Source: Euptelea pleiosperma (taxonomy: Eukaryota; Streptophyta; Magnoliopsida; Ranunculales; Eupteleaceae). Taken from it: 64,000 bases of DNA. The notes below the pieces were generated by a model, which searched no databases, was not told the origin of the DNA, and saw only the letters and a list, made by a program, of their open reading frames with translations. A program made the translations under genes and the position numbers. Shown piece by piece: positions 1 through 64,000 of the stretch (the first letter of the stretch is position 1; the number at the start of each line of letters is the position of its first letter). The stretch lies in the NCBI GenBank assembly GCA_035048495.1, contig CM068541.1, positions 5,897,929 to 5,961,928 on the forward strand, read 5' to 3'.

Positions 1-1385
1 GTTTCATCCACAGAGCAAGAAGACTTTGCAATAGCATTCCTCACAAACTTTTGAGCGGCTGGAGAAAGCGTTCGCACACTTGGACTTGCACTTCCCCCGC
101 GAGCTGGTGAAGGCAATGGTGGCTTTCGAAACATCTTTGACCTCTCTCTCAATTTACGGGCAGCCTCCCTCGACAATGAGTGGGCCTTGACATCTCTAGT
201 AGGTGGGCATGGTATGCTAAAGTGGGGTCTGTCACCATTCCCTCCAATACCCACCGGAGTGTCCTCCGTCTCCAATCTCAACGGTGTCCCTTCAATCTCT
301 CCCCACGTGAAGAACGGTGATTCATCAACACCTGGAGCAGGGGACGGTGTCTTAACAAAATTATACCCATTTTCTGATTTCTTAGCCGATTCTACATAGA
401 ACGGGTTAGGGGTCTTTCTCAAATCTTCCAAATCATACTTCTTCAATCTCTCCGCTTCTCGATCTGAAAAAGGTAAAGGGACGGGGGTTGCTCCAGCCAC
501 AGGGGTGTAAAGTATTGCAACAGTATCTTCTTCTTTCGGTCTAGAATCCATCAATTTTCCATGGAACCGAGTGTTTGTGCGATTGACTTCCTTCGTCAGA
601 CCCTTAATTCTCTCTGCCCTTTCAGCCTCGGTCAGCGGGGCCTCGCCACAATCCGCGGGGTTATACATTAAGAGATTCTTAGCGGTATATTTCCACCCTT
701 CTAACGTGCTGGGAGGCTGATCAGATGTCCCGTAACCATCAGTAATCCGATCTATCTTCTCGGCTTCTAGGGCCTTTACTTCCTCCTTATCCCCTTCTGT
801 CAAATATCCAAATCTCTCCTTCCTCTTTCGATTAACCTTCTCCATGATCTTCGAGAAGCTATCATTGTCTTCGCTCGTATACCGTCGAAAAAACTCATCG
901 AGCGTCAACGAAGCATCAACCAAATCATCACTAGATTGCCCAACGTCCGATACATCCCGATATGCACGACTAGGGGTTTTGTCAAAATCAAATGGAGTAG
1001 ATGTCGAATAGAAATGGGAACCGGGTGTTCTTAAACTTGAACCGGGGGTTCGAGTCTTACCTTCTGCATCAGAATTCGAGATTTTTCCGCGTCGTCGCTC
1101 CAAGATCTTCAATTGGGCGTCTTTTATCTGGATCGGATCGCCGCTCCGCACGGCTTCGAGCCAATCGAGGCGGTCTCGAAGCTTTGGAATGTCGGGGAAG
1201 AAATCGCGTTCGATGATCTTCTCGATAGCGGCAACGTAAGAATCCTCGTCGAGGACCGCATGACGTTTTTTAGGGTTTCTTGTGGGATTTGAAGGGTCGT
1301 TAGGGTTTTCTAAGGCTTTCTCAGCGGGAGAGGGTGAAGGAGAGAAGGAGATGTGAAGAGGAGAATGACCTGGAGACAAAAGCAT
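1..1385 (-). CDS. ESS2: Splicing factor ESS2 homolog (DGCR14/Es2 family), C-terminus beyond window
   Basis: One open frame runs from the ATG at 1385 to the left edge without a stop, giving about 461 residues. Residues about 45-75 form the family's conserved opening (DEDSYVAAIEKIIERDFFPD, then a KLRDRLDWLEAV helix). Next come the STPFDFDKTPSR segment, an acidic LTLDEFFRRYTSEDN stretch, WKYTAKNLLMYNP, and many Thr-Pro sites typical of the family. The visible end, SPAAQKFVRNAIAKSS, lies close to the usual C-terminus, so only some tens of residues should be missing. ESS2/DGCR14 is a nuclear protein associated with the late spliceosome (established for animals, fungi and worms; inferred here). The ATG is the first in frame after the upstream telomere-like repeat and is followed by a Pro/Ser-rich, probably disordered N-terminus. 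No intron is seen in this part. Confidence 0.93.
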   Translation of the reverse strand, partial: MLLSPGHSPLHISFSPSPSPAEKALENPNDPSNPTRNPKKRHAVLDEDSYVAAIEKIIERDFFPDIPKLRDRLDWLEAVRSGDPIQIKDAQLKILERRRGKISNSDAEGKTRTPGSSLRTPGSHFYSTSTPFDFDKTPSRAYRDVSDVGQSSDDLVDASLTLDEFFRRYTSEDNDSFSKIMEKVNRKRKERFGYLTEGDKEEVKALEAEKIDRITDGYGTSDQPPSTLEGWKYTAKNLLMYNPADCGEAPLTEAERAERIKGLTKEVNRTNTRFHGKLMDSRPKEEDTVAILYTPVAGATPVPLPFSDREAERLKKYDLEDLRKTPNPFYVESAKKSENGYNFVKTPSPAPGVDESPFFTWGEIEGTPLRLETEDTPVGIGGNGDRPHFSIPCPPTRDVKAHSLSREAARKLRERSKMFRKPPLPSPARGGSASPSVRTLSPAAQKFVRNAIAKSSCSVDE

Positions 1386-1480
1386 GGTTTCCGGAGAGAG
1401 TAGAACGGTATGATTAGGGCTGGGGGCAAAGCAAAACTCCTCTGAATCTGCAAGCAACAACGGAGAAGACGATGATGCAA

Positions 1481-1509
1481 TTAGGGTTAGGGTTAGGGTT
1501 AGGGTTAGG
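1481..1509 (+). repeat. Short interstitial telomere-like repeat (TTAGGG, almost 5 units)
   Basis: About five consecutive TTAGGG units lie roughly 100 bases upstream of the ESS2 start codon. On the ESS2 strand this reads CTAACCC, so it may act as a telo-box-like element of the leader or promoter. The unit is the 6-base form, not the usual 7-base plant TTTAGGG. Confidence 0.8.
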
Positions 1510-1689
1510 TCAAAAGAAAAGCTCTCTTTTTTCGGACTTGGAACTGCACCAACGGAAGGGGCTTCGAGCTTATGTTGGTGCTGAGGCTAGCCCTACTTTA
1601 AAACTTGTGAAGGAAGAAGGTACGCGGTGAAATAAGGGTCACTCTACGGGCACCCACGCCATTCGGCTGGGCACCCACAATAGTCCAAA

Positions 1690-2035
1690 ACATGGTTTTA
1701 AAAACGGCCGTTTAAACGGTAACGCCCCAAGCCCGTTTCCGTTAAAACCGTTTAAACGCATTTTATCGTTTTTGAAAAAAATGGCCGTTAAAATCGTTTA
1801 AACAGCCGTTTAATTTTGAAAAATTTTGTGAAAAAAACGGCCGTTAAAACGTTTAATTCCGTTAAAATCCATTTAAATCCGTATTTTTTTTAACTTTCAA
1901 ATTTCAAAATTTGAATTTCAGCGCCACTTTTTCCGTTAAATTCCGTTTAATTCAATTTTTTCCCATTTTTTTCCATTTTTGCTCATGACCGTTTCAATCC
2001 GTTTAACCGTTAAAACGGCCTCCTTTAAACCTTGG
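1690..2035. repeat. AACGG/GTTTAAAC-rich dispersed repeat
   Basis: The stretch is dense in CGTTTAAACGG, GGCCGTT and CCGTTAAA words in both orientations. A stretch at 1860-2035 has an inverted relative at 24955-25115, and similar sequence lies at 16800-17060 and 25430-25550. Superfamily not known. Confidence 0.5.
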
Positions 2036-2048
2036 TCCAAAATTACAC

Positions 2049-2082
2049 ACCCCCCACCCCCCCCCCCCCCCCCCCCCCCCCC
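2049..2082 (+). repeat. Poly-C tract
   Basis: About 33 bases are nearly all C with a single A, followed by a short CT repeat. The opposite strand is a G run able to form a quadruplex. Its length is probably unreliable in assembly. Confidence 0.9.
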
Positions 2083-2110
2083 TCTCTCTCAATTTGGGCA
2101 CCCCACCCCA

Positions 2111-3091
2111 TAGGGCTGCAACTTGGGCGGGCTCAACCCGACGTTGGACTCGGGTTGGGTTGGTCCCTTCAGCACTCGGGCTCGGGCCTTATTTTGGTAA
2201 GCCCGATCAAAATCGGGTTGGGCTCGGGCTGAGACTTGGAGAAGCCCGACCCAACTCGAACCCAAGTTGAAGCCTTATATACTAGCCTCGATCTCCTCTT
2301 TCCCATTTTTGTTAATGAAAACCCATCCTCTCCTCTCCTCTCTCCCTTCTCTGTCAAACCCTAACCCTAACCTCCCCTCTCCTCTCCTCTCCTCTCCTCT
2401 CCTCTTTCTCTCGCTGAGTTTGCACACATTGATGTTGCTTCGTTGGAGGAGTAGCTTCTCTTGACTGGCCAAGCCCCCAAGATAACAACTGGCATGTCCA
2501 GTCTCTACTTTGGATTAAGAATCTCCATGCAAGCCATGAATGCAAAAGACTCGACAGAGCAACCATTTGAAAGCAGTGGGTACGGCGATAGAGCAGAGAA
2601 AATGGTTTTTACAAACCCTAGTTTTCAAGTCTTGCCCAAAATGGCTTCTTTCCATCTTTGATTGCCAAAAAACAGAGGTTCGATTAAGGTTTAGCCTTTG
2701 CATTTTAGATTCCCAAAGAACGACGGGTGATTCCAAGTAAGTAGTTTATTTAATATTCCAAAGACGGTAAATCAATTTTATGTTGGATTGATTGTGTTTG
2801 TAATCTGATTTGTGGTTTGTCCCTTTTTGAATATTTCTATTTATAAAATTTGTTGGACAAAAGAGAAAAAATTTTGTACGAGTCTAGTGCATCTAAACTA
2901 GAGGAGCTTCAGAAAATTCTTCTCAACCCGACAAACCCGAATAATCTGACCAACCCGATCGGGCTGGGCTCTGGCTGGGATTTTCAATCCCGACATTGGG
3001 TTGGGTTCGGGCTCGGGCTTGGAGTCCTGAAGGTCGGGTTGGGCTCAGGTTGACCTCTAACCCGACCCAACCCGCCCGAGTTGCAGCCCTA
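2111..3091. mobile_element. hAT-type non-autonomous transposon, copy 1
   Basis: The 981-base element starts TAGGGCTGCAACTTGGGCGG and ends with the inverted form CCGCCCGAGTTGCAGCCCTA. The 8-base flanks are identical (CCACCCCA at 2103-2110 and 3092-3099), the target duplication size of hAT elements. The interior is rich in GGGTTGGGCTCGGG words near both ends and has a CTCTC microsatellite near 2370-2410. It has no transposase frame. Confidence 0.8.
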
Positions 3092-3109
3092 CCACCCCAC
3101 CCCTTCTCC

Positions 3110-3405
3110 TTCATTTTCTCTATCTTTCTCTCTCTACTATTATCTCTCCCTCTCCTCTCCCTCACTCTCTCTCTTCTTCTCTCAATCTCTCCCTCTTCGT
3201 TTCTCTCTATCTTTCTCCCCACGGCAGTTCAGCGTCGTGGGGGCTAAAAGCTAGAGGGGGAGAGAGAGAGAGAGAGAGATTGAGAGAGAGGGATAGTGTG
3301 AGTGTGAGAGAGAAAGAGAGATGAAGGGAGTAAGAGAAGGATAGGGGAGAGAGTGAGGGAGGGCATAGGAGAGAGTTACAGGAGAGAGAGAGAAAGAGAA
3401 AACAA
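3110..3405. repeat. Opposed CT-rich and GA-rich low-complexity tracts
   Basis: 3110-3225 is almost pure C/T and 3255-3405 almost pure G/A, so the transcript could fold back on itself. They lie inside the Mutator-like element. Open frames here are composition artefacts. Confidence 0.7.
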
Positions 3406-3624
3406 AGAAGAAGGGGTGGGGTGTCCAAACTGAAAGGAGGGATATTTTGGTCCCATGTGGGTGCCCAGCAGAATGGCGTGACTACTTGTAGAGCGACCCA
3501 TGAAATAAATTGGCGATAGTGAAATGGTTTTAGCTGTCGTATTGCTTTGCAACAGCCCATCCAAAGTCAAAAGTGGAGGGAAATGACACACAAAAAGCAA
3601 GTGTTTTAACTTTTAACGCCCCTT

Positions 3625-6600
3625 ATAGCGTCTCGAGTATGTCACCATCCTCCTTGGCCGAGCCAAAATTTAGAGATTTCTCTCTAAATTCATTCTCCAA
3701 TGGCCTCGTTATTTGCTATTTTGAGGGGTTAGCTAAAAGCACTTTCTACCCTGCCAATGTTCGCGAAACATCTTCCTTCACGAAATCTTCCTGTTATTAA
3801 AACATTACCATTTTATCCTTCTAATTGGAAGCTCGTGGTGTTCAACAGATTTTCAATCCGTAGTGTTTCTCTCTCATTCATGAGCTCGCTTGATCCGTTG
3901 GTTGAGCACTGAGTCGACGTTGGAACATGATCGGAACTAGGGCTCGAACACCTATTAGGCAAAATTATTCCACTGGAATTCTCCAACGTCACTGGCGAAA
4001 GCCGATTCTCTTCAAGGTGGGTTATGGAGTTTGTGCATGGAAGAAAAGGGTATTGTGACGAATAAGAGGAGATGATTGGGGATATGGGTAAGCTTCCTTT
4101 TTCTTCTTCGTTTTCTTCATTTCCTTCTTCTCAGTATAGAGGTGTTGTTCCTCAACTGAACAGGCACTGGGGAGGGCATATTTGTGAGAAGCACCAACAG
4201 GATGGTTGGGACGTTCTTGGGTCCAACATCTGAACTTGGATTCCCCATAACGTTCATTAAATTCGCGAGCTCTCCCAACACGACTCATTTCTTAGGTGCT
4301 AGAGGTTGCAGAGATTGTTCTAAAGCCATGGCAGAGGCGACCCTCTTCTTCGTTGCACAGGTGATGCGCATGCAATTCCCCTACTCGCTCATGGATAGGG
4401 TTTGAGAACTACGATTAGGATTTAGGCGAGAGTGGAATAGAGGAGGAGAGTGAGAGTGATGGGAAGAGAGTTGAAGGTGACCTACTCTTGCAAAAGGGTA
4501 AAATGATAAGGTTTTCAATGACAGGGAGATATGACGAAGGATTGACCTCGCCAACATTGGCGAAGTGGAGAATGTTAGGGGTTAGCTAAAACCACTCTCC
4601 ACCTTGCCAATGTTGGTGAGGTTTCTTCTTCGCCATATCTCCCCGCCATTGAACACCTTATTATTTTACCCCCATATAAACCTTCACACACACACACCCC
4701 AAACCTAGAAACATAGAAGAAGACGACGATTGGGAAGCTCACAAGAGAAGCCCAATGAGCATTTCAACCATGATCAAAGGGTGGAAATGAAGCAAGCTTC
4801 GAGATTGAGAATGAATGGTCATGTCAGGGTGTTGGGACTTTGTCCATGACATGAACTTCTAGTTGATTGGCCAAGGTGAGGTTGACAAGGAGTAGGGGAA
4901 GCTGCCGTGGAAAATTGATTTCTCCTTCATTGTTGACCGTGCAGGGTGACATCAGTACTGGTAGAATGATGGAGGGGGTGAACCACAACGGCATTGAACA
5001 TATATATGAGTGATGGTTTCAGAGCATGAGAGTTCAGTTGGAGGATCTTGTAGGTCGAATCTGGTGTTTGGTGGGGAGGTGGTTGCATGCACATGGAGAT
5101 AAGCATGAGGTGTTCTTTGTGGACGTTGAGCAACCCAAAAAGTCACAGCCACTTGTACAAGTGGAGCAAGTATCTAGTGTGCTTGTAGAACGTGCGGGAG
5201 AGAGTTGCACGGAGAAGATGATCGCGAAATTGCAGCTCAGGTTGGTCGTTAAGACAAGCTAGCGCTCCTTGAGGACAGCGAAGGGGGACCTACAACATTG
5301 ATTTAGCATTACAGACCTCTTGATATGTCGACGAAGACGTAAGGATATCCATATACATATGTTCTATCCAGAACAGAGACAGTGCCTGAGCTCTGCATGG
5401 ACAGTCATTCAGGTCTCGCCAATAAGAGAAATGGTGTTGCCCAAGAAGCTAACAACCTAGGTGTGGATCTATGATTCAATCACGACCTGATCGATGTGTT
5501 CATTGGAAGGTTTTTTCGGCAAGAAAGCCATGGAGTGCGGGGGTCTGAATTGTATCTCGAGTGGATGATCAAAAGGTTTGAAGTATGTTAAAGCATTGGG
5601 CCAAGAAGGATGGCACAAGAGAGTTGGTCGAAAAAGGGAGGTCTACCAAGAAGAAAGGAAGTTGAGATGGTTTGGCCAGAGACAATGGGTCGCGATTACT
5701 GGTTCTCTCAATTAATTAAAAGAAAACAGATTGGAGGGGTTTACAGGATGAAGGGTAGGGTATTTTGATCATTTTACTGAAAAAATTGGCTATTTTGAAG
5801 AAGTTGATGGAGTTAATACCTTTTTGATAAAGCTCACATCACTAAAAGAGGTTGATTGTTAGCCAAATATGAAAATAGCAATGGAGAGTTGTTAGAGATG
5901 CTCTTAGCTGGCCTTGAGTTCACTTTTCCTCACTGTGTCTCTTAGAGCATCTCCACCAGCTGTCCATAACCATTTTCATGTTTGGCAAACAATAAGCCCC
6001 TTTTACCAAAGAGAGTTTTAACAAAAAGGTTTTATCTCCACCCGCTTCTTCAAAATAGTCAAGAGATCTGATTAAAATGACCAAAGTACATTGGGTCCTT
6101 TGGAGAGTCCCTTATGTCTCGGGTTGGAACAAATTACTATAATTCGTCCCCGCCTACGAATCAGGCGACATTTTTCACAAATTTTACGAACGAAGGTCTT
6201 ATATATTTTCACATTTTTCACATCTTCATGTTTGATGAAAGATTTCCTTTCAAGCTTTCCATGGAAGACCTCTTAAAGAATCCCCATGGTAGTTGTGTTC
6301 CCATATTTCTCCACCCAAAGAATCTTGTAATCACAATGATTAAGAGCGAAGAAAGATTGGTTGAAATTACCGAAAGAATCTATATCTCTGTTTGTATCAT
6401 TTCTTCAATCCGAGACATGGATCTGCCATTTATTTATCCTCTCAATCTCAATTTCTTTCAATCCAAACCCTTGTGAGAGATGATATGATGATTGGTTCGA
6501 TTGATTAAGTTTATTGATACCATTTTATTTGTTGACTAGAGTCAATTCGTTTTGATTTTGAAGGAGATGGGGAGAGAGAGAAGATGAAGTTGCTTGATGT

Positions 6601-6836
6601 TCGGTATGCCAAATGAGATACAACGCAGAGGAGAGTCATCTCCTACTCCATTGCAGGCATAGCTTCTGTAAAGAATGCCTCTCTTGAATGTTATTCGCAT
6701 TTCCTGACACCACCCTATCCTACCCTCGATTTTGCCACCTCTCCATCGTTGACAACTCCATCCACACCCTCCACAAGAACTTCGCCCCTCTCCCTCATCC
6801 ACTCCTCCACTACTGTCTTCGGTTGCGACTTTACCA

Positions 6837-6867
<31 letters not shown>

Positions 6868-7350
6868 CGACCGCAATGACACTGACATTAACAATGAAGA
6901 AGCATATGAGTTCGGCCATCGTAGCTGCAGTTGCCAGGTTCATGCTTAGAGCTCTGACTGCAGTAGCAGTGCTTGAGGTGACTTTGTTATTGACCTCGCT
7001 TGGCTATCCCTAGTTTCCCCAACCAGTTCACAGGGGTTTGTGAAGAGGGACATGGGGGGCCTGGAATTTCGAGGAAATGTTGATTGATTTATTTGGAGGA
7101 GAGAAGAAGAGGAGGACGAGATGAATACGAGAGAAAGAGGTGAAGAAACTAAATGGGTAAAATGGTAAGATTTTCAATGGCGGGGAGATATGGCGAACGA
7201 GTAATTCGCCAACATTGGTGAGGTGGAAATTGTTTTTAGATAACCCCTTAAAATAACAAGGGGGTTAGCGAGGCTAATGGAAGATGAATTTGGGGGTTTC
7301 TCTCCAAACTTTGGCTTTGTGAACGATGATGACAACCTGTTGGAGATGCT
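3625..7350. repeat. Cluster of foldback elements with AGAGCATCTCCAACAG-type ends
   Basis: Long inverted arms recur. 5757-5917 and 5943-6110 are inverted copies that meet back to back at the AGAGCATCTCC ends. The left end near 3630-3830 matches the inverted end at 7156-7350. Shared words are GGGGTTAGCTAAAA, GCCAATGTTGG and GGGGAGATATGGCGAA. AGAGCATCTCCAACAG is a familiar terminus of short plant DNA transposons. 4690-5750 between the arms holds no recognisable gene. A GAT/ATG microsatellite is at 6837-6867. Confidence 0.5.
4496..4671. repeat. Near-perfect 176-base palindrome
   Basis: The arm starting GGGTAAAATGATAAGG is repeated inverted at the right end as CCTTATTATTTTACCC, with matching CAATGRCRGGGAGATATGRC and GCCAACATTGG blocks. 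The loop is about GTTAGGGGTTAGCTAAAA. It belongs to the surrounding foldback family. Confidence 0.7.
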
Positions 7351-7454
7351 CTCAACTGCCAAATATAGCGAAAAATGCATTTTTAAATTTTGTGAAATTT
7401 AAACTTCTTGAAAAGCGTGTCAACACATTTTCAATTGTATTTGATGGTGAAGAG

Positions 7455-7720
7455 ACGGGTAGAACTTCGCTGACGGAAGTTCTTCATCAACATTGATGAA
7501 GAACCACAATATAATAACTGTCAAAAATATAAGGCACATGGCACACTCTTAGAGAACGTTGACCATATGGATGTTTGGACAATCCATAGGTGGACCTACA
7601 AACCAAAAATCAGTCTGATTAGTGACTTCAAACCTTTGGATCTTTGTATCCCAAATAATGGTCAAATTCCACCAAAATAATGGTAAATAATGCTCAAATT
7701 CCAAAGTTAAAAATCCAACT
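7455..7720. repeat. Truncated copy of the ACTTCGCTGAC Mutator-type MITE family
   Basis: The left end GTAGAACTTCGCTGAC and the internal words ATATGGATGTTTGG and ACCAAAAATCAG match the complete element at 63018-63385. No right end is seen. 7720-8132 beyond it holds nothing I can name. Confidence 0.5.
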
Positions 7721-8132
7721 CTTAGATTTCCGCTACGTGATTGAGAAATTATATTAGTATGATTTTAGGTGTATTTTCTCTTGACCTAGTTAGTAGTATA
7801 CCAGGTATGTCTTGGATTTAGGACATGCAACACACACCTTGGATTCTATGCTTGACGTTGATGACAGACGCCCATCAACAAAGTTCTACTCATTGATTTG
7901 CGTTCTACCTTTCTAGTACAATTAAAACTCAAACTCAACACTGATCACTAATACCTTTCCCGCGTGCTAGATGCCATAAATTTTGATGGTCCCTTGGGCA
8001 TTTGATTCACAACTCGACGAAAGTTCATGTCAAAATTCATTCGAATAGGTGAATCCTAGCCATTGGATTTAAGCACTTTTCATCTTGAAATTCAATAACT
8101 GGCCCATGAATGAAAGAACAACGGATCCAAAC

Positions 8133-8969
8133 TAGGGTTGCAACTTGGGTGGGCTCAACCCGATATTGGGTTAGCCCCTTCAATACTTGGGTCGGGCTCG
8201 GACCTAGAGTTTGACAACCCGATCAAATTGGGTTGGGCTAGGGTTGAGGCTTCAGCCCAACCTGACCCAACCCAAGCACGATAAACACACACACACACAC
8301 AAACACAACACACACATTATCAAAGACATGCTTGAGACAAATCCATAGAAACGACCCATTACAAGAAGTGCATCACAACACCAATGGCTTGACTTCAATT
8401 CTGTATGAGAAGGTGAGCAGTTGAAAAGTTCATTGTATATTGTTGACGATGGAGGTGCTTTTGAGTGTTGGCTGAAGCTGCGAGTTGCGCCAATGGGTAC
8501 GTCTTGTTATGCTGTAAACTTGTGTTACCATCATATACACTTATGTTACTACCTGCAATTGAAGGCAAATTATTTGACAATTGTATGTGCAAGATTATGT
8601 GGAGACTTTTGAACTTGAAATTTTATACAAATAAACCTGTAAAGATGACAAATATAAATGTATACATATTTTGTTAATGTGGTTCTATTTAATAGGATGT
8701 AAAAACGAAGCTATTATTTAATGGCTAGCATAACAATCGTTATATTGACCAATAAACAATTTTAATATGAAAAAATTTAGCAACCTTTCCAACCAACATA
8801 AAAAATTAAGAAATTGACCAACCAGACTAACCTGATTGGGTTGAACTATCAGGTTGGGAAATCTAGGTCCGACATCGGATTGGGTTGGGCTTGGGTTCAC
8901 AGCCTTGAAGGTCGGCCTAGGCTAGGGTTGACCCCTAACTTGATCCAACCCACCCGAGTTGCAGCCCTA
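8133..8969. mobile_element. hAT-type non-autonomous transposon, copy 2 (older)
   Basis: The ends TAGGGTTGCAACTTGGGTGG and CCACCCGAGTTGCAGCCCTA are the same as in the element at 2111-3091. The flanking octamers ATCCAAAC (8125-8132) and GTCCAAGC (8970-8977) differ at two positions, both transitions. This suggests an older insertion whose target duplication has decayed. A CA-repeat lies near 8285-8310. Confidence 0.75.
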
Positions 8970-9136
8970 GTCCAAGCCCATGACAAAAAAATGTTCAAAT
9001 CTAACAGCTAGCTGATTTTATGCGTAGGTTCACCAAGGGGTGGGCCAAACATTCATCCAAATAGAGGTCTCCATAAAAGTGTGTACGTGTCCGAACACCT
9101 CAGTTTTCTTCAATAGTTAGTTCTAGAAAGCCAGTC

Positions 9137-9372
9137 CAGAGGTCCTATACAAAGTTTGATAGGACCCCTTTCCTCAAATGCCACATGGCATATTTTTGGG
9201 TCCACTGACTCGTGAATGTTCGGCCCACTTCTTGATGAAGGCACACGCCAAAACACAGGTCGATTGGTGATTTATAGCCGTTGGATTTGAGCTTTTCCAT
9301 AAGTGGGTCGTAAAGAGTTGCCACGTGACATATTAGGAGGGGTTTACCAAACGTTGTATAGGACCCGGTCCT
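9137..9372. repeat. Foldback MITE with GGTCCTATACAA ends
   Basis: The left arm (GGTCCTATACAAAGTTTG, then TGCCACATGGCATAT) is matched by the inverted right arm (ATATGTCACGTGGCAAC, then GTTTGG and TTGTATAGGACC when reversed). It is about 235 bases long, non-coding, and sits just upstream of the FRIGIDA-like promoter. Confidence 0.6.
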
Positions 9373-9402
9373 ATACAACCCGGATTCATAAACAGGTGAT
9401 TA

Positions 9403-9481
9403 GGCCCAATCCATGATCAAATCCAATATTAATGAAAGATGGGCGCCCAATCCAATTTGATGGGCTCTAAAATAAAGCCCA
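9403..9481 (+). promoter_or_regulatory. Three site II (TGGGCY) elements
   Basis: GGCCCA at 9403-9408 (reverse of TGGGCC), TGGGCT at 9461-9466 and AGCCCA at 9476-9481 (reverse of TGGGCT) lie 170-250 bases upstream of the TATA box. Site II elements, bound by TCP factors, are known to drive plant ribosomal-protein and snoRNA genes, usually together with telo-boxes. Confidence 0.5.
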
Positions 9482-9652
9482 TTTAAACACTTTAGCCATC
9501 CGCGTGAAACCCTAATCACCTGTCAAAGGCGGCAAGAGGGTCCTCTTTTTTTTTGCGAGACAGAGGTTTATTACTTCCACACATCGTTTTCCATTCTAAA
9601 TAAGCACCAACCGTCGATATACATCTGACGGTGGAGATATAACGCCAAATTC

Positions 9653-9660
9653 TATAAATA
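9653..9660 (+). promoter_or_regulatory. TATA box of the FRIGIDA-like gene
   Basis: TATAAATA lies 279 bases upstream of the ATG, leaving a leader of about 250 bases. Confidence 0.6.
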
Positions 9661-9732
9661 ACAGTCGTCGCCGAACAAGAAATACAAGTCGTTTGTTTTA
9701 GGTCTGAAAACCCTGAGTTCTACTTCTTAGGG

Positions 9733-9774
9733 TTAGGGTTTCTTAGGAGAAGAGATTGTAGGTTTTTAGGGTTT
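9733..9774 (+). promoter_or_regulatory. Two telo-boxes in the leader
   Basis: TTAGGGTTT occurs at 9733-9741 and 9766-9774, shortly after the expected transcription start. Telo-boxes at this position, with upstream site II elements, are a known mark of plant ribosome-biogenesis genes. Confidence 0.5.
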
Positions 9775-9807
9775 CTTAGATCTTATCGTTAGATCTCAAT
9801 ATTTTAG

Positions 9808-9828
9808 ATGTTTCGATTCAGTTCTTAG
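9808..9828 (+). promoter_or_regulatory. Six-codon upstream ORF
   Basis: ATG to TAG encodes MFRFSS in the leader, 110 bases before the main ATG. It could lower translation of the FRIGIDA-like protein; this is inference. Confidence 0.35.
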
Positions 9829-9938
9829 TTCTAAGTTAGAACTTCTAACATTCTTGTGTGCACGTATATCTCCATAACCTGCTTTAGAGTTCTCGTTTTT
9901 TCTTTGTTGTTGTTTTTTTAGGAGTTTTCTCTGCAGAG

Positions 9939-12900
9939 ATGGCTTCAATGAAGTCGATTTCTGTAGAAACGATTTCAATGACGACGATTTCTGATGCTCT
10001 GAAATCCGTCGATACGAAGAAGGAGAACCTTCGTAAAGCATTTGAATGCCTCCAATCGCATTCGTCTTCTCTCGCTTCCTTCACCCTTCGATGGGAGGAT
10101 CTGGACGAGCACTTCGACTCGATCCATAAATCGGTTGAAGAACGCTTCAAGGAACTCGAATCGAAAGAGAAGCAATCGGGCAAAGGATCGATGCAGGAAG
10201 ATAAACCATCTTTACCAGCGAAAGAACTTGCGATTAAAACAGATGAGTCTGAATCGACGGTTCTGAGAGAGATGAAATCTTTCTGTGTCAAGATGGATGG
10301 AATGGGTCTGCGTTCATACATTATGAATCATCGTAAAGAGATTCAGATAATCCGGGATGAAGTTGCTGTTGCTCTTCAATCAGCGTCGGATCCAGCGAAG
10401 CTGGTTTTAGACGCCATGCAAGGTGTCTACCCTCTGAACTCTAAGAGAGAGAACAATGAATTGGCCGCTATTAGTAGAACTCGTATTCTTTTAATGGAGA
10501 AGCTTATGGTGATCTCACCGCATATTACGCCTCAGGTGAAGGAGAAAGCCAAGAAATTGGCTGTTGAGTGGAAAGGGAAGGTTAGCATGGAAGGTGAAAA
10601 TCCATTAGAAGCTTTAGCTCTATTGCAGCTTTTGGCTACCTATGGCGTGGCATCTGAATTTAATATAGACGAGATTTTAGATCTTCTTGTTCCTATTGCT
10701 CGGCGTAAGCAGGCGATCGATTTGTGTCGGGTGCTTGGTTTCACAGATAAAATTCCTGGTAAGTCTGGAATTTTAATCATGAGAAGAATTTCTAATTGGT
10801 TTTTTTTATTGTAGATATTGGATATTTTAGCTCCGTTTAAATGCACTAAGTTGTTTTCTTCTGTTTCGTAATTCCTTGAATCCCGTTCCTCTGCGTTCTT
10901 GTTCTTGTTTTAAAAAATTGGACTATTTGGGTTCTGACGGGGAAGGTTTTCTGGCTGAAAACCTCTCAACATGTTGGAGCGAACCAATTATGTTCGTAGA
11001 TTCCTTTGTAAACGTCACAGATAAAGCTCTTTGACGTTGTTGGTCCTCCCTTAATTGGGAGCTCCACCGTCGTAAGGGCGGTCTCATATTCCATTGCCTT
11101 GGGGAGCAGCGTTGCTGCCATTACCTCTTGGGACTGGCCATGAGACATACATTTGACTTAATTTCATCTATGATTCGGTTCATACATGAAACAGATTTTT
11201 ATTATCTTTTTGTATGAGTTCGAATATTAGTTTTTGGTATTTAATATGGAGTTTTGATTGATATTTAATTGCTATTAAATGGTTTTTTGGGGATCTATTT
11301 TTAATGGTATATTTGTGATCTGTGACGGGGAAGGTTTTCTGGCTGAAAATCACCCAACATGTTGGAGCGAACCGATTATGTTCGTAGATTCCTTTGTAAA
11401 CGTCACAGATAAAGCTCTTTGATGTTGTTGGTCCTCCCTTAATTGGGAGCTCCACCGTCACAAGGGCGGTCTCATATTCCATTGCCTTGGGGAGCAGCGT
11501 TGCTGCCATTACCTCTTGGGACTGGCCATGAGACATACATTTGACTTAATTTCGCGTATGATTCAGCTGAAAAACTGATTTATATGATCTTTCTGGGTCT
11601 TATTGGACATGTCATAATGTAGACAGGTGACATTCCCTTGAGCAAGAGCTGTTGGGATCGTACTATGTCAGTTTTTGTTTCTTTGATTTTCAACTGTCTG
11701 TAATGACCTTCCTCTGCTCTTGGTTAGTCTCTCTCTTGTCATTCCATTCAGTTCTAATGAGAACTTAGTCTGGGAATCTTTTCTTCGTTAGAATTACTAG
11801 TTCGTTTTTTTTTTTTTACTTTTTATTAGTAAATATTTGGTTTTTTATTGGCTATTAATTGATTTTTTGAGGGCTTTGTTTTAATGGTATATTTGTGATC
11901 TGTGATGGGGAAGGTTTCTGGCTGAAAATCTCCTAACATTGGAGCGATCCTATTATGTTTGCAGATTCCTTTGTAAACATCACAGATACAGTTCTTTATG
12001 TTGATGGTCCTCCCTTAGTTGGGAGCTCCTCCATCGTTAGGGCGATCTCATATTACATTGCCTTGGGGAGCAGCATTGCTGCCATTACTTCCTGGGACTG
12101 GCCATGAGATAAACATTTGATCTTTTGTCAAATTTGTTTTTATTGGTCCTATTTTGGTTTGAGACAGTACTAGGAATAAGAGCAACTCAAAATATCATAA
12201 ATAGTTGGAATAAAAGCAGATCTCTGTATTTGGAGTTGGAGTTTTTAAGGCATAAGCGATGGCAGTGTTTTAAAACTCGTCGAGGCAATTTGAAACTCTG
12301 CTGAGTTGACTCGACTCGGCGAGTTTCGAGTTGTCTCGAAATAAACTCAAATCGAATAAACAATGGGTTTGGTCCATTGTTTTCTGAAAAAAGACAACGG
12401 GTTTGGTGCGTTGATTTTTAGTCGACGCACCAAATAAGTTTTTTGAACACCTTGTCAACACAAATCAACCAAATCTTATAAATTTTGCTTATAAAAATAT
12501 GATATTTATATATTAATATTAATATACTACTCGAGTCAAGTTACTTCAGGTTGAGTTCGAGTCTTCGGGTTTTCAAACAGTGATTTTTTGTTGATGATGG
12601 GAAGAAATGACAGGTATGAGATGTGAGGATAGGTCATTATGGCTTGTGAGTATGTCAATCACTTTGTTTGCGTTGGAGTTGGCGGGGACAGATAATGGAT
12701 TAGAGCTATCGGTGAACTGACTGTGTCAATCAAAGCTTTTTCATTGTCATAATCTTCAGCTGTAATGACCTATCTCGCATATTGTCTAGTCTAATTCCAT
12801 CAATAAGATTGATTTCACTTTCACTCTTGCCTCAACTTTTGAATGTTGTAAATTTGTTTTCTTCTGGATGACAACATTTACCACTTTAGTTTTGGTGTCA

Positions 12901-14848
12901 TGACTTTTATTGTTCAATCATATTCTGCGATTTTATTATCTTGCTGTTACAGCTATCATATTGTTTCACAAAAAGTTCCATGACCCTCTTTTTCTTTGAA
13001 AGATAAAATTATCTTTCAAACAACTGATACTGCTGTGATTCAATTCTTCCATATGTTGGAGGGGCGCCACATTTTAAGCTATTGTTTTGAACTTGTATCG
13101 ACAGTATGAATTCCTTGTTTTGTGGGTCTCCCTTGTGTATTTAGTTTATGTGATGGGGAGGTCTTTTGGGTAAAAGATCTCCTTACCCGATGGAGCAAAC
13201 CTATTATGTTTGTACATTCCTTGTGTAAACATCACAGAAAAAGTTTATAACGTTGATGGAACACCCTTTTTGGGAGCATTCCTCCGTTTGACGGTCTCAT
13301 ATTCCATTGCCTTGGGGAGCAGCGTTGCTGCCATTACCTCTTGGGACTTGCCATGAGACGTACATTTGAATTAATTTCGTCTATGATTCAGCTAAAAAAA
13401 ACATAATTCATATGTTGTGGTTTTAACCTTGTTGCCAATGATGATATCAGTTAACAAAACACCATCTTTCGGGACTGAATGGCTTTCAAGCCTTGCTGTT
13501 ATTCTGCAATTCTGAGGCTTATTCTTGCACAATTATCTGTCCGTTTTATAGAATGTTAGATATTTTATGCCGAATTATCCTCTTGATACCTTTTTTTGTA
13601 ATTTTACCTGATGTTTGATTGCGATTTCTTATCACTTTTCTTATTTTGAATGTTGACCTTGCATTAGAATATGAAGTTCTGGATGGAACATCTAATCTTT
13701 TTGTTATTGGTCTTGCAACGTGATTTCAATGCTGTAGTATTCCTAGAGCTTAGTAGCTCCTCCATTCTTATTTCCTTACGGGTAGTGGGTTTTACAACCT
13801 TGAGTCGTTGCGATTCTTCTTTTCATGTGCCCCTATAGCATCTGATGCTATTGTCCATTTTAGTTCTCCGGCTGTAACTCTACGTGAATTATGCAATCAT
13901 GGAAAGTTAATCCGTTTTGCTGGTCTCATTGAAATCATTTGGTAGTCTAGCAGCCCCTTACTCTGGACGTGTCAATTTTCATTTTATATAGTTTTCTAGG
14001 GACAACGGTTTTCTTTTGTTCTCTGTACCCTCTTGAGGCAACAGTCTGAGACCTGAGGTTTTTGTTTGTGACTTCACTTGTTACAGATTTTATTCATAAA
14101 CTCAGTAGCAAGGGGAAACAACTTGATGCAGTTAAGTTTGTTTATGCGTTTGAACTGCTTGACAAGTTCCCTCCAGTACTCCTCCTAAAAGGTTACTTGA
14201 ACGAATCCAAGAAGGTCTCTCAGGAAGTTCGCAAGAGGGGAAATAACTCAACTCAATCACTGGTATGTTTTTTCTTGATTATCTTGCGACTCCCTTGCAA
14301 GTTTAAATTGCAAACAATCTTCTACATCAATGTTGTATAAACGTACGTGCCCACAGAATGAAGCCACTGCCAAAGAAATTGCTGCTGTAAAAGCGATAAT
14401 TAAGTGCGTCGTGGAGCACCAGCTTGAATCCCAATACCCTCTCGAAAGTCTTGATAAGCTCATTGAACAGTTAGAAAAGCAGAAGGCAGACAGGAAACGA
14501 CGTGCTGCTGCACCTGCACCTGCACCTGCACCTGCACCCAAGCCTAAGCAGCAGCAGCAGCAGCAAGCTGGAAACAAGCGCCGTCGACCAGCTTCCTCAA
14601 ACACTACAACCCACGACACTCCTAGTGTTGCTACAGCCACCCAGACTCATTACCAGCCGGGCTTCTTGTCAGATCGAGTGCCCCCATACTCGAGCTCATC
14701 GGCACAATATGGATGGGCAGGCACCGCTCCTACTGTTGCCCATTACATGAACCCTTCTGCATTGGGTGGTAACCCGCCGAGTTACGGTAGCCCATCTAGG
14801 TCCCACCTATACTCTTCGGAAGGGCCATTTAGCACCTGGTCGTTATGA
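9939..14848 (+). CDS. FRIGIDA-like protein (probably FRL3 class), three exons
   Basis: Exons are 9939-10758, 14087-14262 and 14357-14848, each bordered by GT and AG, giving 495 residues. The N-terminus (about 1-90) is a coiled-coil-like region (ALKSVDTKKENLRKAFECLQ). The Frigida domain follows at about 110-390 (MDGMGLRSYIMNHRKEI, LVLDAMQGVYP, LLATYGVASEF, GNNS, NEATAKEIAAVKAIIKCV). Next come a basic EQLEKQKADRKRR segment, Ala-Pro and Gln repeats, and a Ser/Tyr/Pro-rich tail. FRIGIDA promotes FLC expression and flowering-time control in Arabidopsis; FRL proteins are relatives, and FRL1/FRL2 act with FRIGIDA. The role here is not shown by sequence. The tail looks frameshifted: from 14829 the next frame (LAPGRYERS to SYRPSFYP, stop at 14912) matches the usual family ending better than the PFSTWSL read in frame. 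Intron 1 hosts four U17-like snoRNAs. Confidence 0.9.
10935..11154 (+). ncRNA. U17/snR30 H/ACA snoRNA, copy 1
   Basis: This intronic RNA is about 220 nt. The 5' domain closes with TGACG/CGTCA and is followed by the H box AGATAA. An extra hairpin (CTCCC/GGGAG) comes next. The 3' domain closes with GTCTC/GAGAC, then AT and an ACA box at 11149-11151, three bases from the end. Inside the 3' domain, directly after the first stem strand, is ATATTCCATT (11086-11095), and directly before the second strand is GGCCAT (11136-11141). These are the places and near-sequences of motifs m1 (AUAUUCCUA) and m2 (AAACCAU) that define U17/snR30, the snoRNA required for early 18S rRNA cleavage. From memory, plant 18S has AUGGGAUA, which pairs with UAUUCCAU, and UGGCC, which pairs with GGCCA. 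Confidence 0.82.
11321..11542 (+). ncRNA. U17/snR30 H/ACA snoRNA, copy 2
   Basis: Nearly identical to copy 1, with about 90 bases of shared upstream intron shared with copy 3. The 5' stem is longer (TGTGACG/CGTCACA). H box AGATAA, m1 ATATTCCATT, m2 GGCCAT and the ACA box (11537-11539) are all intact, so this and copy 1 are the best candidates for functional genes. Confidence 0.82.
11901..12118 (+). ncRNA. U17/snR30 H/ACA snoRNA, copy 3 (diverged, perhaps inactive)
   Basis: Same fold as copies 1-2. The 5' stem is TGTGATG/CATCACA, a compensated change from TGTGACG/CGTCACA, and the 3' stem is ATCTC/GAGAT instead of GTCTC/GAGAC, also compensated. The ACA box is kept at 12113-12115 and m2 is intact. 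However, m1 reads ATATTACATT and the H box reads AGATAC, both off consensus. It may be a decaying copy. Confidence 0.7.
12263..12582. repeat. MITE between snoRNA copies 3 and 4
   Basis: The ends CAGTGTTTTAAAACTCG and, reversed, CACTGTTTGAAAACCCGA are inverted copies. The interior repeats GACTCGGCGAGT-like words. No clear target duplication is seen. Confidence 0.45.
13149..13367 (+). ncRNA. U17/snR30 H/ACA snoRNA, copy 4 (most diverged)
   Basis: The 5' stem TGTGATG/CATCACA, H box AGAAAA, 3' stem GTCTC/GAGAC, m1 ATATTCCATT and ACA box (13362-13364) are all present. m2 reads TTGCCAT instead of TGGCCAT. The 5' domain differs a lot in sequence but keeps an internal hairpin (GGTCTTTT/AAAAGATC). 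13368-14086 downstream is ordinary intron with nothing recognised. Confidence 0.72.
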
Positions 14849-14912
14849 AAGGTCAATGGTTCCTGGTGGCTATGGATTGCTGCCTTCTTACCGGCCATCT
14901 TTCTATCCTTAG
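14829..14912 (+). other. Out-of-frame continuation of the FRIGIDA-like C-terminus
   Basis: Read one base later than the upstream frame, this stretch encodes LAPGRYERS, then GGYGLLPSYRPSFYP and a stop. This Pro/Tyr-rich ending is characteristic of FRIGIDA-like proteins. The shift lies near GGGCCATTTAG (14822-14832). It could be a real one-base change, or an error in the sequence. Confidence 0.6.
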
Positions 14913-17900
14913 CCAGCAGTTGTTCCATGATACTGGGAAAACCATTATATTTTGTACATGGCTACTCTATACTGGAAAACCATTGTGTTTTGTTCATGAC
15001 TACTCATTGTAAAGAGCTATAGTTTGTGAATTGAGATTTTGTCTATATTTTTCAACAATTATTCTACTGTCGTTTATTACCTCATTTTTCCTGTTTGGTT
15101 AACTTAGTTAAAATATTTGACCTCTTATTTTTCAAAAAATAAATGGTTGGATCTCTTTCTTGGAAAAATCTTTGATACACACTAGTGTATCAAAAATTTG
15201 ATGCAGAAGTCCTTCAAGTTGCCCACTTAGAACACTTTACCACACCTTGATGGATTCAGACACAAAAAAAGGGTGTGATTGTAGAGAGGACCAACAAGAT
15301 GGGAAGAGGAAGAGGGCTTGCAGAAAACTGTTTTTATTAATTTAAAGTAAAGCTTTCTAGTATAAAAGCTTGAGCCTAAAACATATAGTAACCGGCAAAT
15401 TGGTAGCCATTGGCACAATCTTATTGCGGGGATCCAACAGGGGTCCCATGTGAGACCATCATCTTCCTTCAGTCCACTATCTCCCATGAAAAGCAGACGT
15501 GTGATAACAAAATCAAGTGTGATTTCGGAATCTGTATATTTTGTGGTAAAATGAAATGGTATGAAAACAATGGGGACGGCTTTTTAAGATGAATATGACA
15601 TAGTTCTTTCAGAAATTCCAGATTCAGATCATGGAAGCTATAATACTACAAACAAAAAAAAAAAAAACACAGCGTAGAAAGCAACACAGTAATACATTGA
15701 TATGTGAGATTAGTTCTGGAATGGAGTCGAAAGTTGAGGCGAAAGTTTTCTCGTTGAAGGAAGCTGGGGCTAGCAGAGGGGATGGTGTCTCCACTCTACG
15801 ATGGACGGTTGACCCTAGATCAAGGCTAGTACCCAACAAGCAAAAAGCTGGTTTCAGTGGGTAGGAAGTCAGTTTTGACGGTGCTAGTAAGGATATTGTG
15901 CCATGCAAAGGAAAAAGCAACCGAGAACATGACTAACTAGCCAAAAATCAGCCATTGATTCATCTTCTCTGTGGGTACGCCAAAATGGGTGTACCCCGAA
16001 CCCATTTTGTTCAAAAGAATGGAAAAATTTGCACATTTTCTAACATGAGCAAATTATTCTGAACATGAACTTTTCTGAATTATTTATGGATTATCCAATT
16101 TTGAACATGAAAAATCATTTTATATGACAAAAAGTTGTCAATATTTTTTTTTGTACATGCTTTGATATGCATGTGCTTACATGGATGCCATATGAAAAAT
16201 TAAAAACCACGTAAAAATTCACGTAGAATAAAAAGTACGGCAATGATGCATAGTCAGCACTTAAGTGAAGAGATATAGGATTCGAGGTCAAGCGATAAAT
16301 CTGTAGGGCATGATCTTGATGCTATAAGGAGTTGTGAAAGTGTATCGTCGAGATGAGGCGTTGACATGAGACATCGACGCATATACATGCCTAGTAGATT
16401 GACATCTATCACTTGCCTTGTCCTTCAACACTTATATCTTTATTTTTAAAATAATTGTTGTCGAATTTTTGAACTCATTTTTTAACGACACTGTGCTTGA
16501 ACATTTCCCATACTATATTTTCGCCACTCCGAATTGTTAACTAGGAGCAGGACTGAGCCTTCAATGGGGCCCACTTGTGAATTCACGTGTATTATAAACC
16601 AACCTGATTAGATTATCATGATCGTCCGATTATCACTGGTCCACAAAAAGTTCATTGATAGTCATTTGGTTGTTGGGGTGATTTTTGGGTATGGCCGTCA
16701 ATTCCGAGGTCTGGATTGATGGTACCAATATATATATTCAATGGTTAGTAAATAATAAAAAATGATATAATTAATCATATTTCTTGAGAAAGAATCCAAG
16801 GTTTAAATACTTCCGTTATAATTGACATATAATGTTACCCAAGGTTTTAAATTGACTGTTACAACGGACATGGGGTGTTACCGTTATTTCCATTATACAA
16901 CGGACATGGGGTGTTACCGTTATTTCCATTATAATGCCTTGTTATTTTAACGGACAGTAACAAAAAATAAGGGGATCAAAATAATAATTTTCACAACTAA
17001 AGGCCGTTATATCCATTATAAGCCTCTATAACAGATTTAACAGCCGTTATTTGTGAGAATTAATAACGAATTTAAAATTTAAAATAAAAAAATGGAATTC
17101 AAATAAAAAACCATTCTGCACCCACCCTATAGTTGTGGAAGGAGGAAAAACTGCTTCATCGTATCTGGTGGGAGAAGGAAGAACTGCTTCATGATATCCG
17201 AGCTCTCAAAACATCGTAGATTTTGCTTATTCAAACAGCTTGGAATCAACTTGTTTGAAGAACTGCTTCATTGTTGTTGATTCCAGGCTGGAAGATGCAG
17301 CAAAGGCTGTTTGAATAACAGGTTTTTGTTTTGAGTTCTTGAACAGAAATGATGAATGAAAGTCACTAGGCCTAAAAGTCACAATTAAGAAACTTTTGAT
17401 GGCTATATAGTTTTGACTAAAATGGAACCAGATCACAGCCGTTTGATCAATGAAACTCTGCTTTGGATAGTTAGCAATATTTTGATTATCCGTCCAAACA
17501 AGTGATTGCAGAGTCTGATTTATTGACCGGCCAAAGTCAAATAAATTTTTTCCAAGATGTTCTCAGAGAACACCACCACTGATATCTCTCTGGAAGTTGA
17601 AGATTGCAAACAAAAAATAACAACAATAATGAACTTTTTTTCCTTAATTTCAGTGAATCTTCTGAGTCTGAATCTATAAATTCAGAATTTCGATCAAATC
17701 ATACATCGCAGTAAACTAGGCCTTCTAATTCTTTAAGAGGTTTATCTAAAAGATTCGCATTTCGTTTCCCCCAATGCAGTCGAGCAGTTTAACCGTCTAA
17801 GTTGAACGGTTTTCATAAAAATGTCAGGTTTGGGATGGATCTTAAAACACCGATTCCAATTATCGAGTTCTTTCTGACAATCAACACAATGACCACACAA

Positions 17901-18454
17901 AAGACTGATTCCTTGTGTGCAGGTTGAAATTATCTAATTGGTGATGTTTTCAGGGCGTACCAAACTGATGAGTAATCTATGCTCGGACAGTTTAAATCAA
18001 TGGACTCAATGAGATGATAGTTCAGCTCTTCTATAACAAAACATGCATATCAAAAAGTATTACAGCATTTTCCATGCATGGTTGCCGACTTACCAAAATA
18101 ACCTGTTTATACCCGAGATTAACATGTTAGCATTCAAACCTGGTTAAAGTCCCACACCTAAACTAAGGCATGAAAAAAACTGCATCCAATCATGACCTAT
18201 ATTTCATTTGACCAACAAATAATCAATGCTATAGATGAAAGCAAGTAGTTTTCACATATATTTGCATTTTCAAGTCACCATATTAAGAACTTCAGTCAGC
18301 ATTCCTAGAAACTCCAAAGCTGGACCAAAATTAACAAATGGGTTCTACTTCTAATTTAGTGCTTGTGTTCCTAACAAGTTCTTTCCTAATATTTTCAAAA
18401 TGTCAAAAGAGCCTTATTCCCTGTTTTTTTCCAACCATCATACGTCTCTTAACA
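14913..18454. other. Intergenic region without a recognisable gene
   Basis: The first 150 bases are the FRIGIDA-like 3' region. A short palindrome, TTTGATACACACTAGTGTATCAAA in two halves at 15170-15200, resembles the end of the MITE at 32081. 16861-16932 is a 36-base unit repeated exactly twice, inside AACGG-type repeat DNA (about 16800-17060). The rest is AT-rich; open frames are short and match no family known to me. Confidence 0.5.
16861..16932 (+). repeat. Exact tandem duplication of a 36-base unit
   Basis: 16861-16896 and 16897-16932 are identical and contain ACAACGGACATGGGGTGTTA. They belong to the AACGG dispersed repeat. Confidence 0.9.
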
Positions 18455-21400
18455 TCACCAACCCTCCTTCAGTATCCTCTCTTTCTCAAGGACGAACTTC
18501 CCTTCTTTGTATTTTTGGCTTTCTTCATAAGCCTTCTCCTGCAATAAATAATAATTTAAAGGTGAAGAACGTGTTGCCTAAATCCCTAAACTAAATTGAC
18601 TACTAGTGTTCATAAAGCTGTTTTACTAAAACATGTAAAAGTTATGTACCAGGCAGTATTTTCAAAAGGATAATCATAGCATGTGAATTTAAGGAGTCAA
18701 ATCGAGAATACATAGTAACAGTGATACAAGTTGCTTGTACGGCACGGAATATTCAATTTGAGGTGGAGGGTCAAAAAACAAATCCTACTATTAAATCTTC
18801 AAACATTTTTAAGGAGAGATGCAATGCAGAATGGCCAAATTTGTTGGGGTTTAGGGGAGCAAGCTCCTATACAACTGCATGATAACCGTAATTATACCTG
18901 GAAGTGGTGGTGAGTAATGAGAAGAATTGATTGAATCTACACCCTTCATCTTGTGTAATGTTTCCCACAGCAACGTAAACTCAGCACTCCAAAAGCCAAA
19001 AAAAAAAAGGTATTTATATATATGTTTGTCAACCCCAAATAGTTGGGATAAGGCAATATCAAGGATGTTGATGATGATAATGGTAATACTATTAATTCAC
19101 ACAATCAAGCCCTTTATAGTGTCAAATAAGCAGGAAACACCAAAAATGTTATTATTCTTAATTTTTCCAAAAAGTTATAACATTTTAATTATATAATAAT
19201 AAATTGTTGTGTAACCCATTACGAATCCAGGCATCATCCATTCAAAAGTTTGTGTCTAACTTGGTGTCTATGCCTAACACAAGAAGACATAATTATTGTC
19301 CTAGTAGGAGTAACTATGTATCTTCTTCAAACTAATCGAAGGGGAAAAAAGGATGTCGGTAACATTTTTTTATCCTTACAGTATGTAGTTCACTGAGAGA
19401 TATGCCAGAAAATTGTTATGAATTAAATATCTATAACAAATAAAAATAATAAATAATTAGCAAATAAGAAGTAATATAAAGAATTAGCAATCAGATAATT
19501 CATCACATCATGCTTCTAGATAAAACAAAATGAAAGCAAACACAAACATTTATACACCAATGCAGTTGCACAATTGCATACTCATATTGACACCCAACAT
19601 GGAAATGAGGAGGACAAGGTATGGTAATGCGAACATGGTATCTTGGTATGGTGAACCAACAAATCTTACAAGTTCTGCCAAATATAATTACCATTATTAT
19701 AGTTATTAGTAAATTAGGGTTAGTACACCAAATAACAAAGATGGAAGGATAAGTCCAAAATATTAGATACTATCTATCAAAAGTACATTAATAAACAAAA
19801 GGGTTAAGAGACTACTTCAGTGAGGCTTCAAGTCTGAAATAGTATGGACGATGAGTTTGCGATCTACATCAATATTTCATATATGCAATATTTTTTTTAA
19901 TTCAATGTGTTGCATCTATATGGTGCGTACTTAATGAAAGAACATGAACAACATGAGAAATTAAAGGATCCATTGCTAACTTACATATCTCCAACCCAAT
20001 ATCTGTTGGCACGAGCTACAGTAAACATCATTCACTGTATGTAATCCACTAATAAGTTCTCGATCTTCGTTAGGCCCAAGGGAAATGTTCACCCTGAAAT
20101 ATCATACCAACAATTGAAATTTAAATATTTTGATAATATAATGACCTTCTATTAACAAATAACCTTGTTCACGCTTACATTCTGATGATAAGTTGTGTAA
20201 AAAAACATTTTTCTTAAGATTAATAAAAAAGGCAAATCATACAAAATGGCATACTGTCAGCTAAAAGTCATATCCTATATTCGTTTTCATTTTACAGAAA
20301 GTCTTCAAACCTCATAAATTGATACGTCCCATGTCAAAGCGTATGATGCCATTTTTCCATGTTCTGTTTTTCATTCATAAAATATTTACAGATTGAATTT
20401 TTTTGATAAATCTGTTCTCATTCTACATGCCTTTTCCCAATGCAGCTCAACCAAAGAAACTTAAATTACAATATAAGTACAATTGATGACAGAGCCCTTC
20501 AATGAGCCATCACTTCCCAATATTTCCAATTTTTGTAGAGCCCTTAAAGTGGATCTTATGATCTTATTTTTTTTTGCTAGGTAATGAATTTTGTTTTTTT
20601 TGAGGTAAAATAAAGAAAACGGAAACTAAGAATACAAAGGGCAAAGGGAAGAGGGCTGCATCAGTAAGAAAATAGGCATCCCAGCTAAGTTGGCACCCCT
20701 ATCTTCATTCTTCAACAATCATCTGCACAACTCTCCCCAAGCACCCATTAAGGGTTAACAAATCTAAAATAGGTCTTATGGGGGTCCTCAATGGCCATCA
20801 GAAAATTGGGCCTTGAGTCCCACCATTGGACAGAACCAGAAGGGAGGTTACTACCCAATTTAGCGCAAGTATCAGCGCTAAAGTTCACCTCTCTCCAAGT
20901 AGAGGAGAACCAAATACACTCTAAATTTCCAACCACTAACTCCGACCCCCCTATGCTTTCCAATGAGGTTTCCCTGAGACAAATGGCATGAATGCTACAG
21001 TAGAATCTGAGTCAATCCATATTCTCTTCCAGCCCTTTGACAAGGCCCAAGAAGGTCCTTCGAGGATTGCTAGACATTCCGCTTTATAATTAGTCACAAC
21101 TCCAAGACCTTTAGTCACAACTTAAAGTGGATCTTATGATAGAAGTGTATAATACATATTAATGCTTCATACCCAGATTGGCGTAATTAGTTTATCAATA
21201 TGTGAAATGCTTTATGAATCAAGCACATGAAAATGCGATGTTTAGGGTTCTTATTAATTTCTATTGTAGTGTGATACAGTTAGCAGGATGCGGCTCATTT
21301 CGTCTGGTGTCCCCAACAGAGGACCCCATCCTCAAGAACCATTCAACGATTTCAAATTACATTCTTTCATATTCATCGACAGATAATAGTACAAGAGATA

Positions 21401-21919
21401 TTAGAAACAAATCGTTGCAACGAAAACGGCGTACGTTTCTGTAAAGCCAATCCAAATCCTTTACGTAGATAAAAGAACATCTGAATTCATAGCCCACAAC
21501 TCCAAACTAATCATAAGATGAGATCTACAATAATCCACGAAAACGCAAAATCGGCTACAAACCAACTGTATCTACTACACATGAAGGTAACCCAAAATAG
21601 AATGGAAATCAGAAATTTACACAAGATAATAAATACTAATTATAGTAAATTGAAATTATTGAATGCCACGACATCATCTGCAACAAGCTAATAAAATTGT
21701 GAATTCACATCGGATGCAATTTAATCAGATACAACAGAAACATAATAGAAGCAAAACTCTGGTTTTGAGAACTCACACAGTCCTGAAAAGGAAGGCCCTT
21801 CCATAACGACCCTGAAAATCCTTGGAGAGGATATCAGTGTGAGATGCCGAATGCACTTTGCAGCATTTGCACTTAAAGATCTTCGGACCAGGCAGCGATT
21901 CAACAAAAAGCAGCCCCAT
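18455..21919 (-). CDS. YIPPEE-like zinc-binding protein, three exons
   Basis: Coding exons, in order on the minus strand, are 21919-21777, 20093-19985 and 18538-18455. Each joins at GT/AG in frame and together they give 111 residues. The product starts MGLLFVESLPGPKIFKCKCC and carries the Yippee signature: a first CxxC (CKCC), then DILSKDFQGRYGRAFLF, RTVVNISLG, and a second CxxC (CSSC), followed by LGWRYEKAYEESQKYKEGKF. It ends LKEGW. The four cysteines bind zinc and fold into the beta-tent also found in cereblon and Mis18 (known for the family). The cellular role of most plant members is unclear; animal YPEL5 belongs to the GID/CTLH ubiquitin ligase. Length is typical for plant Yippee proteins. 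Intron 1 (20094-21776) carries a LINE fragment in the same orientation. The exons are too short to show up in simple ORF lists. Confidence 0.92.
20563..21120 (-). mobile_element. 5'-truncated LINE (RNase H end) in the YIPPEE intron
   Basis: On the minus strand it encodes the reverse-transcriptase-linked RNase H tail: NYKAECLAILEG, WIDSDST, then NFSADTCAKLG. It ends in an A tail, seen as a T run near 20567-20577. A perfect 20-base duplication, CTTAAAGTGGATCTTATGAT, flanks it at 20543-20562 and 21121-21140, as expected for target-primed LINE insertion. Confidence 0.85.
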
Positions 21920-22195
21920 GATCTCCACCAAATAAAAATAACCTTCTTTTTATATAATAGAAGTATGGATTTCTTTATCTGTGAGAGAGATTTAGCCCCA
22001 GTTTCTACTGCAATCGACAAAATCCGTGCCCTAAAACCATAAAAACTAACCTCGAATCCAAAAAAAAAAACCTAATTTCTAATGCAATCGTACGCGGGAA
22101 TGATTAGTCTTTAAGAAAAAAATCGTAATTCGTGCACTAGAATCGTAGATTTAACCAAAGAAATCGAGCGAGAGACTCCATTTTCGATCGATTTC

Positions 22196-22290
22196 TCTAT
22201 AAATACGAGATTATGAAGAGCCCTTGACGAGAAGTAAGCGGTTGTATCTATTACGTCTCTCTCTCTCTCTCTTCCAAGTTGTTTTTTTCC
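22196..22290 (+). promoter_or_regulatory. Possible promoter-like stretch upstream of YIPPEE
   Basis: CTATAAATA at about 22197-22205 points to the plus strand and is followed by a CT-repeat leader-like sequence, but no plus-strand gene follows. It may belong to a divergent non-coding transcript or be chance. Confidence 0.2.
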
Positions 22291-22342
22291 CGAGCCTAAT
22301 AAACCTTCGCTTTCTTTCTGGTTCGGCGATCTTAACTATTTT

Positions 22343-22737
22343 GGTCGCGACGTAACAAGCTGTAGCTCATGCTTTTGGCGTAAGCTAGAACCATTTTTGT
22401 TACTCATAGTAACCAGTGCCATCTGGGCCCACTCACCGCATGGACGTTTAGAGACTTTAGACCACGGATACACACCAAAATCGCCATGATTATTAATCTC
22501 TAGCAATAAAATTTTAGTACTTTTTAAGGTGTGATTCTAGCAGTTGGATTCAAACATTTTTTTTACTACTAAAACCAACGGTTAAATATCGTCAGAGAAG
22601 GGTATGAATGTCTATCAAGGGATGGGCTAAACATCCATGCCGTCAGTGGGCCCAGATGGCAGCGGTGACTGGCGAGTAACAAAAATGGTGCTGGCTGACG
22701 TGGAAAGTATGAGCTACAGCTTATTACATCGCGATCC
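22343..22737. mobile_element. Mutator-type MITE (GTCGCGACGTAACAAG family), copy 1
   Basis: The left end GGTCGCGACGTAACAAGCTG and the inverted right end GGATCGCGATGTAATAAGCTG, read backwards, match closely. The flanks TAACTATTTT and TAACTTTTTT form a 10-base duplication with one mismatch. It is 395 bases long with no coding capacity. Confidence 0.75.
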
Positions 22738-22799
22738 TAACTTTTTTCCTGGGTTTTTTTTAATGTATATTTAATTGTTTTTAGTCTTTTCATGCGATG

Positions 22800-23230
22800 T
22801 TTTTAGCCGTAGGATTCTAGCATTATTTGGATGCCGAAATACACTTAAAGAACGGATAGAAACCACCAATGAGATGATTTTTGATTCGTAGGTCCAGGCT
22901 AATCATCCACACGGTCAATAGTCTCCAACAATGTGACACAGGACACATAGCATTGCGTGACACCTTAGGTCACGCGATGGGTGTTATAAAATTGTACCCG
23001 TGCCTTTTTACTTCAATATATCCCAAGTACCGATGGATGTTTGGCCCATCCCTATGGGCCCTACGTACCAAAAAAGCTTGAGCATTTTTTTGGGTACAAA
23101 GATCCAATGGTTTGAAATCTCTAACCAGGCTTTTTTTTTTTTTTTTGGGTATGTACTAAGTCCACCTAGGAATGGGCCAAACATCCACACGGTCATTGGT
23201 CTCTGAGTTCTTCTCCAAATACCGGCAGGA
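22800..23230. repeat. Remnants of the CCATAYGGATGTTTGGCC MITE family
   Basis: Contains the family words AACATCCACACGGTCA, GATGTTTGGCCCATCCCT and CCACCTAGG. The ends are not resolved. Confidence 0.4.
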
Positions 23231-23235
23231 AGTGG

Positions 23236-23890
23236 AGAAGAAAAGGAGTAGAACTTTACCGACAGACCACATTATGAACCATGTGGCATGCTCTTAGAGG
23301 TATGGATGTTTAGTCCAACCCTACGTGAACTATAGACCAAAAATTATCCTGATTAATGATTTCTAAGCGTTGGATTGGAGTTTGTTTTTTTATGGGTTGA
23401 TTTAATAGCCGTGGAAGTTGAACATCATTTAGAGTACAATGATCCAAATGTTTTAAATCACCAATCAGACTAATTTTTGATATGTAGGTCTACCTAGGAT
23501 GGCCAAATATCAATACGGAAAGTAGTCTCTAAAAGTATGCCACGTGGCTCATACTGTGGTCAGTCAGCAAAGCTCTATTCGAAGGAAAGGAGTTGAAAGT
23601 TGAGGACGGACCACATGTACACACTTAGAGATCAGATCACTGACCGTATGGATGTTTAGCCCATCATCCACGCTAGCGTTGTATTAAGTCATTTTAATGG
23701 GTTCATTTTCAACCGTGGAATTAGAGTATTAGGGGTACAAAGATCAAAAGGTTTGAGATCACTAATCAGGCTGATTTTGTTATGTGTAGGTCCACTAAGA
23801 GATGGACCAAATACGTACGGTCAGTGGTCTCTAAAAGTATGCAACGTGGGTCATACTGTGTGGTTCGTCATCAAAGTTCTTTTCCAAGGA
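23236..23890. repeat. Two adjacent MITE copies of the ACTTYGCTGAC family
   Basis: The first copy runs from about 23251 (TAGAACTTTACCGACAGACC) to 23575 (inverted TAGAGCTTTGCTGACTGACC). The second runs from about 23593 to 23885. GGAAAGGAG-like words at the left end, at the junction and at the right end (GGAAAGTAT) suggest insertion at, or duplication of, the same target. Confidence 0.5.
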
Positions 23891-23901
23891 AAGTATCAAT
23901 T

Positions 23902-24090
23902 CCATTTTTGGCCACTAATGTAGTGACTCCCGTCCCTCCGTACCCAACGTCTATCCGCTTGACACGTTAGGATTGACTGGTCTATTAAAATGTTTTACAA
24001 TAGTTAGGTCTCTCGAATTTTTAGCAAACGTGTCGAACGGATAGACGTTAGGGACCGGCGTGGGTCACTAATGTTGGTGACCAAAAATGG
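23902..24090. repeat. 189-base foldback element (CCATTTTTGG ends)
   Basis: The left arm CCATTTTTGGCCACTAATGT is repeated inverted at the right end (ATTAGTGACC arm and CCAAAAATGG terminus). Both arms also share ACGTCTATCCG and GACACGTT blocks. The loop is short and AT-rich. Confidence 0.75.
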
Positions 24091-24699
24091 CCTCAAGCAT
24101 CCACATGGCCAATCCAGATAGTTGTCTATCACGATGTTTAGGAGCCACTATGTCAGATTCGTCAGAACCAATTATGTTTGGGCACGACAGTTTCAATTCC
24201 TACGTAAGTGTCTAGCTAGTGGGACCGGTTAACTCTTTGGGGCCCACTGACCCATGAATGTCATGCCCGTTCCGTGGTGGACCACCCTGAGTCACCGGTT
24301 CAACCTTGTCCGGGTCAGCTGGGTCACAGTTCAACCGGCAGGGTCCAGCAAGTTACAAGAATATCAACTATAATTTTTTTTTTTTTGTAAGCAATTCTCC
24401 TATAGTTGATGACACCATGTGTTATATAAAAATGTGATAAATAAATTTTTCGTACTAAATTTTTGAAAAAGCTTCACATCTTTAGCATAGTGACACACTA
24501 TACGTGTCTTTTATTTTGGTTCGGTCTCGATACTATGTACCAAAGACGACATGGACCCATTAGGTACTTTGGTTTTTGGTCATACTATTCGAGTCAGTTT
24601 TAGGTACAGTTCTGAAATTGGTAGTCCCGTAATTGGGGACCGGTTCCTATCAAGACTTAGTTAATCGGTTATATATTGACACACCTAATATTTTCCATA

Positions 24700-25835
24700 T
24701 ATCTATCTATAGTACTTTAAAGCCAAAAGCACGCCCCCTCACACGGGCTTCACAAGAAGTTCATTCACGTGACGCCCCCTAGTCTACATAACAAAACAGG
24801 ACAGTTGTCTCCCCCTCTTATCCGACTTCATAAAGGATGGTCGAGATCTTATCACAACAAATGGATGATTGGATTTATATAAGGAATGAAATTGGTTGGA
24901 TTTATATATAGCCCAAGGGTTAGGCTCAGGAGCCCCACTTTTTATGCCTCGAGAGAGGTGTTACCGTTAAAACGGATTGAAACGGTCAGGGGCAAAAATG
25001 AAAAAAAGAGATTTTAATGATTTTAATGGAAAAAAGTGGTGCTGAAATTCAAAATTAAAAATTTGAAAATTAAAAATTAAAAAAAATAATAGAATTTAAC
25101 GGAAATTTAATGGTTTTCTTATACCCCTCTTATCTTATATAACTTCAATAATGAGTGGCTAAGATCCATTATGCTTCATATCGATTGCTGAGATTAACTC
25201 CCACCTGATTTTGACAAATAGTTCGTCGGAAAGTGCCGCAGACATGGGCCTCCCTCGCATATATCAAGACAACTCAGCTGTATTCTCTTATCTTATCCAT
25301 CCATCTAATGTGGATGGTTAAATAAAGAGTGGTTGAGATCAAACCCATCGATCTAATGTGGACGGTTAGATTTCAGCCACTCAATCCGCCTCATTTGACC
25401 TCAATTTATTCAAAATTTAAATTTCAACACCGTTATTTTTTTGTTATTTCTGTTATTTTCCCATTTCTCCCTCTGTGCGTTATAATCCGTTATAACAGCT
25501 GTTATAATGGAAAAAATGGTAACACCTCAGTCCGTTATACCGTTTGAGTGCCGAAGGCACCTAATTTTTGCAAACGTTTTTGTCGGAGAGTGCCGTGGGC
25601 ATAGGCCATTTACTATTCTATATAACAAAACACATTGGTTGTCTCCCTACTTATACCTCCTCTTATAAGCATCAACAAAGAAAGGCTGAGATCTAATCCT
25701 CTCCCAAATGGATGGTGGATCAAGAAAGACCGAGATCTAAGCCTTCCCCAAATGGATGGTGGATCTCTGCCACTCACTTGATTTTGGCAAATTCTTCGAG
25801 GAGCGCCGATGGCACGGGGCACCCACTAGTCCTCT
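24700..25835. mobile_element. Nested or tandem Helitron-like ends
   Basis: Three starts resemble Helitron 5' ends: TCTATAGTACTTTAAAGCC (about 24709), TCTACATAACAAAACAGGAC (about 24782) and TCTATATAACAAAACACATT (about 25618). CTAGT-type 3' ends preceded by GC-rich stretches occur at about 24781 (CGCCCCCTAG|T) and 25832 (GGCACCCACTAG|T). Repeated GTGCCG...GGGC and GGTCGAGATC/GGCTGAGATC words support a common family. No Rep/helicase frame is present. AACGG repeats at 24955-25115 and 25430-25550 lie inside. Confidence 0.4.
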
Positions 25836-25935
25836 ATAAGGCAAGAAAAGCCATGTGAACATGTATATTCTTATCTCTCAAAAAATAAAAAATTACTTTT
25901 GGCAAGGGAAGCCTAATAAGTTAGGTCCTCAATGT

Positions 25936-26078
25936 GGGCAGTGGCAAAGCCAGGATTTTGTTTAAGGGTGGGCAAAAGACTACTTTTCCAAGGCGGGCAA
26001 AAAGAGTACTTTGAAAACTAAAAATTCTTACTTTAACTCTTAAAGTACCCTGGCCCCTCCTGGCTCCGCCACTGCACA
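25936..26078. repeat. Foldback MITE with GCAGTGGCGGAGCCAGGA-type ends
   Basis: GCAGTGGCAAAGCCAGGA on the left faces TCCTGGCTCCGCCACTGC on the right, around a short AT-rich interior. This terminus is widespread in plant genomes. 26080-26870 beyond it holds no recognised gene. Confidence 0.65.
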
Positions 26079-26869
26079 TACATGAGCAATTACCTTCACG
26101 TGACACGAACTACTCAAGCTACATTTATTTACTGAGAATTCAGTGTGCGCGACTTCGACAAGGTGCGCAAGTCATTTATTTTGCAGCATGAAGTCATATA
26201 ACACGTTTTGGACTTCCAATAAGTAGTACTAGATAAGTAGCTCGACTTTGGCTTTAAAAAATTATTACATACATTGCACATGTATGGAGCTTGTTGAACA
26301 ACACTCTTAAGAACAGACACATGGCTCGCTCATGTGAATCCCACATTACACCACCCGTATCAAGTGGATCCCATGTGCTATGTGAGCCCATATATCATGT
26401 CAACCAAATATCAAGTGGGTTTCTTAAGCCAAGTGGGCCCTGCATGTCATGTGAGTCATTATCAGGTGGATGCTACAATTCGATGGACCCCCCCCACACA
26501 CACACACATGAAACGTGTTATTGTATCAAGGTCCCACGTGCCATATGATCAACATATCATGTGGGTCCTCACATGTCAAAGTGGACTCCCTCGTGCCAAG
26601 TGTCTGTGTATTAATGTCTACCGTGGTTTGACACACATACCGTGCATATATCAAATCAACAATAACCTCGACATAACTTTTAATTTAGGGCCCATGCAAC
26701 TCATCTTGTCGTGCAACTTGGTTGCATCAAATGTACAATTTTCGCGAAGTCGCACAAAAAGACAGAAAAGGTGCACGACTTCACGGTAAACAAACGCAGC
26801 CTAAGTTTACTTGTAACTCGCATGAGCAGCCATCCCAAGATGCGACCCTCACAAGCCGACACCCCTTTG

Positions 26870-28260
26870 TAGGGTTGTCAACGAATCGGGATATCAACTG
26901 ATGATTCATCCTAATCCAATCTGATAACATCGGGTCTGGACCGAAGTATTTGGTCAAATTGAATCAGTGTCCATTCCAATTGACACTGATTCAATTTGAT
27001 TTATGCTTTTACTTTTATAAATGAGACTATGATGGGTAAAAAGTTGTTCACATTTTACCACTTTTTTTTTCCGAAGGACACTCGAGTCTTGCAACATCGT
27101 TCTCACTCTTCCAAAACTATTAACTTGGAAGCCGAGAAGGCCTACCAAGGCAAAGGAGGTGAAAACAACAAGAGGCAAAAACACAAAGCAAAAGAACCCC
27201 AAGAAAGCACACCACCCACCCGACTCCTCCACAAACACCTTGATTCCTCCCAACAAAAGACGGACTAATTGAACACCACCTCTTATTTTCACTAAAAGAG
27301 CTTCAAGAGAGAATTTTTACCCTTAAAAACCTTACTATTGCATTCTTTCCAAATACCCCACAAGATAACTAATGAAATAAAAGCCCACAACCTCTTCCGA
27401 GATCTCTAAACACCTTGCAATGCCAAGCTAAAGCTAAAAATTTAATTGACGAAGGAGTAGCCCGTCTGAATCTGAACTCTCTACAAAACTCTAACTATAT
27501 CGCCCATGCCACTCTACAATGCAATACAATGTAATCACTAGATTCCCTACTCTCCAAGCACATGAAACAATTAATGATCTATCACCATAATATCTCTCCT
27601 CTATAAGAAATCCATAGTCTAAACTCTACTGCGGACCACGCACCAAGCCAAGAATCGAACTTCAGAGGGAGTTTTACTGCCCCACACGACCCATCTTCTA
27701 ATGCCTCATAAAAAGAATGCACATAAAATTTACCTTTGCGGTCATGATTCTACCATCTAACATCTTCCTCCTGGCTAAGAAAGAGTGCATCCCCCACTCT
27801 CGTGAGGAGATTCGTCACTCGGGATATTTCCCCATCTATCTATGAAGTTGATTCGGAAACAGAAATCCCTTTACTAGTATTATATGAAAATATATTATAA
27901 TAACGAAATTTTGAGAAAATACTTTTCCATTTGTTAATTTGACCTGAGAATTTATAAGTTGACCAGCTCAATGTTGGATCTCCATGGTCTAATGCGATGT
28001 CCCTTGGGGGGATTGAACCCATGATTTCGTCCTCAAATACTAGGATCAATGCCAAGTTCTACATGTGTATTACCATATAATGTGTGATGGATCTGATGAC
28101 TACGATCATTAATTTAGACTGGTTTTTGACATAAAAGATAGTCTCAGTCTCACCAAATGGTGGCTGCACCTACCCGCATCTACACTACCTGTGGATATCA
28201 TTGAACAAATCTTGCAAGAGCTTTCTACTTAGTCTACTTTTAAAGCAAACCAACTTATTA
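26870..28260. repeat. Segmental duplication, left copy (interrupted by a LINE)
   Basis: 26870-27055 matches 29215-29425 (shared ATGATTCATCCTAATCCAA and GTAAAAAGTTGTTCAC), and 27990-28260 matches 30050-30297 (shared GTCTCACCAAATGGTGGCTG). The order and orientation are the same in both copies. The middle differs because of different insertions. Confidence 0.5.
27062..27830 (-). mobile_element. Degraded LINE 3' fragment
   Basis: On the minus strand, broken frames read SDESPHESG, then KGKFYVHSFYEAL, then CFMCLESRESSDYIVLHCRVAW, which is the zinc-knuckle (zf-RVT) end of plant L1-type LINEs. FGKNAIVRFL lies further on. A T run at 27062-27070 marks the A tail. Several in-frame stops make it non-coding. 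Confidence 0.7.
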
Positions 28261-28362
28261 GGCACTTGATGCGATGAGGATAATCGGTGGCCTGAAAAAC
28301 TCAATCTATGGTTGGATTGTCTGACATAATATCCATGTGGGCCCGAGCATGGATATAAGAAA

Positions 28363-28747
28363 GGGTCGTGACGTAACAAGGTATACCTCACACTTTTTGG
28401 CCTTTTTGTTACTCACCGCTACCATCTGGACCCACTGACCGCATGGATGGTCAGCCCACCCCATAGTAGACATTCATACCAAAAATCAGCTTGTTTTGTT
28501 GATTTTTAGCCGTTTGCTTTAGCACTAAAAAAATAATGGTTGAATCCAACGGCTATAAAAATCACGTCTTAAAAGTACTAAAATCTATTGGTTAGAGATT
28601 ACCAATCAAGGTGGTTTTTGGTGTGTGTCCACCAAGGGGTGGGCTAAACATCCATGCGGTCAGTGGGCTCAGATGGCAGCTGTGAGTAACAAAAATCATT
28701 CTTCCACCACCAAAAAACGTGAGGTATGCCTTGTTACATCTTTTTCC
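28363..28747. mobile_element. Mutator-type MITE (GTCGCGACGTAACAAG family), copy 2
   Basis: The left end GGGTCGTGACGTAACAAGG and the right end (CCTTGTTACATC, degraded at the tip) are inverted, and both continue into GTATACCTCAC / GTGAGGTATGC. Flanks TATAAGAAA (28354-28362) and TGTAAGAAA (28748-28756) match at 8 of 9 bases. The inner GTTACTCAC and CCATCTGG blocks are shared with copy 1. Confidence 0.7.
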
Positions 28748-28794
28748 TGTAAGAAATGGGTGTAGCCATCAAACACGAGCTCATAAACAAATGC

Positions 28795-29032
28795 GGCCCT
28801 GCTTGGTTCAATGCAAATCGAATGCAATGCACTCACTTGCCTTGGGATTACGATTTATTGCTTAGGAGCGTGCAAATGAGCCGGCGTACAAGTAGTTGCC
28901 AAGCCTTTACAAACTCTTTAATTAAGAAAATAGATGCAAGCATGTGTAGCCCAAAAACTATGGTAAGTGACTGCAAATGCAACTCACTGAGGAGTGCAAA
29001 ATGCATCCCAGTGCAGCAAACCAAGCAGGGCC
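28795..29032. repeat. MITE with GGCCCTGCTTGGTT ends, copy 1
   Basis: The left end GGCCCTGCTTGGTT and the right end AACCAAGCAGGGCC (as seen, AAACCAAGCAGGGCC) are inverted, with ATGCAAAT-like words inside. A target duplication is not resolved, so the superfamily is left open. Confidence 0.6.
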
Positions 29033-29089
29033 AAATACGCTTTTAACCAACACGAACTTCCATCCCAACATGCCTCGCCTACGACGATT

Positions 29090-29170
29090 GGCCACCTAGT
29101 GATTGGCCAAACATCCATACAGTCAGCATCCACTAAGAATATGCCACGTGGATCGTACTATGGGCTGTGA
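29090..29170. repeat. Fragment of the CCATAYGGATGTTTGGCC MITE family
   Basis: Carries GGCCAAACATCCATAC and GCCACGTGG with a GCTTCGCGAAATTTACTC end nearby, as in the right end at 63018-63385. The left part is missing. Confidence 0.4.
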
Positions 29171-29444
29171 TCGGCTTCGCGAAATTTACTCACCCTCACA
29201 AGCAAACAACTGATCATTGTAGGGTCGTCAATGGATTGGGGTCAACAAATGATTCATCCTAATCCAACCTAACAAGATCCGGTCTGGGCCTGGTCTAATA
29301 ATTGTGATTCGATAAGTTATCAGATCGGTTGCAATTGACCTTGATTCGCTTTTTAATAAATGTTTATATGCTTTTACTTTTATAAATCAGACTATGATGT
29401 GTAAAAAGTTGTTCACTCTTCCAAAACCATTCCTCTCTCTCTCT

Positions 29445-29627
29445 CTCAAAACTTCTGTCACAATCGAATTGCAAATCACACAATCACAGCCAATGAGTTC
29501 TCGGCACATACACCTCAAAGCAAAAGCACATGGGTACGTTGCAAAAAGCACTTGTGTACGCGCCGAGAACTCATCGGCTTGTGATTGTGTGATTTACAAT
29601 CTCTTTCTTGTGATAGAAGTTTTACTC
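29445..29627. mobile_element. Foldback MITE (AAAACTTCTGTCAC ends), copy 1
   Basis: Almost the whole element is one hairpin. AAAACTTCTGTCACAATCG faces its inverted copy, and the inner arm GAGTTCTCGGC repeats inverted. It inserted in a CT-repeat, so the target duplication is ambiguous (CCTCTCTCT-like on both sides). Close relative of 46936-47110. Confidence 0.7.
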
Positions 29628-29699
29628 CTCTCTCTCACATACACATCTGATTCTCTTTACTTCACGCCTACCTTCCACTACTTTTATATTAAAATATAG

Positions 29700-29890
29700 G
29701 CTCTCCGAGGACCCCTTTTTTCTGTATTCACACGTTCGGCCGTCGATTTCACAAATCCAACAGTTGTTGTCAGCGCCCCAAAAGTAAAAAAAAGTGATGC
29801 CAACCACCATTGGATTCTTGAAATCCACGGCCGAGCACATGAACACCAAGAGGGGTCAGAAAAATGGGGGTGCCCTGAGCCCGACCCTAA
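29700..29890. repeat. Foldback MITE with TCGGCCGTSGATTTC arms
   Basis: TTCGGCCGTCGATTTCACAAA on the left, shortened here to its first 20 bases TTCGGCCGTCGATTTCACAA, faces GAAATCCACGGCCGAGC on the right. Outer CCCTTTTTTCTG and CAGAAAAATGGGGG also pair. No coding potential. Confidence 0.6.
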
Positions 29891-30299
29891 AATATAATAG
29901 ACCCAATATAATAATATCAATGAAATGTTCAGAATTCATGTCCCTTGGTTGGATTTTTTTTTTATCGAGTTGGGTTGCCGTTAAAATAATCTAAATCCGG
30001 TCGATTAATAACCTTAATTCGACGTGGCCACTCACGAGTCACGACTAAGTGTTGGTAGACTACTATTTGTGGGATTGAACCCATGACCTCATCCTCATAT
30101 GGTAGGATGAATGCCAAGTAGTTCTGATGATGGGTATGGTCATTAATTTAGCTTGGTTTTTGACATAAAAAAAGACTCTAGTCAGTCTCACCAAATGGTG
30201 GCTGCACCTAACTGGATCTACACTACTTGTGGATATCATTGAATTGATCTTGCAATAGATTTCTAGTTAGTCTTCTTTTTAAGCAAACCCCAACTTAGA

Positions 30300-31130
30300 G
30301 TTTTGAATCTTTTGATGTGATGAGCTCTTCAAAATATCAAAGAACAATTACTTTCTTAAGAAGGTTCCAAGTCAATTCTTAAAAATGAAAAAATATAGAG
30401 ATAAAAAGGTTTATTTTCTCCCAATATTTTTACAATTCAACATTAAAAATAAATAAATTATTTTTTGCCTTTTTTTTATTACTCCCCTTTATAGGTCGCC
30501 TCCACCTAATTGGTGTTCGGTTTTTTTTTTCGTGTTGTCAAAGAGTTGAACAATGAAAATAGATGACGGGTGCCTAAAAAAAATGTTTCTTTACGAATTA
30601 AGAATGATATCTTATACTCTGAGGAATGCTAGCAAGCAATACACTACGCGAGTTGCATAGACGTAATGAACTAAACGGCAAGAAAAATATATTTTTAAAT
30701 ACAATGTGCGGTTTCGAGGTATACTTCTAATATAGTTTTGCTAAAAAATGTTCTTTACATTTTTTTTATTTTTAGAAATGAGAAATGTTCGTGAAAAGTT
30801 GTATATTTTATTTTTGAATATTTAAAATTTTAAATTTAAAATTTTCACTGAAACATCGGGAAAACGATACGAGAAAAACGTCTAAAAGATATATTTAAGA
30901 GGACATGTAAGATAAGCAAATAATATATTCTAAAATTATCATGCATATTTCTGATTTATCATCCTTTTAAGGTACTCTATGTATGAATTTTGTATCAGAT
31001 TTTCTATATCAGCAGAGAATGTCGGGTACTATGCGATAAAATAAAATAATAACAAGAAATGTTTTCTTTCTTTCAATATTTCAATTATATATCCTTTTTT
31101 TAAAAGCTTCATATGTAGTGTGTAGACTCT
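30300..31130. other. AT-rich intergenic DNA
   Basis: Strongly AT-rich with many short T and A runs. I see no gene, RNA or defined repeat. Confidence 0.5.
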
Positions 31131-31440
31131 AGAGCTATACCCATTTCTTACACCCAATTCTTACACCAGAGTAGAGGGGACCCACATAGAGATCATGTTG
31201 GAGACCATTCTCACAAAAATTCAGTCTATTCTGAAATTTCTAATCTCCTGAAAAATTGACTTGAATTTGGAAGATCCAGACCATCCAATTAAACCGATAC
31301 TTTAGGTCAAATTTTTATATGGTAACATCGAAATAGACTGATTTTTGGTTATGATGATCATCATGGCATGGACAATACACTGTATAGTCGGATCTCTACG
31401 TGGGCCCCACCACTGGGTGTAAGAAATGGGTGTAGCTCTA
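31131..31440. repeat. MITE with AGAGCTAYACCCATTTCTTA ends
   Basis: AGAGCTATACCCATTTCTTA on the left and its inverted copy TAAGAAATGGGTGTAGCTCT on the right are matched, with a second inner match (GACCCACATAGAGATC against GATCTCTACGTGGGCC). About 310 bases. Target duplication unclear. Confidence 0.65.
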
Positions 31441-31568
31441 GATGGACTCATTTGTGTATTTCATTTTTTTTATACCATATATATATACATTTTTTTTTTT
31501 TAATTTTAAAACTATTTTTTCCTTGTGCAAATTACCAAATATGCGAGACAAGTGACCAACCAAGAGCG

Positions 31569-31571
<3 letters not shown>

Positions 31572-31605
<34 letters not shown>
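31572..31605 (+). repeat. CT microsatellite
   Basis: About 17 CT units. Open frames across it are artefacts. Confidence 0.95.
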
Positions 31606-31609
<4 letters not shown>

Positions 31610-32080
31610 TCAATCGTGCAAATTGAGAAATAGGATTCATGTTGCTGGTCCCAAACATTTTGGATAAGGCGCAGACATTAAATCGCGCAGGTTTTGCTAG
31701 CATGTCTTTTTCTTCAATAAAAATCTCCACCCCTGTAAATTTCAAGATAAGATTTTTGAGGGTTCCTTCTTATAAAGAACTTGAAGCAAAAATTGTCAAA
31801 ACCTCAAGTCTAACACCTTTTTCAGCTAAATTTTCATGAAAATCAATATCAAGGTGGTACTGGTATGTCTCATTTAGGAAAATTATTGATTTTAAAAATG
31901 CCTTGGTCTAGTGCAAGCTAAGGTTCTGTTTGGATCACCCATTATTTTGTTAAACGCGTATCTTTATTTTTTGCTCAATTTTTTTTAAAATCTGTGCATT
32001 AATAACAATCCAAACAGGCCCTAAATCTTCTTAGCTCCCTTAGCCAATCACCAATCATGCTATGATACACTGTATAAATT

Positions 32081-32400
32081 TTTTGATACAAAAGTCACTG
32101 AAAGTGTTACATTGCACACTCTTTTGGGCCCACTGACCCACGAATGGTTGACCCCACCTTGGTGGACCCATATACCAAAAATAGCATGATTCATGATTTC
32201 TAGCTGTTAGATTTGAGCACTTTTTCATCATGAGCTTCATGAATTGGCATACGGGTTGGTTCCAAGCAAAAGATGAAAAAGTGTTCAAAACCCAACAGCT
32301 AGAATTCACCAATCATTATATTTTTGGTGTGAAGGTCCACCAAGGTGTGTACCAACTATTCGTGAGCCACATGCCACTCTAAGGGACTTCTGTATCAAAA
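32081..32400. repeat. MITE with TTTTGATACARAAGTC ends
   Basis: TTTTGATACAAAAGTC on the left faces GACTTCTGTATCAAAA on the right. The interior has the AGCTGTTAGATTTGAGCA and CCACCAAGGTG words found in several MITEs of this window. 32401-33180 beyond it has nothing recognised. Confidence 0.6.
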
Positions 32401-33183
32401 TTAGATTTTTCTCTTTTAGTTATATATTTCAAGTCTTTGTTTTAGCATCTTGAGGGATAAGGTTTTGTTTTTATCTCGGGCGAGATGGGACGATCCCATT
32501 TTGGATCGGACCGATCCAGCCTCTGATCCCGAGACTTTGAACCTTGATCGACATACAAGAGGTTTAGGGCCTAGATTTGGATTGAAATGTGCATGGGCCT
32601 ATTAAAAAATTAAAAAAAAAAACAAGTAGGCCCAGGCCTGGCCCATTGCTACCCTTACTAAAGGTGCCCATCCTTGATCCCACCCACTTTGGTTAAGAGA
32701 TGATTTAGAAGACATGAGAGAGATTTAATACCTACTTGATAGTGTTTTAACCCTAGAAGCAAGTGTCCTTATTAGTAAATATTAATATTTTATTATTATT
32801 TCCCAAAATAGAATCATTATAATTTGACCGTTATAAAGTTTGATATAATTTCCATCCAATAAATATGAATCAAAGTGTTTTCACATGCAACGGCACATGT
32901 ACTTTTATAGAAAAATAAAATAAAATAAAAGACAAACACATGTGAGGCACATGCACTTGGTGGGACCCACCACTACCATTCTATGGGTCCCTCTGTCCCA
33001 ATCCAGAGAATCCTAACCACCCGATCAATCGCCTTCGTTCGAATAATTAATTAATAAATAATCAACGGACTGAAAATTAAAGAAACAAAAATCACATTCT
33101 CATTCGTGGTAAAAAAAAAATGCAAACAATTCAAAGAAAATCTCCTAGTCGGAATATCAGATGGTTGTGATCATCTGATCATA

Positions 33184-33565
33184 TTGACTTTGACCTTAGA
33201 GACCTGCGATCTTGCCAGTTGCCACCCAATTAACATATTTTTACTTCTACAGTGTATACAGATCAGTAGACGTGCAGTATCAAAGTAACGAAACGCACGC
33301 AGTCACACTATAAACACCATACAGTACACATGCGAATATTACCAAATGGTCCCACAAGTTTAGATTAAATTACAAAAATACCCCCGAACCATCCGTAAGA
33401 CGTGCAAGCTAATAGGGTTGAGAGCTCAGCCTCGGAGTCTGATGTAATAACGGTTAGAGGCTTGGAGGAACAGAAAGCCAACCAGGGTCTTTGTAGTCAA
33501 TGTAAAGAAACTATGAGGTCATTTTCGTCAAATAGTCTCTTAATTAATGACATTGAGCAAGTCAA
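33184..33565 (+). promoter_or_regulatory. W-box cluster upstream of the WRKY gene
   Basis: TTGACTTTGACC at 33184-33195 is two abutting W-boxes. AGTCAA (reverse of TTGACT) occurs at 33495-33500 and 33560-33565. WRKY proteins bind TTGACY, so auto- or cross-regulation is plausible. A CT-rich leader follows at 33697-33719. Confidence 0.45.
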
Positions 33566-33728
33566 CTGCGTCCGGTCCTGAGTCGCTGACAAGCTACAAA
33601 AACACACAACCAGACACTTAAATACCGAAAATGCCCCTACAAAACACACAATCTGCTTCGCTTCTTCTTCTATTACTTCATAAAGTGCTTCATTTCTCTC
33701 TTTTCCTCTCTCTCTCTGTGAATCGATA

Positions 33729-36700
33729 ATGGAGGAAAATGTGAAATCCGAACTTCAAGTTTCTCAGAGAAGAGATCGTGAAGGTGAAACCAGAGCTTCT
33801 GAGCTTCGATTCGAGAGTTTTAATGGCGGAAACTGTGTGAGTGCCGGTTCTGTTCAGGTTTCAAACGGGGAAGATTCGGAAATGAACGATTTTTACGTAA
33901 AGTCGGATTCTAGGGTTTTCTTTGGTTCCGGATCTTATGCTGCAAGATATAAGTTGATGTCGCCTGCGAGACTTTCGATCTCGCGATCGCCGTGTATAAC
34001 CATCCCTCCTGGTTTGAGCCCGACGACGCTGCTTGATTCTCCTGTTCTTCTCTCGAATATGAAGGTTAGGGTTTGGTTTAAATCTCTTGAAATTTTTCCT
34101 AATTTTTTAGTAGTTTTAGCTGAAGATTTCGGGACTTAAACTGATATATTGTAAGCGTTAACCGAATCGAATCAAATGCCTTTTCTTGGATTAATATACC
34201 AAATCTCGATTTCTCAATTCGTTCCGTCTCTCTCTGTCTATTATTGTCTTTTCTTAAATTTCTCAAATTTTACAGTAGTTTTAGTTGAAGATTTTGTGAC
34301 GTAACCGATATACTGTAGCCTGTAGGCGCTAATCGAATCAAATGTCTTTCTTTTATTAGTTTATGAGCTTTTGGTGTTCTTGTTTGGATCGAAATCATCT
34401 CTCTCTCTCTCAGTTGGAATCATGTAAGAATAAGCGATGGAGTTATAATTTAGTTGCTTTTGGAGTGTGGATTAAAAAGGTTGTGGGATTTCAGCTGAGG
34501 CCGTTAGTTAGATTCTGATGCTATCTTTACGCTATTCTGTTTTGGCTCCTTTATGCCGGTATAGTATGGTCTGACATTTTTTTATTATCTACCTTTGGTA
34601 TTGACTCGTACTGAGAATCTGTCGTTCTCTTAAATTTCATTCGACTTTTCTTTTTTCTATGGAAGTGTGGTTCTTTTCACAGAATGCATCTTCCTTTTTG
34701 TGGGTGTTTGTCTTTCCTGTCTTGTCCCAAGTCTGGTCTTGGATGTATAAAAACAAAGAGGTGAAATGAATTTATGTGGATGACAATTCCATTCTCTGCA
34801 GCCAAAGCGTCGATATATATGGGCAGGTAGCAGCTTTTAGGAGGAGGGGCATCTTGAAAAGATGGGGAAGGAAGCGAGTCGACGGGTATTACTGATATTC
34901 CAGCTGGCGTTTTGTGGGTCTATCTTGGAAAACTCTTTCGGATTATGTTTTTAGTTTGTTTTGGTGTGGTTTAGACTTGTTATATCTCTGTTATCAATCA
35001 CTTATTTTGGATGGTGATTTGTTTCTTGATTATTGGTTTAGTTCAGTTTCTTATGGTCAGTCAATGGGAAGGATCTTTGAAAGGTTTGCCAGATATCCCC
35101 TGTTGGTGGGTTATTCATTTTCTTGGGAGAACCATGGAAGATGAAACAACTGAGTGATTATGCAACTGTTTGGATTTTTTTACCAGAGTTTTTTGATTAT
35201 ATGGGATGGCTATTAAGGCTGCAGGCACGAAATTTGCCATATCATTTATTGTTTTTTTTTGTAAGCTATATCATTTATTGTTTAACAAGTATAATATTAA
35301 TTTTTTCTATAATAGGCTTTTGCTGAGTAAAAGACTTCCAAATTTTTTTTTAACAAACTTTCCTAAAACTCCTGCAGGCCGAACCTTCTCCAACTACTGG
35401 TACCTTCACCAAGCCTCAAATCATGCATGACACTGTTGATCCGGACCCATTCCCTTCTCCAAAGGATATTTCCAGTAGCAGTACCTATGATGAAAGAAGC
35501 TCTCACAACTTTGAATTTAAACCTCACATTGGCTCAAGCTCAGGGTCAGGCCTCTCGTCATTGGGACCTTTGGTAACTTCCTGGTGAATTATAAATTAGT
35601 TGAGTAAGACAGTTTTGCAGATAAAAAAGTATTCATAACCTTTGATGTTCCTATTGTTGGTGTGTTTCAAATCAGATGATTGTACAAATCTGAATTTCAT
35701 AATGGATGCTTTATCATGTCCTTTTGGGCGACTTGAAAGCCCAAAATGACAATTTTGTATATAATGCTAATTAGGTTGCTGAGATACCACACCTTGTAGA
35801 TTTGTAAACAGGACAATCATTGTGCTACTGCTACACTATGTAACAAGGACACTCTATTTTCTAGAATTTGCCGTGTCGGATACCTTGCCATATTCACGTG
35901 TTGGATACATGCTGACACATTTTTTTCAAACAAATTCCAATTTATTAAAAAAAAATTTATTCAAGTATTATTTGTATATGGTTTATGTGATTTTAATGTA
36001 TATCAGCTTAATCTAAACACATTCTTTCTATATTGCATACTTAACGTGGACTAAAATATTTAGATGATAAGAATGAACTGTATGGACATGTTGACGTATT
36101 TGGTTTGTGGAGGGCAGCGTGTCTGACACTCCATATCTATGTTGGACACTGACACACGTGTCCATGTCCTCGTTACATAGGTGCTACACCATTTGGTTTT
36201 GATCGGACATGATTATGAATGAATGTAGTGTGGGAATGAAACGTCGAGTCATTCATGATTTTTTAAACAGCTATACGGGTTGAGAATAAATTTCTTGATC
36301 TATTTGGCATTTTCTTGATTTTCTCTTCGAAGAAGGCAAAGTTGGTAGGTTGGCATGTAGATTTATTTGTTGAGAGAGGCCATTTTGTAGGACTCTTTGA
36401 TTTTAGAAGTATATGGAAGGAAATGAATAACAAGATCGTCAAAAAACTAAGTTGTTTCGAATGGAACTATATTAGATAGAATAAAGGATTCATCTTTTGG
36501 AAATGGTCTGGGGTCTAAGGATTCAAATTTTGATTTGAGATTTTGAAGACAATGGCTGAAAGTGGAACAAGGAGTGAGAAGCCTATTAGAGTATGGGAGA
36601 ACCCACTGGAAGCACCCTTAAGCAATGTTTTGATGGCAGATGTTGTGGGAATTCAGTGACATTGAGATTATGGCGGCACCAGAGTAGAGATTAAAGTGGT

Positions 36701-39700
36701 TTTAATTGGTCCAAATGGCTTTAAACATTCTAATGCAGTGAAGACTAGAGCTTATTTGAAGGAAGTATGATTTGTTGAATTTTGTCAGTTCCATTAACTT
36801 TAGAAGACAACTTGCATAAGATAATTAGATGGGTTTCAAAAAGGAGAGTAGGTCATGTGGACTTTCCTCCATTGTGGATGAGATTTCAAACTTTTGTTGA
36901 GTTTTCATTCTCTCTCTTTTTTTTTCTCTCATGTCCTATGTTAAAGTCAAGTTGCAGATTTGTTGCTTTGAGAGCGAAAGCTAATCTTTCTAAAGAGTTG
37001 ACTAGCCTCCATAGAGCAAACCCAAGAAATGATACAAGGATTAGTCTCTACAAAAAGATTCCCTAGTATTAGTCTCCTTCAACTTCTAGTGAACATGTGA
37101 AAGATCTTCGCTACTTGAACTAAAGTCGTTGCCTCTGCTTCACTTGAGTCTATGTGACTGATGGCCCGCTAAAACCTATTTGATGGCATCTCAGCTATAT
37201 GTAATAAGATAACTTATGTTCGAGGGACCATGATTCTAAATTTTGTTGTGGGGATCTTGAGTGTTTTGTGGTGGGATCAGGGGTCCCTGTGATCTCCCAT
37301 TTGCAGTTTGCAGATGACACTCTAGTGTTTCTGGGGGCCTCCATTGCCTAGATGAGATTTCATAGGGGACTCTTGTTATGTTTTGAAGCAGTGTCAGGCT
37401 TTCGAATGAATCTCACTAAGAACAATGTGTTCAGGGTGGGCGAAGTGGACAATATGAGTGGGCTCATTGGTATTCTGGGGTATAGTGAGTGCATTTTGCC
37501 TACCACATACTTGGTTTTGCCTCTTGGGGCTAGTTACAGATCAAAGGCTCTCTGGGATCTCGTGATTAAGAGATTTGGGAGAATATTGGCTTTGTGTAAG
37601 TCTAGATATCTCTCGAAAGGGGGCAAACTAGTGTTAATCAAGCAGTCTCTCCAGTTTGCCTATCTACTTCTTATCTCTTTTTTCCACTCCTAAGTGCATC
37701 ACGAATACATTGAAGAAAATTATGAGGGATTTTTTATGGCACGATAGAGTTGAGGTCGGCAAGTTTTATTTGGTTGATTGGAAGACGGTGTGTAGGTCCA
37801 AGAATCAAAGAGGCTTAGGGATTAGGAATATCTCAATCATGAACACAACTTTATTGGGAAAATGGTTGTGGATTTGGGGTGAAAACTTCTAGTTTGTAGC
37901 GGAAGGCGATAGTAGGCAAATATAGGATCTCTATCTTCGATTGGGATGGGAAAGTAGTTTCTCCACCTATGGGTGTAGTGTTTGGAGGGGTATTATGAAG
38001 ATGTTCCTCAAGTTCTATGAAGGGGAGGTGCTTTACAAGGTGGGGATTGGGGATAGAGTCAAATTTTGGGAGGATAAGTGGGGTGGAGTTGTGCCTCTTA
38101 TGGAGGAATTTCCAGACCTAAATTCCATTTCAGATAAGAAGAACTATTCTATTCTGAAGTGTTCTGTTCAGGGTGGGGAAGATTTAGCTTGGAATTTCGG
38201 TTTCAAAAGAAGGCTCAATGATTGGGAGATTGAGTCCACGTCTCATTTATCGATTCGTCTGCAAGATTATCTTTTGTCTCCTTCGGAGTCGGATAGGCGC
38301 CTTTGGAGATGGTCGAAAGACGGTCGTTTCTCGGTTTGCTCTTTGTACAAGGCTTTACTTAGGCCTTTTAGCGACAATTATCCGGCTCCTTTCTTTTTTT
38401 GGACAGCATCTTTGGACAAGTCTTGACAGTAGATCATCTGATTGCTAGGAAGATTATTATCATGGATATCTGTTCGATGTGCAAGCATAGCAGAGAATCG
38501 GTTCATCATCTCTTTTTGCATTGTAAAGTGGTGAGAATAGTGTAGGCGGTGTTCTTTGCTGATTTTGGGATAGCTTGGGTGCTTCCTCTTTGTTCCAGCT
38601 TGCCTCTAGTTGGTTTACGTTGGCCTTTTCATCTAGAGGGCGTGTTTTGTGGCGTATGTTACCTTTTTGCAATTTGCTGGGATTGATGGAAGGAGAGAAA
38701 CCTCAGGGTATTTGAAGGAAAGGAGGAGGAGGTAGCGAACATTATCCTCAACATCAAGGGCTTGATGTTTTCTGGTCTAAGGCATTTGTTGAATGTCGTG
38801 GTTTGTTCTTTGAGGACTTTGTGTTTCAATGGGATCTTGTTTGTTCTATAGAAAGTGTTTAGTCCTGTTCTTCCCGGTTTTGTTTTGTTGGTCTAACTTA
38901 TAGTTGGTCATCTCGATTCTCGACCTCTTTGGCTTGTCCTGTAATCTCTTTTGGCTTTCAATAAATTCTACACTTATAAAAAAAAAGATTCTAAATTTTA
39001 AGGATTTGGTGCTAGGACTCCTTTGTATGCCAGTTTGCTGTAAACCATGATGGAAGTGCTGAAGTTTGATTGCCAGATTCAAGTGAGAAGTTGCACATAT
39101 GTCCAATGTAACAGAAAGAACATCAAACTTGAAACCAAATAATAATATCCAAAGATGTAGCAAGACGATTCACAGTTTAACTGAGTGACACAACACCCAA
39201 CCCGGAAATCATCTCTCTTTCATTATGGTCAGCTAATTAAAAAAAGAAGAAGTCAGATGTAAGATCCATATAAAAACCAAACCTGCTGCTCGGCACTGGT
39301 TGCCCCTTGAGAACAAGGTATACAGTGGTCAGGTACATCCCCAGTATGATAGGATTAACTAGGGCATAAATAAGTAGAGAGCATGTGTTCACTCAATTGG
39401 TGGGTACTACTACCCACTTATGTGCCCGTTTTCACAATAACTCCTGAAACCAATGCTACTTCTGTAGGTAGATTTCTTGTTGTAAAGCTATTTTACTTTA
39501 TTTTAATCTTAATATTCAACAGTAAGTTTTTTCCAGCATATCAACTTATACTGAAGGTTTCTAATGCCACAACATTGTAAAGTTGTAACCTGAACTTTCA
39601 TTTCAAATGCACGAGGATGCCCTGACCATATTTTGAAGTAATGGTTGTCTAACTTTCTTTTATCATTTTCAAGGCTTCTGCAGGCTCGAACTACCAGCAA

Positions 39701-42700
39701 TGCGAGCCATTTGCACAAGTTCAAAGTCAATGCCAGACTCAGACATTTGCATCCTCACCATCAGTTAAAAATGAGAAGATGGCAGCATCCTCACATGAAT
39801 TGACTCTACCAGTAACAGCTCCAAACCCACCAGTTTACATGGGTTCTCCAAGAGCTAGTGTACCTGCTGTAGTTGCTTCTGACGAGTCATGGCAGAGACA
39901 GGGCTCGGACAGCGGGGTCCAAGCAACACAAGCCAATCATAAAGGAACTAGTCCTCTAATAGCAGCTGAGAGATCATCGGAAGATGGATATAACTGGCGA
40001 AAATACGGGCAGAAACACGTGAAAGGCAGTGAATTTCCACGGAGCTATTACAAATGTACACATCCTAACTGCCAAGTGAAAAAGCAACTGGAACGCTCTT
40101 ATGATGGGCAGATTACAGAGATAATCTATAAGGGAAAGCATGATCATCCTAAACCTCAGCCTAGTCGTCGAATGGCAGTTGGTACAATTCTGTCTATCCA
40201 GGAAGAAAGATCTAATAAGTTTTCTTTGTTAAACAGCACAGAAGGTAAGTAAAGAACCTTCACTGATGTAATTTGTAGTTGATACTTTTTATGAATAAAT
40301 TGCCTGATTTTTTTTTCTTTATTTAACATTCTCATATTTGCAGACAAGTCATCAAATGCACATGGCCAAACATCTTATCATATCGAGCCAAATGGTACCC
40401 CTGAGCTTTCTCCTGTCACAGCAAGTGATGATGTAGAAGGTGAAGGTGCACAATTGAATAGGATTGGCGATGAGATTGAAGATGACGATGATCCAGAGTC
40501 TAAGCGCAGGTGCCTTAAGTTAAATATGGGGACTACTTGAATTTTCCTTATGGTCAGGTGCATCCATGTGCTAACCTCCATTGAACTGTTAAAAAATTGT
40601 TTAAGCAGGAAAAAAGAAATTGATGGTGTAGATGTTACTCCAATGGGTAAAGCGACTCGTGAACCACGAGTTGTTGTTCAAACTCTAAGTGAGGTTGATA
40701 TACTGGATGATGGGTACCGCTGGCGCAAATATGGGCAGAAAGTGGTGAAAGGGAATCCTAATCCGAGGTACGTTTTAATATTGTCAATCAGATGTACAGC
40801 TGTAGAGAAAATTATCTTATTTATTTTGGGTTATTTCTATCTTTAGTTTCTGTACTTTCTTAATTGCCAATTGGTTTATGAAATTTTGAGAAGTATGTTT
40901 GGCTTTTCCTTTCTAATTATACAGACTAATGGTGATCATTAAAACTCTGACAAAACTCTGTGCTCTATAATCTATATTATTGGAAACCTAAGAGTGGTGA
41001 TGCAATCATGCAACTTCCTCTGGTAGCTATCATTGTTAAAGATGTCCATGGGGTCCAAAGCTGTACCATAGTCGCGGTTCAAAAGCTTTACCAAGCTGAG
41101 TCTGTCTCGCTGAGTTGGATTTGTCTAGGTCAAACTTGAGCTAGTCTATGACAGGATTTTATCCCATCTTTGTTTGCTATAAAGAACATACACATTACCC
41201 CATGTACATGAGGGGTCTAGCCTTTTGGGGTGAAGGTATGTGGGAGAGACTATGATGCTCTCAAGTAATTGAAAAAGTGATACTCCTGAACTTCACATAA
41301 CTATAGTTTTAACAATCCAATGCCTTTAAGCTCTTAGGATCATTCTTTTATATGTCAATAATTTAATATTTAAAAAGGGTATCATTTATTTGTGACAGAT
41401 GTTTATCATATCTGATATCTATAAAATAATTTACCATGCACCATTTTTTGTAGGTTCTGATTTAACACCTCAGTTCCTAGGCCTTTATCCTTATACAAGG
41501 CTGAACCCTAGATTTAGTTCCTACTCAAACAAAACTCCCTTAAAAATTTTGGTTGCCAAATAGCAACCATCCAATATAAAATACTGTTACGATCTTTCCT
41601 ATTCTTATGAAAACCTTAATTATGAATAAACAACCTTACTGAAACTTGCCTACAACTTTTATCATCATCGTCATCATTTCCTTTAATGGATGAAAATATT
41701 CATCATCGTAACCTTATCCCGACATATATGGCGTTGGCTAATGAATAAAAGTGGTATTACCCAAAAACTGAAATACTTGTTTTCCCTCACTTTCCATTTA
41801 CGGCATTTGCCTCAATTAAATACTTCATCATTCTTCCCCAGTGGGAAAATACTGCAGCTCCTGCAAGTTCATGTCTTGTAAGCTATCTTAACAGGGCTCC
41901 ATTTCCATATGTTGCAAATCTCACTTCTTTGCTTTCATCTCCCTTCACCTTCATTTTTCTCCCTCTTCTTCTTTCCCTTTCTGCAACCCTAATAAATGTG
42001 CAAAATGCATGCAATAGGATGAGTACATATTACCTCCACAATGCCACTCCTGCTGCTGGTGTAGAAGAGAGATACCAATGCAAACTTCATAAACTTCTAC
42101 CATTTTCACAAACCTGGGGTTGGACAAATAGGCATGGAATGGGGAAAGAAAATTGGTTGTCTGAACTTCAACATTCTGCATGAAAGTTAATGTCATGGGT
42201 GTTTCTAGAATGAGAAAGTTTGAAGATAACCTTTGTATCCTCAATATTTGGCTCCTAGTTTGATTGGTTTGTCTTCTTTCAAGTGAGACGGTTCAAAGAA
42301 TTGTGAACCCATTGCTGCCAGCATTTCTGCCCTACAAGCATGGTTCAAAGTCTTGTTCTGGCTTAGAAGTTTATTTTAGAACATGTGTTTTTCATAACTA
42401 TATAAAAGTTAATTATAAAAAAAATTAACTATATAAAAGTTAAGAAACAAATTTTAAGCTTAATTATGCATTAAAAACATTTTGATCTTACCATACTGTT
42501 TTCTTTTGCCATTGTATTGTTCCATCAGCTTATCAAGACAACAAGATGGAACGATATTATGAACCTTGCCCACAGCTTCTATTTGCCAATAGTATCAAAA
42601 CTAATGAAGAAATTTGTTCTCATTGTTACAAGATATGTGATAGATACTGGATTGTCCTTGCACAGCATTGCAAGAACCTACTTTTGATACCAAATAATGA

Positions 42701-43787
42701 GAAGAAAATTACTTTGCTGAAAGAGTTACTCAGGAACTCCCAAAAACATGGGAAAGACTACTGAAATGTTTTTCTTTCTTTTTTTTTAAATTCGATGATA
42801 AAAACAGCCACCGCTCCACTCACGGCTTACATTTATATATGGACATACCAACTTGACTTCCTAATTCTAAAATAGCTAAATTTAGTTCCTACATGAGTTT
42901 TTAAATTCTTCTAAAACCTTGCAATAAATCACTTTTAACTATCAAACTCGTTTACAGCTTTAAAATAGTAATTGTCTAAAAGACTAAATAGCAACTTATC
43001 CTCTTTTGTATTCTTCTTGACTTTCCATTTATGAAAACCATCAGTTGAGTATTGCATCACTAATGCATTTTTGTCAACAAAGTAGTAGTATTGGTAAATG
43101 TTTCAGAAGGTTTGAGTCTGGACCCCCTTTAGGTGACAGCAACTACTGTATGTGAGACTCAAGACTATAGGTTTACCCTTTAAGATATGCACCCGCAATC
43201 TTTTGAGCAAGATTGCTTCTACAATTTTTTCTTTTAAGATCTATGGTGATTCTTATCCTTCTCTCATGTTACGTAGGAGTTACTACAAATGCACAAATGC
43301 TGGATGCCCAGTTAGGAAACACGTGGAGAGGGCATCACACGATCTGAAAGCAGTTATAACCACATACGAGGGAAAACATAATCACGATGTACCCGCTGCA
43401 AGGACTAGTAGCCATGACACAGCAGGGCATGCAATATATAATACAGCTTCGAATGGCATTTTGAGGACTAGATTAGAAGAAAGTGACACAATTAGCCTTG
43501 ATCTCGGGGTTGGGATCAGCTCGAGTCCTGAAAATATATCAAATGAGAAGCTGCAAACACCGGATGCAGAACCTGTCCAAAGCCAATCCTACATTGCTGG
43601 TCCTGATTATAGTAAGGCGATTCAAGCAACCCCAGTTTCAGCATACAATGGTGGTTCAAACGATGGTGCAGATCGGTATGGATCTAGGGAAGACCGAGTA
43701 GAAAGCTTTAGCTTCAAGATACCACCTTTAAACCATTCCTCTAACCCATACCGGCAGAACATGGGAAGATTAATACTGGGTCCATAA
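33729..43787 (+). CDS. WRKY20: Group I WRKY transcription factor (WRKY20-like), six exons
   Basis: Exons are 33729-34064, 35378-35572, 39674-40244, 40344-40509, 40609-40767 and 43277-43787, all with GT/AG borders, giving 645 residues. The N-terminal Ser-Pro block ([16 protein letters not shown], then [17 protein letters not shown]) is the D-domain, a known MAP-kinase target in group I members. The first WRKY domain (WRKYGQK at 285-291) has a C2H2 finger ending HDHP. A basic nuclear-localisation signal, KRRKK, lies at about 421-425. The second domain (WRKYGQK at 461-467) is interrupted after NPNPR by the conserved R-type intron and resumes [10 protein letters not shown] to HNHD. The protein should bind W-boxes in the nucleus. 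The [30 protein letters not shown] core and the DLGVGISS motif in the tail point to WRKY20; WRKY2-type is the alternative. Intron 2 contains a LINE and a MITE. Confidence 0.93.
35837..36180. mobile_element. MITE with TATGTAACRAGGACA ends in WRKY intron 2
   Basis: TATGTAACAAGGACAC on the left faces GTCCTCGTTACATAG on the right. Flanks CTGCTACAC (35828-35836) and GTGCTACAC (36181-36189) match at 8 of 9 bases, suggesting a Mutator-type insertion. 36190-37231 is intron with nothing recognised. Confidence 0.65.
37245..38986 (+). mobile_element. 5'-truncated L1-type LINE in WRKY intron 2
   Basis: Broken frames encode the reverse transcriptase core ([11 protein letters not shown] near 37305, [27 protein letters not shown]), then [15 protein letters not shown] and [11 protein letters not shown]. 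The zf-RVT end follows ([18 protein letters not shown]). It ends with an A tail at 38978-38986. An exact 13-base duplication, GATTCTAAATTTT, flanks it (37232-37244 and 38987-38999). Stops and frameshifts make it inactive. It lies in the sense orientation of the host gene. Confidence 0.92.
40768..43276 (+). other. WRKY intron 5
   Basis: A 2.5-kb intron splits the second WRKY domain. Apart from AT-rich stretches and short frames I see no element or RNA in it. Confidence 0.6.
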
Positions 43788-44390
43788 GATTGTTCCAATG
43801 GGTCCCGACAAAAATAAAAGTTGTGTATGCTCTTAATGAAAGGCAATTTTCTCTTGTTGAAAATATAATGCCATCTAGATAACGCGGTTTCTTATCTGAA
43901 AGCTGTTGTTGCTGTATCTTGTTAACTGCACCCAGCAATCAGCTCTCCTCCCCTGTCTAAAAGCTGTTTCTTGATATTTCATTAACCTTGTAAGTTGAAG
44001 ACCTGTGTACAAAATATTATCTGAAATTAATATATAGGTAACCTTTTCCTATCACCAAAGACAGCTGTTTACCTCCCCATATAATTTTGAAAAGACAGAC
44101 ATTCTACCTGCTTTGTTTTTTGACTTTCTTAGCAGTTCTTTGTGGTTCCTAAAATTGCAGAATCAGGAACACCATAACTTATTGGTGTTTACAGGAGACT
44201 GCTAAAAATCCATATATGCATGCATGGATGAATGATGGTTGAATGGAGGGAGCAAAGGGGTAGATGCCCTGAAGCCAAATGATGTATGCATGCTAGTGGA
44301 TGCCTTGAAGCTGAATGTATGTATATATTTATCTATGGATGTATATATATATATTTATCTATTTATGTACTGATAAAAAAAAATACAATA
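43788..44390. other. 3' region of WRKY20 and spacer
   Basis: AT-rich, with AATAAAAG and similar signals soon after the stop and a short run of tandem GTATATAT/ATGCATGC words at 44205-44350. No gene seen. Confidence 0.5.
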
Positions 44391-44392
44391 AA

Positions 44393-44628
44393 CCTTGCCA
44401 TACCCCTTTGGTTGAGGCATCTCCTCACCCTCCAAACATTAAGTGACACATGGACCTGGACGACTGGTTTAAGCCAACAAGGGAAGAAAGAACAAAAAAA
44501 AAGAGTGGAGACAGCTTGCACTCTTATTTTCAACCTGTTCTTCAAGTTGCCCATGCCCTACTTGACACGTGTCACTAGATGATAGGGGGATATGGAGATG
44601 CCTCAACCAAATGAGTGAGGCAAGCCTA
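44393..44628. repeat. MITE with GGTTGAGGCATCTCC arms
   Basis: TTGCCATACCCCTTTGGTTG, continuing AGGCATCTCC, faces GGAGATGCCTCAACC and GAGTGAGGCAAG on the right. GTGACAC on the left also pairs with GTGTCAC on the right. About 236 bases, non-coding. 44630-46010 after it holds no recognised gene; 45110-45160 carries a GGAGCCAGGA-type MITE end. Confidence 0.6.
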
Positions 44629-46009
44629 ACTCAAAAAAAAATATATCTCTGTCTTCTGCCTGCCTAAAGTGGTGATGTGCTCGTGTTATGTGACGTGCAT
44701 TCTAATCAAATTAAATTTATATTTTTATGAGATAGCAATAAAGTTGGTTATGCTTTAAGGAGCAATATGTTGGGCAATCAAGTAACATGTTCATAAGATG
44801 GAGCATAGCCGAGATGAAGATGTTGAGATTTGGATGCAAGACAATTAGAAATAGAAGCATTTGTAAATATATACGAGTAGTCCTAATAAAATTAAAGAGA
44901 GTCAATTGAGATTATTTGATCATATAGAACGAAGACAAATGAGAGATGAGAAGGAACAAGCAGGTTGGATGTTCTAAAAATGCAACTGGAACACCCAAAA
45001 AGGAGGTGGATTGAGATTTTGAGAGTACATTCAAAGAAACTCGCCTTAATAAAAGAACATGGCTTTTGATGAGATTGGATGGAGCAATAGAATTCATTAA
45101 GCTGATGTTATAGTTGGGGACGGAGCCAGGAAGCCCTCCTTCCCCTTCTCCGTACCACACCCACCTTGTCCATGTCGGCTCTGTACTGTCGACATGGCAA
45201 TGATTTCTTTTTTATTTTTGTTGAGGGAGAGAGAGAGGGGTTGGTGGGGTGGGGAGAAGAAGAAGTGGGTGTGGGTGCAAAGAAGGGGGGCATTTTGGTA
45301 AAAAAAAAAAAAAAAAGTGGGTGTGGAGCTTAAAGAGGTGGGTGCAGGTAGAGCTACTTTTTCCATAACATACCAAAAGGGAAGAAGGAAAAAAAAGAAG
45401 AGGTGTTTGACTGCCAATTTTCCGGTGGGAAAATCGCATTTTCTCAGGAAAACACAATTTTCTATTGTTTGATAGATATTTTAAATCATTTTTTTTTTTT
45501 TTTGAGAAAATGAAAATTTCCCGTCCAAGACAGAAATTCATCTCCATTCCACATAGGTGGGAATTCGTTTCCTCGAGAAAATACACCCTTATTTTTTGAC
45601 ATAAATTCAAAAATGCATATTTTCTCAGGTGCAATCAAACAGCCACTTTAAAGATTTTCCGAGATGTATTTCTCTACAAACAAAAAAAATTCCAACAGAA
45701 AAAAGAAGATTTTTCTCAAGAACCAACTAATATTTTATAATTCATAATACCTTTCAATTATTTTAAAATATAAGGCCAAGCCGCCAAACTCATCTGAGTC
45801 ACTGAGTTTCAGACCTTTATTCTTCAAAATAAAAGTGGCTGTGTCTATGAAGTTAGGTCGTCAGCTGGAACAATCGGAATGGACCCAACCGAATGTAGCC
45901 ATGATTCACAGCTAGGTTCCAAGTAGCATAGTAGAAACTGAAAACAGTGGGAATATCAGTACGTACACATATAATTATTCTTGATAATCAAAAAGTATGA
46001 AAAAAAAAT

Positions 46010-46350
46010 TAGATGCCGAGGACTCCCGGTGCAGTCGATGCAGAGGACTCTGTGGTCATACATAGATCATTTTTTGGGCGCAATGACTGTGTAGATGTTC
46101 ACCCCACCTATTGGTGGATAAACACCCTAAAAATCAGCTTGATTGATGATTTCTAGCCATTGGATTTACTACCCAAAAAATATGCTTGAATCCAACGGCT
46201 AGAATCATGTCCTAAAAAGTACTAAAATCTATGGCTAAAGGTAATCAATCAGGTTGATTTTGGGTTTGTCTATCCAATATAAGGTGGGCTAAAAATCCAT
46301 GTGATTAGAAGGACCTAGGCTGGGGAGCTTCTCTCACCAAGGGGCCTTAG
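46010..46350. repeat. Relic of the 22343-type Mutator MITE
   Basis: The interior (GCCATTGGATTTACTACC, AAAAAGTACTAAAATCTA, ATCAATCAGGTTGATTTT) resembles the middle of the elements at 22343 and 28363. The ends are gone. Confidence 0.4.
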
Positions 46351-46479
46351 GCGACCTGTCTTAATGGCTTTAAGGTAGAGCCAGCCCTGTAGCCCACAAA
46401 TCATATTTATTGCAGGATCTTATAAACCATCCAATCTAGAGCTAGAGGGTTAGTCCTAAAAGATCATAACATGGTGGTT

Positions 46480-46790
46480 ATGGAAAATGGTGTCGTTTGC
46501 TATCATTTGAGGCATATGGGCAATGGAAAATGGTGCCGTTTGCTATCATTTGAGGCATATGGGTGGAAAGGAATAGGAGAATTTTTGTGGGAGAGGAAAG
46601 ATCACTCCCGGAAACAACATTGGTTAGCATAAAGGCATTGCTCTACATGTGGGGTAGCATTGGGGTACTTTTTTTTGGAGATTTGGTATTCAGGTTTTGA
46701 GGTGAGAGGAGGGTGATTATGTGTTTTTATCGTTTAGTGTTTACTATTTTTTTGCCCTCTATTAATCCATACCCTCCCTAAAGTGTTAGG
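46480..46790 (+). mobile_element. LINE 3' coding remnant with a 43-base tandem duplication
   Basis: The plus frame reads VPFAII, a stop where Trp is expected, GIWVERNRRIFVGEERSLPE, then TTLVSIKALLYMWGSI, the usual end of plant LINE ORF2. The 43-base unit starting ATGGAAAATGG is repeated at 46480-46522 and 46523-46564. Confidence 0.6.
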
Positions 46791-46935
46791 GTATCGTCCC
46801 CGCCAACCTTTTCAAGAAAAAAAAATAGTAAAAAGAATAAATAAAATCTCTCACCTTTCAAGAAAAAAAAAAATAGTAAAAAGAATAAATAAAATCTCTC
46901 ATTCGTCCGTAAATCTCTCTCTCTCCTCATGTGTG

Positions 46936-47110
46936 GAGTAAAACTTCTGTCACAACGGATTGCAAATGACACAATCACAAGCCGATGAGTTCTCGGCACG
47001 TACCCAAGTGCTTTTTGCAACGTACCCATGTGCCTTTACTTTGAGGTGTACGTGCCGAGAACTCATTGGCTTGTGATTGTGTCATTTGCAGTTGTGACAG
47101 AAGTTTTACG
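46936..47110. mobile_element. Foldback MITE (AAAACTTCTGTCAC ends), copy 2, with exact target duplication
   Basis: The 175-base element is nearly one long hairpin (GAGTAAAACTTCTGTCACAA against its inverted copy; inner arms GAGTTCTCGGCACGTAC). An exact 10-base duplication, CTCATGTGTG, flanks it (46926-46935 and 47111-47120). Confidence 0.82.
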
Positions 47111-47199
47111 CTCATGTGTGTGGGAGTGAAAGGAAGAACATTTGCTCAATGGAGAGAGAAAATTAAACCTACACTGTGGTCCTGTATGTGATAGCAGAC

Positions 47200-47400
47200 A
47201 TTGTAAGTTGCTTTGAGAATATCCGGTCTTCTTAGAGTCCGAGGCTGCACTGGGATGCATTTTGTACTCCCGTGCAAATGTGGTGAGTTGCATTTCAGTT
47301 ACTTACCACAGTTTTTGGGCTGCACATGCTTGCATCCATTTTCTTAAAGATTTTGCAAGGGCTTGGCAACCACTTGCACATCAGCTCATTTGCATGCCCC
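47200..47400. repeat. Fragment of the GGCCCTGCTTGGTT MITE family
   Basis: GCATTTTG, GTGAGTTGCATTT, GGGCTGCACATGCTTGCATC and GGCTTGGCAACCACTTG are inverted matches to the interior of 28795-29032. The ends are missing. 47400-47920 after it shows no gene. Confidence 0.5.
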
Positions 47401-47921
47401 CAACCAATCACTTGTAATACCAAAACTCAGAATTCACGAATCAACTCAAGCTTCACACTTCAGTAAACAATGAATGTCCCAAGTCAGAGAGTAAAACCAA
47501 ATCTGAAATGTTGTAAAAATAGCTAAGCTGATCGACCGATACGATTGGAGAGACCCAAAGTGACCAGCCAATGTGTCGTGCAACGAAACTTCTGACTCTG
47601 GCATAGGCTTAGAAGGTTGATATTCAACTGGTTCGAACTTTCCTTTTATCCTAAGACTTCAGGCTGTGGCATAGGCTTAGACGGTTGTTGTTTAACATAT
47701 CTATTAGTTTTCGAGTCCGGATCCTGTACGCCATGGAGTTGGGTAACTGCCAAACTCCAACGCTTCTTTGTTCACCACGTACTCACTTCGAATCTATTTT
47801 TCAATTTTGTTTTTCAGTTCGTAAAGCATGGAGAAGCTACAATAACCTCAAATAGATGAATTCCTTCAATATTGGTACAGTTTGTACACATCTACTCCAT
47901 CTTTATATCATGATTCCAAAT

Positions 47922-47973
<52 letters not shown>
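47922..47973 (+). repeat. CT microsatellite
   Basis: About 26 CT units. A shorter CT run follows at 48066-48082. Confidence 0.95.
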
Positions 47974-47977
<4 letters not shown>

Positions 47978-48394
47978 CCACATATCAGCTCTTTCTCTCT
48001 CCATCTCATAAGTCTATCTTTTTGTTAAATTTCCAAAGCAAATGGAAAGAGAATGACCACAAGTTCTCTCTCTCTCTCTCTCTGGAGCAAATAGTTTCGT
48101 TTTGAAATGCCGCAAAATCAAAGCTTAATTCGGTTTGGTTTCAGTTTCTTTCTTTGTTTCTCGGCTTACTCATTTCAGGTCTATGCCTCGTGACGTCCAA
48201 AAAATCTTCTCATTCGGATGTTTGTATTGCTCCGAATTCGAGAAGGGTTGATAATAAAATTCTGGTTTAAATCAATACTGGATAAAAACGAGATAGAAAG
48301 GTCACCATTTTCTCATCTAGTTGCTAAAGTGCAGGGCTTAAGGTTGTAATTGCAAACTTACGGCCCTACAAGTTATTTTCCCCCAAAAAATAAA

Positions 48395-48815
48395 GGGAAA
48401 TTCCATTTGCACTCCACAAATTCCATAAACACCCCATTTGGGTGCTTTTTGGACGAAACTGCCCTTAAACCAAAAAAAAACCAGCACCCCTCTCTTCGTC
48501 CCTCCCTCCCCCTCTCTCTCTCTCTCTAATAGGCCCTATGGCTGGGCTGGCCGTGGGCTACACAGTCCCCACAGCCAACCCAGCCGTAGGGCGTATTCGA
48601 GAAAGAGACATACTTGTGGTGGTGGAAGTGGCGGCAACGGCATCCTCTGTTTTGGGTTTTTTTCAGAGTGAGAGAGAGAGAGGTGGAGAGGGAGGGACTA
48701 AGAGGGGTGCTGGGTTTTTTTTTTTTTTTGTTTTATGGTTTTAAGGGCATTTTTGGCTAAAAAGCACCCAAATGGGGTGCTTAAGGAATTTGTGGGGGTG
48801 TAAATAGAATTTCCC
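48395..48815. mobile_element. Mutator-type MITE with GGGAAATTC ends
   Basis: GGGAAATTCCATTTGCACTC on the left faces the inverted GAATTTCCC end on the right. CACAAATTCC, GCACCC and CCTTAAAACC blocks also pair. Flanks AAAAATAAA (48386-48394) and AAAAATATA (48816-48824) match at 8 of 9. The interior is CT- and GA-rich. Confidence 0.7.
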
Positions 48816-49334
48816 AAAAATATATGCAGTAGGAGAGTAGATTGGCCAGGCCGGGGCTTGACTTCTGTTAATTTTTTAATACGTCCGAGCCAGAGTTCCC
48901 AGCCTGATACAAATTCGGGCCCAACACCTCTCATGACCCAGCTTGTTTACACCCACAATAACAACACAGGCTCTTTCAGCAGAATCCTAGGGCCAAACAA
49001 GCTTACTATGAAAAGACTCAATAACAAATGGGAAGAAAAAAATGAGAAGTTAAGGGAGAAAACTCACAGAACACATGCATAGAGTCGAGTATTGACAATT
49101 TCCAATACTATATCACTTTCTGATCATCTTCAGGTCATTTACATTTTCTATTCCTTGAGTTCCATAATTAACCCAATATATGAAGAACAAAAAATATAAA
49201 CTAAATCAACATGTCACCATTAACAAGAAATTGCACGTGGGGAAAAAGTACCAGGAATGAACAAGGAATTGCAATTTCAGGTTAGACAGAGAAATGCGTC
49301 AAAGAGATGATCGAAGCTAACATGTTGTGTAGCT

Positions 49335-50606
49335 TTAGAATGAACAGCACCTACCTCCCCCAGGCTGTGAATCTGCTTCGTGGTTCACATCTCCCTCTAA
49401 AATCACGGTCCTCCCATTCCCCATCCAAGCCGTGCCCTGTTTCTTGTGCTCTTGAGATAGCCTAACTTTCCGGCTTAAAATGTTGTAGATCTCTTTAACA
49501 ACTGTCTGGAAGGCAGCAGTGACATTGGATGAATCGAGGGCTGAGGTTTCAATAAAAAACAAACCCTGAGCCTCTGCTAGGGCCTTGCCTTCATCTGTGG
49601 ATACCTCCCTGGCATCCTTGAGATCAGACTTGTTGCCAACAAGTATGGTAACTACGTTCATGTCAGAGTGAGCTGTTCAAAAAAGAAGGAAACACACAAC
49701 TCTAGCCTCAGTTAAAGTTAAGGTAGCCATCATGTAGGACAATCTACTAGCACCATAACACAAACACACATACCAGGAGGCAGGACCCACAACTATGGGG
49801 CCCACCAAGATTATTTCCTACCCCACATATCAATCTGATTGAATGATCATATCCATCAAATTATATCAACTTTCAGGAACTGAACCCACAAGTCCACTGC
49901 CCAACTAGGACATCTCAGGGGCAAAAAAATCTGACCCGTTTGTTGGATCCTAAACCATTAATTCCCTGAACTTCTTTCAGGACCATTGCCATACATTTCT
50001 GACTATCCAATGGAATGGAAAAGATTGGATGGTTACTGCCTAATCAGTTGTTTTAGGAAATCTCCTGAATGGATCCAAGGAATGGTGGGTCACAGCCTCC
50101 TTCACGTCTGCCAGACGTACCAATATGTCATTGGTAGACAGTCTCCGACAGACTATCCAATGGGTCCCTTAGATTTCCTCATCAGAAATATAAGTGCCAG
50201 CTAAGATGGATGTAGCATCAGGCATATGTGTTGGAAATGCTTGAAAGTTATATAATTGGTGCTTACTGTGCAATTCGTTAAGCCATCGGCCGATGCCATC
50301 AAATGTCTGGCGTCTACTGATATCATAAACCAGAAGAGCTCCAACAGCGCCTCTGTAATATGCAGAAGTCACAGCTCTGAACCGCTCCTGACCTGCCGTG
50401 TCCCAGATCTGTGCTTTAATTTCCTTCCCGTTGATATCCATCTTCTGGGTTTGGAACTCTACTCCTATGGTCGATTTGGAGTTGGAGTAAAACTCGTCCC
50501 TGGCAAATCTTGCAAGCAGGTTTGATTTCCCAACAGCTGTATCACCAATTAAAACAATCTTGAAAAGGTAATCCTCAGTTTGTTCCCCGTCTGTAAAAGA
50601 TGCCAT
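49335..50606 (-). CDS. RABA5A: Rab GTPase RABA5a-like, two coding exons
   Basis: Exons 50606-50267 and 49672-49335 join at CACA|CTCAC (GT/AG borders) to give 225 residues. Guanine-nucleotide motifs are complete: GDTAVGKS, the switch I region GVEFQTQ, WDTAGQE, NKSD and ETSAL. The C-terminus, GGGRCCSF, carries the double cysteine for geranylgeranylation, so it should be a membrane-anchored GTPase of trans-Golgi/endosome traffic (RABA = Rab11 family, known). The [27 protein letters not shown] and [20 protein letters not shown] stretches fit RABA5a. The start is the ATG at 50606; the frame is open seven codons further to a GTG, which is not a credible plant start. The Ser of the usual GDSAVGKS is Thr here, a mild change. 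The 594-base intron contains no recognised element. Confidence 0.94.
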
Positions 50607-50744
50607 CTTTGCTCTATTGCCACTCACTAGAGAAGCATAGCGAATGCGGCCAATATTCTCCTTGTTTGTGGGCCTCTTCAGGGTTAGAATGTAGATTGTA
50701 AGATCTTCAACTTCTCCCCATCCAAAAAAATGAAAGAAAGTAGG

Positions 50745-53100
50745 CTGTTAAAATCTACAGTTTCTCCCTACTTTGAGCTTAGAAACAACAGTCAGGAAGA
50801 ACAAAAAATGTAGAAGCAAAGATAAGGTGCTGTAAAAGAGGAACATAAAGCACACAAGCTTCAGTTAAGTGATGAGCCCAATGCAGCAGAGAAAGGAATT
50901 AGAAAATACCTGTCCCGTTGATGTTGAATATGGTAGTGTTCAGGGTGTAACTGGAGCCAAATTACCACCCTCTGCTGCCTACCCCTTTAAGCAAATCTCT
51001 CTGGAATTTTCTCGTGTCAACCGCCAATCCAGGTCTCAAAAGAGAGTGAAGAGGCACAGGGGTACATGCACTGAAAACAGAGAGAAGAAAAATTAAAAAA
51101 ACCTCAATAAAAAACTCCTATTCTGATTTCTTATAACATTACTTCTTTCTAGGAGTTACAAACTTGTCCTTCTAATGTACAGGCATTTGTTTAAATGGTA
51201 GCTAATATGTCCATAAAAACTAGTTAGTTTAAACACGCAGAAAAGAGGCTGTTTAAAGATGTGTTCAAGAAAAAGCAGTAAAGGGTAAGTGTTTAAAAAG
51301 CTGCATGAGAAAGTTTCAACAATACTTGAAAAAAAAAAAACATGTACATGTGAAATGTTTCTTAAAGTTGGGCAAACAAGTCAAGAAAGAGAAACCAGCT
51401 TTTGAAGTAGAAACCCACTGTTATTTTCTTGTTAAGTGAAATGAGTAATGACACAGTAAACTTTCTGTCTCTTTTTGTTGATTAGTGATACACTAAAACA
51501 TTTTCAGTTCCAAATTCCCAAAAGCATCAAATTATCTTTAATGTACCCACGAATATAATGATCATGTCTCCAACAGAAATCCTCTCAGCATGACCTAAAC
51601 TTATATGCAGGAACATATTACATTATTCTTACAAAAAATCCTAAAAACGTCAGCTATAGCAGCAAAGTATATTGTCCCATAACAAGGTATCCATACAATC
51701 CAAAATCCCAACAAATTTCTTCAAGCCTAAGTAAAAAATCCCATGGATAAACTGGTTATATGAATGGGAAGTCAAAAGCTCCACAATTTCAGTAACATTG
51801 TCTGCCACATCAATACTTTCCATCAAAAGATCTGTACAACTCCCAACTATTCTAGAACAGAAATGACCCCCAACAATGTACTAGAACTGTTTTCCTATCA
51901 TATCATGTCTTTGGCATGTCTAACATAACAAAATTAACTTCAAATTGAAAAATTAAATGTATGACATGAAATATTTAACCATGCTCTCATCCAAAATTTT
52001 CACCAAAAGATATACTTTAAACTCTTGACACGGCCATAAATTCAAAACCCATCGAATCAACAGGTGCAAATTCAGCAAAAGACATAGTGGATATATCAAC
52101 ATCACCTATTTCACAAGGATACAGAATGTTTATCAGGCCCACAGATAAACAAAAGCTATACGCATAAAAGCAATCAAAAGATAAAGGATCAGTCACAAGG
52201 CATTAGGCCATTAAACTGTAAATTTCTACTTCCTTAAAACTTGTAATTCAACCAAACAATGCTTAAACCTGCTTAATATTGCATTTAATACAGACAAATT
52301 AAATCTGCCCCCATTGTATTGACCAGAAAACATGGTTTTTTTATTTTATTTATTGCATTTATAGGGCAGATTTGTCTTTTCACAAGTAAGCGTGCCCCAA
52401 TCACCTTCTTCCACCTGATAGAGAGCCTTCCACCTGGAAACTGACTTTTGATCCACATCTTTCTTTTTCTCTTTCGACAAAAAAGCTGTCCAATATATGG
52501 ACAAAGTCTTGGATTGGATTTAGTGGCAAAACTATTGAAATATGTCGCATTTCTCTGTTGATTTCACTTGGTTTACATAAATTACAAAACTACCAAGAAC
52601 AAAATTTTCAAACTAGCAATTAAAACATTTCTGGGGTAATAAACCCATAAATTCTCCAAATTAAGTTGAAATCTAGATATACTAACGAAATTAAAATTCA
52701 GCAAATGATGTTTCCTTGAGAATTTAATAAGCAAATCGTGTTTTCATTTTTCCTGCTCACTTCTTTTAATCAAACAAACACAAAACATAATGCATGCAAC
52801 TGAAGTTTTCATCTTAGAACACAATCCTGGATTCATTGTGGGAGTCTAAAAGCAAAGAAGAACCCTAATTTCTTCACATAACCAATAAAAACCCGAGAAA
52901 GCGAAGAGTCATAAACCATAATATGGAGAAAAAAATGTAAAATTCTCCAAATACCGACCTTCGATGACAAAGATGCCTCCTTTTTTTTTTTTTTTCAAAT
53001 TCACATAGTTTTCTAATTGAATCGCCCACAATGGCGAAGTTGTTCCAGTGGATCGATCAACAGAGAAGAGAAAAAAATGGCCTTCTTTTAACCAAAGTTA
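50745..53100 (-). other. Probable spliced 5' leader of the RABA5a gene
   Basis: A donor-like CAG|GTATTT lies at 50910/50909 and an acceptor-like TTTTAACAG near 50742. Another acceptor, GTTTTCAG|TGC, lies at 51071/51070. These outline a non-coding exon at 51070-50910 and a 165-base intron before the start exon. Upstream, to about 53000, the DNA is AT-rich without a gene; a GA-rich stretch near 53140-53165 could be close to the promoter. Judged by eye only. Confidence 0.3.
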
Positions 53101-53169
53101 GGGTTCTGGCCGTTATTGAAGAAGGAGACGAGCGGTGGTTTTACGGGAGCGGAGAGAGAGAGACTATTG

Positions 53170-54095
53170 GACTGGATCCTAAAATTGGTCTGTAAATGAG
53201 CAAAACTTTGATGCCCCTCAAACATCAAAGGTGGATGTCCACCCCCAAAATGCCATGTGGAAATATTTCAGGACCTCTGACCCCACGAATGTTGCCCATA
53301 TCTGAAAGGATATACCGAGCAAAAATCAATCTGATTACTGATTATGACCATTGGATTCATGCTTTTCATCAAATTATTTCTACCCGTTTGATTCAATCAT
53401 TTTTTGAGGTACTTGAATCGGCGGCTAGAAAGCACCAACCAGGTTGACTTTTTTTTGTAGATCATCGAGCAAGAGATGGGAAAAATATTCATTGGATCAG
53501 TAGGCCTGGAAGAGTTTGCCACTTGTTATTTCTGGAGATGGGATAAATTATGGGCTGGGCCTGGTTTGGCTTGAGAGAATTCAAACTCTGGACTCAAAAC
53601 GTCTCATGGGCCGGCTAATATGGTGGAGCTGGGGCTAATATGGGCCTTGGATGTTCAAGCTTCACTTTGGAAAAACAAATGGGGGTGTTTGTCTGTAGAG
53701 ATTACTCCATTCAGAATAGACTTATGTCGCCACAAGGTACACTAAATTTTTAGCACATCCAATCCAGATGGGCAAAAATAATTATAAAACCTACAAGCCA
53801 AACAACGGTTAGTTAGCTCTTGTGCTACTGTAAATAAGTATAAACGTCTCTGTGTATAATGCACCTAAACAAGGGTACTTTCACCACCCCCATGAGCTGT
53901 TGCTCCCAAAAATCCGAACAAGTTGTCCGATGTCTGTTGTGACCCGAACGGCGGGGTCTGTAGGGTAAATCAATCAGTTTTCAACACTGATGACACGAAA
54001 AAGAAACTTGGGTTATGTAGGATAGTTCAATCAGGTTTCGACACCGAAGACATGAACAGAACCAGGATTCCATTGAGTGCAAGCAACAGGACATT
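53170..54095. other. Intergenic DNA with MITE traces
   Basis: The interior words CCACCCCCAAAATGCC, CATTGGATTCATGCTTTT and AGAAAGCACCAACCAGGTTG resemble the other ancient MITEs of the window. No gene seen. Confidence 0.45.
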
Positions 54096-54097
54096 GA

Positions 54098-54482
54098 GGC
54101 CCTGCTTGTTTCGCTGCAACAAAATGCAAATGCATTAGGTTACCTCAGTCCGAATACTTCAGTGTGATTGGTTGAGCAGGTTGCAAACCGATGATGCATT
54201 GCATTCGATTACCCTTAATGCAAGTCCTCTATCACGGCTCAAGTCTCAATGCTCTGTGGCCGCTCCTCGACTCTCAACCGCTGCAACTCGAGTCGTAAGA
54301 TACACCCTCATCTTACAGTTATGGTTCCAATCGATTTTGTTAGATTTTACTATATATATATTTTTTGGGAACTGTATATGTGAACCAATCATCTGTAATG
54401 GAATGGCTTTGCAAACAGATGCATGGCAATCGAATGCAACGCAATGCAACTTCCATTCTGTTGCAGCAAACCAAGCAGGGCC
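54098..54482. repeat. MITE with GGCCCTGCTTGKTT ends, copy 2
   Basis: GGCCCTGCTTGTTTCGCTGC on the left faces GCAGCAAACCAAGCAGGGCC on the right, with ATGCAAATGCATT-like words inside. No convincing target duplication. Same family as 28795-29032. Confidence 0.65.
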
Positions 54483-54577
54483 TTAAGTGATGACATGATT
54501 GCCAGTCTCCCAAGGGTGGTGGTAGGGTCTATTATATGGTTAGTGGAGAGTGAAGAATAGTCGATTCGTTTGGCAAT

Positions 54578-54737
54578 GAGAAATTTTTTGATGTGGAGCA
54601 ATTTCCAATGTGGATCCAATCAGAGACTGCCATCTGTACACGGTAGAGTAGAATCTTGTAATTATTTTCCTGTTAAATCACGGGGCCAGATGGCAGCACC
54701 TGATTGAGGATATTGCTCCACATCAAAAAAAATTCTC
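54578..54737. repeat. Foldback MITE with TTTTTTGATGTGGAGCA ends, copy 1
   Basis: GAGAAATTTTTTGATGTGGA on the left faces TCCACATCAAAAAAAATTCT on the right. Inner TGCCATCTG and CAGATGGCA also pair. Confidence 0.7.
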
Positions 54738-54875
54738 AAAGTTTTGTTCCAAGTGAGCATTTGTGTGTGAGAAACTCAAGTACATCAGAGAGAAACATGA
54801 ATGTGCTTACAATAGACTTCAAATATGATCTAGCTAGCAGCACCTGACTTTGGAGGAGTCCTGCACTGCTCCCCC

Positions 54876-55051
54876 GAGATTTTTTTATGACATGGAGCAA
54901 TTCCAGTGTGGTAGTGTGGACCCAATCACATGCTGCCATCTGTACATGGCAGCCTGAGAATATGTTGGTCTCTCTCTCTGCCATGTATGGATGACGGCAC
55001 CTGATTGGATCCACACTCCACATTGAAAAATGCTCCACATCAAAAAACTTC
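54876..55051. repeat. Foldback MITE with TTTTTTGATGTGGAGCA ends, copy 2
   Basis: GAGATTTTTTTATGACATGG on the left faces TGCTCCACATCAAAAAACTT on the right, and inner GACCCAATCACATG / CTGATTGGATCC blocks pair. It lies 138 bases from copy 1. 55052-55676 after it is the GRAS 3' flank with no other gene. Confidence 0.7.
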
Positions 55052-55676
55052 TTTCTTGCTGAAACAAAAATTCCTTTCTAGGTGCCCTTTTTCGGCTACG
55101 TGTCGTATTGGATTGACGATCAAATGTGTAATGTAGTTCAGTCTCCAAAATGTGTCGAGCCATCTTAAACGATAACCTTAACCCGGGTTTTCTCCTCTTG
55201 AACTCTTGTATCTGCTAGATCTATATCATATGCACAGAGCAAGGAAATTACTGCTAAATTCGTCACGTCGGCTTGAAGAGTTTAGAAGACACTGAATGAT
55301 GGTGGCTCAGAAAAGGTCAGCTGTGTTACACAAGCAATAACACATTTTGGTTGCTTAATGTCAACGAATTCCAAACAATGCAGGTTAAGGGATCCATGGC
55401 ACCCCACCTGCACCAGAACATGCGTGTGTTATCGTACCTAACGCCCTTCTGTTTCATCTCAAAGTCTATGTTTTTACACCAAAATTTTGAAGTAAAGTTG
55501 GAGCTTTAAAATAGGGTCTTGTGGCAAAGAGTTTATGTGAATTACTAAAAATACACAATCCGGCGCCTACGCTTATGTAAATTAACAACAACAAAACCTA
55601 AAATAAAATTACAAGCTTTTAACTCTGTGCAACGCCGCAGAACCGGCAAAAACAAGCATGAATTAGTACCTGATCT

Positions 55677-57431
55677 TCATCTCCATGCACAAGAGACGAC
55701 CAAATCCCTGTTCTTCCAGCCAAGATAGAGAGCTCCGTCTCTCTCTTCAAGTCTGTAGTTCTTGCTGTATCGCTCTAACAAATTCTTGATGGTGGCATTG
55801 ACCACTGAGTTCAATGGGTATGGAGTAAACCCAGCCATGGAGAACCGTGACCTCCACTTCCCAAGAAGCTCATGTCGTTCCACCCTCTCAGCCCCCTCAC
55901 ATGCTATGATATTGACCACATCCCTGGCTAGGCAGTGCTGCTCTACATTGATCCGTTCCTTGTGGTCCCTTGGGAGGGTCACATCTATCGACTCGAACAT
56001 GGCTGTATAATAGTTCAGCGTCTCAACAAACCGGGGCAAGAATGGGGCGGTGTTGGTGTTAGATTCTTGCTCTACGAGGGTCACCACCATGGGCGACAAG
56101 CTCTTAATCAATCTCAACAACCTATCCCGGTGGTTCTGAGTGCTCACGCTCTCGTCTGGCATGTGGTGCAGCACATATGGGAAATTCACAGCGAGAGCCT
56201 CCCCATATCGAATTCCAAGATTCTGGAGCTCAACATCACAACCAGACATGGCTGCGGCATGGAACTCAAAGGGCACCTTATATGACTCAGCAAGTTTCGA
56301 TAGCTTCTGCCCCACGATCTGAAGTCCACCACCTCGGGCATAAGCTGAATTTGAATCATCGACACCCGTGATACGGATGTACGGGGGCCCACCAGAGCGA
56401 GACGCAAGAGCCTGGATCAAGGTGATCCACTGGCTGCCTTGTGCAATCTGGAAGTCAATGATGTGGATTCGTTTTGCATCCTTCACAGCTTCTGCTATGG
56501 CACCATTTGCAGACATGTATCCAAACTTGAAGTATGGGCAGACCTCATAGAGGATGTGCATGTACGAGAGGAGTTCAGCACTTGCAGGTTCATTGCACTT
56601 AAGGGCTTTGTAGATGGAACTCCCTGAGGAGGCCAACTTCGCAACAAGCCCTTCCAACATGTAGGCACCCAACCGCTGGATTGGCTCTCCAGAGACTGAC
56701 ACCATCTGCCTTAACTCAGCCATCAACAGATCCACCATCACATGATCATTATCTGATACAGCTTCTGCACAGGCAATGAGCATCTGTTTCAAGTCCCCTC
56801 TAGGGATCATCTCCATCATTTGTTCCCTATTCTCTGGCTCTGGCGGTGAGGCTTGGTTGGCTCCACCCTGGAAGGTGTCATCGAAGCTGTCAACTATATC
56901 TGAATCAGGTCCAAGCATCGCAGTTTCCAATTCTCTCAGCTTGTTCCTCAGGTCAACACTGCCTGTTATGCAGGACGCACTTATAGAGGATCCATAGGTG
57001 TTGTCAGGGGAATGATGTAGGTTCATGGGGTATGACTGAGACTCTTGCTGTGATACAGGGCTCCCATTAGGTGAAAAACTGAGGGTAGATGGGGAATTGT
57101 AAACCGTGTAACCACCGCCGGTTGCCGAGGATGACTCCAAGGTGCAGTACTGTTCAGGAGAAGTCTGCACGGAAAAATGGGTTCCTTGGCTGCTCTCATC
57201 AGAGCATAGTTGGTGGTCTGAAGTTCGGAAATTCTGAGGCAAGCAATAGGATTCGACCTCTTGAATGGGTTGGTAATACAAACTGTTGGACCCACCCGAA
57301 CTTCCAGGCTTCTGAGAAGCTTGCATCGAAGAATAACCTACTACATGACTTAAGCCAGCCACTTGAAACCCAGGGTAATACTGATAGTCCTTTCCGGAAG
57401 AATCACTCTCAGACCGAAACTGAGAACTCAT
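55677..57431 (-). CDS. GRAS transcriptional regulator, PAT1/SCL13 branch
   Basis: One intronless frame of 584 residues begins at the ATG at 57431. The N-terminus (1-205) is Ser/Tyr/Gln-rich and probably disordered, with the branch motif DLRNKLRELETAMLGPDSDI at 160-179. The GRAS domain (about 212-584) is complete: first leucine heptad (LKQMLIACAEAVSDNDHVMV), VHIID as IHIIDFQIAQGSQW at 322-335, second leucine-rich region, LHHMPDESVS at 421-430, LVEQESNTNTAPF, the IDVTLPRDHKERINVEQHCL block and the SAW ending (WRSRFSMAGFTPYPL to SCAWR). PAT1-branch proteins act in phytochrome A signalling and stress or wound responses (known for the group); which member this is cannot be decided. Promoter and leader lie to the right, probably with a long leader intron. 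Confidence 0.94.
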   Translation of the reverse strand: MSSQFRSESDSSGKDYQYYPGFQVAGLSHVVGYSSMQASQKPGSSGGSNSLYYQPIQEVESYCLPQNFRTSDHQLCSDESSQGTHFSVQTSPEQYCTLESSSATGGGYTVYNSPSTLSFSPNGSPVSQQESQSYPMNLHHSPDNTYGSSISASCITGSVDLRNKLRELETAMLGPDSDIVDSFDDTFQGGANQASPPEPENREQMMEMIPRGDLKQMLIACAEAVSDNDHVMVDLLMAELRQMVSVSGEPIQRLGAYMLEGLVAKLASSGSSIYKALKCNEPASAELLSYMHILYEVCPYFKFGYMSANGAIAEAVKDAKRIHIIDFQIAQGSQWITLIQALASRSGGPPYIRITGVDDSNSAYARGGGLQIVGQKLSKLAESYKVPFEFHAAAMSGCDVELQNLGIRYGEALAVNFPYVLHHMPDESVSTQNHRDRLLRLIKSLSPMVVTLVEQESNTNTAPFLPRFVETLNYYTAMFESIDVTLPRDHKERINVEQHCLARDVVNIIACEGAERVERHELLGKWRSRFSMAGFTPYPLNSVVNATIKNLLERYSKNYRLEERDGALYLGWKNRDLVVSCAWR

Positions 57432-57800
57432 CTGTTGAAAGCTAGTAATTCATGAAAGGTATTTGGTATCCACGGCAGCAGCACAGGTAGCCAGAAAATA
57501 TCCTTGATAAACAGCCAGATGAGTTGTTCTTACAACCACAGGCATCGGTTACACTGAATTCAGCAACTCCTTTGTCATCCTTCCTATTTCCAAACGACTT
57601 CTGCTTTGGGCAAAGGATAGATCAAAGAGGTGATATAATCTGCAGAGAAAATTAAAAAAGAATAAGTGCAACTGAAAGAAGGTCAGAGAGAATGGAAACA
57701 AACAAAGCGATAAAAATGAAATACAGGCGAAAATTTTGTAGTGTGGCACAGTATGAAATTTCAGGCTTCCTCACCATCTGCCCGCATTGCATGCATTCAG

Positions 57801-57801
57801 T

Positions 57802-57832
<31 letters not shown>

Positions 57833-57848
57833 GGGGGGGGCGGGGGGG
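57801..57848 (+). repeat. TG repeat followed by a long G tract
   Basis: Eight TG units run into 25 uninterrupted G, then C and seven G. On the GRAS strand it is a C tract. Quadruplex-forming, and its length is probably unreliable. Confidence 0.9.
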
Positions 57849-58639
57849 CGGACCAGTTGGTTTGTGGGCCATCCTATTATTACTTATTAGCACTAGTCTG
57901 AAAGGAAAATGACCAATAAGTCCATAGTTGAGTAAATATGGACCAGTAAGTCCTCATTTAATGGCCATAATATAAAAGGCTGCAGGTTGGATGATCCTAA
58001 CCAATAAATCTAATGCTTTAATACCATCGTCGACTGTCTAGGAAATGTCTGGTTTTTGGATGGTTAGAATTATCCAAACTGGGCTTATTTTTAGGCTAGG
58101 AGACAACCTCAGGTAGATCCTATTGATTGAAGGCTCTAACAATTTTGGGCTTATTTTTAGACAGAAGTAGGGGTGTCCATGATGCTGTAAATCAAACGCT
58201 CCAACAAGGAACTCTATACAAGGAATGTATATCATGCGAGGAAAAAGGAAAAAAAAAAACGAGTTCAAGCAAAAATGATGACAGCTTTTTATCAATCAAG
58301 TACATATTTTTATCAATCAAGTATCCCAGGCATCTTGGTCTAAACTAATCCTCAACTAATAAGATGGGCTATACTAAGGACTGAGTTGCATTCAAAGGAT
58401 CAGGGATTACTAGTGGTCTATAGATACCTAAGTGGGGATGCTTATGTGATTTGTTTAAAAGCCAGGGTAATCTGGTTAGGGAGAAGAATAAGAGTTTTCA
58501 GGATTTTACAGCATTGACGTTAGTTTCACTTGGTCCGGTGAGGAGGTACCTATGATGACTGGGATGGACTGCTTAGGAACTTTGGTTCGTTGGAAGCTTA
58601 CTTTCAAAAGGTGTTTCAGGTGAAGTGGTGGCAAGAAGC

Positions 58640-58905
58640 TTTAATTTTTCTTTGATAGGTAAAATAACTTTATTAGAAAAGAAGGGGCAAAACCCATAAA
58701 AATACGAGAAAGGGCAGCAAACGAGGGATAGGATTGTTCTCGAACTGAGAACAACTACCCAAATGCCAAAAAACTACACCAAGGAACAGAACTTCCAATA
58801 AAATATCCAAACTAGAGAAGGAAACAGAGTAGGATATCCCTTCAAAATCCTTGAGAATCGAACACCAGTAGAACAACGTTGCCTTGACCTTTTAGACGAC
58901 ATGTT
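58640..58905 (-). mobile_element. LINE 3'-end remnant
   Basis: On the minus strand it ends CTTTTCTAATAAAGTTATTT, then TTACCTATCAAAGAAAAATT, the usual 3' end of plant L1-type LINEs before the A tail. It is non-coding here. Confidence 0.5.
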
Positions 58906-61689
58906 ACACAGGCTTTAGATCAAGATGCTTGGAGAAAAAAAAAGTGGAACTGTGATTAATTTAATCAGTTTTTGAAGAAAAAAGAACTGCTATGTTTCAA
59001 GAGAGAGCTAACTTTGGCAAAAGGGTTATGATTGGAGTCACAATGAGGAAAAGGTGACTGGAGGAACCCTCAGATTACAGTTTCTGAACCTAGCTAGATT
59101 TAACAGAATTATTTTGGATGAACAAGTCGTAAGTCGGGTTGCTAAAGAGGGAACAAAAATACAAGCTTCATCCCTAAAATTGAAGAGCTAGCCTACACAA
59201 AGATGGAACAAAATTCATAGTATTCGGTGATTGGTATTGGTGCTGGAGGTCATACTCAACTTGTCATAGCTTTTATATGGTGAAAGATGAGAGGAAGCTG
59301 GCTTTGAATTGCTTTCTGTTTGATTTTTTCCTTTTAGATCAATAAGAATTTGGACAGAAGATATGTTGAAGATAATGGCATTATTCAATCTAGATACTAA
59401 TCTCCAAGTTCTCTTGCAAGTTCTACCATGTCGTAAATATGGTCTTTGCACCCAAAGGATTTAGTAGAGATCCAAGAGAAATATGTCTCCAAGATGCAAA
59501 AAAAAATAATTCAAACTCATTAAAGAGATATAACAAGCAGATTCTGGTCTTGGGTCCAAGAGACATTTGCGTGTGGAAGTAGTGGATTTAAAATTCAGGA
59601 AGAATCTACATAAATATTATTAAAAGGCAGATGTCTTCATGATTAACTAGTGAAAATGAAAGAGTATATAATTCAGGTAATGATGCGTCATGTTTTTATT
59701 GATTGTATAAAATATTTAACCCATTAATCTCCTCAGTGCAATAAAAATTATGACATTAAACCACTTCTGAGCTAAAAATCTCGATATTTATTTTACTTTG
59801 GCATTATAAAGATTTATGATCTCGTAACTGTGATTAGCAGTAAACACATGAGGAGATGTCAAGCTAGGAGCAGAGGCAAGAGGAAGATTCTTAAACGGCG
59901 CTAGGGATGTTGGATAGGAGGCTACTGTAAATAAGACACGACATAAAACTGAAGGGTAAGAGTTTTCTTCATCTTTTCTTTTCCTTTCCTTTTATTTTAC
60001 TCGGTAGTTTTCATTGTCTTTTCCAGTCAAAACTTTTAGTAAAGCTTCATAAAAAAGTAACACTGCTTTCTTGTGTCACGTACGTGCCATACATGCAGGG
60101 TGTTGGGACACCGTTAAATGGGTCCTACCTGGGAGATCTCCCAGGCCAAACTACCTGATCGGATGAACCTAACTATCCAATTAATCAAGCACCTTTTGAT
60201 GGCCAAAAGATGTGCTGAACCCTCCCAAAAAGTATATAAGTTGGATAATGGCAACCATCCGATGAGGTAAGTTTACGCCATGGAAGATATCTGTGGAGGG
60301 CTCAAATCCCATGCATGCATGTAGTAAAGGGAGGTAGGATGACTTCCTGTCCTGTCCTGTTCAAAGCAAAAGCTCACTAACAGAAAATTAACTGGATACC
60401 AAAACAAGAACCCATCACTCAAATTCAAATCTACTCAAAATAGCATCATATTCCACTATATGTTTAACAGAAATTATAATATATTTTTTTCTGAAAAAAC
60501 GACCATTTTTTGAAGAATATGTAATGTAACAAGATTGGAAAATTGGCAGTAATATTCAACACTGTTTCAAATCTCTCAATCCATATGAAAGTATACAAGT
60601 CACCCCCTAGCAATCAAGAGTTCATTATAAGGTTAAAAAATCCTAGATGCAGAACAAGAAGTTTCTATAAACACTCCCAAACGCCCAAACACCATATCCT
60701 GCAAGTGAGGAAAGATTTCTGATGAAATTCTTACTCCAGAGGCAAAAATACGCCACACTTTTCACTACACCAGTTCATAAGACATCAAATTTCTTAAGAA
60801 GTAACTACATCAAGCCCTAAATTTCAACTTGCACAATGAATTCATTACTAAAAGATCACCATTTCATAAGACAAGAAAAAAATTTAAAAATAAAAAAGAG
60901 CATTCCTGAAGAAAAAAAAAAAATTCCAAATTCAAATCAGTAACACCCTCCACAAACACCCACCAACCCCTTTCACCCAAAATTAACCTTTTTTTTTTTA
61001 CGAAAACATAAATCATCTCAACCCTTGAATTGAACCTCAAATTTCTGAATTCAAGAACTACACAAAATATTAAAAAAAAAAAAAAAGAAATAAATATAAA
61101 AAAAGAGTTTATCACACCACAACTTCAACAACAGCATCTGAATTTACTATCAGAACTTCATGAAACAGGAAAAAAGTTCAGATGGGATTTCCTTTTCAGA
61201 TGCAGAAAGACTTCACCTTTCACAGATCTCTCACCGACCCACTTCCACAAATCATGAATTCTCTAGGAAAACTAAGATTAAAACATCAAATTTCAGCCAA
61301 ATCCACTGAAATCAGAACCCAAGTATCCCCTAAAGCAGTATCTTCTTGCTCAAACAAACCCAGAAAATCAGGAAAAAACAGAAACAAAACAGAGAATCAT
61401 ACTTAAAAGGACGAAACCCAGACTGAAATACCTTAAGAAGCAAGAATTTAATACATTGACTTCAATACCAAATCAGTCGGTGGTTGACATACCTCTTGAG
61501 GATTCTAAAGATTTCAGTAATTCAGCTTCAGCTTCAGGTCTTTAGGGAAAGAGTAAAAATGGCATCCCACCACCCCTTGGTAGGAACATCCGAATATTAT
61601 AACAAGGCGTCACTAGCAAATACCCTTAATCTTTCGTCTAAACTACGTTACTACCCCTGGCATTTAGTAAAATGGGTATAACTTTGCTG

Positions 61690-62070
61690 ACAGAACTCAG
61701 TAAGCGAAACCGACATCAGCCCACTACATGAGCCCCGTAGCACACTCTTAGAGTATGATGACCGTTGGATGTTTGTCAAATCCCTAGTTAGAGCTGCAAA
61801 CCAAAACTCAGTCAGATTAATAATTTCTGACCTTTGGATCCTAATACTCTAAAGAATGGTCAATAATGCTCAAAAGTCGCACGGTTAAAATCAATCCTTG
61901 AAAATGACTCCAATTCAACGCTTAGAAATCACTAATCACGTTGATTTTTGGTTTGTAGATCCTCCTAGGATTGGCCAAACATCCATACGGTCAGTGTTCT
62001 CTAATAATGTGCCACGTGCTAATATTGTGGGCTGTCATCTGATTTACTGACTGCGGCTGTCAGCGAAATA
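61690..62070. repeat. MITE of the GTAAAACTTCGCTGAC family
   Basis: The left end TATAACTTTGCTGACAGAAC and the right end (TTACTGACTGCGGCTGTCAG, CGAAAT) are inverted relatives. The interior has CCAAACATCCATACGGTCAG and GCCACGTG. The exact borders are not resolved. Confidence 0.55.
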
Positions 62071-62289
62071 ATATAATGCATCATTTATTGGGTCAAAGAC
62101 TAAAAAGGACAAACCCACAATCTGTGGTCAAATGAGGACTGCTAGCACCACGCGCTGTCTCACGCGCTTCCGCCTGATAGGAGACTATCAAGTGTCAACA
62201 TCTCCCAGAATTGTTGTCAGAATCACGCGCTCTCTCACGAGTGGAGCCCAGTTTTTATGAACAGCCCTTAGCTTCAGCCGAGTAACTAA

Positions 62290-62625
62290 CTATATGGATG
62301 TTTGGCCCATCCCTAGGTGGACCCTACATACGAAAAAATATGCCTGATTAGTGATATCAAACCTTTGGATCTATATACCCCAAATAATGCTGGAATAACA
62401 CGGTTAAAAATTAACCCATGAAAACAACTCCAATCTAACGCATAGAAATCAGTAATCAGGCTAATTTTTGGTCCACGTATCCACCTAAGATTCTGCCAAA
62501 CATCCATATGTTCGGCAGCAATCTCTAAAAGTGCACCACGTGTCTCACATCCATGCGGTCAGTGGAACCAGAGGGCAGCGGTGAGTAACAAAAATCACTA
62601 AAAAGGCGTGAGGTCTACCTTAAAG
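62290..62625. repeat. MITE remnants including a solo right end
   Basis: 62290-62540 has the TATGGATGTTTGGCCCATCC and CCAAACATCCATATG inner arms. 62550-62625 matches only the right end of the 28363-type element (CAGCGGTGAGTAACAAAAAT, then GCGTGAGGT). No gene. Confidence 0.5.
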
Positions 62626-63017
62626 GGTACATGCTATTGATTCGGAGACCGTGATGTAATGGTCAAAGGTTGTGATGACAACATGGTCAACTAAGCCAAA
62701 GGTCTAGATCCAATCATCTTAAGGTTACGTAGTATGAGTGAGTGACCCACAGGTTGGAGACTATCGTTTCAGGAAGTAACTGTAAATTACTGAGGACGGT
62801 TAGGCATCGAGGGGCAGTTTCGTAGTTTTATCTAAAAATGAAGGGTTTGAGCAAAGGACGGAATCGACATGAAACATTCACCCACATGGTTCCTTCCTGG
62901 AATACGCCTCTAAATTTCAACTTTTTGATGACGTGGGAATGCGTGCCTTCAACTTCATCATCGGCTAACGTACGCTCCTTTCTTCGTCCGTTCATCAGCA
63001 TCAGTGTTCTAAAATAC

Positions 63018-63385
63018 GAGTAAAACTTCGCTGACCACGGATGTCCAGCGAAGCTACTGACCGCCAACAATATATGCTATGCGGCACACTATCAGAGGAC
63101 GCTGTCCGTATGGATGTTTGGTCAATCTAGGTGGACCTACAAGCCAAAAATCAACTCCAAATAATGGTAAATAACGATGAAATTCCCATCGCTAAAATCA
63201 ACCCATGAAAATGACTCCAATCCAACCCATAGAAATAACTCATCAGGTTGATTTTTTTGCTTATAGGTCTACCTGGGGATTAGCCAAACATCCATACGGT
63301 CAGTGTCCTCTAAAAATTGCCACGTGGTTAATATTGTAGGTTTTCCGTGGCTTCGCTGACTGTCGCAGTCAGTAAAATTTTACTC
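63018..63385. mobile_element. Complete Mutator-type MITE with exact 9-base target duplication
   Basis: It begins GAGTAAAACTTCGCTGAC and ends with the inverted relative GTCAGTAAAATTTTACTC. An exact 9-base duplication, CTAAAATAC, flanks it (63009-63017 and 63386-63394). Length 368 bases. It is the reference copy for several decayed relatives in this window. Confidence 0.82.
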
Positions 63386-63394
63386 CTAAAATAC

Positions 63395-64000
63395 AAATAC
63401 CTCTTTTTGTCTTGAGAATCACAAAACTACATAAGGTACCCTTGACCCTAGCCACGAGGTTGGCTCTTTTTTTTTTTGTTGTTGTGTGAAACATACCCTT
63501 CGAACATGGGGCGGATCTGACCCAAGATCCGCTCCGATTTGAATGATAATTAAAACAAGATCCGAATAGAAACGGTTGAATATGGATTTGTACGAGTAGT
63601 TCCAATGCGGATTCAAGTCGATACCCTGTATGTCTATAAACGAGTCAGATTTTGATCATCTGGTTCGGATACAAATCAATGGATACGATTTCTGAGTCAA
63701 ATTCGGATTAGGTTATCCAAAGCCGGATCTGAATATGGTTCTACCTTTACCCGACCCCATTTCATGCCCAATTAGGGAAAGACTAGACATGTCTTGAAAC
63801 TTTTGGAAAAAGATTTGTAAACAAGAAAGAAGGATCAATTTGGTAAGTATTCACACTATAAGCCAAAGTTTTAAGCTTTAAAAAGGGACCAGCTTTGATT
63901 CCGAAAAAAAACAAAAAAAAGTGGGGCCAGCTTTGATTCCAAAAAAAAAGGGGCCAGCATTAATTTTTTTTTTCTCCTAGTGATGCCTCGTAAAATATGT
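63395..64000. other. Intergenic end of window with GATCCG-rich repeat
   Basis: 63500-63740 is rich in GATCCG, GGATTC and CGGATCTGA words, like a degenerate dispersed repeat. 63880-63960 has three loose copies of GGGGCCAGCTTTGATTCC with A runs between them. No gene seen. Confidence 0.5.

Follow-up and report, generated by a model that had tools for sequence, protein, structure and literature searches.

The FRIGIDA-like gene and the snoRNA cluster in its first intron

The window analysed here, a 64,000-nucleotide stretch of Euptelea pleiosperma DNA, carries a FRIGIDA-like gene (9939-14848) whose three exons join into a 495-aa open frame. Exon 1 scores 180.4 bits against Pfam PF07899 (Frigida; cut-off 25.7), which places it in this family, and the best five matches of the protein, among the 120 of 136 matches listed, come from Protea, Aquilegia, Thalictrum, Tetracentron and Nelumbo with 58-60% identity, these five being FRIGIDA-like by name in at least one source; their origin suits a plant that is probably an early-diverging eudicot. 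The FRIGIDA-like intron that the sequence-only reading had given as the host is indeed intron 1, lying between in-frame exons. It contains four repeats of 217-221 nt each, and a SNORD96 box C/D snoRNA, which scores above the Rfam gathering threshold and hence belongs to its Rfam family, starts 64 nt past the last repeat (copy 4). The features are as follows.

9939..10758, plus strand: coding exon 1 of the FRIGIDA-like host gene (Pfam PF07899, 6.2e-53; splice junction in frame)
10759..14086, plus strand: intron 1 of the host gene, GT...AG, housing the snoRNA cluster (exons 1-3 joined form an open frame)
10934..11154, plus strand: putative U17 copy 1 (c1), every motif intact
11019..11024, plus strand: H box AGATAA of c1, read from the sequence
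11026..11079, plus strand: internal hairpin of c1 (alifold helices 5-6)
11086..11094, plus strand: m1 of c1, ATATTCCAT, from the motif pattern
11136..11141, plus strand: m2 of c1, GGCCAT, 7 nt ahead of ACA (11149-11151)
11322..11542, plus strand: putative U17 copy 2 (c2), every motif intact, 96.8% identity with c1
11407..11412, plus strand: H box AGATAA of c2
11474..11482, plus strand: m1 of c2, from the motif pattern
11524..11529, plus strand: m2 of c2, from the motif pattern
11902..12118, plus strand: putative U17 copy 3 (c3), m1 altered to ATATTACAT, H box AGATAC
12050..12058, plus strand: altered m1 of c3, without full match in the 18S copy L033
13149..13367, plus strand: putative U17 copy 4 (c4), m2 altered to TGCCAT, H box AGAAAA
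13349..13354, plus strand: altered m2 of c4, pairing less well with rm2
13432..13520, plus strand: SNORD96 box C/D snoRNA, also within intron 1 (Rfam RF00055, 69.3 bits, gathering 43)
14087..14262, plus strand: exon 2 of the host gene, from the joined frame
14357..14848, plus strand: exon 3 of the host gene, to the stop (Pfam PF07899, 1.1e-12; joined frame)

These repeats had been read as four U17/snR30 snoRNA copies with one set of motifs. The four repeats are real and have the U17 architecture, but only copies 1 and 2 are intact, with the full motif set (2/4), while copies 3 and 4 are each altered in one of the two motifs that pair with rRNA, m1 in c3 and m2 in c4. The claimed H box AGATAA is confined to copies 1 and 2: in copy 3 it is AGATAC, which departs from the consensus ANANNA, and copy 4 reads AGAAAA, which conforms to it, as do copies 1 and 2 and a further copy, C6a, from the paralogous gene described below. 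The m1 motif reads AUAUUCCAU in copies 1, 2 and 4, and its AUAUUCC, on the basal side of the 3′ pocket, is found in these copies and in C6a but is absent from copy 3, which reads AUAUUACAU. Likewise, m2 is GGCCAU in copies 1, 2 and 3 (UGGCCAU at this place, as in C6a) but UGCCAU in copy 4; the literal AAACCAU is not present, its CCAU being retained. The spacing from m2 to ACA is exactly 7 nt in all four copies and in C6a, and a rule that m2 lies seven nt before ACA was reportedly given by Atzorn and co-workers in 2004. A pattern loosened so that all four copies fit (ATATTNCAT, 35-60 nt, CCAT, 7 nt, ACA) has 4 occurrences in the window, and 0/100 shuffles contain it. The Rfam U17 match that had been envisaged did not appear, neither at the gathering threshold in the whole window nor at E <= 10 in 9000-15000, which we read as a gap in Rfam and not as a refutation.

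Consensus fold, covariation and pairing with 18S rRNA

The succession of domains claimed for the repeats agrees with the RNAalifold consensus of the four window copies and C6a (65 pairs), in which a 5′ domain with two hairpins has its closing stem directly before an unpaired H box, followed by an internal hairpin, a 3′ hairpin and ACA plus three bases, the RNA ends being predicted positions. In the 3′ hairpin, m1 and m2 stand opposite one another above the basal stem, which is fully paired (7/7 positions) in all four window copies and has one mismatch in C6a. The predicted folds of single copies are less clean than the consensus. The minimum-energy fold of c1 (z = -3.94) does agree with it, the H box and the ACA tail staying unpaired between the expected domains, but this fold represents only 0.004 of the ensemble, and in the centroid the 5′ and internal regions are paired differently. 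When slightly shorter ends are taken, c1 and c2 form pairs across the H box, and c3 and c4 adopt other folds; in addition, the closing stem is not formed when the 5′ domain of c3 is folded alone. The 3′ hairpin was seen in every fold run of a window copy except that of c3 with slightly shorter ends, and in the predicted fold the CCA of m1 is able to pair with the UGG at m2.

Base pairs covary in every domain of these copies. Among the five related sequences counted (the decayed copy C6b being left out, though aligned), both sides have changed in 7 of the 65 pairs: three are in the internal hairpin, and the others are spread over the two hairpins and the closing stem of the 5′ domain and the basal stem of the 3′ hairpin. 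This corresponds to 11 both-side-changed cells against a shuffled mean of 4.9, a value of 11 being reached by 0/500 shuffles, and structures slid along the alignment as a control give 0-3 both-side-changed pairs. Note that the pair count alone is modest, 7 such pairs being reached by 14/500 shuffles, and that further pair types are not raised over the shuffles (452/500).

The 18S copies of the same genome were found by a DNA query, and those used are all truncated or decayed. One of them, L033:1320-2519 (C10), is an isolated 18S copy without its 5′ part and scores 1088.9 bits with Rfam RF01960. In this 1200-nt stretch, m1 (UAUUCCAU) pairs fully, over 8 nt, at a single place, 1504, which we take from its 18S context to be rm1 of ES6, and GGCCA has 10 fully paired places, including 1540, which lies 28 nt downstream of rm1. 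The connector between the two sites forms a 7-bp hairpin. With the m1 and m2 of copies 1, 2 and C6a, both helices form on L033, with one G-U each; the proposed pairing with same-species 18S rRNA therefore holds for these three copies on a truncated 18S, but not for copies 3 and 4, which lack the full complementarity to rm1/rm2. The m1 pairing falls from -7.7 to -1.9 in c3, and the m2 pairing from -9.5 to -5.8 (or from -6.8 to -4.1) in c4. A bipartite site with wobbles allowed occurs somewhere in 99/2000 shuffled 18S sequences, and the evidential weight thus rests on the position of the site, whose identity as rm1/rm2 is presumed.

In plant 18S rRNA, rm2 reads UGGCC (UUGGCC). The copies retrieved here read UGGUC in L033, UGGCC in L035 and UGGCU in L034, the latter two copies being decayed. 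The intact plant rm1...rm2 pattern occurs 0 times in the whole assembly, so the functional rDNA seems not to have been assembled, and rDNA probes found nothing (0/20) when the opening 9,900 bases of 20 of the 247 contigs were searched. The pairing energy of the m2 GGCCAU is -9.5 kcal/mol with UUGGCC (L035) and -6.8 kcal/mol with UUGGUC (L033), against -2.7 and -4.0 kcal/mol, respectively, for AAACCAU. The m2 of the repeats thus differs from AAACCAU together with its 18S target, and GGCCAU fits the plant rm2 better.

An H box, an ACA box and a 3′ pocket are common to every H/ACA RNA, and they would also suit an ordinary guide for pseudouridylation, either an orphan or one with an unknown target, in which the likeness of the pocket to m1/m2 is accidental. 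We consider this improbable, since the best canonical pairing of the distal pocket in the 1200-nt 18S stretch of L033 is 6 bp (3+3), whereas the basal m1/m2 reach 8+5 bp at the rm1/rm2 site, and since the 7-nt spacing from m2 to ACA and the internal hairpin fit U17.

Paralogous loci, constraint and copy history

A FRIGIDA-like paralog (C6; exon 1 amino acid identity 191/267) carries C6a in the same intron position. Its intron holds one intact U17 copy (C6a), one decayed copy (C6b), three fragments and two SNORD96 (66.2 and 58.4 bits with Rfam RF00055), the second of which (58.4 bits; L009:4997-5222, minus strand) has a U17 fragment ahead of it; here U17 and SNORD96 seem to have been copied jointly, as one unit. 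At a third locus (C4), U17 is present as a truncated copy and SNORD96 as a remnant, and the 19.8 kb analysed there contain no FRIGIDA-like exon. A 145-nt query (11031-11175; internal and 3′ parts of c1 plus flank) gave 8 genome matches, 4 in the window, 3 on C6 and 1 on C4, a number that is a lower bound; the whole of c1 searched against the C6 and C4 regions added two further fragments on C6. SNORD96 was found at 4 genome places, each next to a U17 copy or fragment.

The occurrence of this linkage on both paralogs indicates that it is older than the duplication of the host gene. In addition, several U17 copies were probably already present before that duplication, since C6a is nearest to c4 (85%) and two C6 fragments are nearest to c1 and c2. 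Copies 1 and 2, with 96.8% identity, are a recent duplicate. No weight was given to an ML tree built from ten copies and fragments, in which the supports are weak (25-87). Note that the m1 change to ATATTACAT is found both in c3 (12050-12058) and in the truncated C4 copy (L011:7314-7389), although the latter is nearest to C6a in its remaining sequence; the shared change is either parallel or unexplained.

Between c1 and C6a, the 3′ domain is identical at 73/75 positions, the 5′ domain at 65/87 and the part from the H box to the internal hairpin at 44/61, and the fourfold sites in exon 1 of the two host genes are identical at 62/84. The 3′ domain is therefore conserved far above the fourfold sites (Fisher p = 2.8e-5 for c1/C6a), which means constraint on this domain; the corresponding values against C6a are 73/75 for c2, 68/75 for c3 and 71/75 for c4. 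A genome-wide search (613 Mb) for the exact m1/m2/ACA pattern gave copies 1, 2 and C6a, 3 places that all lie in FRIGIDA-like introns; the reversed control gave 0.

The many altered or broken members of the family (copies 3 and 4, C6b, the three C6 fragments and the C4 copy), together with a whole-genome DNA search that passes over very common words, could also be explained if every copy in intron 1 were a relic, the working plant U17 lying elsewhere with another sequence. This explanation comes out slightly less probable than a chance-resembling guide, and is opposed by the retention of every m1/m2/ACA letter in copies 1, 2 and C6a, by the 3′ domain conservation far above the fourfold sites, and by the two exact genome patterns, neither of which gave a further candidate that combines m1, m2, the spacing and the stem. 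The four tandem copies and the solo copy on C4 might suggest a repeat, mobile or tandem, that has no function as RNA, but the compensatory base-pair changes and the small size of the family (at least 8 genome matches, found at 3 loci that all have SNORD96 close by) make this very improbable.

The AAACCAU form of the pattern was found at 3 genome places, where the basal stems pair at 2, 4 and 5 of 7 positions and the hairpin is absent from the folds; these places were rejected as candidates, and none of the 3 has a Rfam snoRNA match.

The proposed plant U17/snR30 and its known counterparts

In yeast, U17/snR30 is needed for building the small ribosomal subunit. Vertebrate U17 is intron-encoded, like the plant repeats; the animal host genes are RCC1 or ribosomal protein genes, and the plant host here is FRIGIDA-like. 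According to published descriptions, vertebrate U17 (SNORA73; 203-222 nt) is similar in length to the plant repeats and has AUAUUCCUA as m1 and AAACCAU as m2, where the plant repeats have AUAUUCCAU and GGCCAU, respectively; unlike vertebrate U17, the plant repeats are without Rfam match. Yeast snR30 has 606 nt, and the plant RNA would have about one third of that length, be intronic and be present in several copies. In yeast, m1/m2 pair with rm1/rm2 of ES6 with a helix in between, which the geometry on the plant L033 resembles.

Of the two sources on the snR30 mechanism, PMC7991803 and PMC12095548, the latter describes the yeast rRNA between rm1 and rm2 (806-836) as a helix in a three-way junction with snR30. 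In PMC7601244, m1/m2 are placed on the basal side of the 3′ pocket, and a 2020 table of 14 organisms, no plant among them, gives AAACCAU as m2 in all; no word starting with ‘plant’ occurs in the main text of that paper. Excerpts of PMC7464842 mention snR30/U17 in general terms only. Plant intronic snoRNA clusters likewise hold several snoRNAs, both C/D and H/ACA, in one transcript, and U17 and snR30 are absent from the main texts of the surveys PMC5122169 (plant snoRNA families) and PMC8575768. A 2021 survey gives U17/snR30 as not found in Arabidopsis. Among the titles and abstract openings listed by searches of open-licence papers, none announces a plant U17, and an earlier report may exist elsewhere.

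Taken as a member of the U17/snR30 family, the locus shows the anatomy, m1 and the bipartite 18S pairing, and lacks the literal m2 sequence and an Rfam match; the former is counted as compensated because of the matching rRNA difference. The anatomy, the covariation, the constraint and the pairing with a same-genome 18S copy together give good support to the U17/snR30 identity. We therefore propose, with strong confidence, that the repeats are genes for a plant U17/snR30 box H/ACA snoRNA, processed from the FRIGIDA-like intron along with SNORD96. Copies 1 and 2 and the one copy in the paralogous gene (C6a) are probably functional; for copies 3 and 4, decay or weakening is probable, although they could alternatively keep weak or other roles. 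In the proposed mechanism, the intron would be transcribed and cut to free RNAs of ~ 220 nt (about 217-221 nt); the mature U17 RNA would bind the H/ACA core proteins Cbf5, Gar1, Nop10 and Nhp2, and m1/m2 would keep rm1/rm2 of ES6 apart in early 90S assembly, as a putative role in 18S processing. Several copies may raise the dosage.

The wider point, larger than the setting in a FRIGIDA-like intron, is that plant U17 had been reported missing. We lean, with less confidence than for the identity itself, towards a history in which plants never lost U17/snR30, which would have been missed by homology and Rfam searches through the change of m2 to GGCCAU with its 18S partner. It would persist as a tandem array in FRIGIDA-like introns beside SNORD96, older than the FRIGIDA-like duplication, and plants would assemble the small subunit with the ES6 chaperone that also serves yeast and animals. 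That m2 and its rRNA partner both differ from the yeast and animal forms is natural evidence for the importance of the pairing, and a concrete sequence, structure and 3′-domain model makes the plant U17 question testable in any plant.

A Pfam search for the Utp23 sensor gave no match in the genome, nor in the controls, and is therefore uninformative. Bacterial/archaeal and viral contigs scanned for the U17 core and for plant 18S gave nothing, as expected for a plant sequence. Elsewhere in the window, a 584-aa open frame (55680-57431, minus strand) encodes a full GRAS domain, and another open frame (43152-43784, plus strand) a partial WRKY domain.
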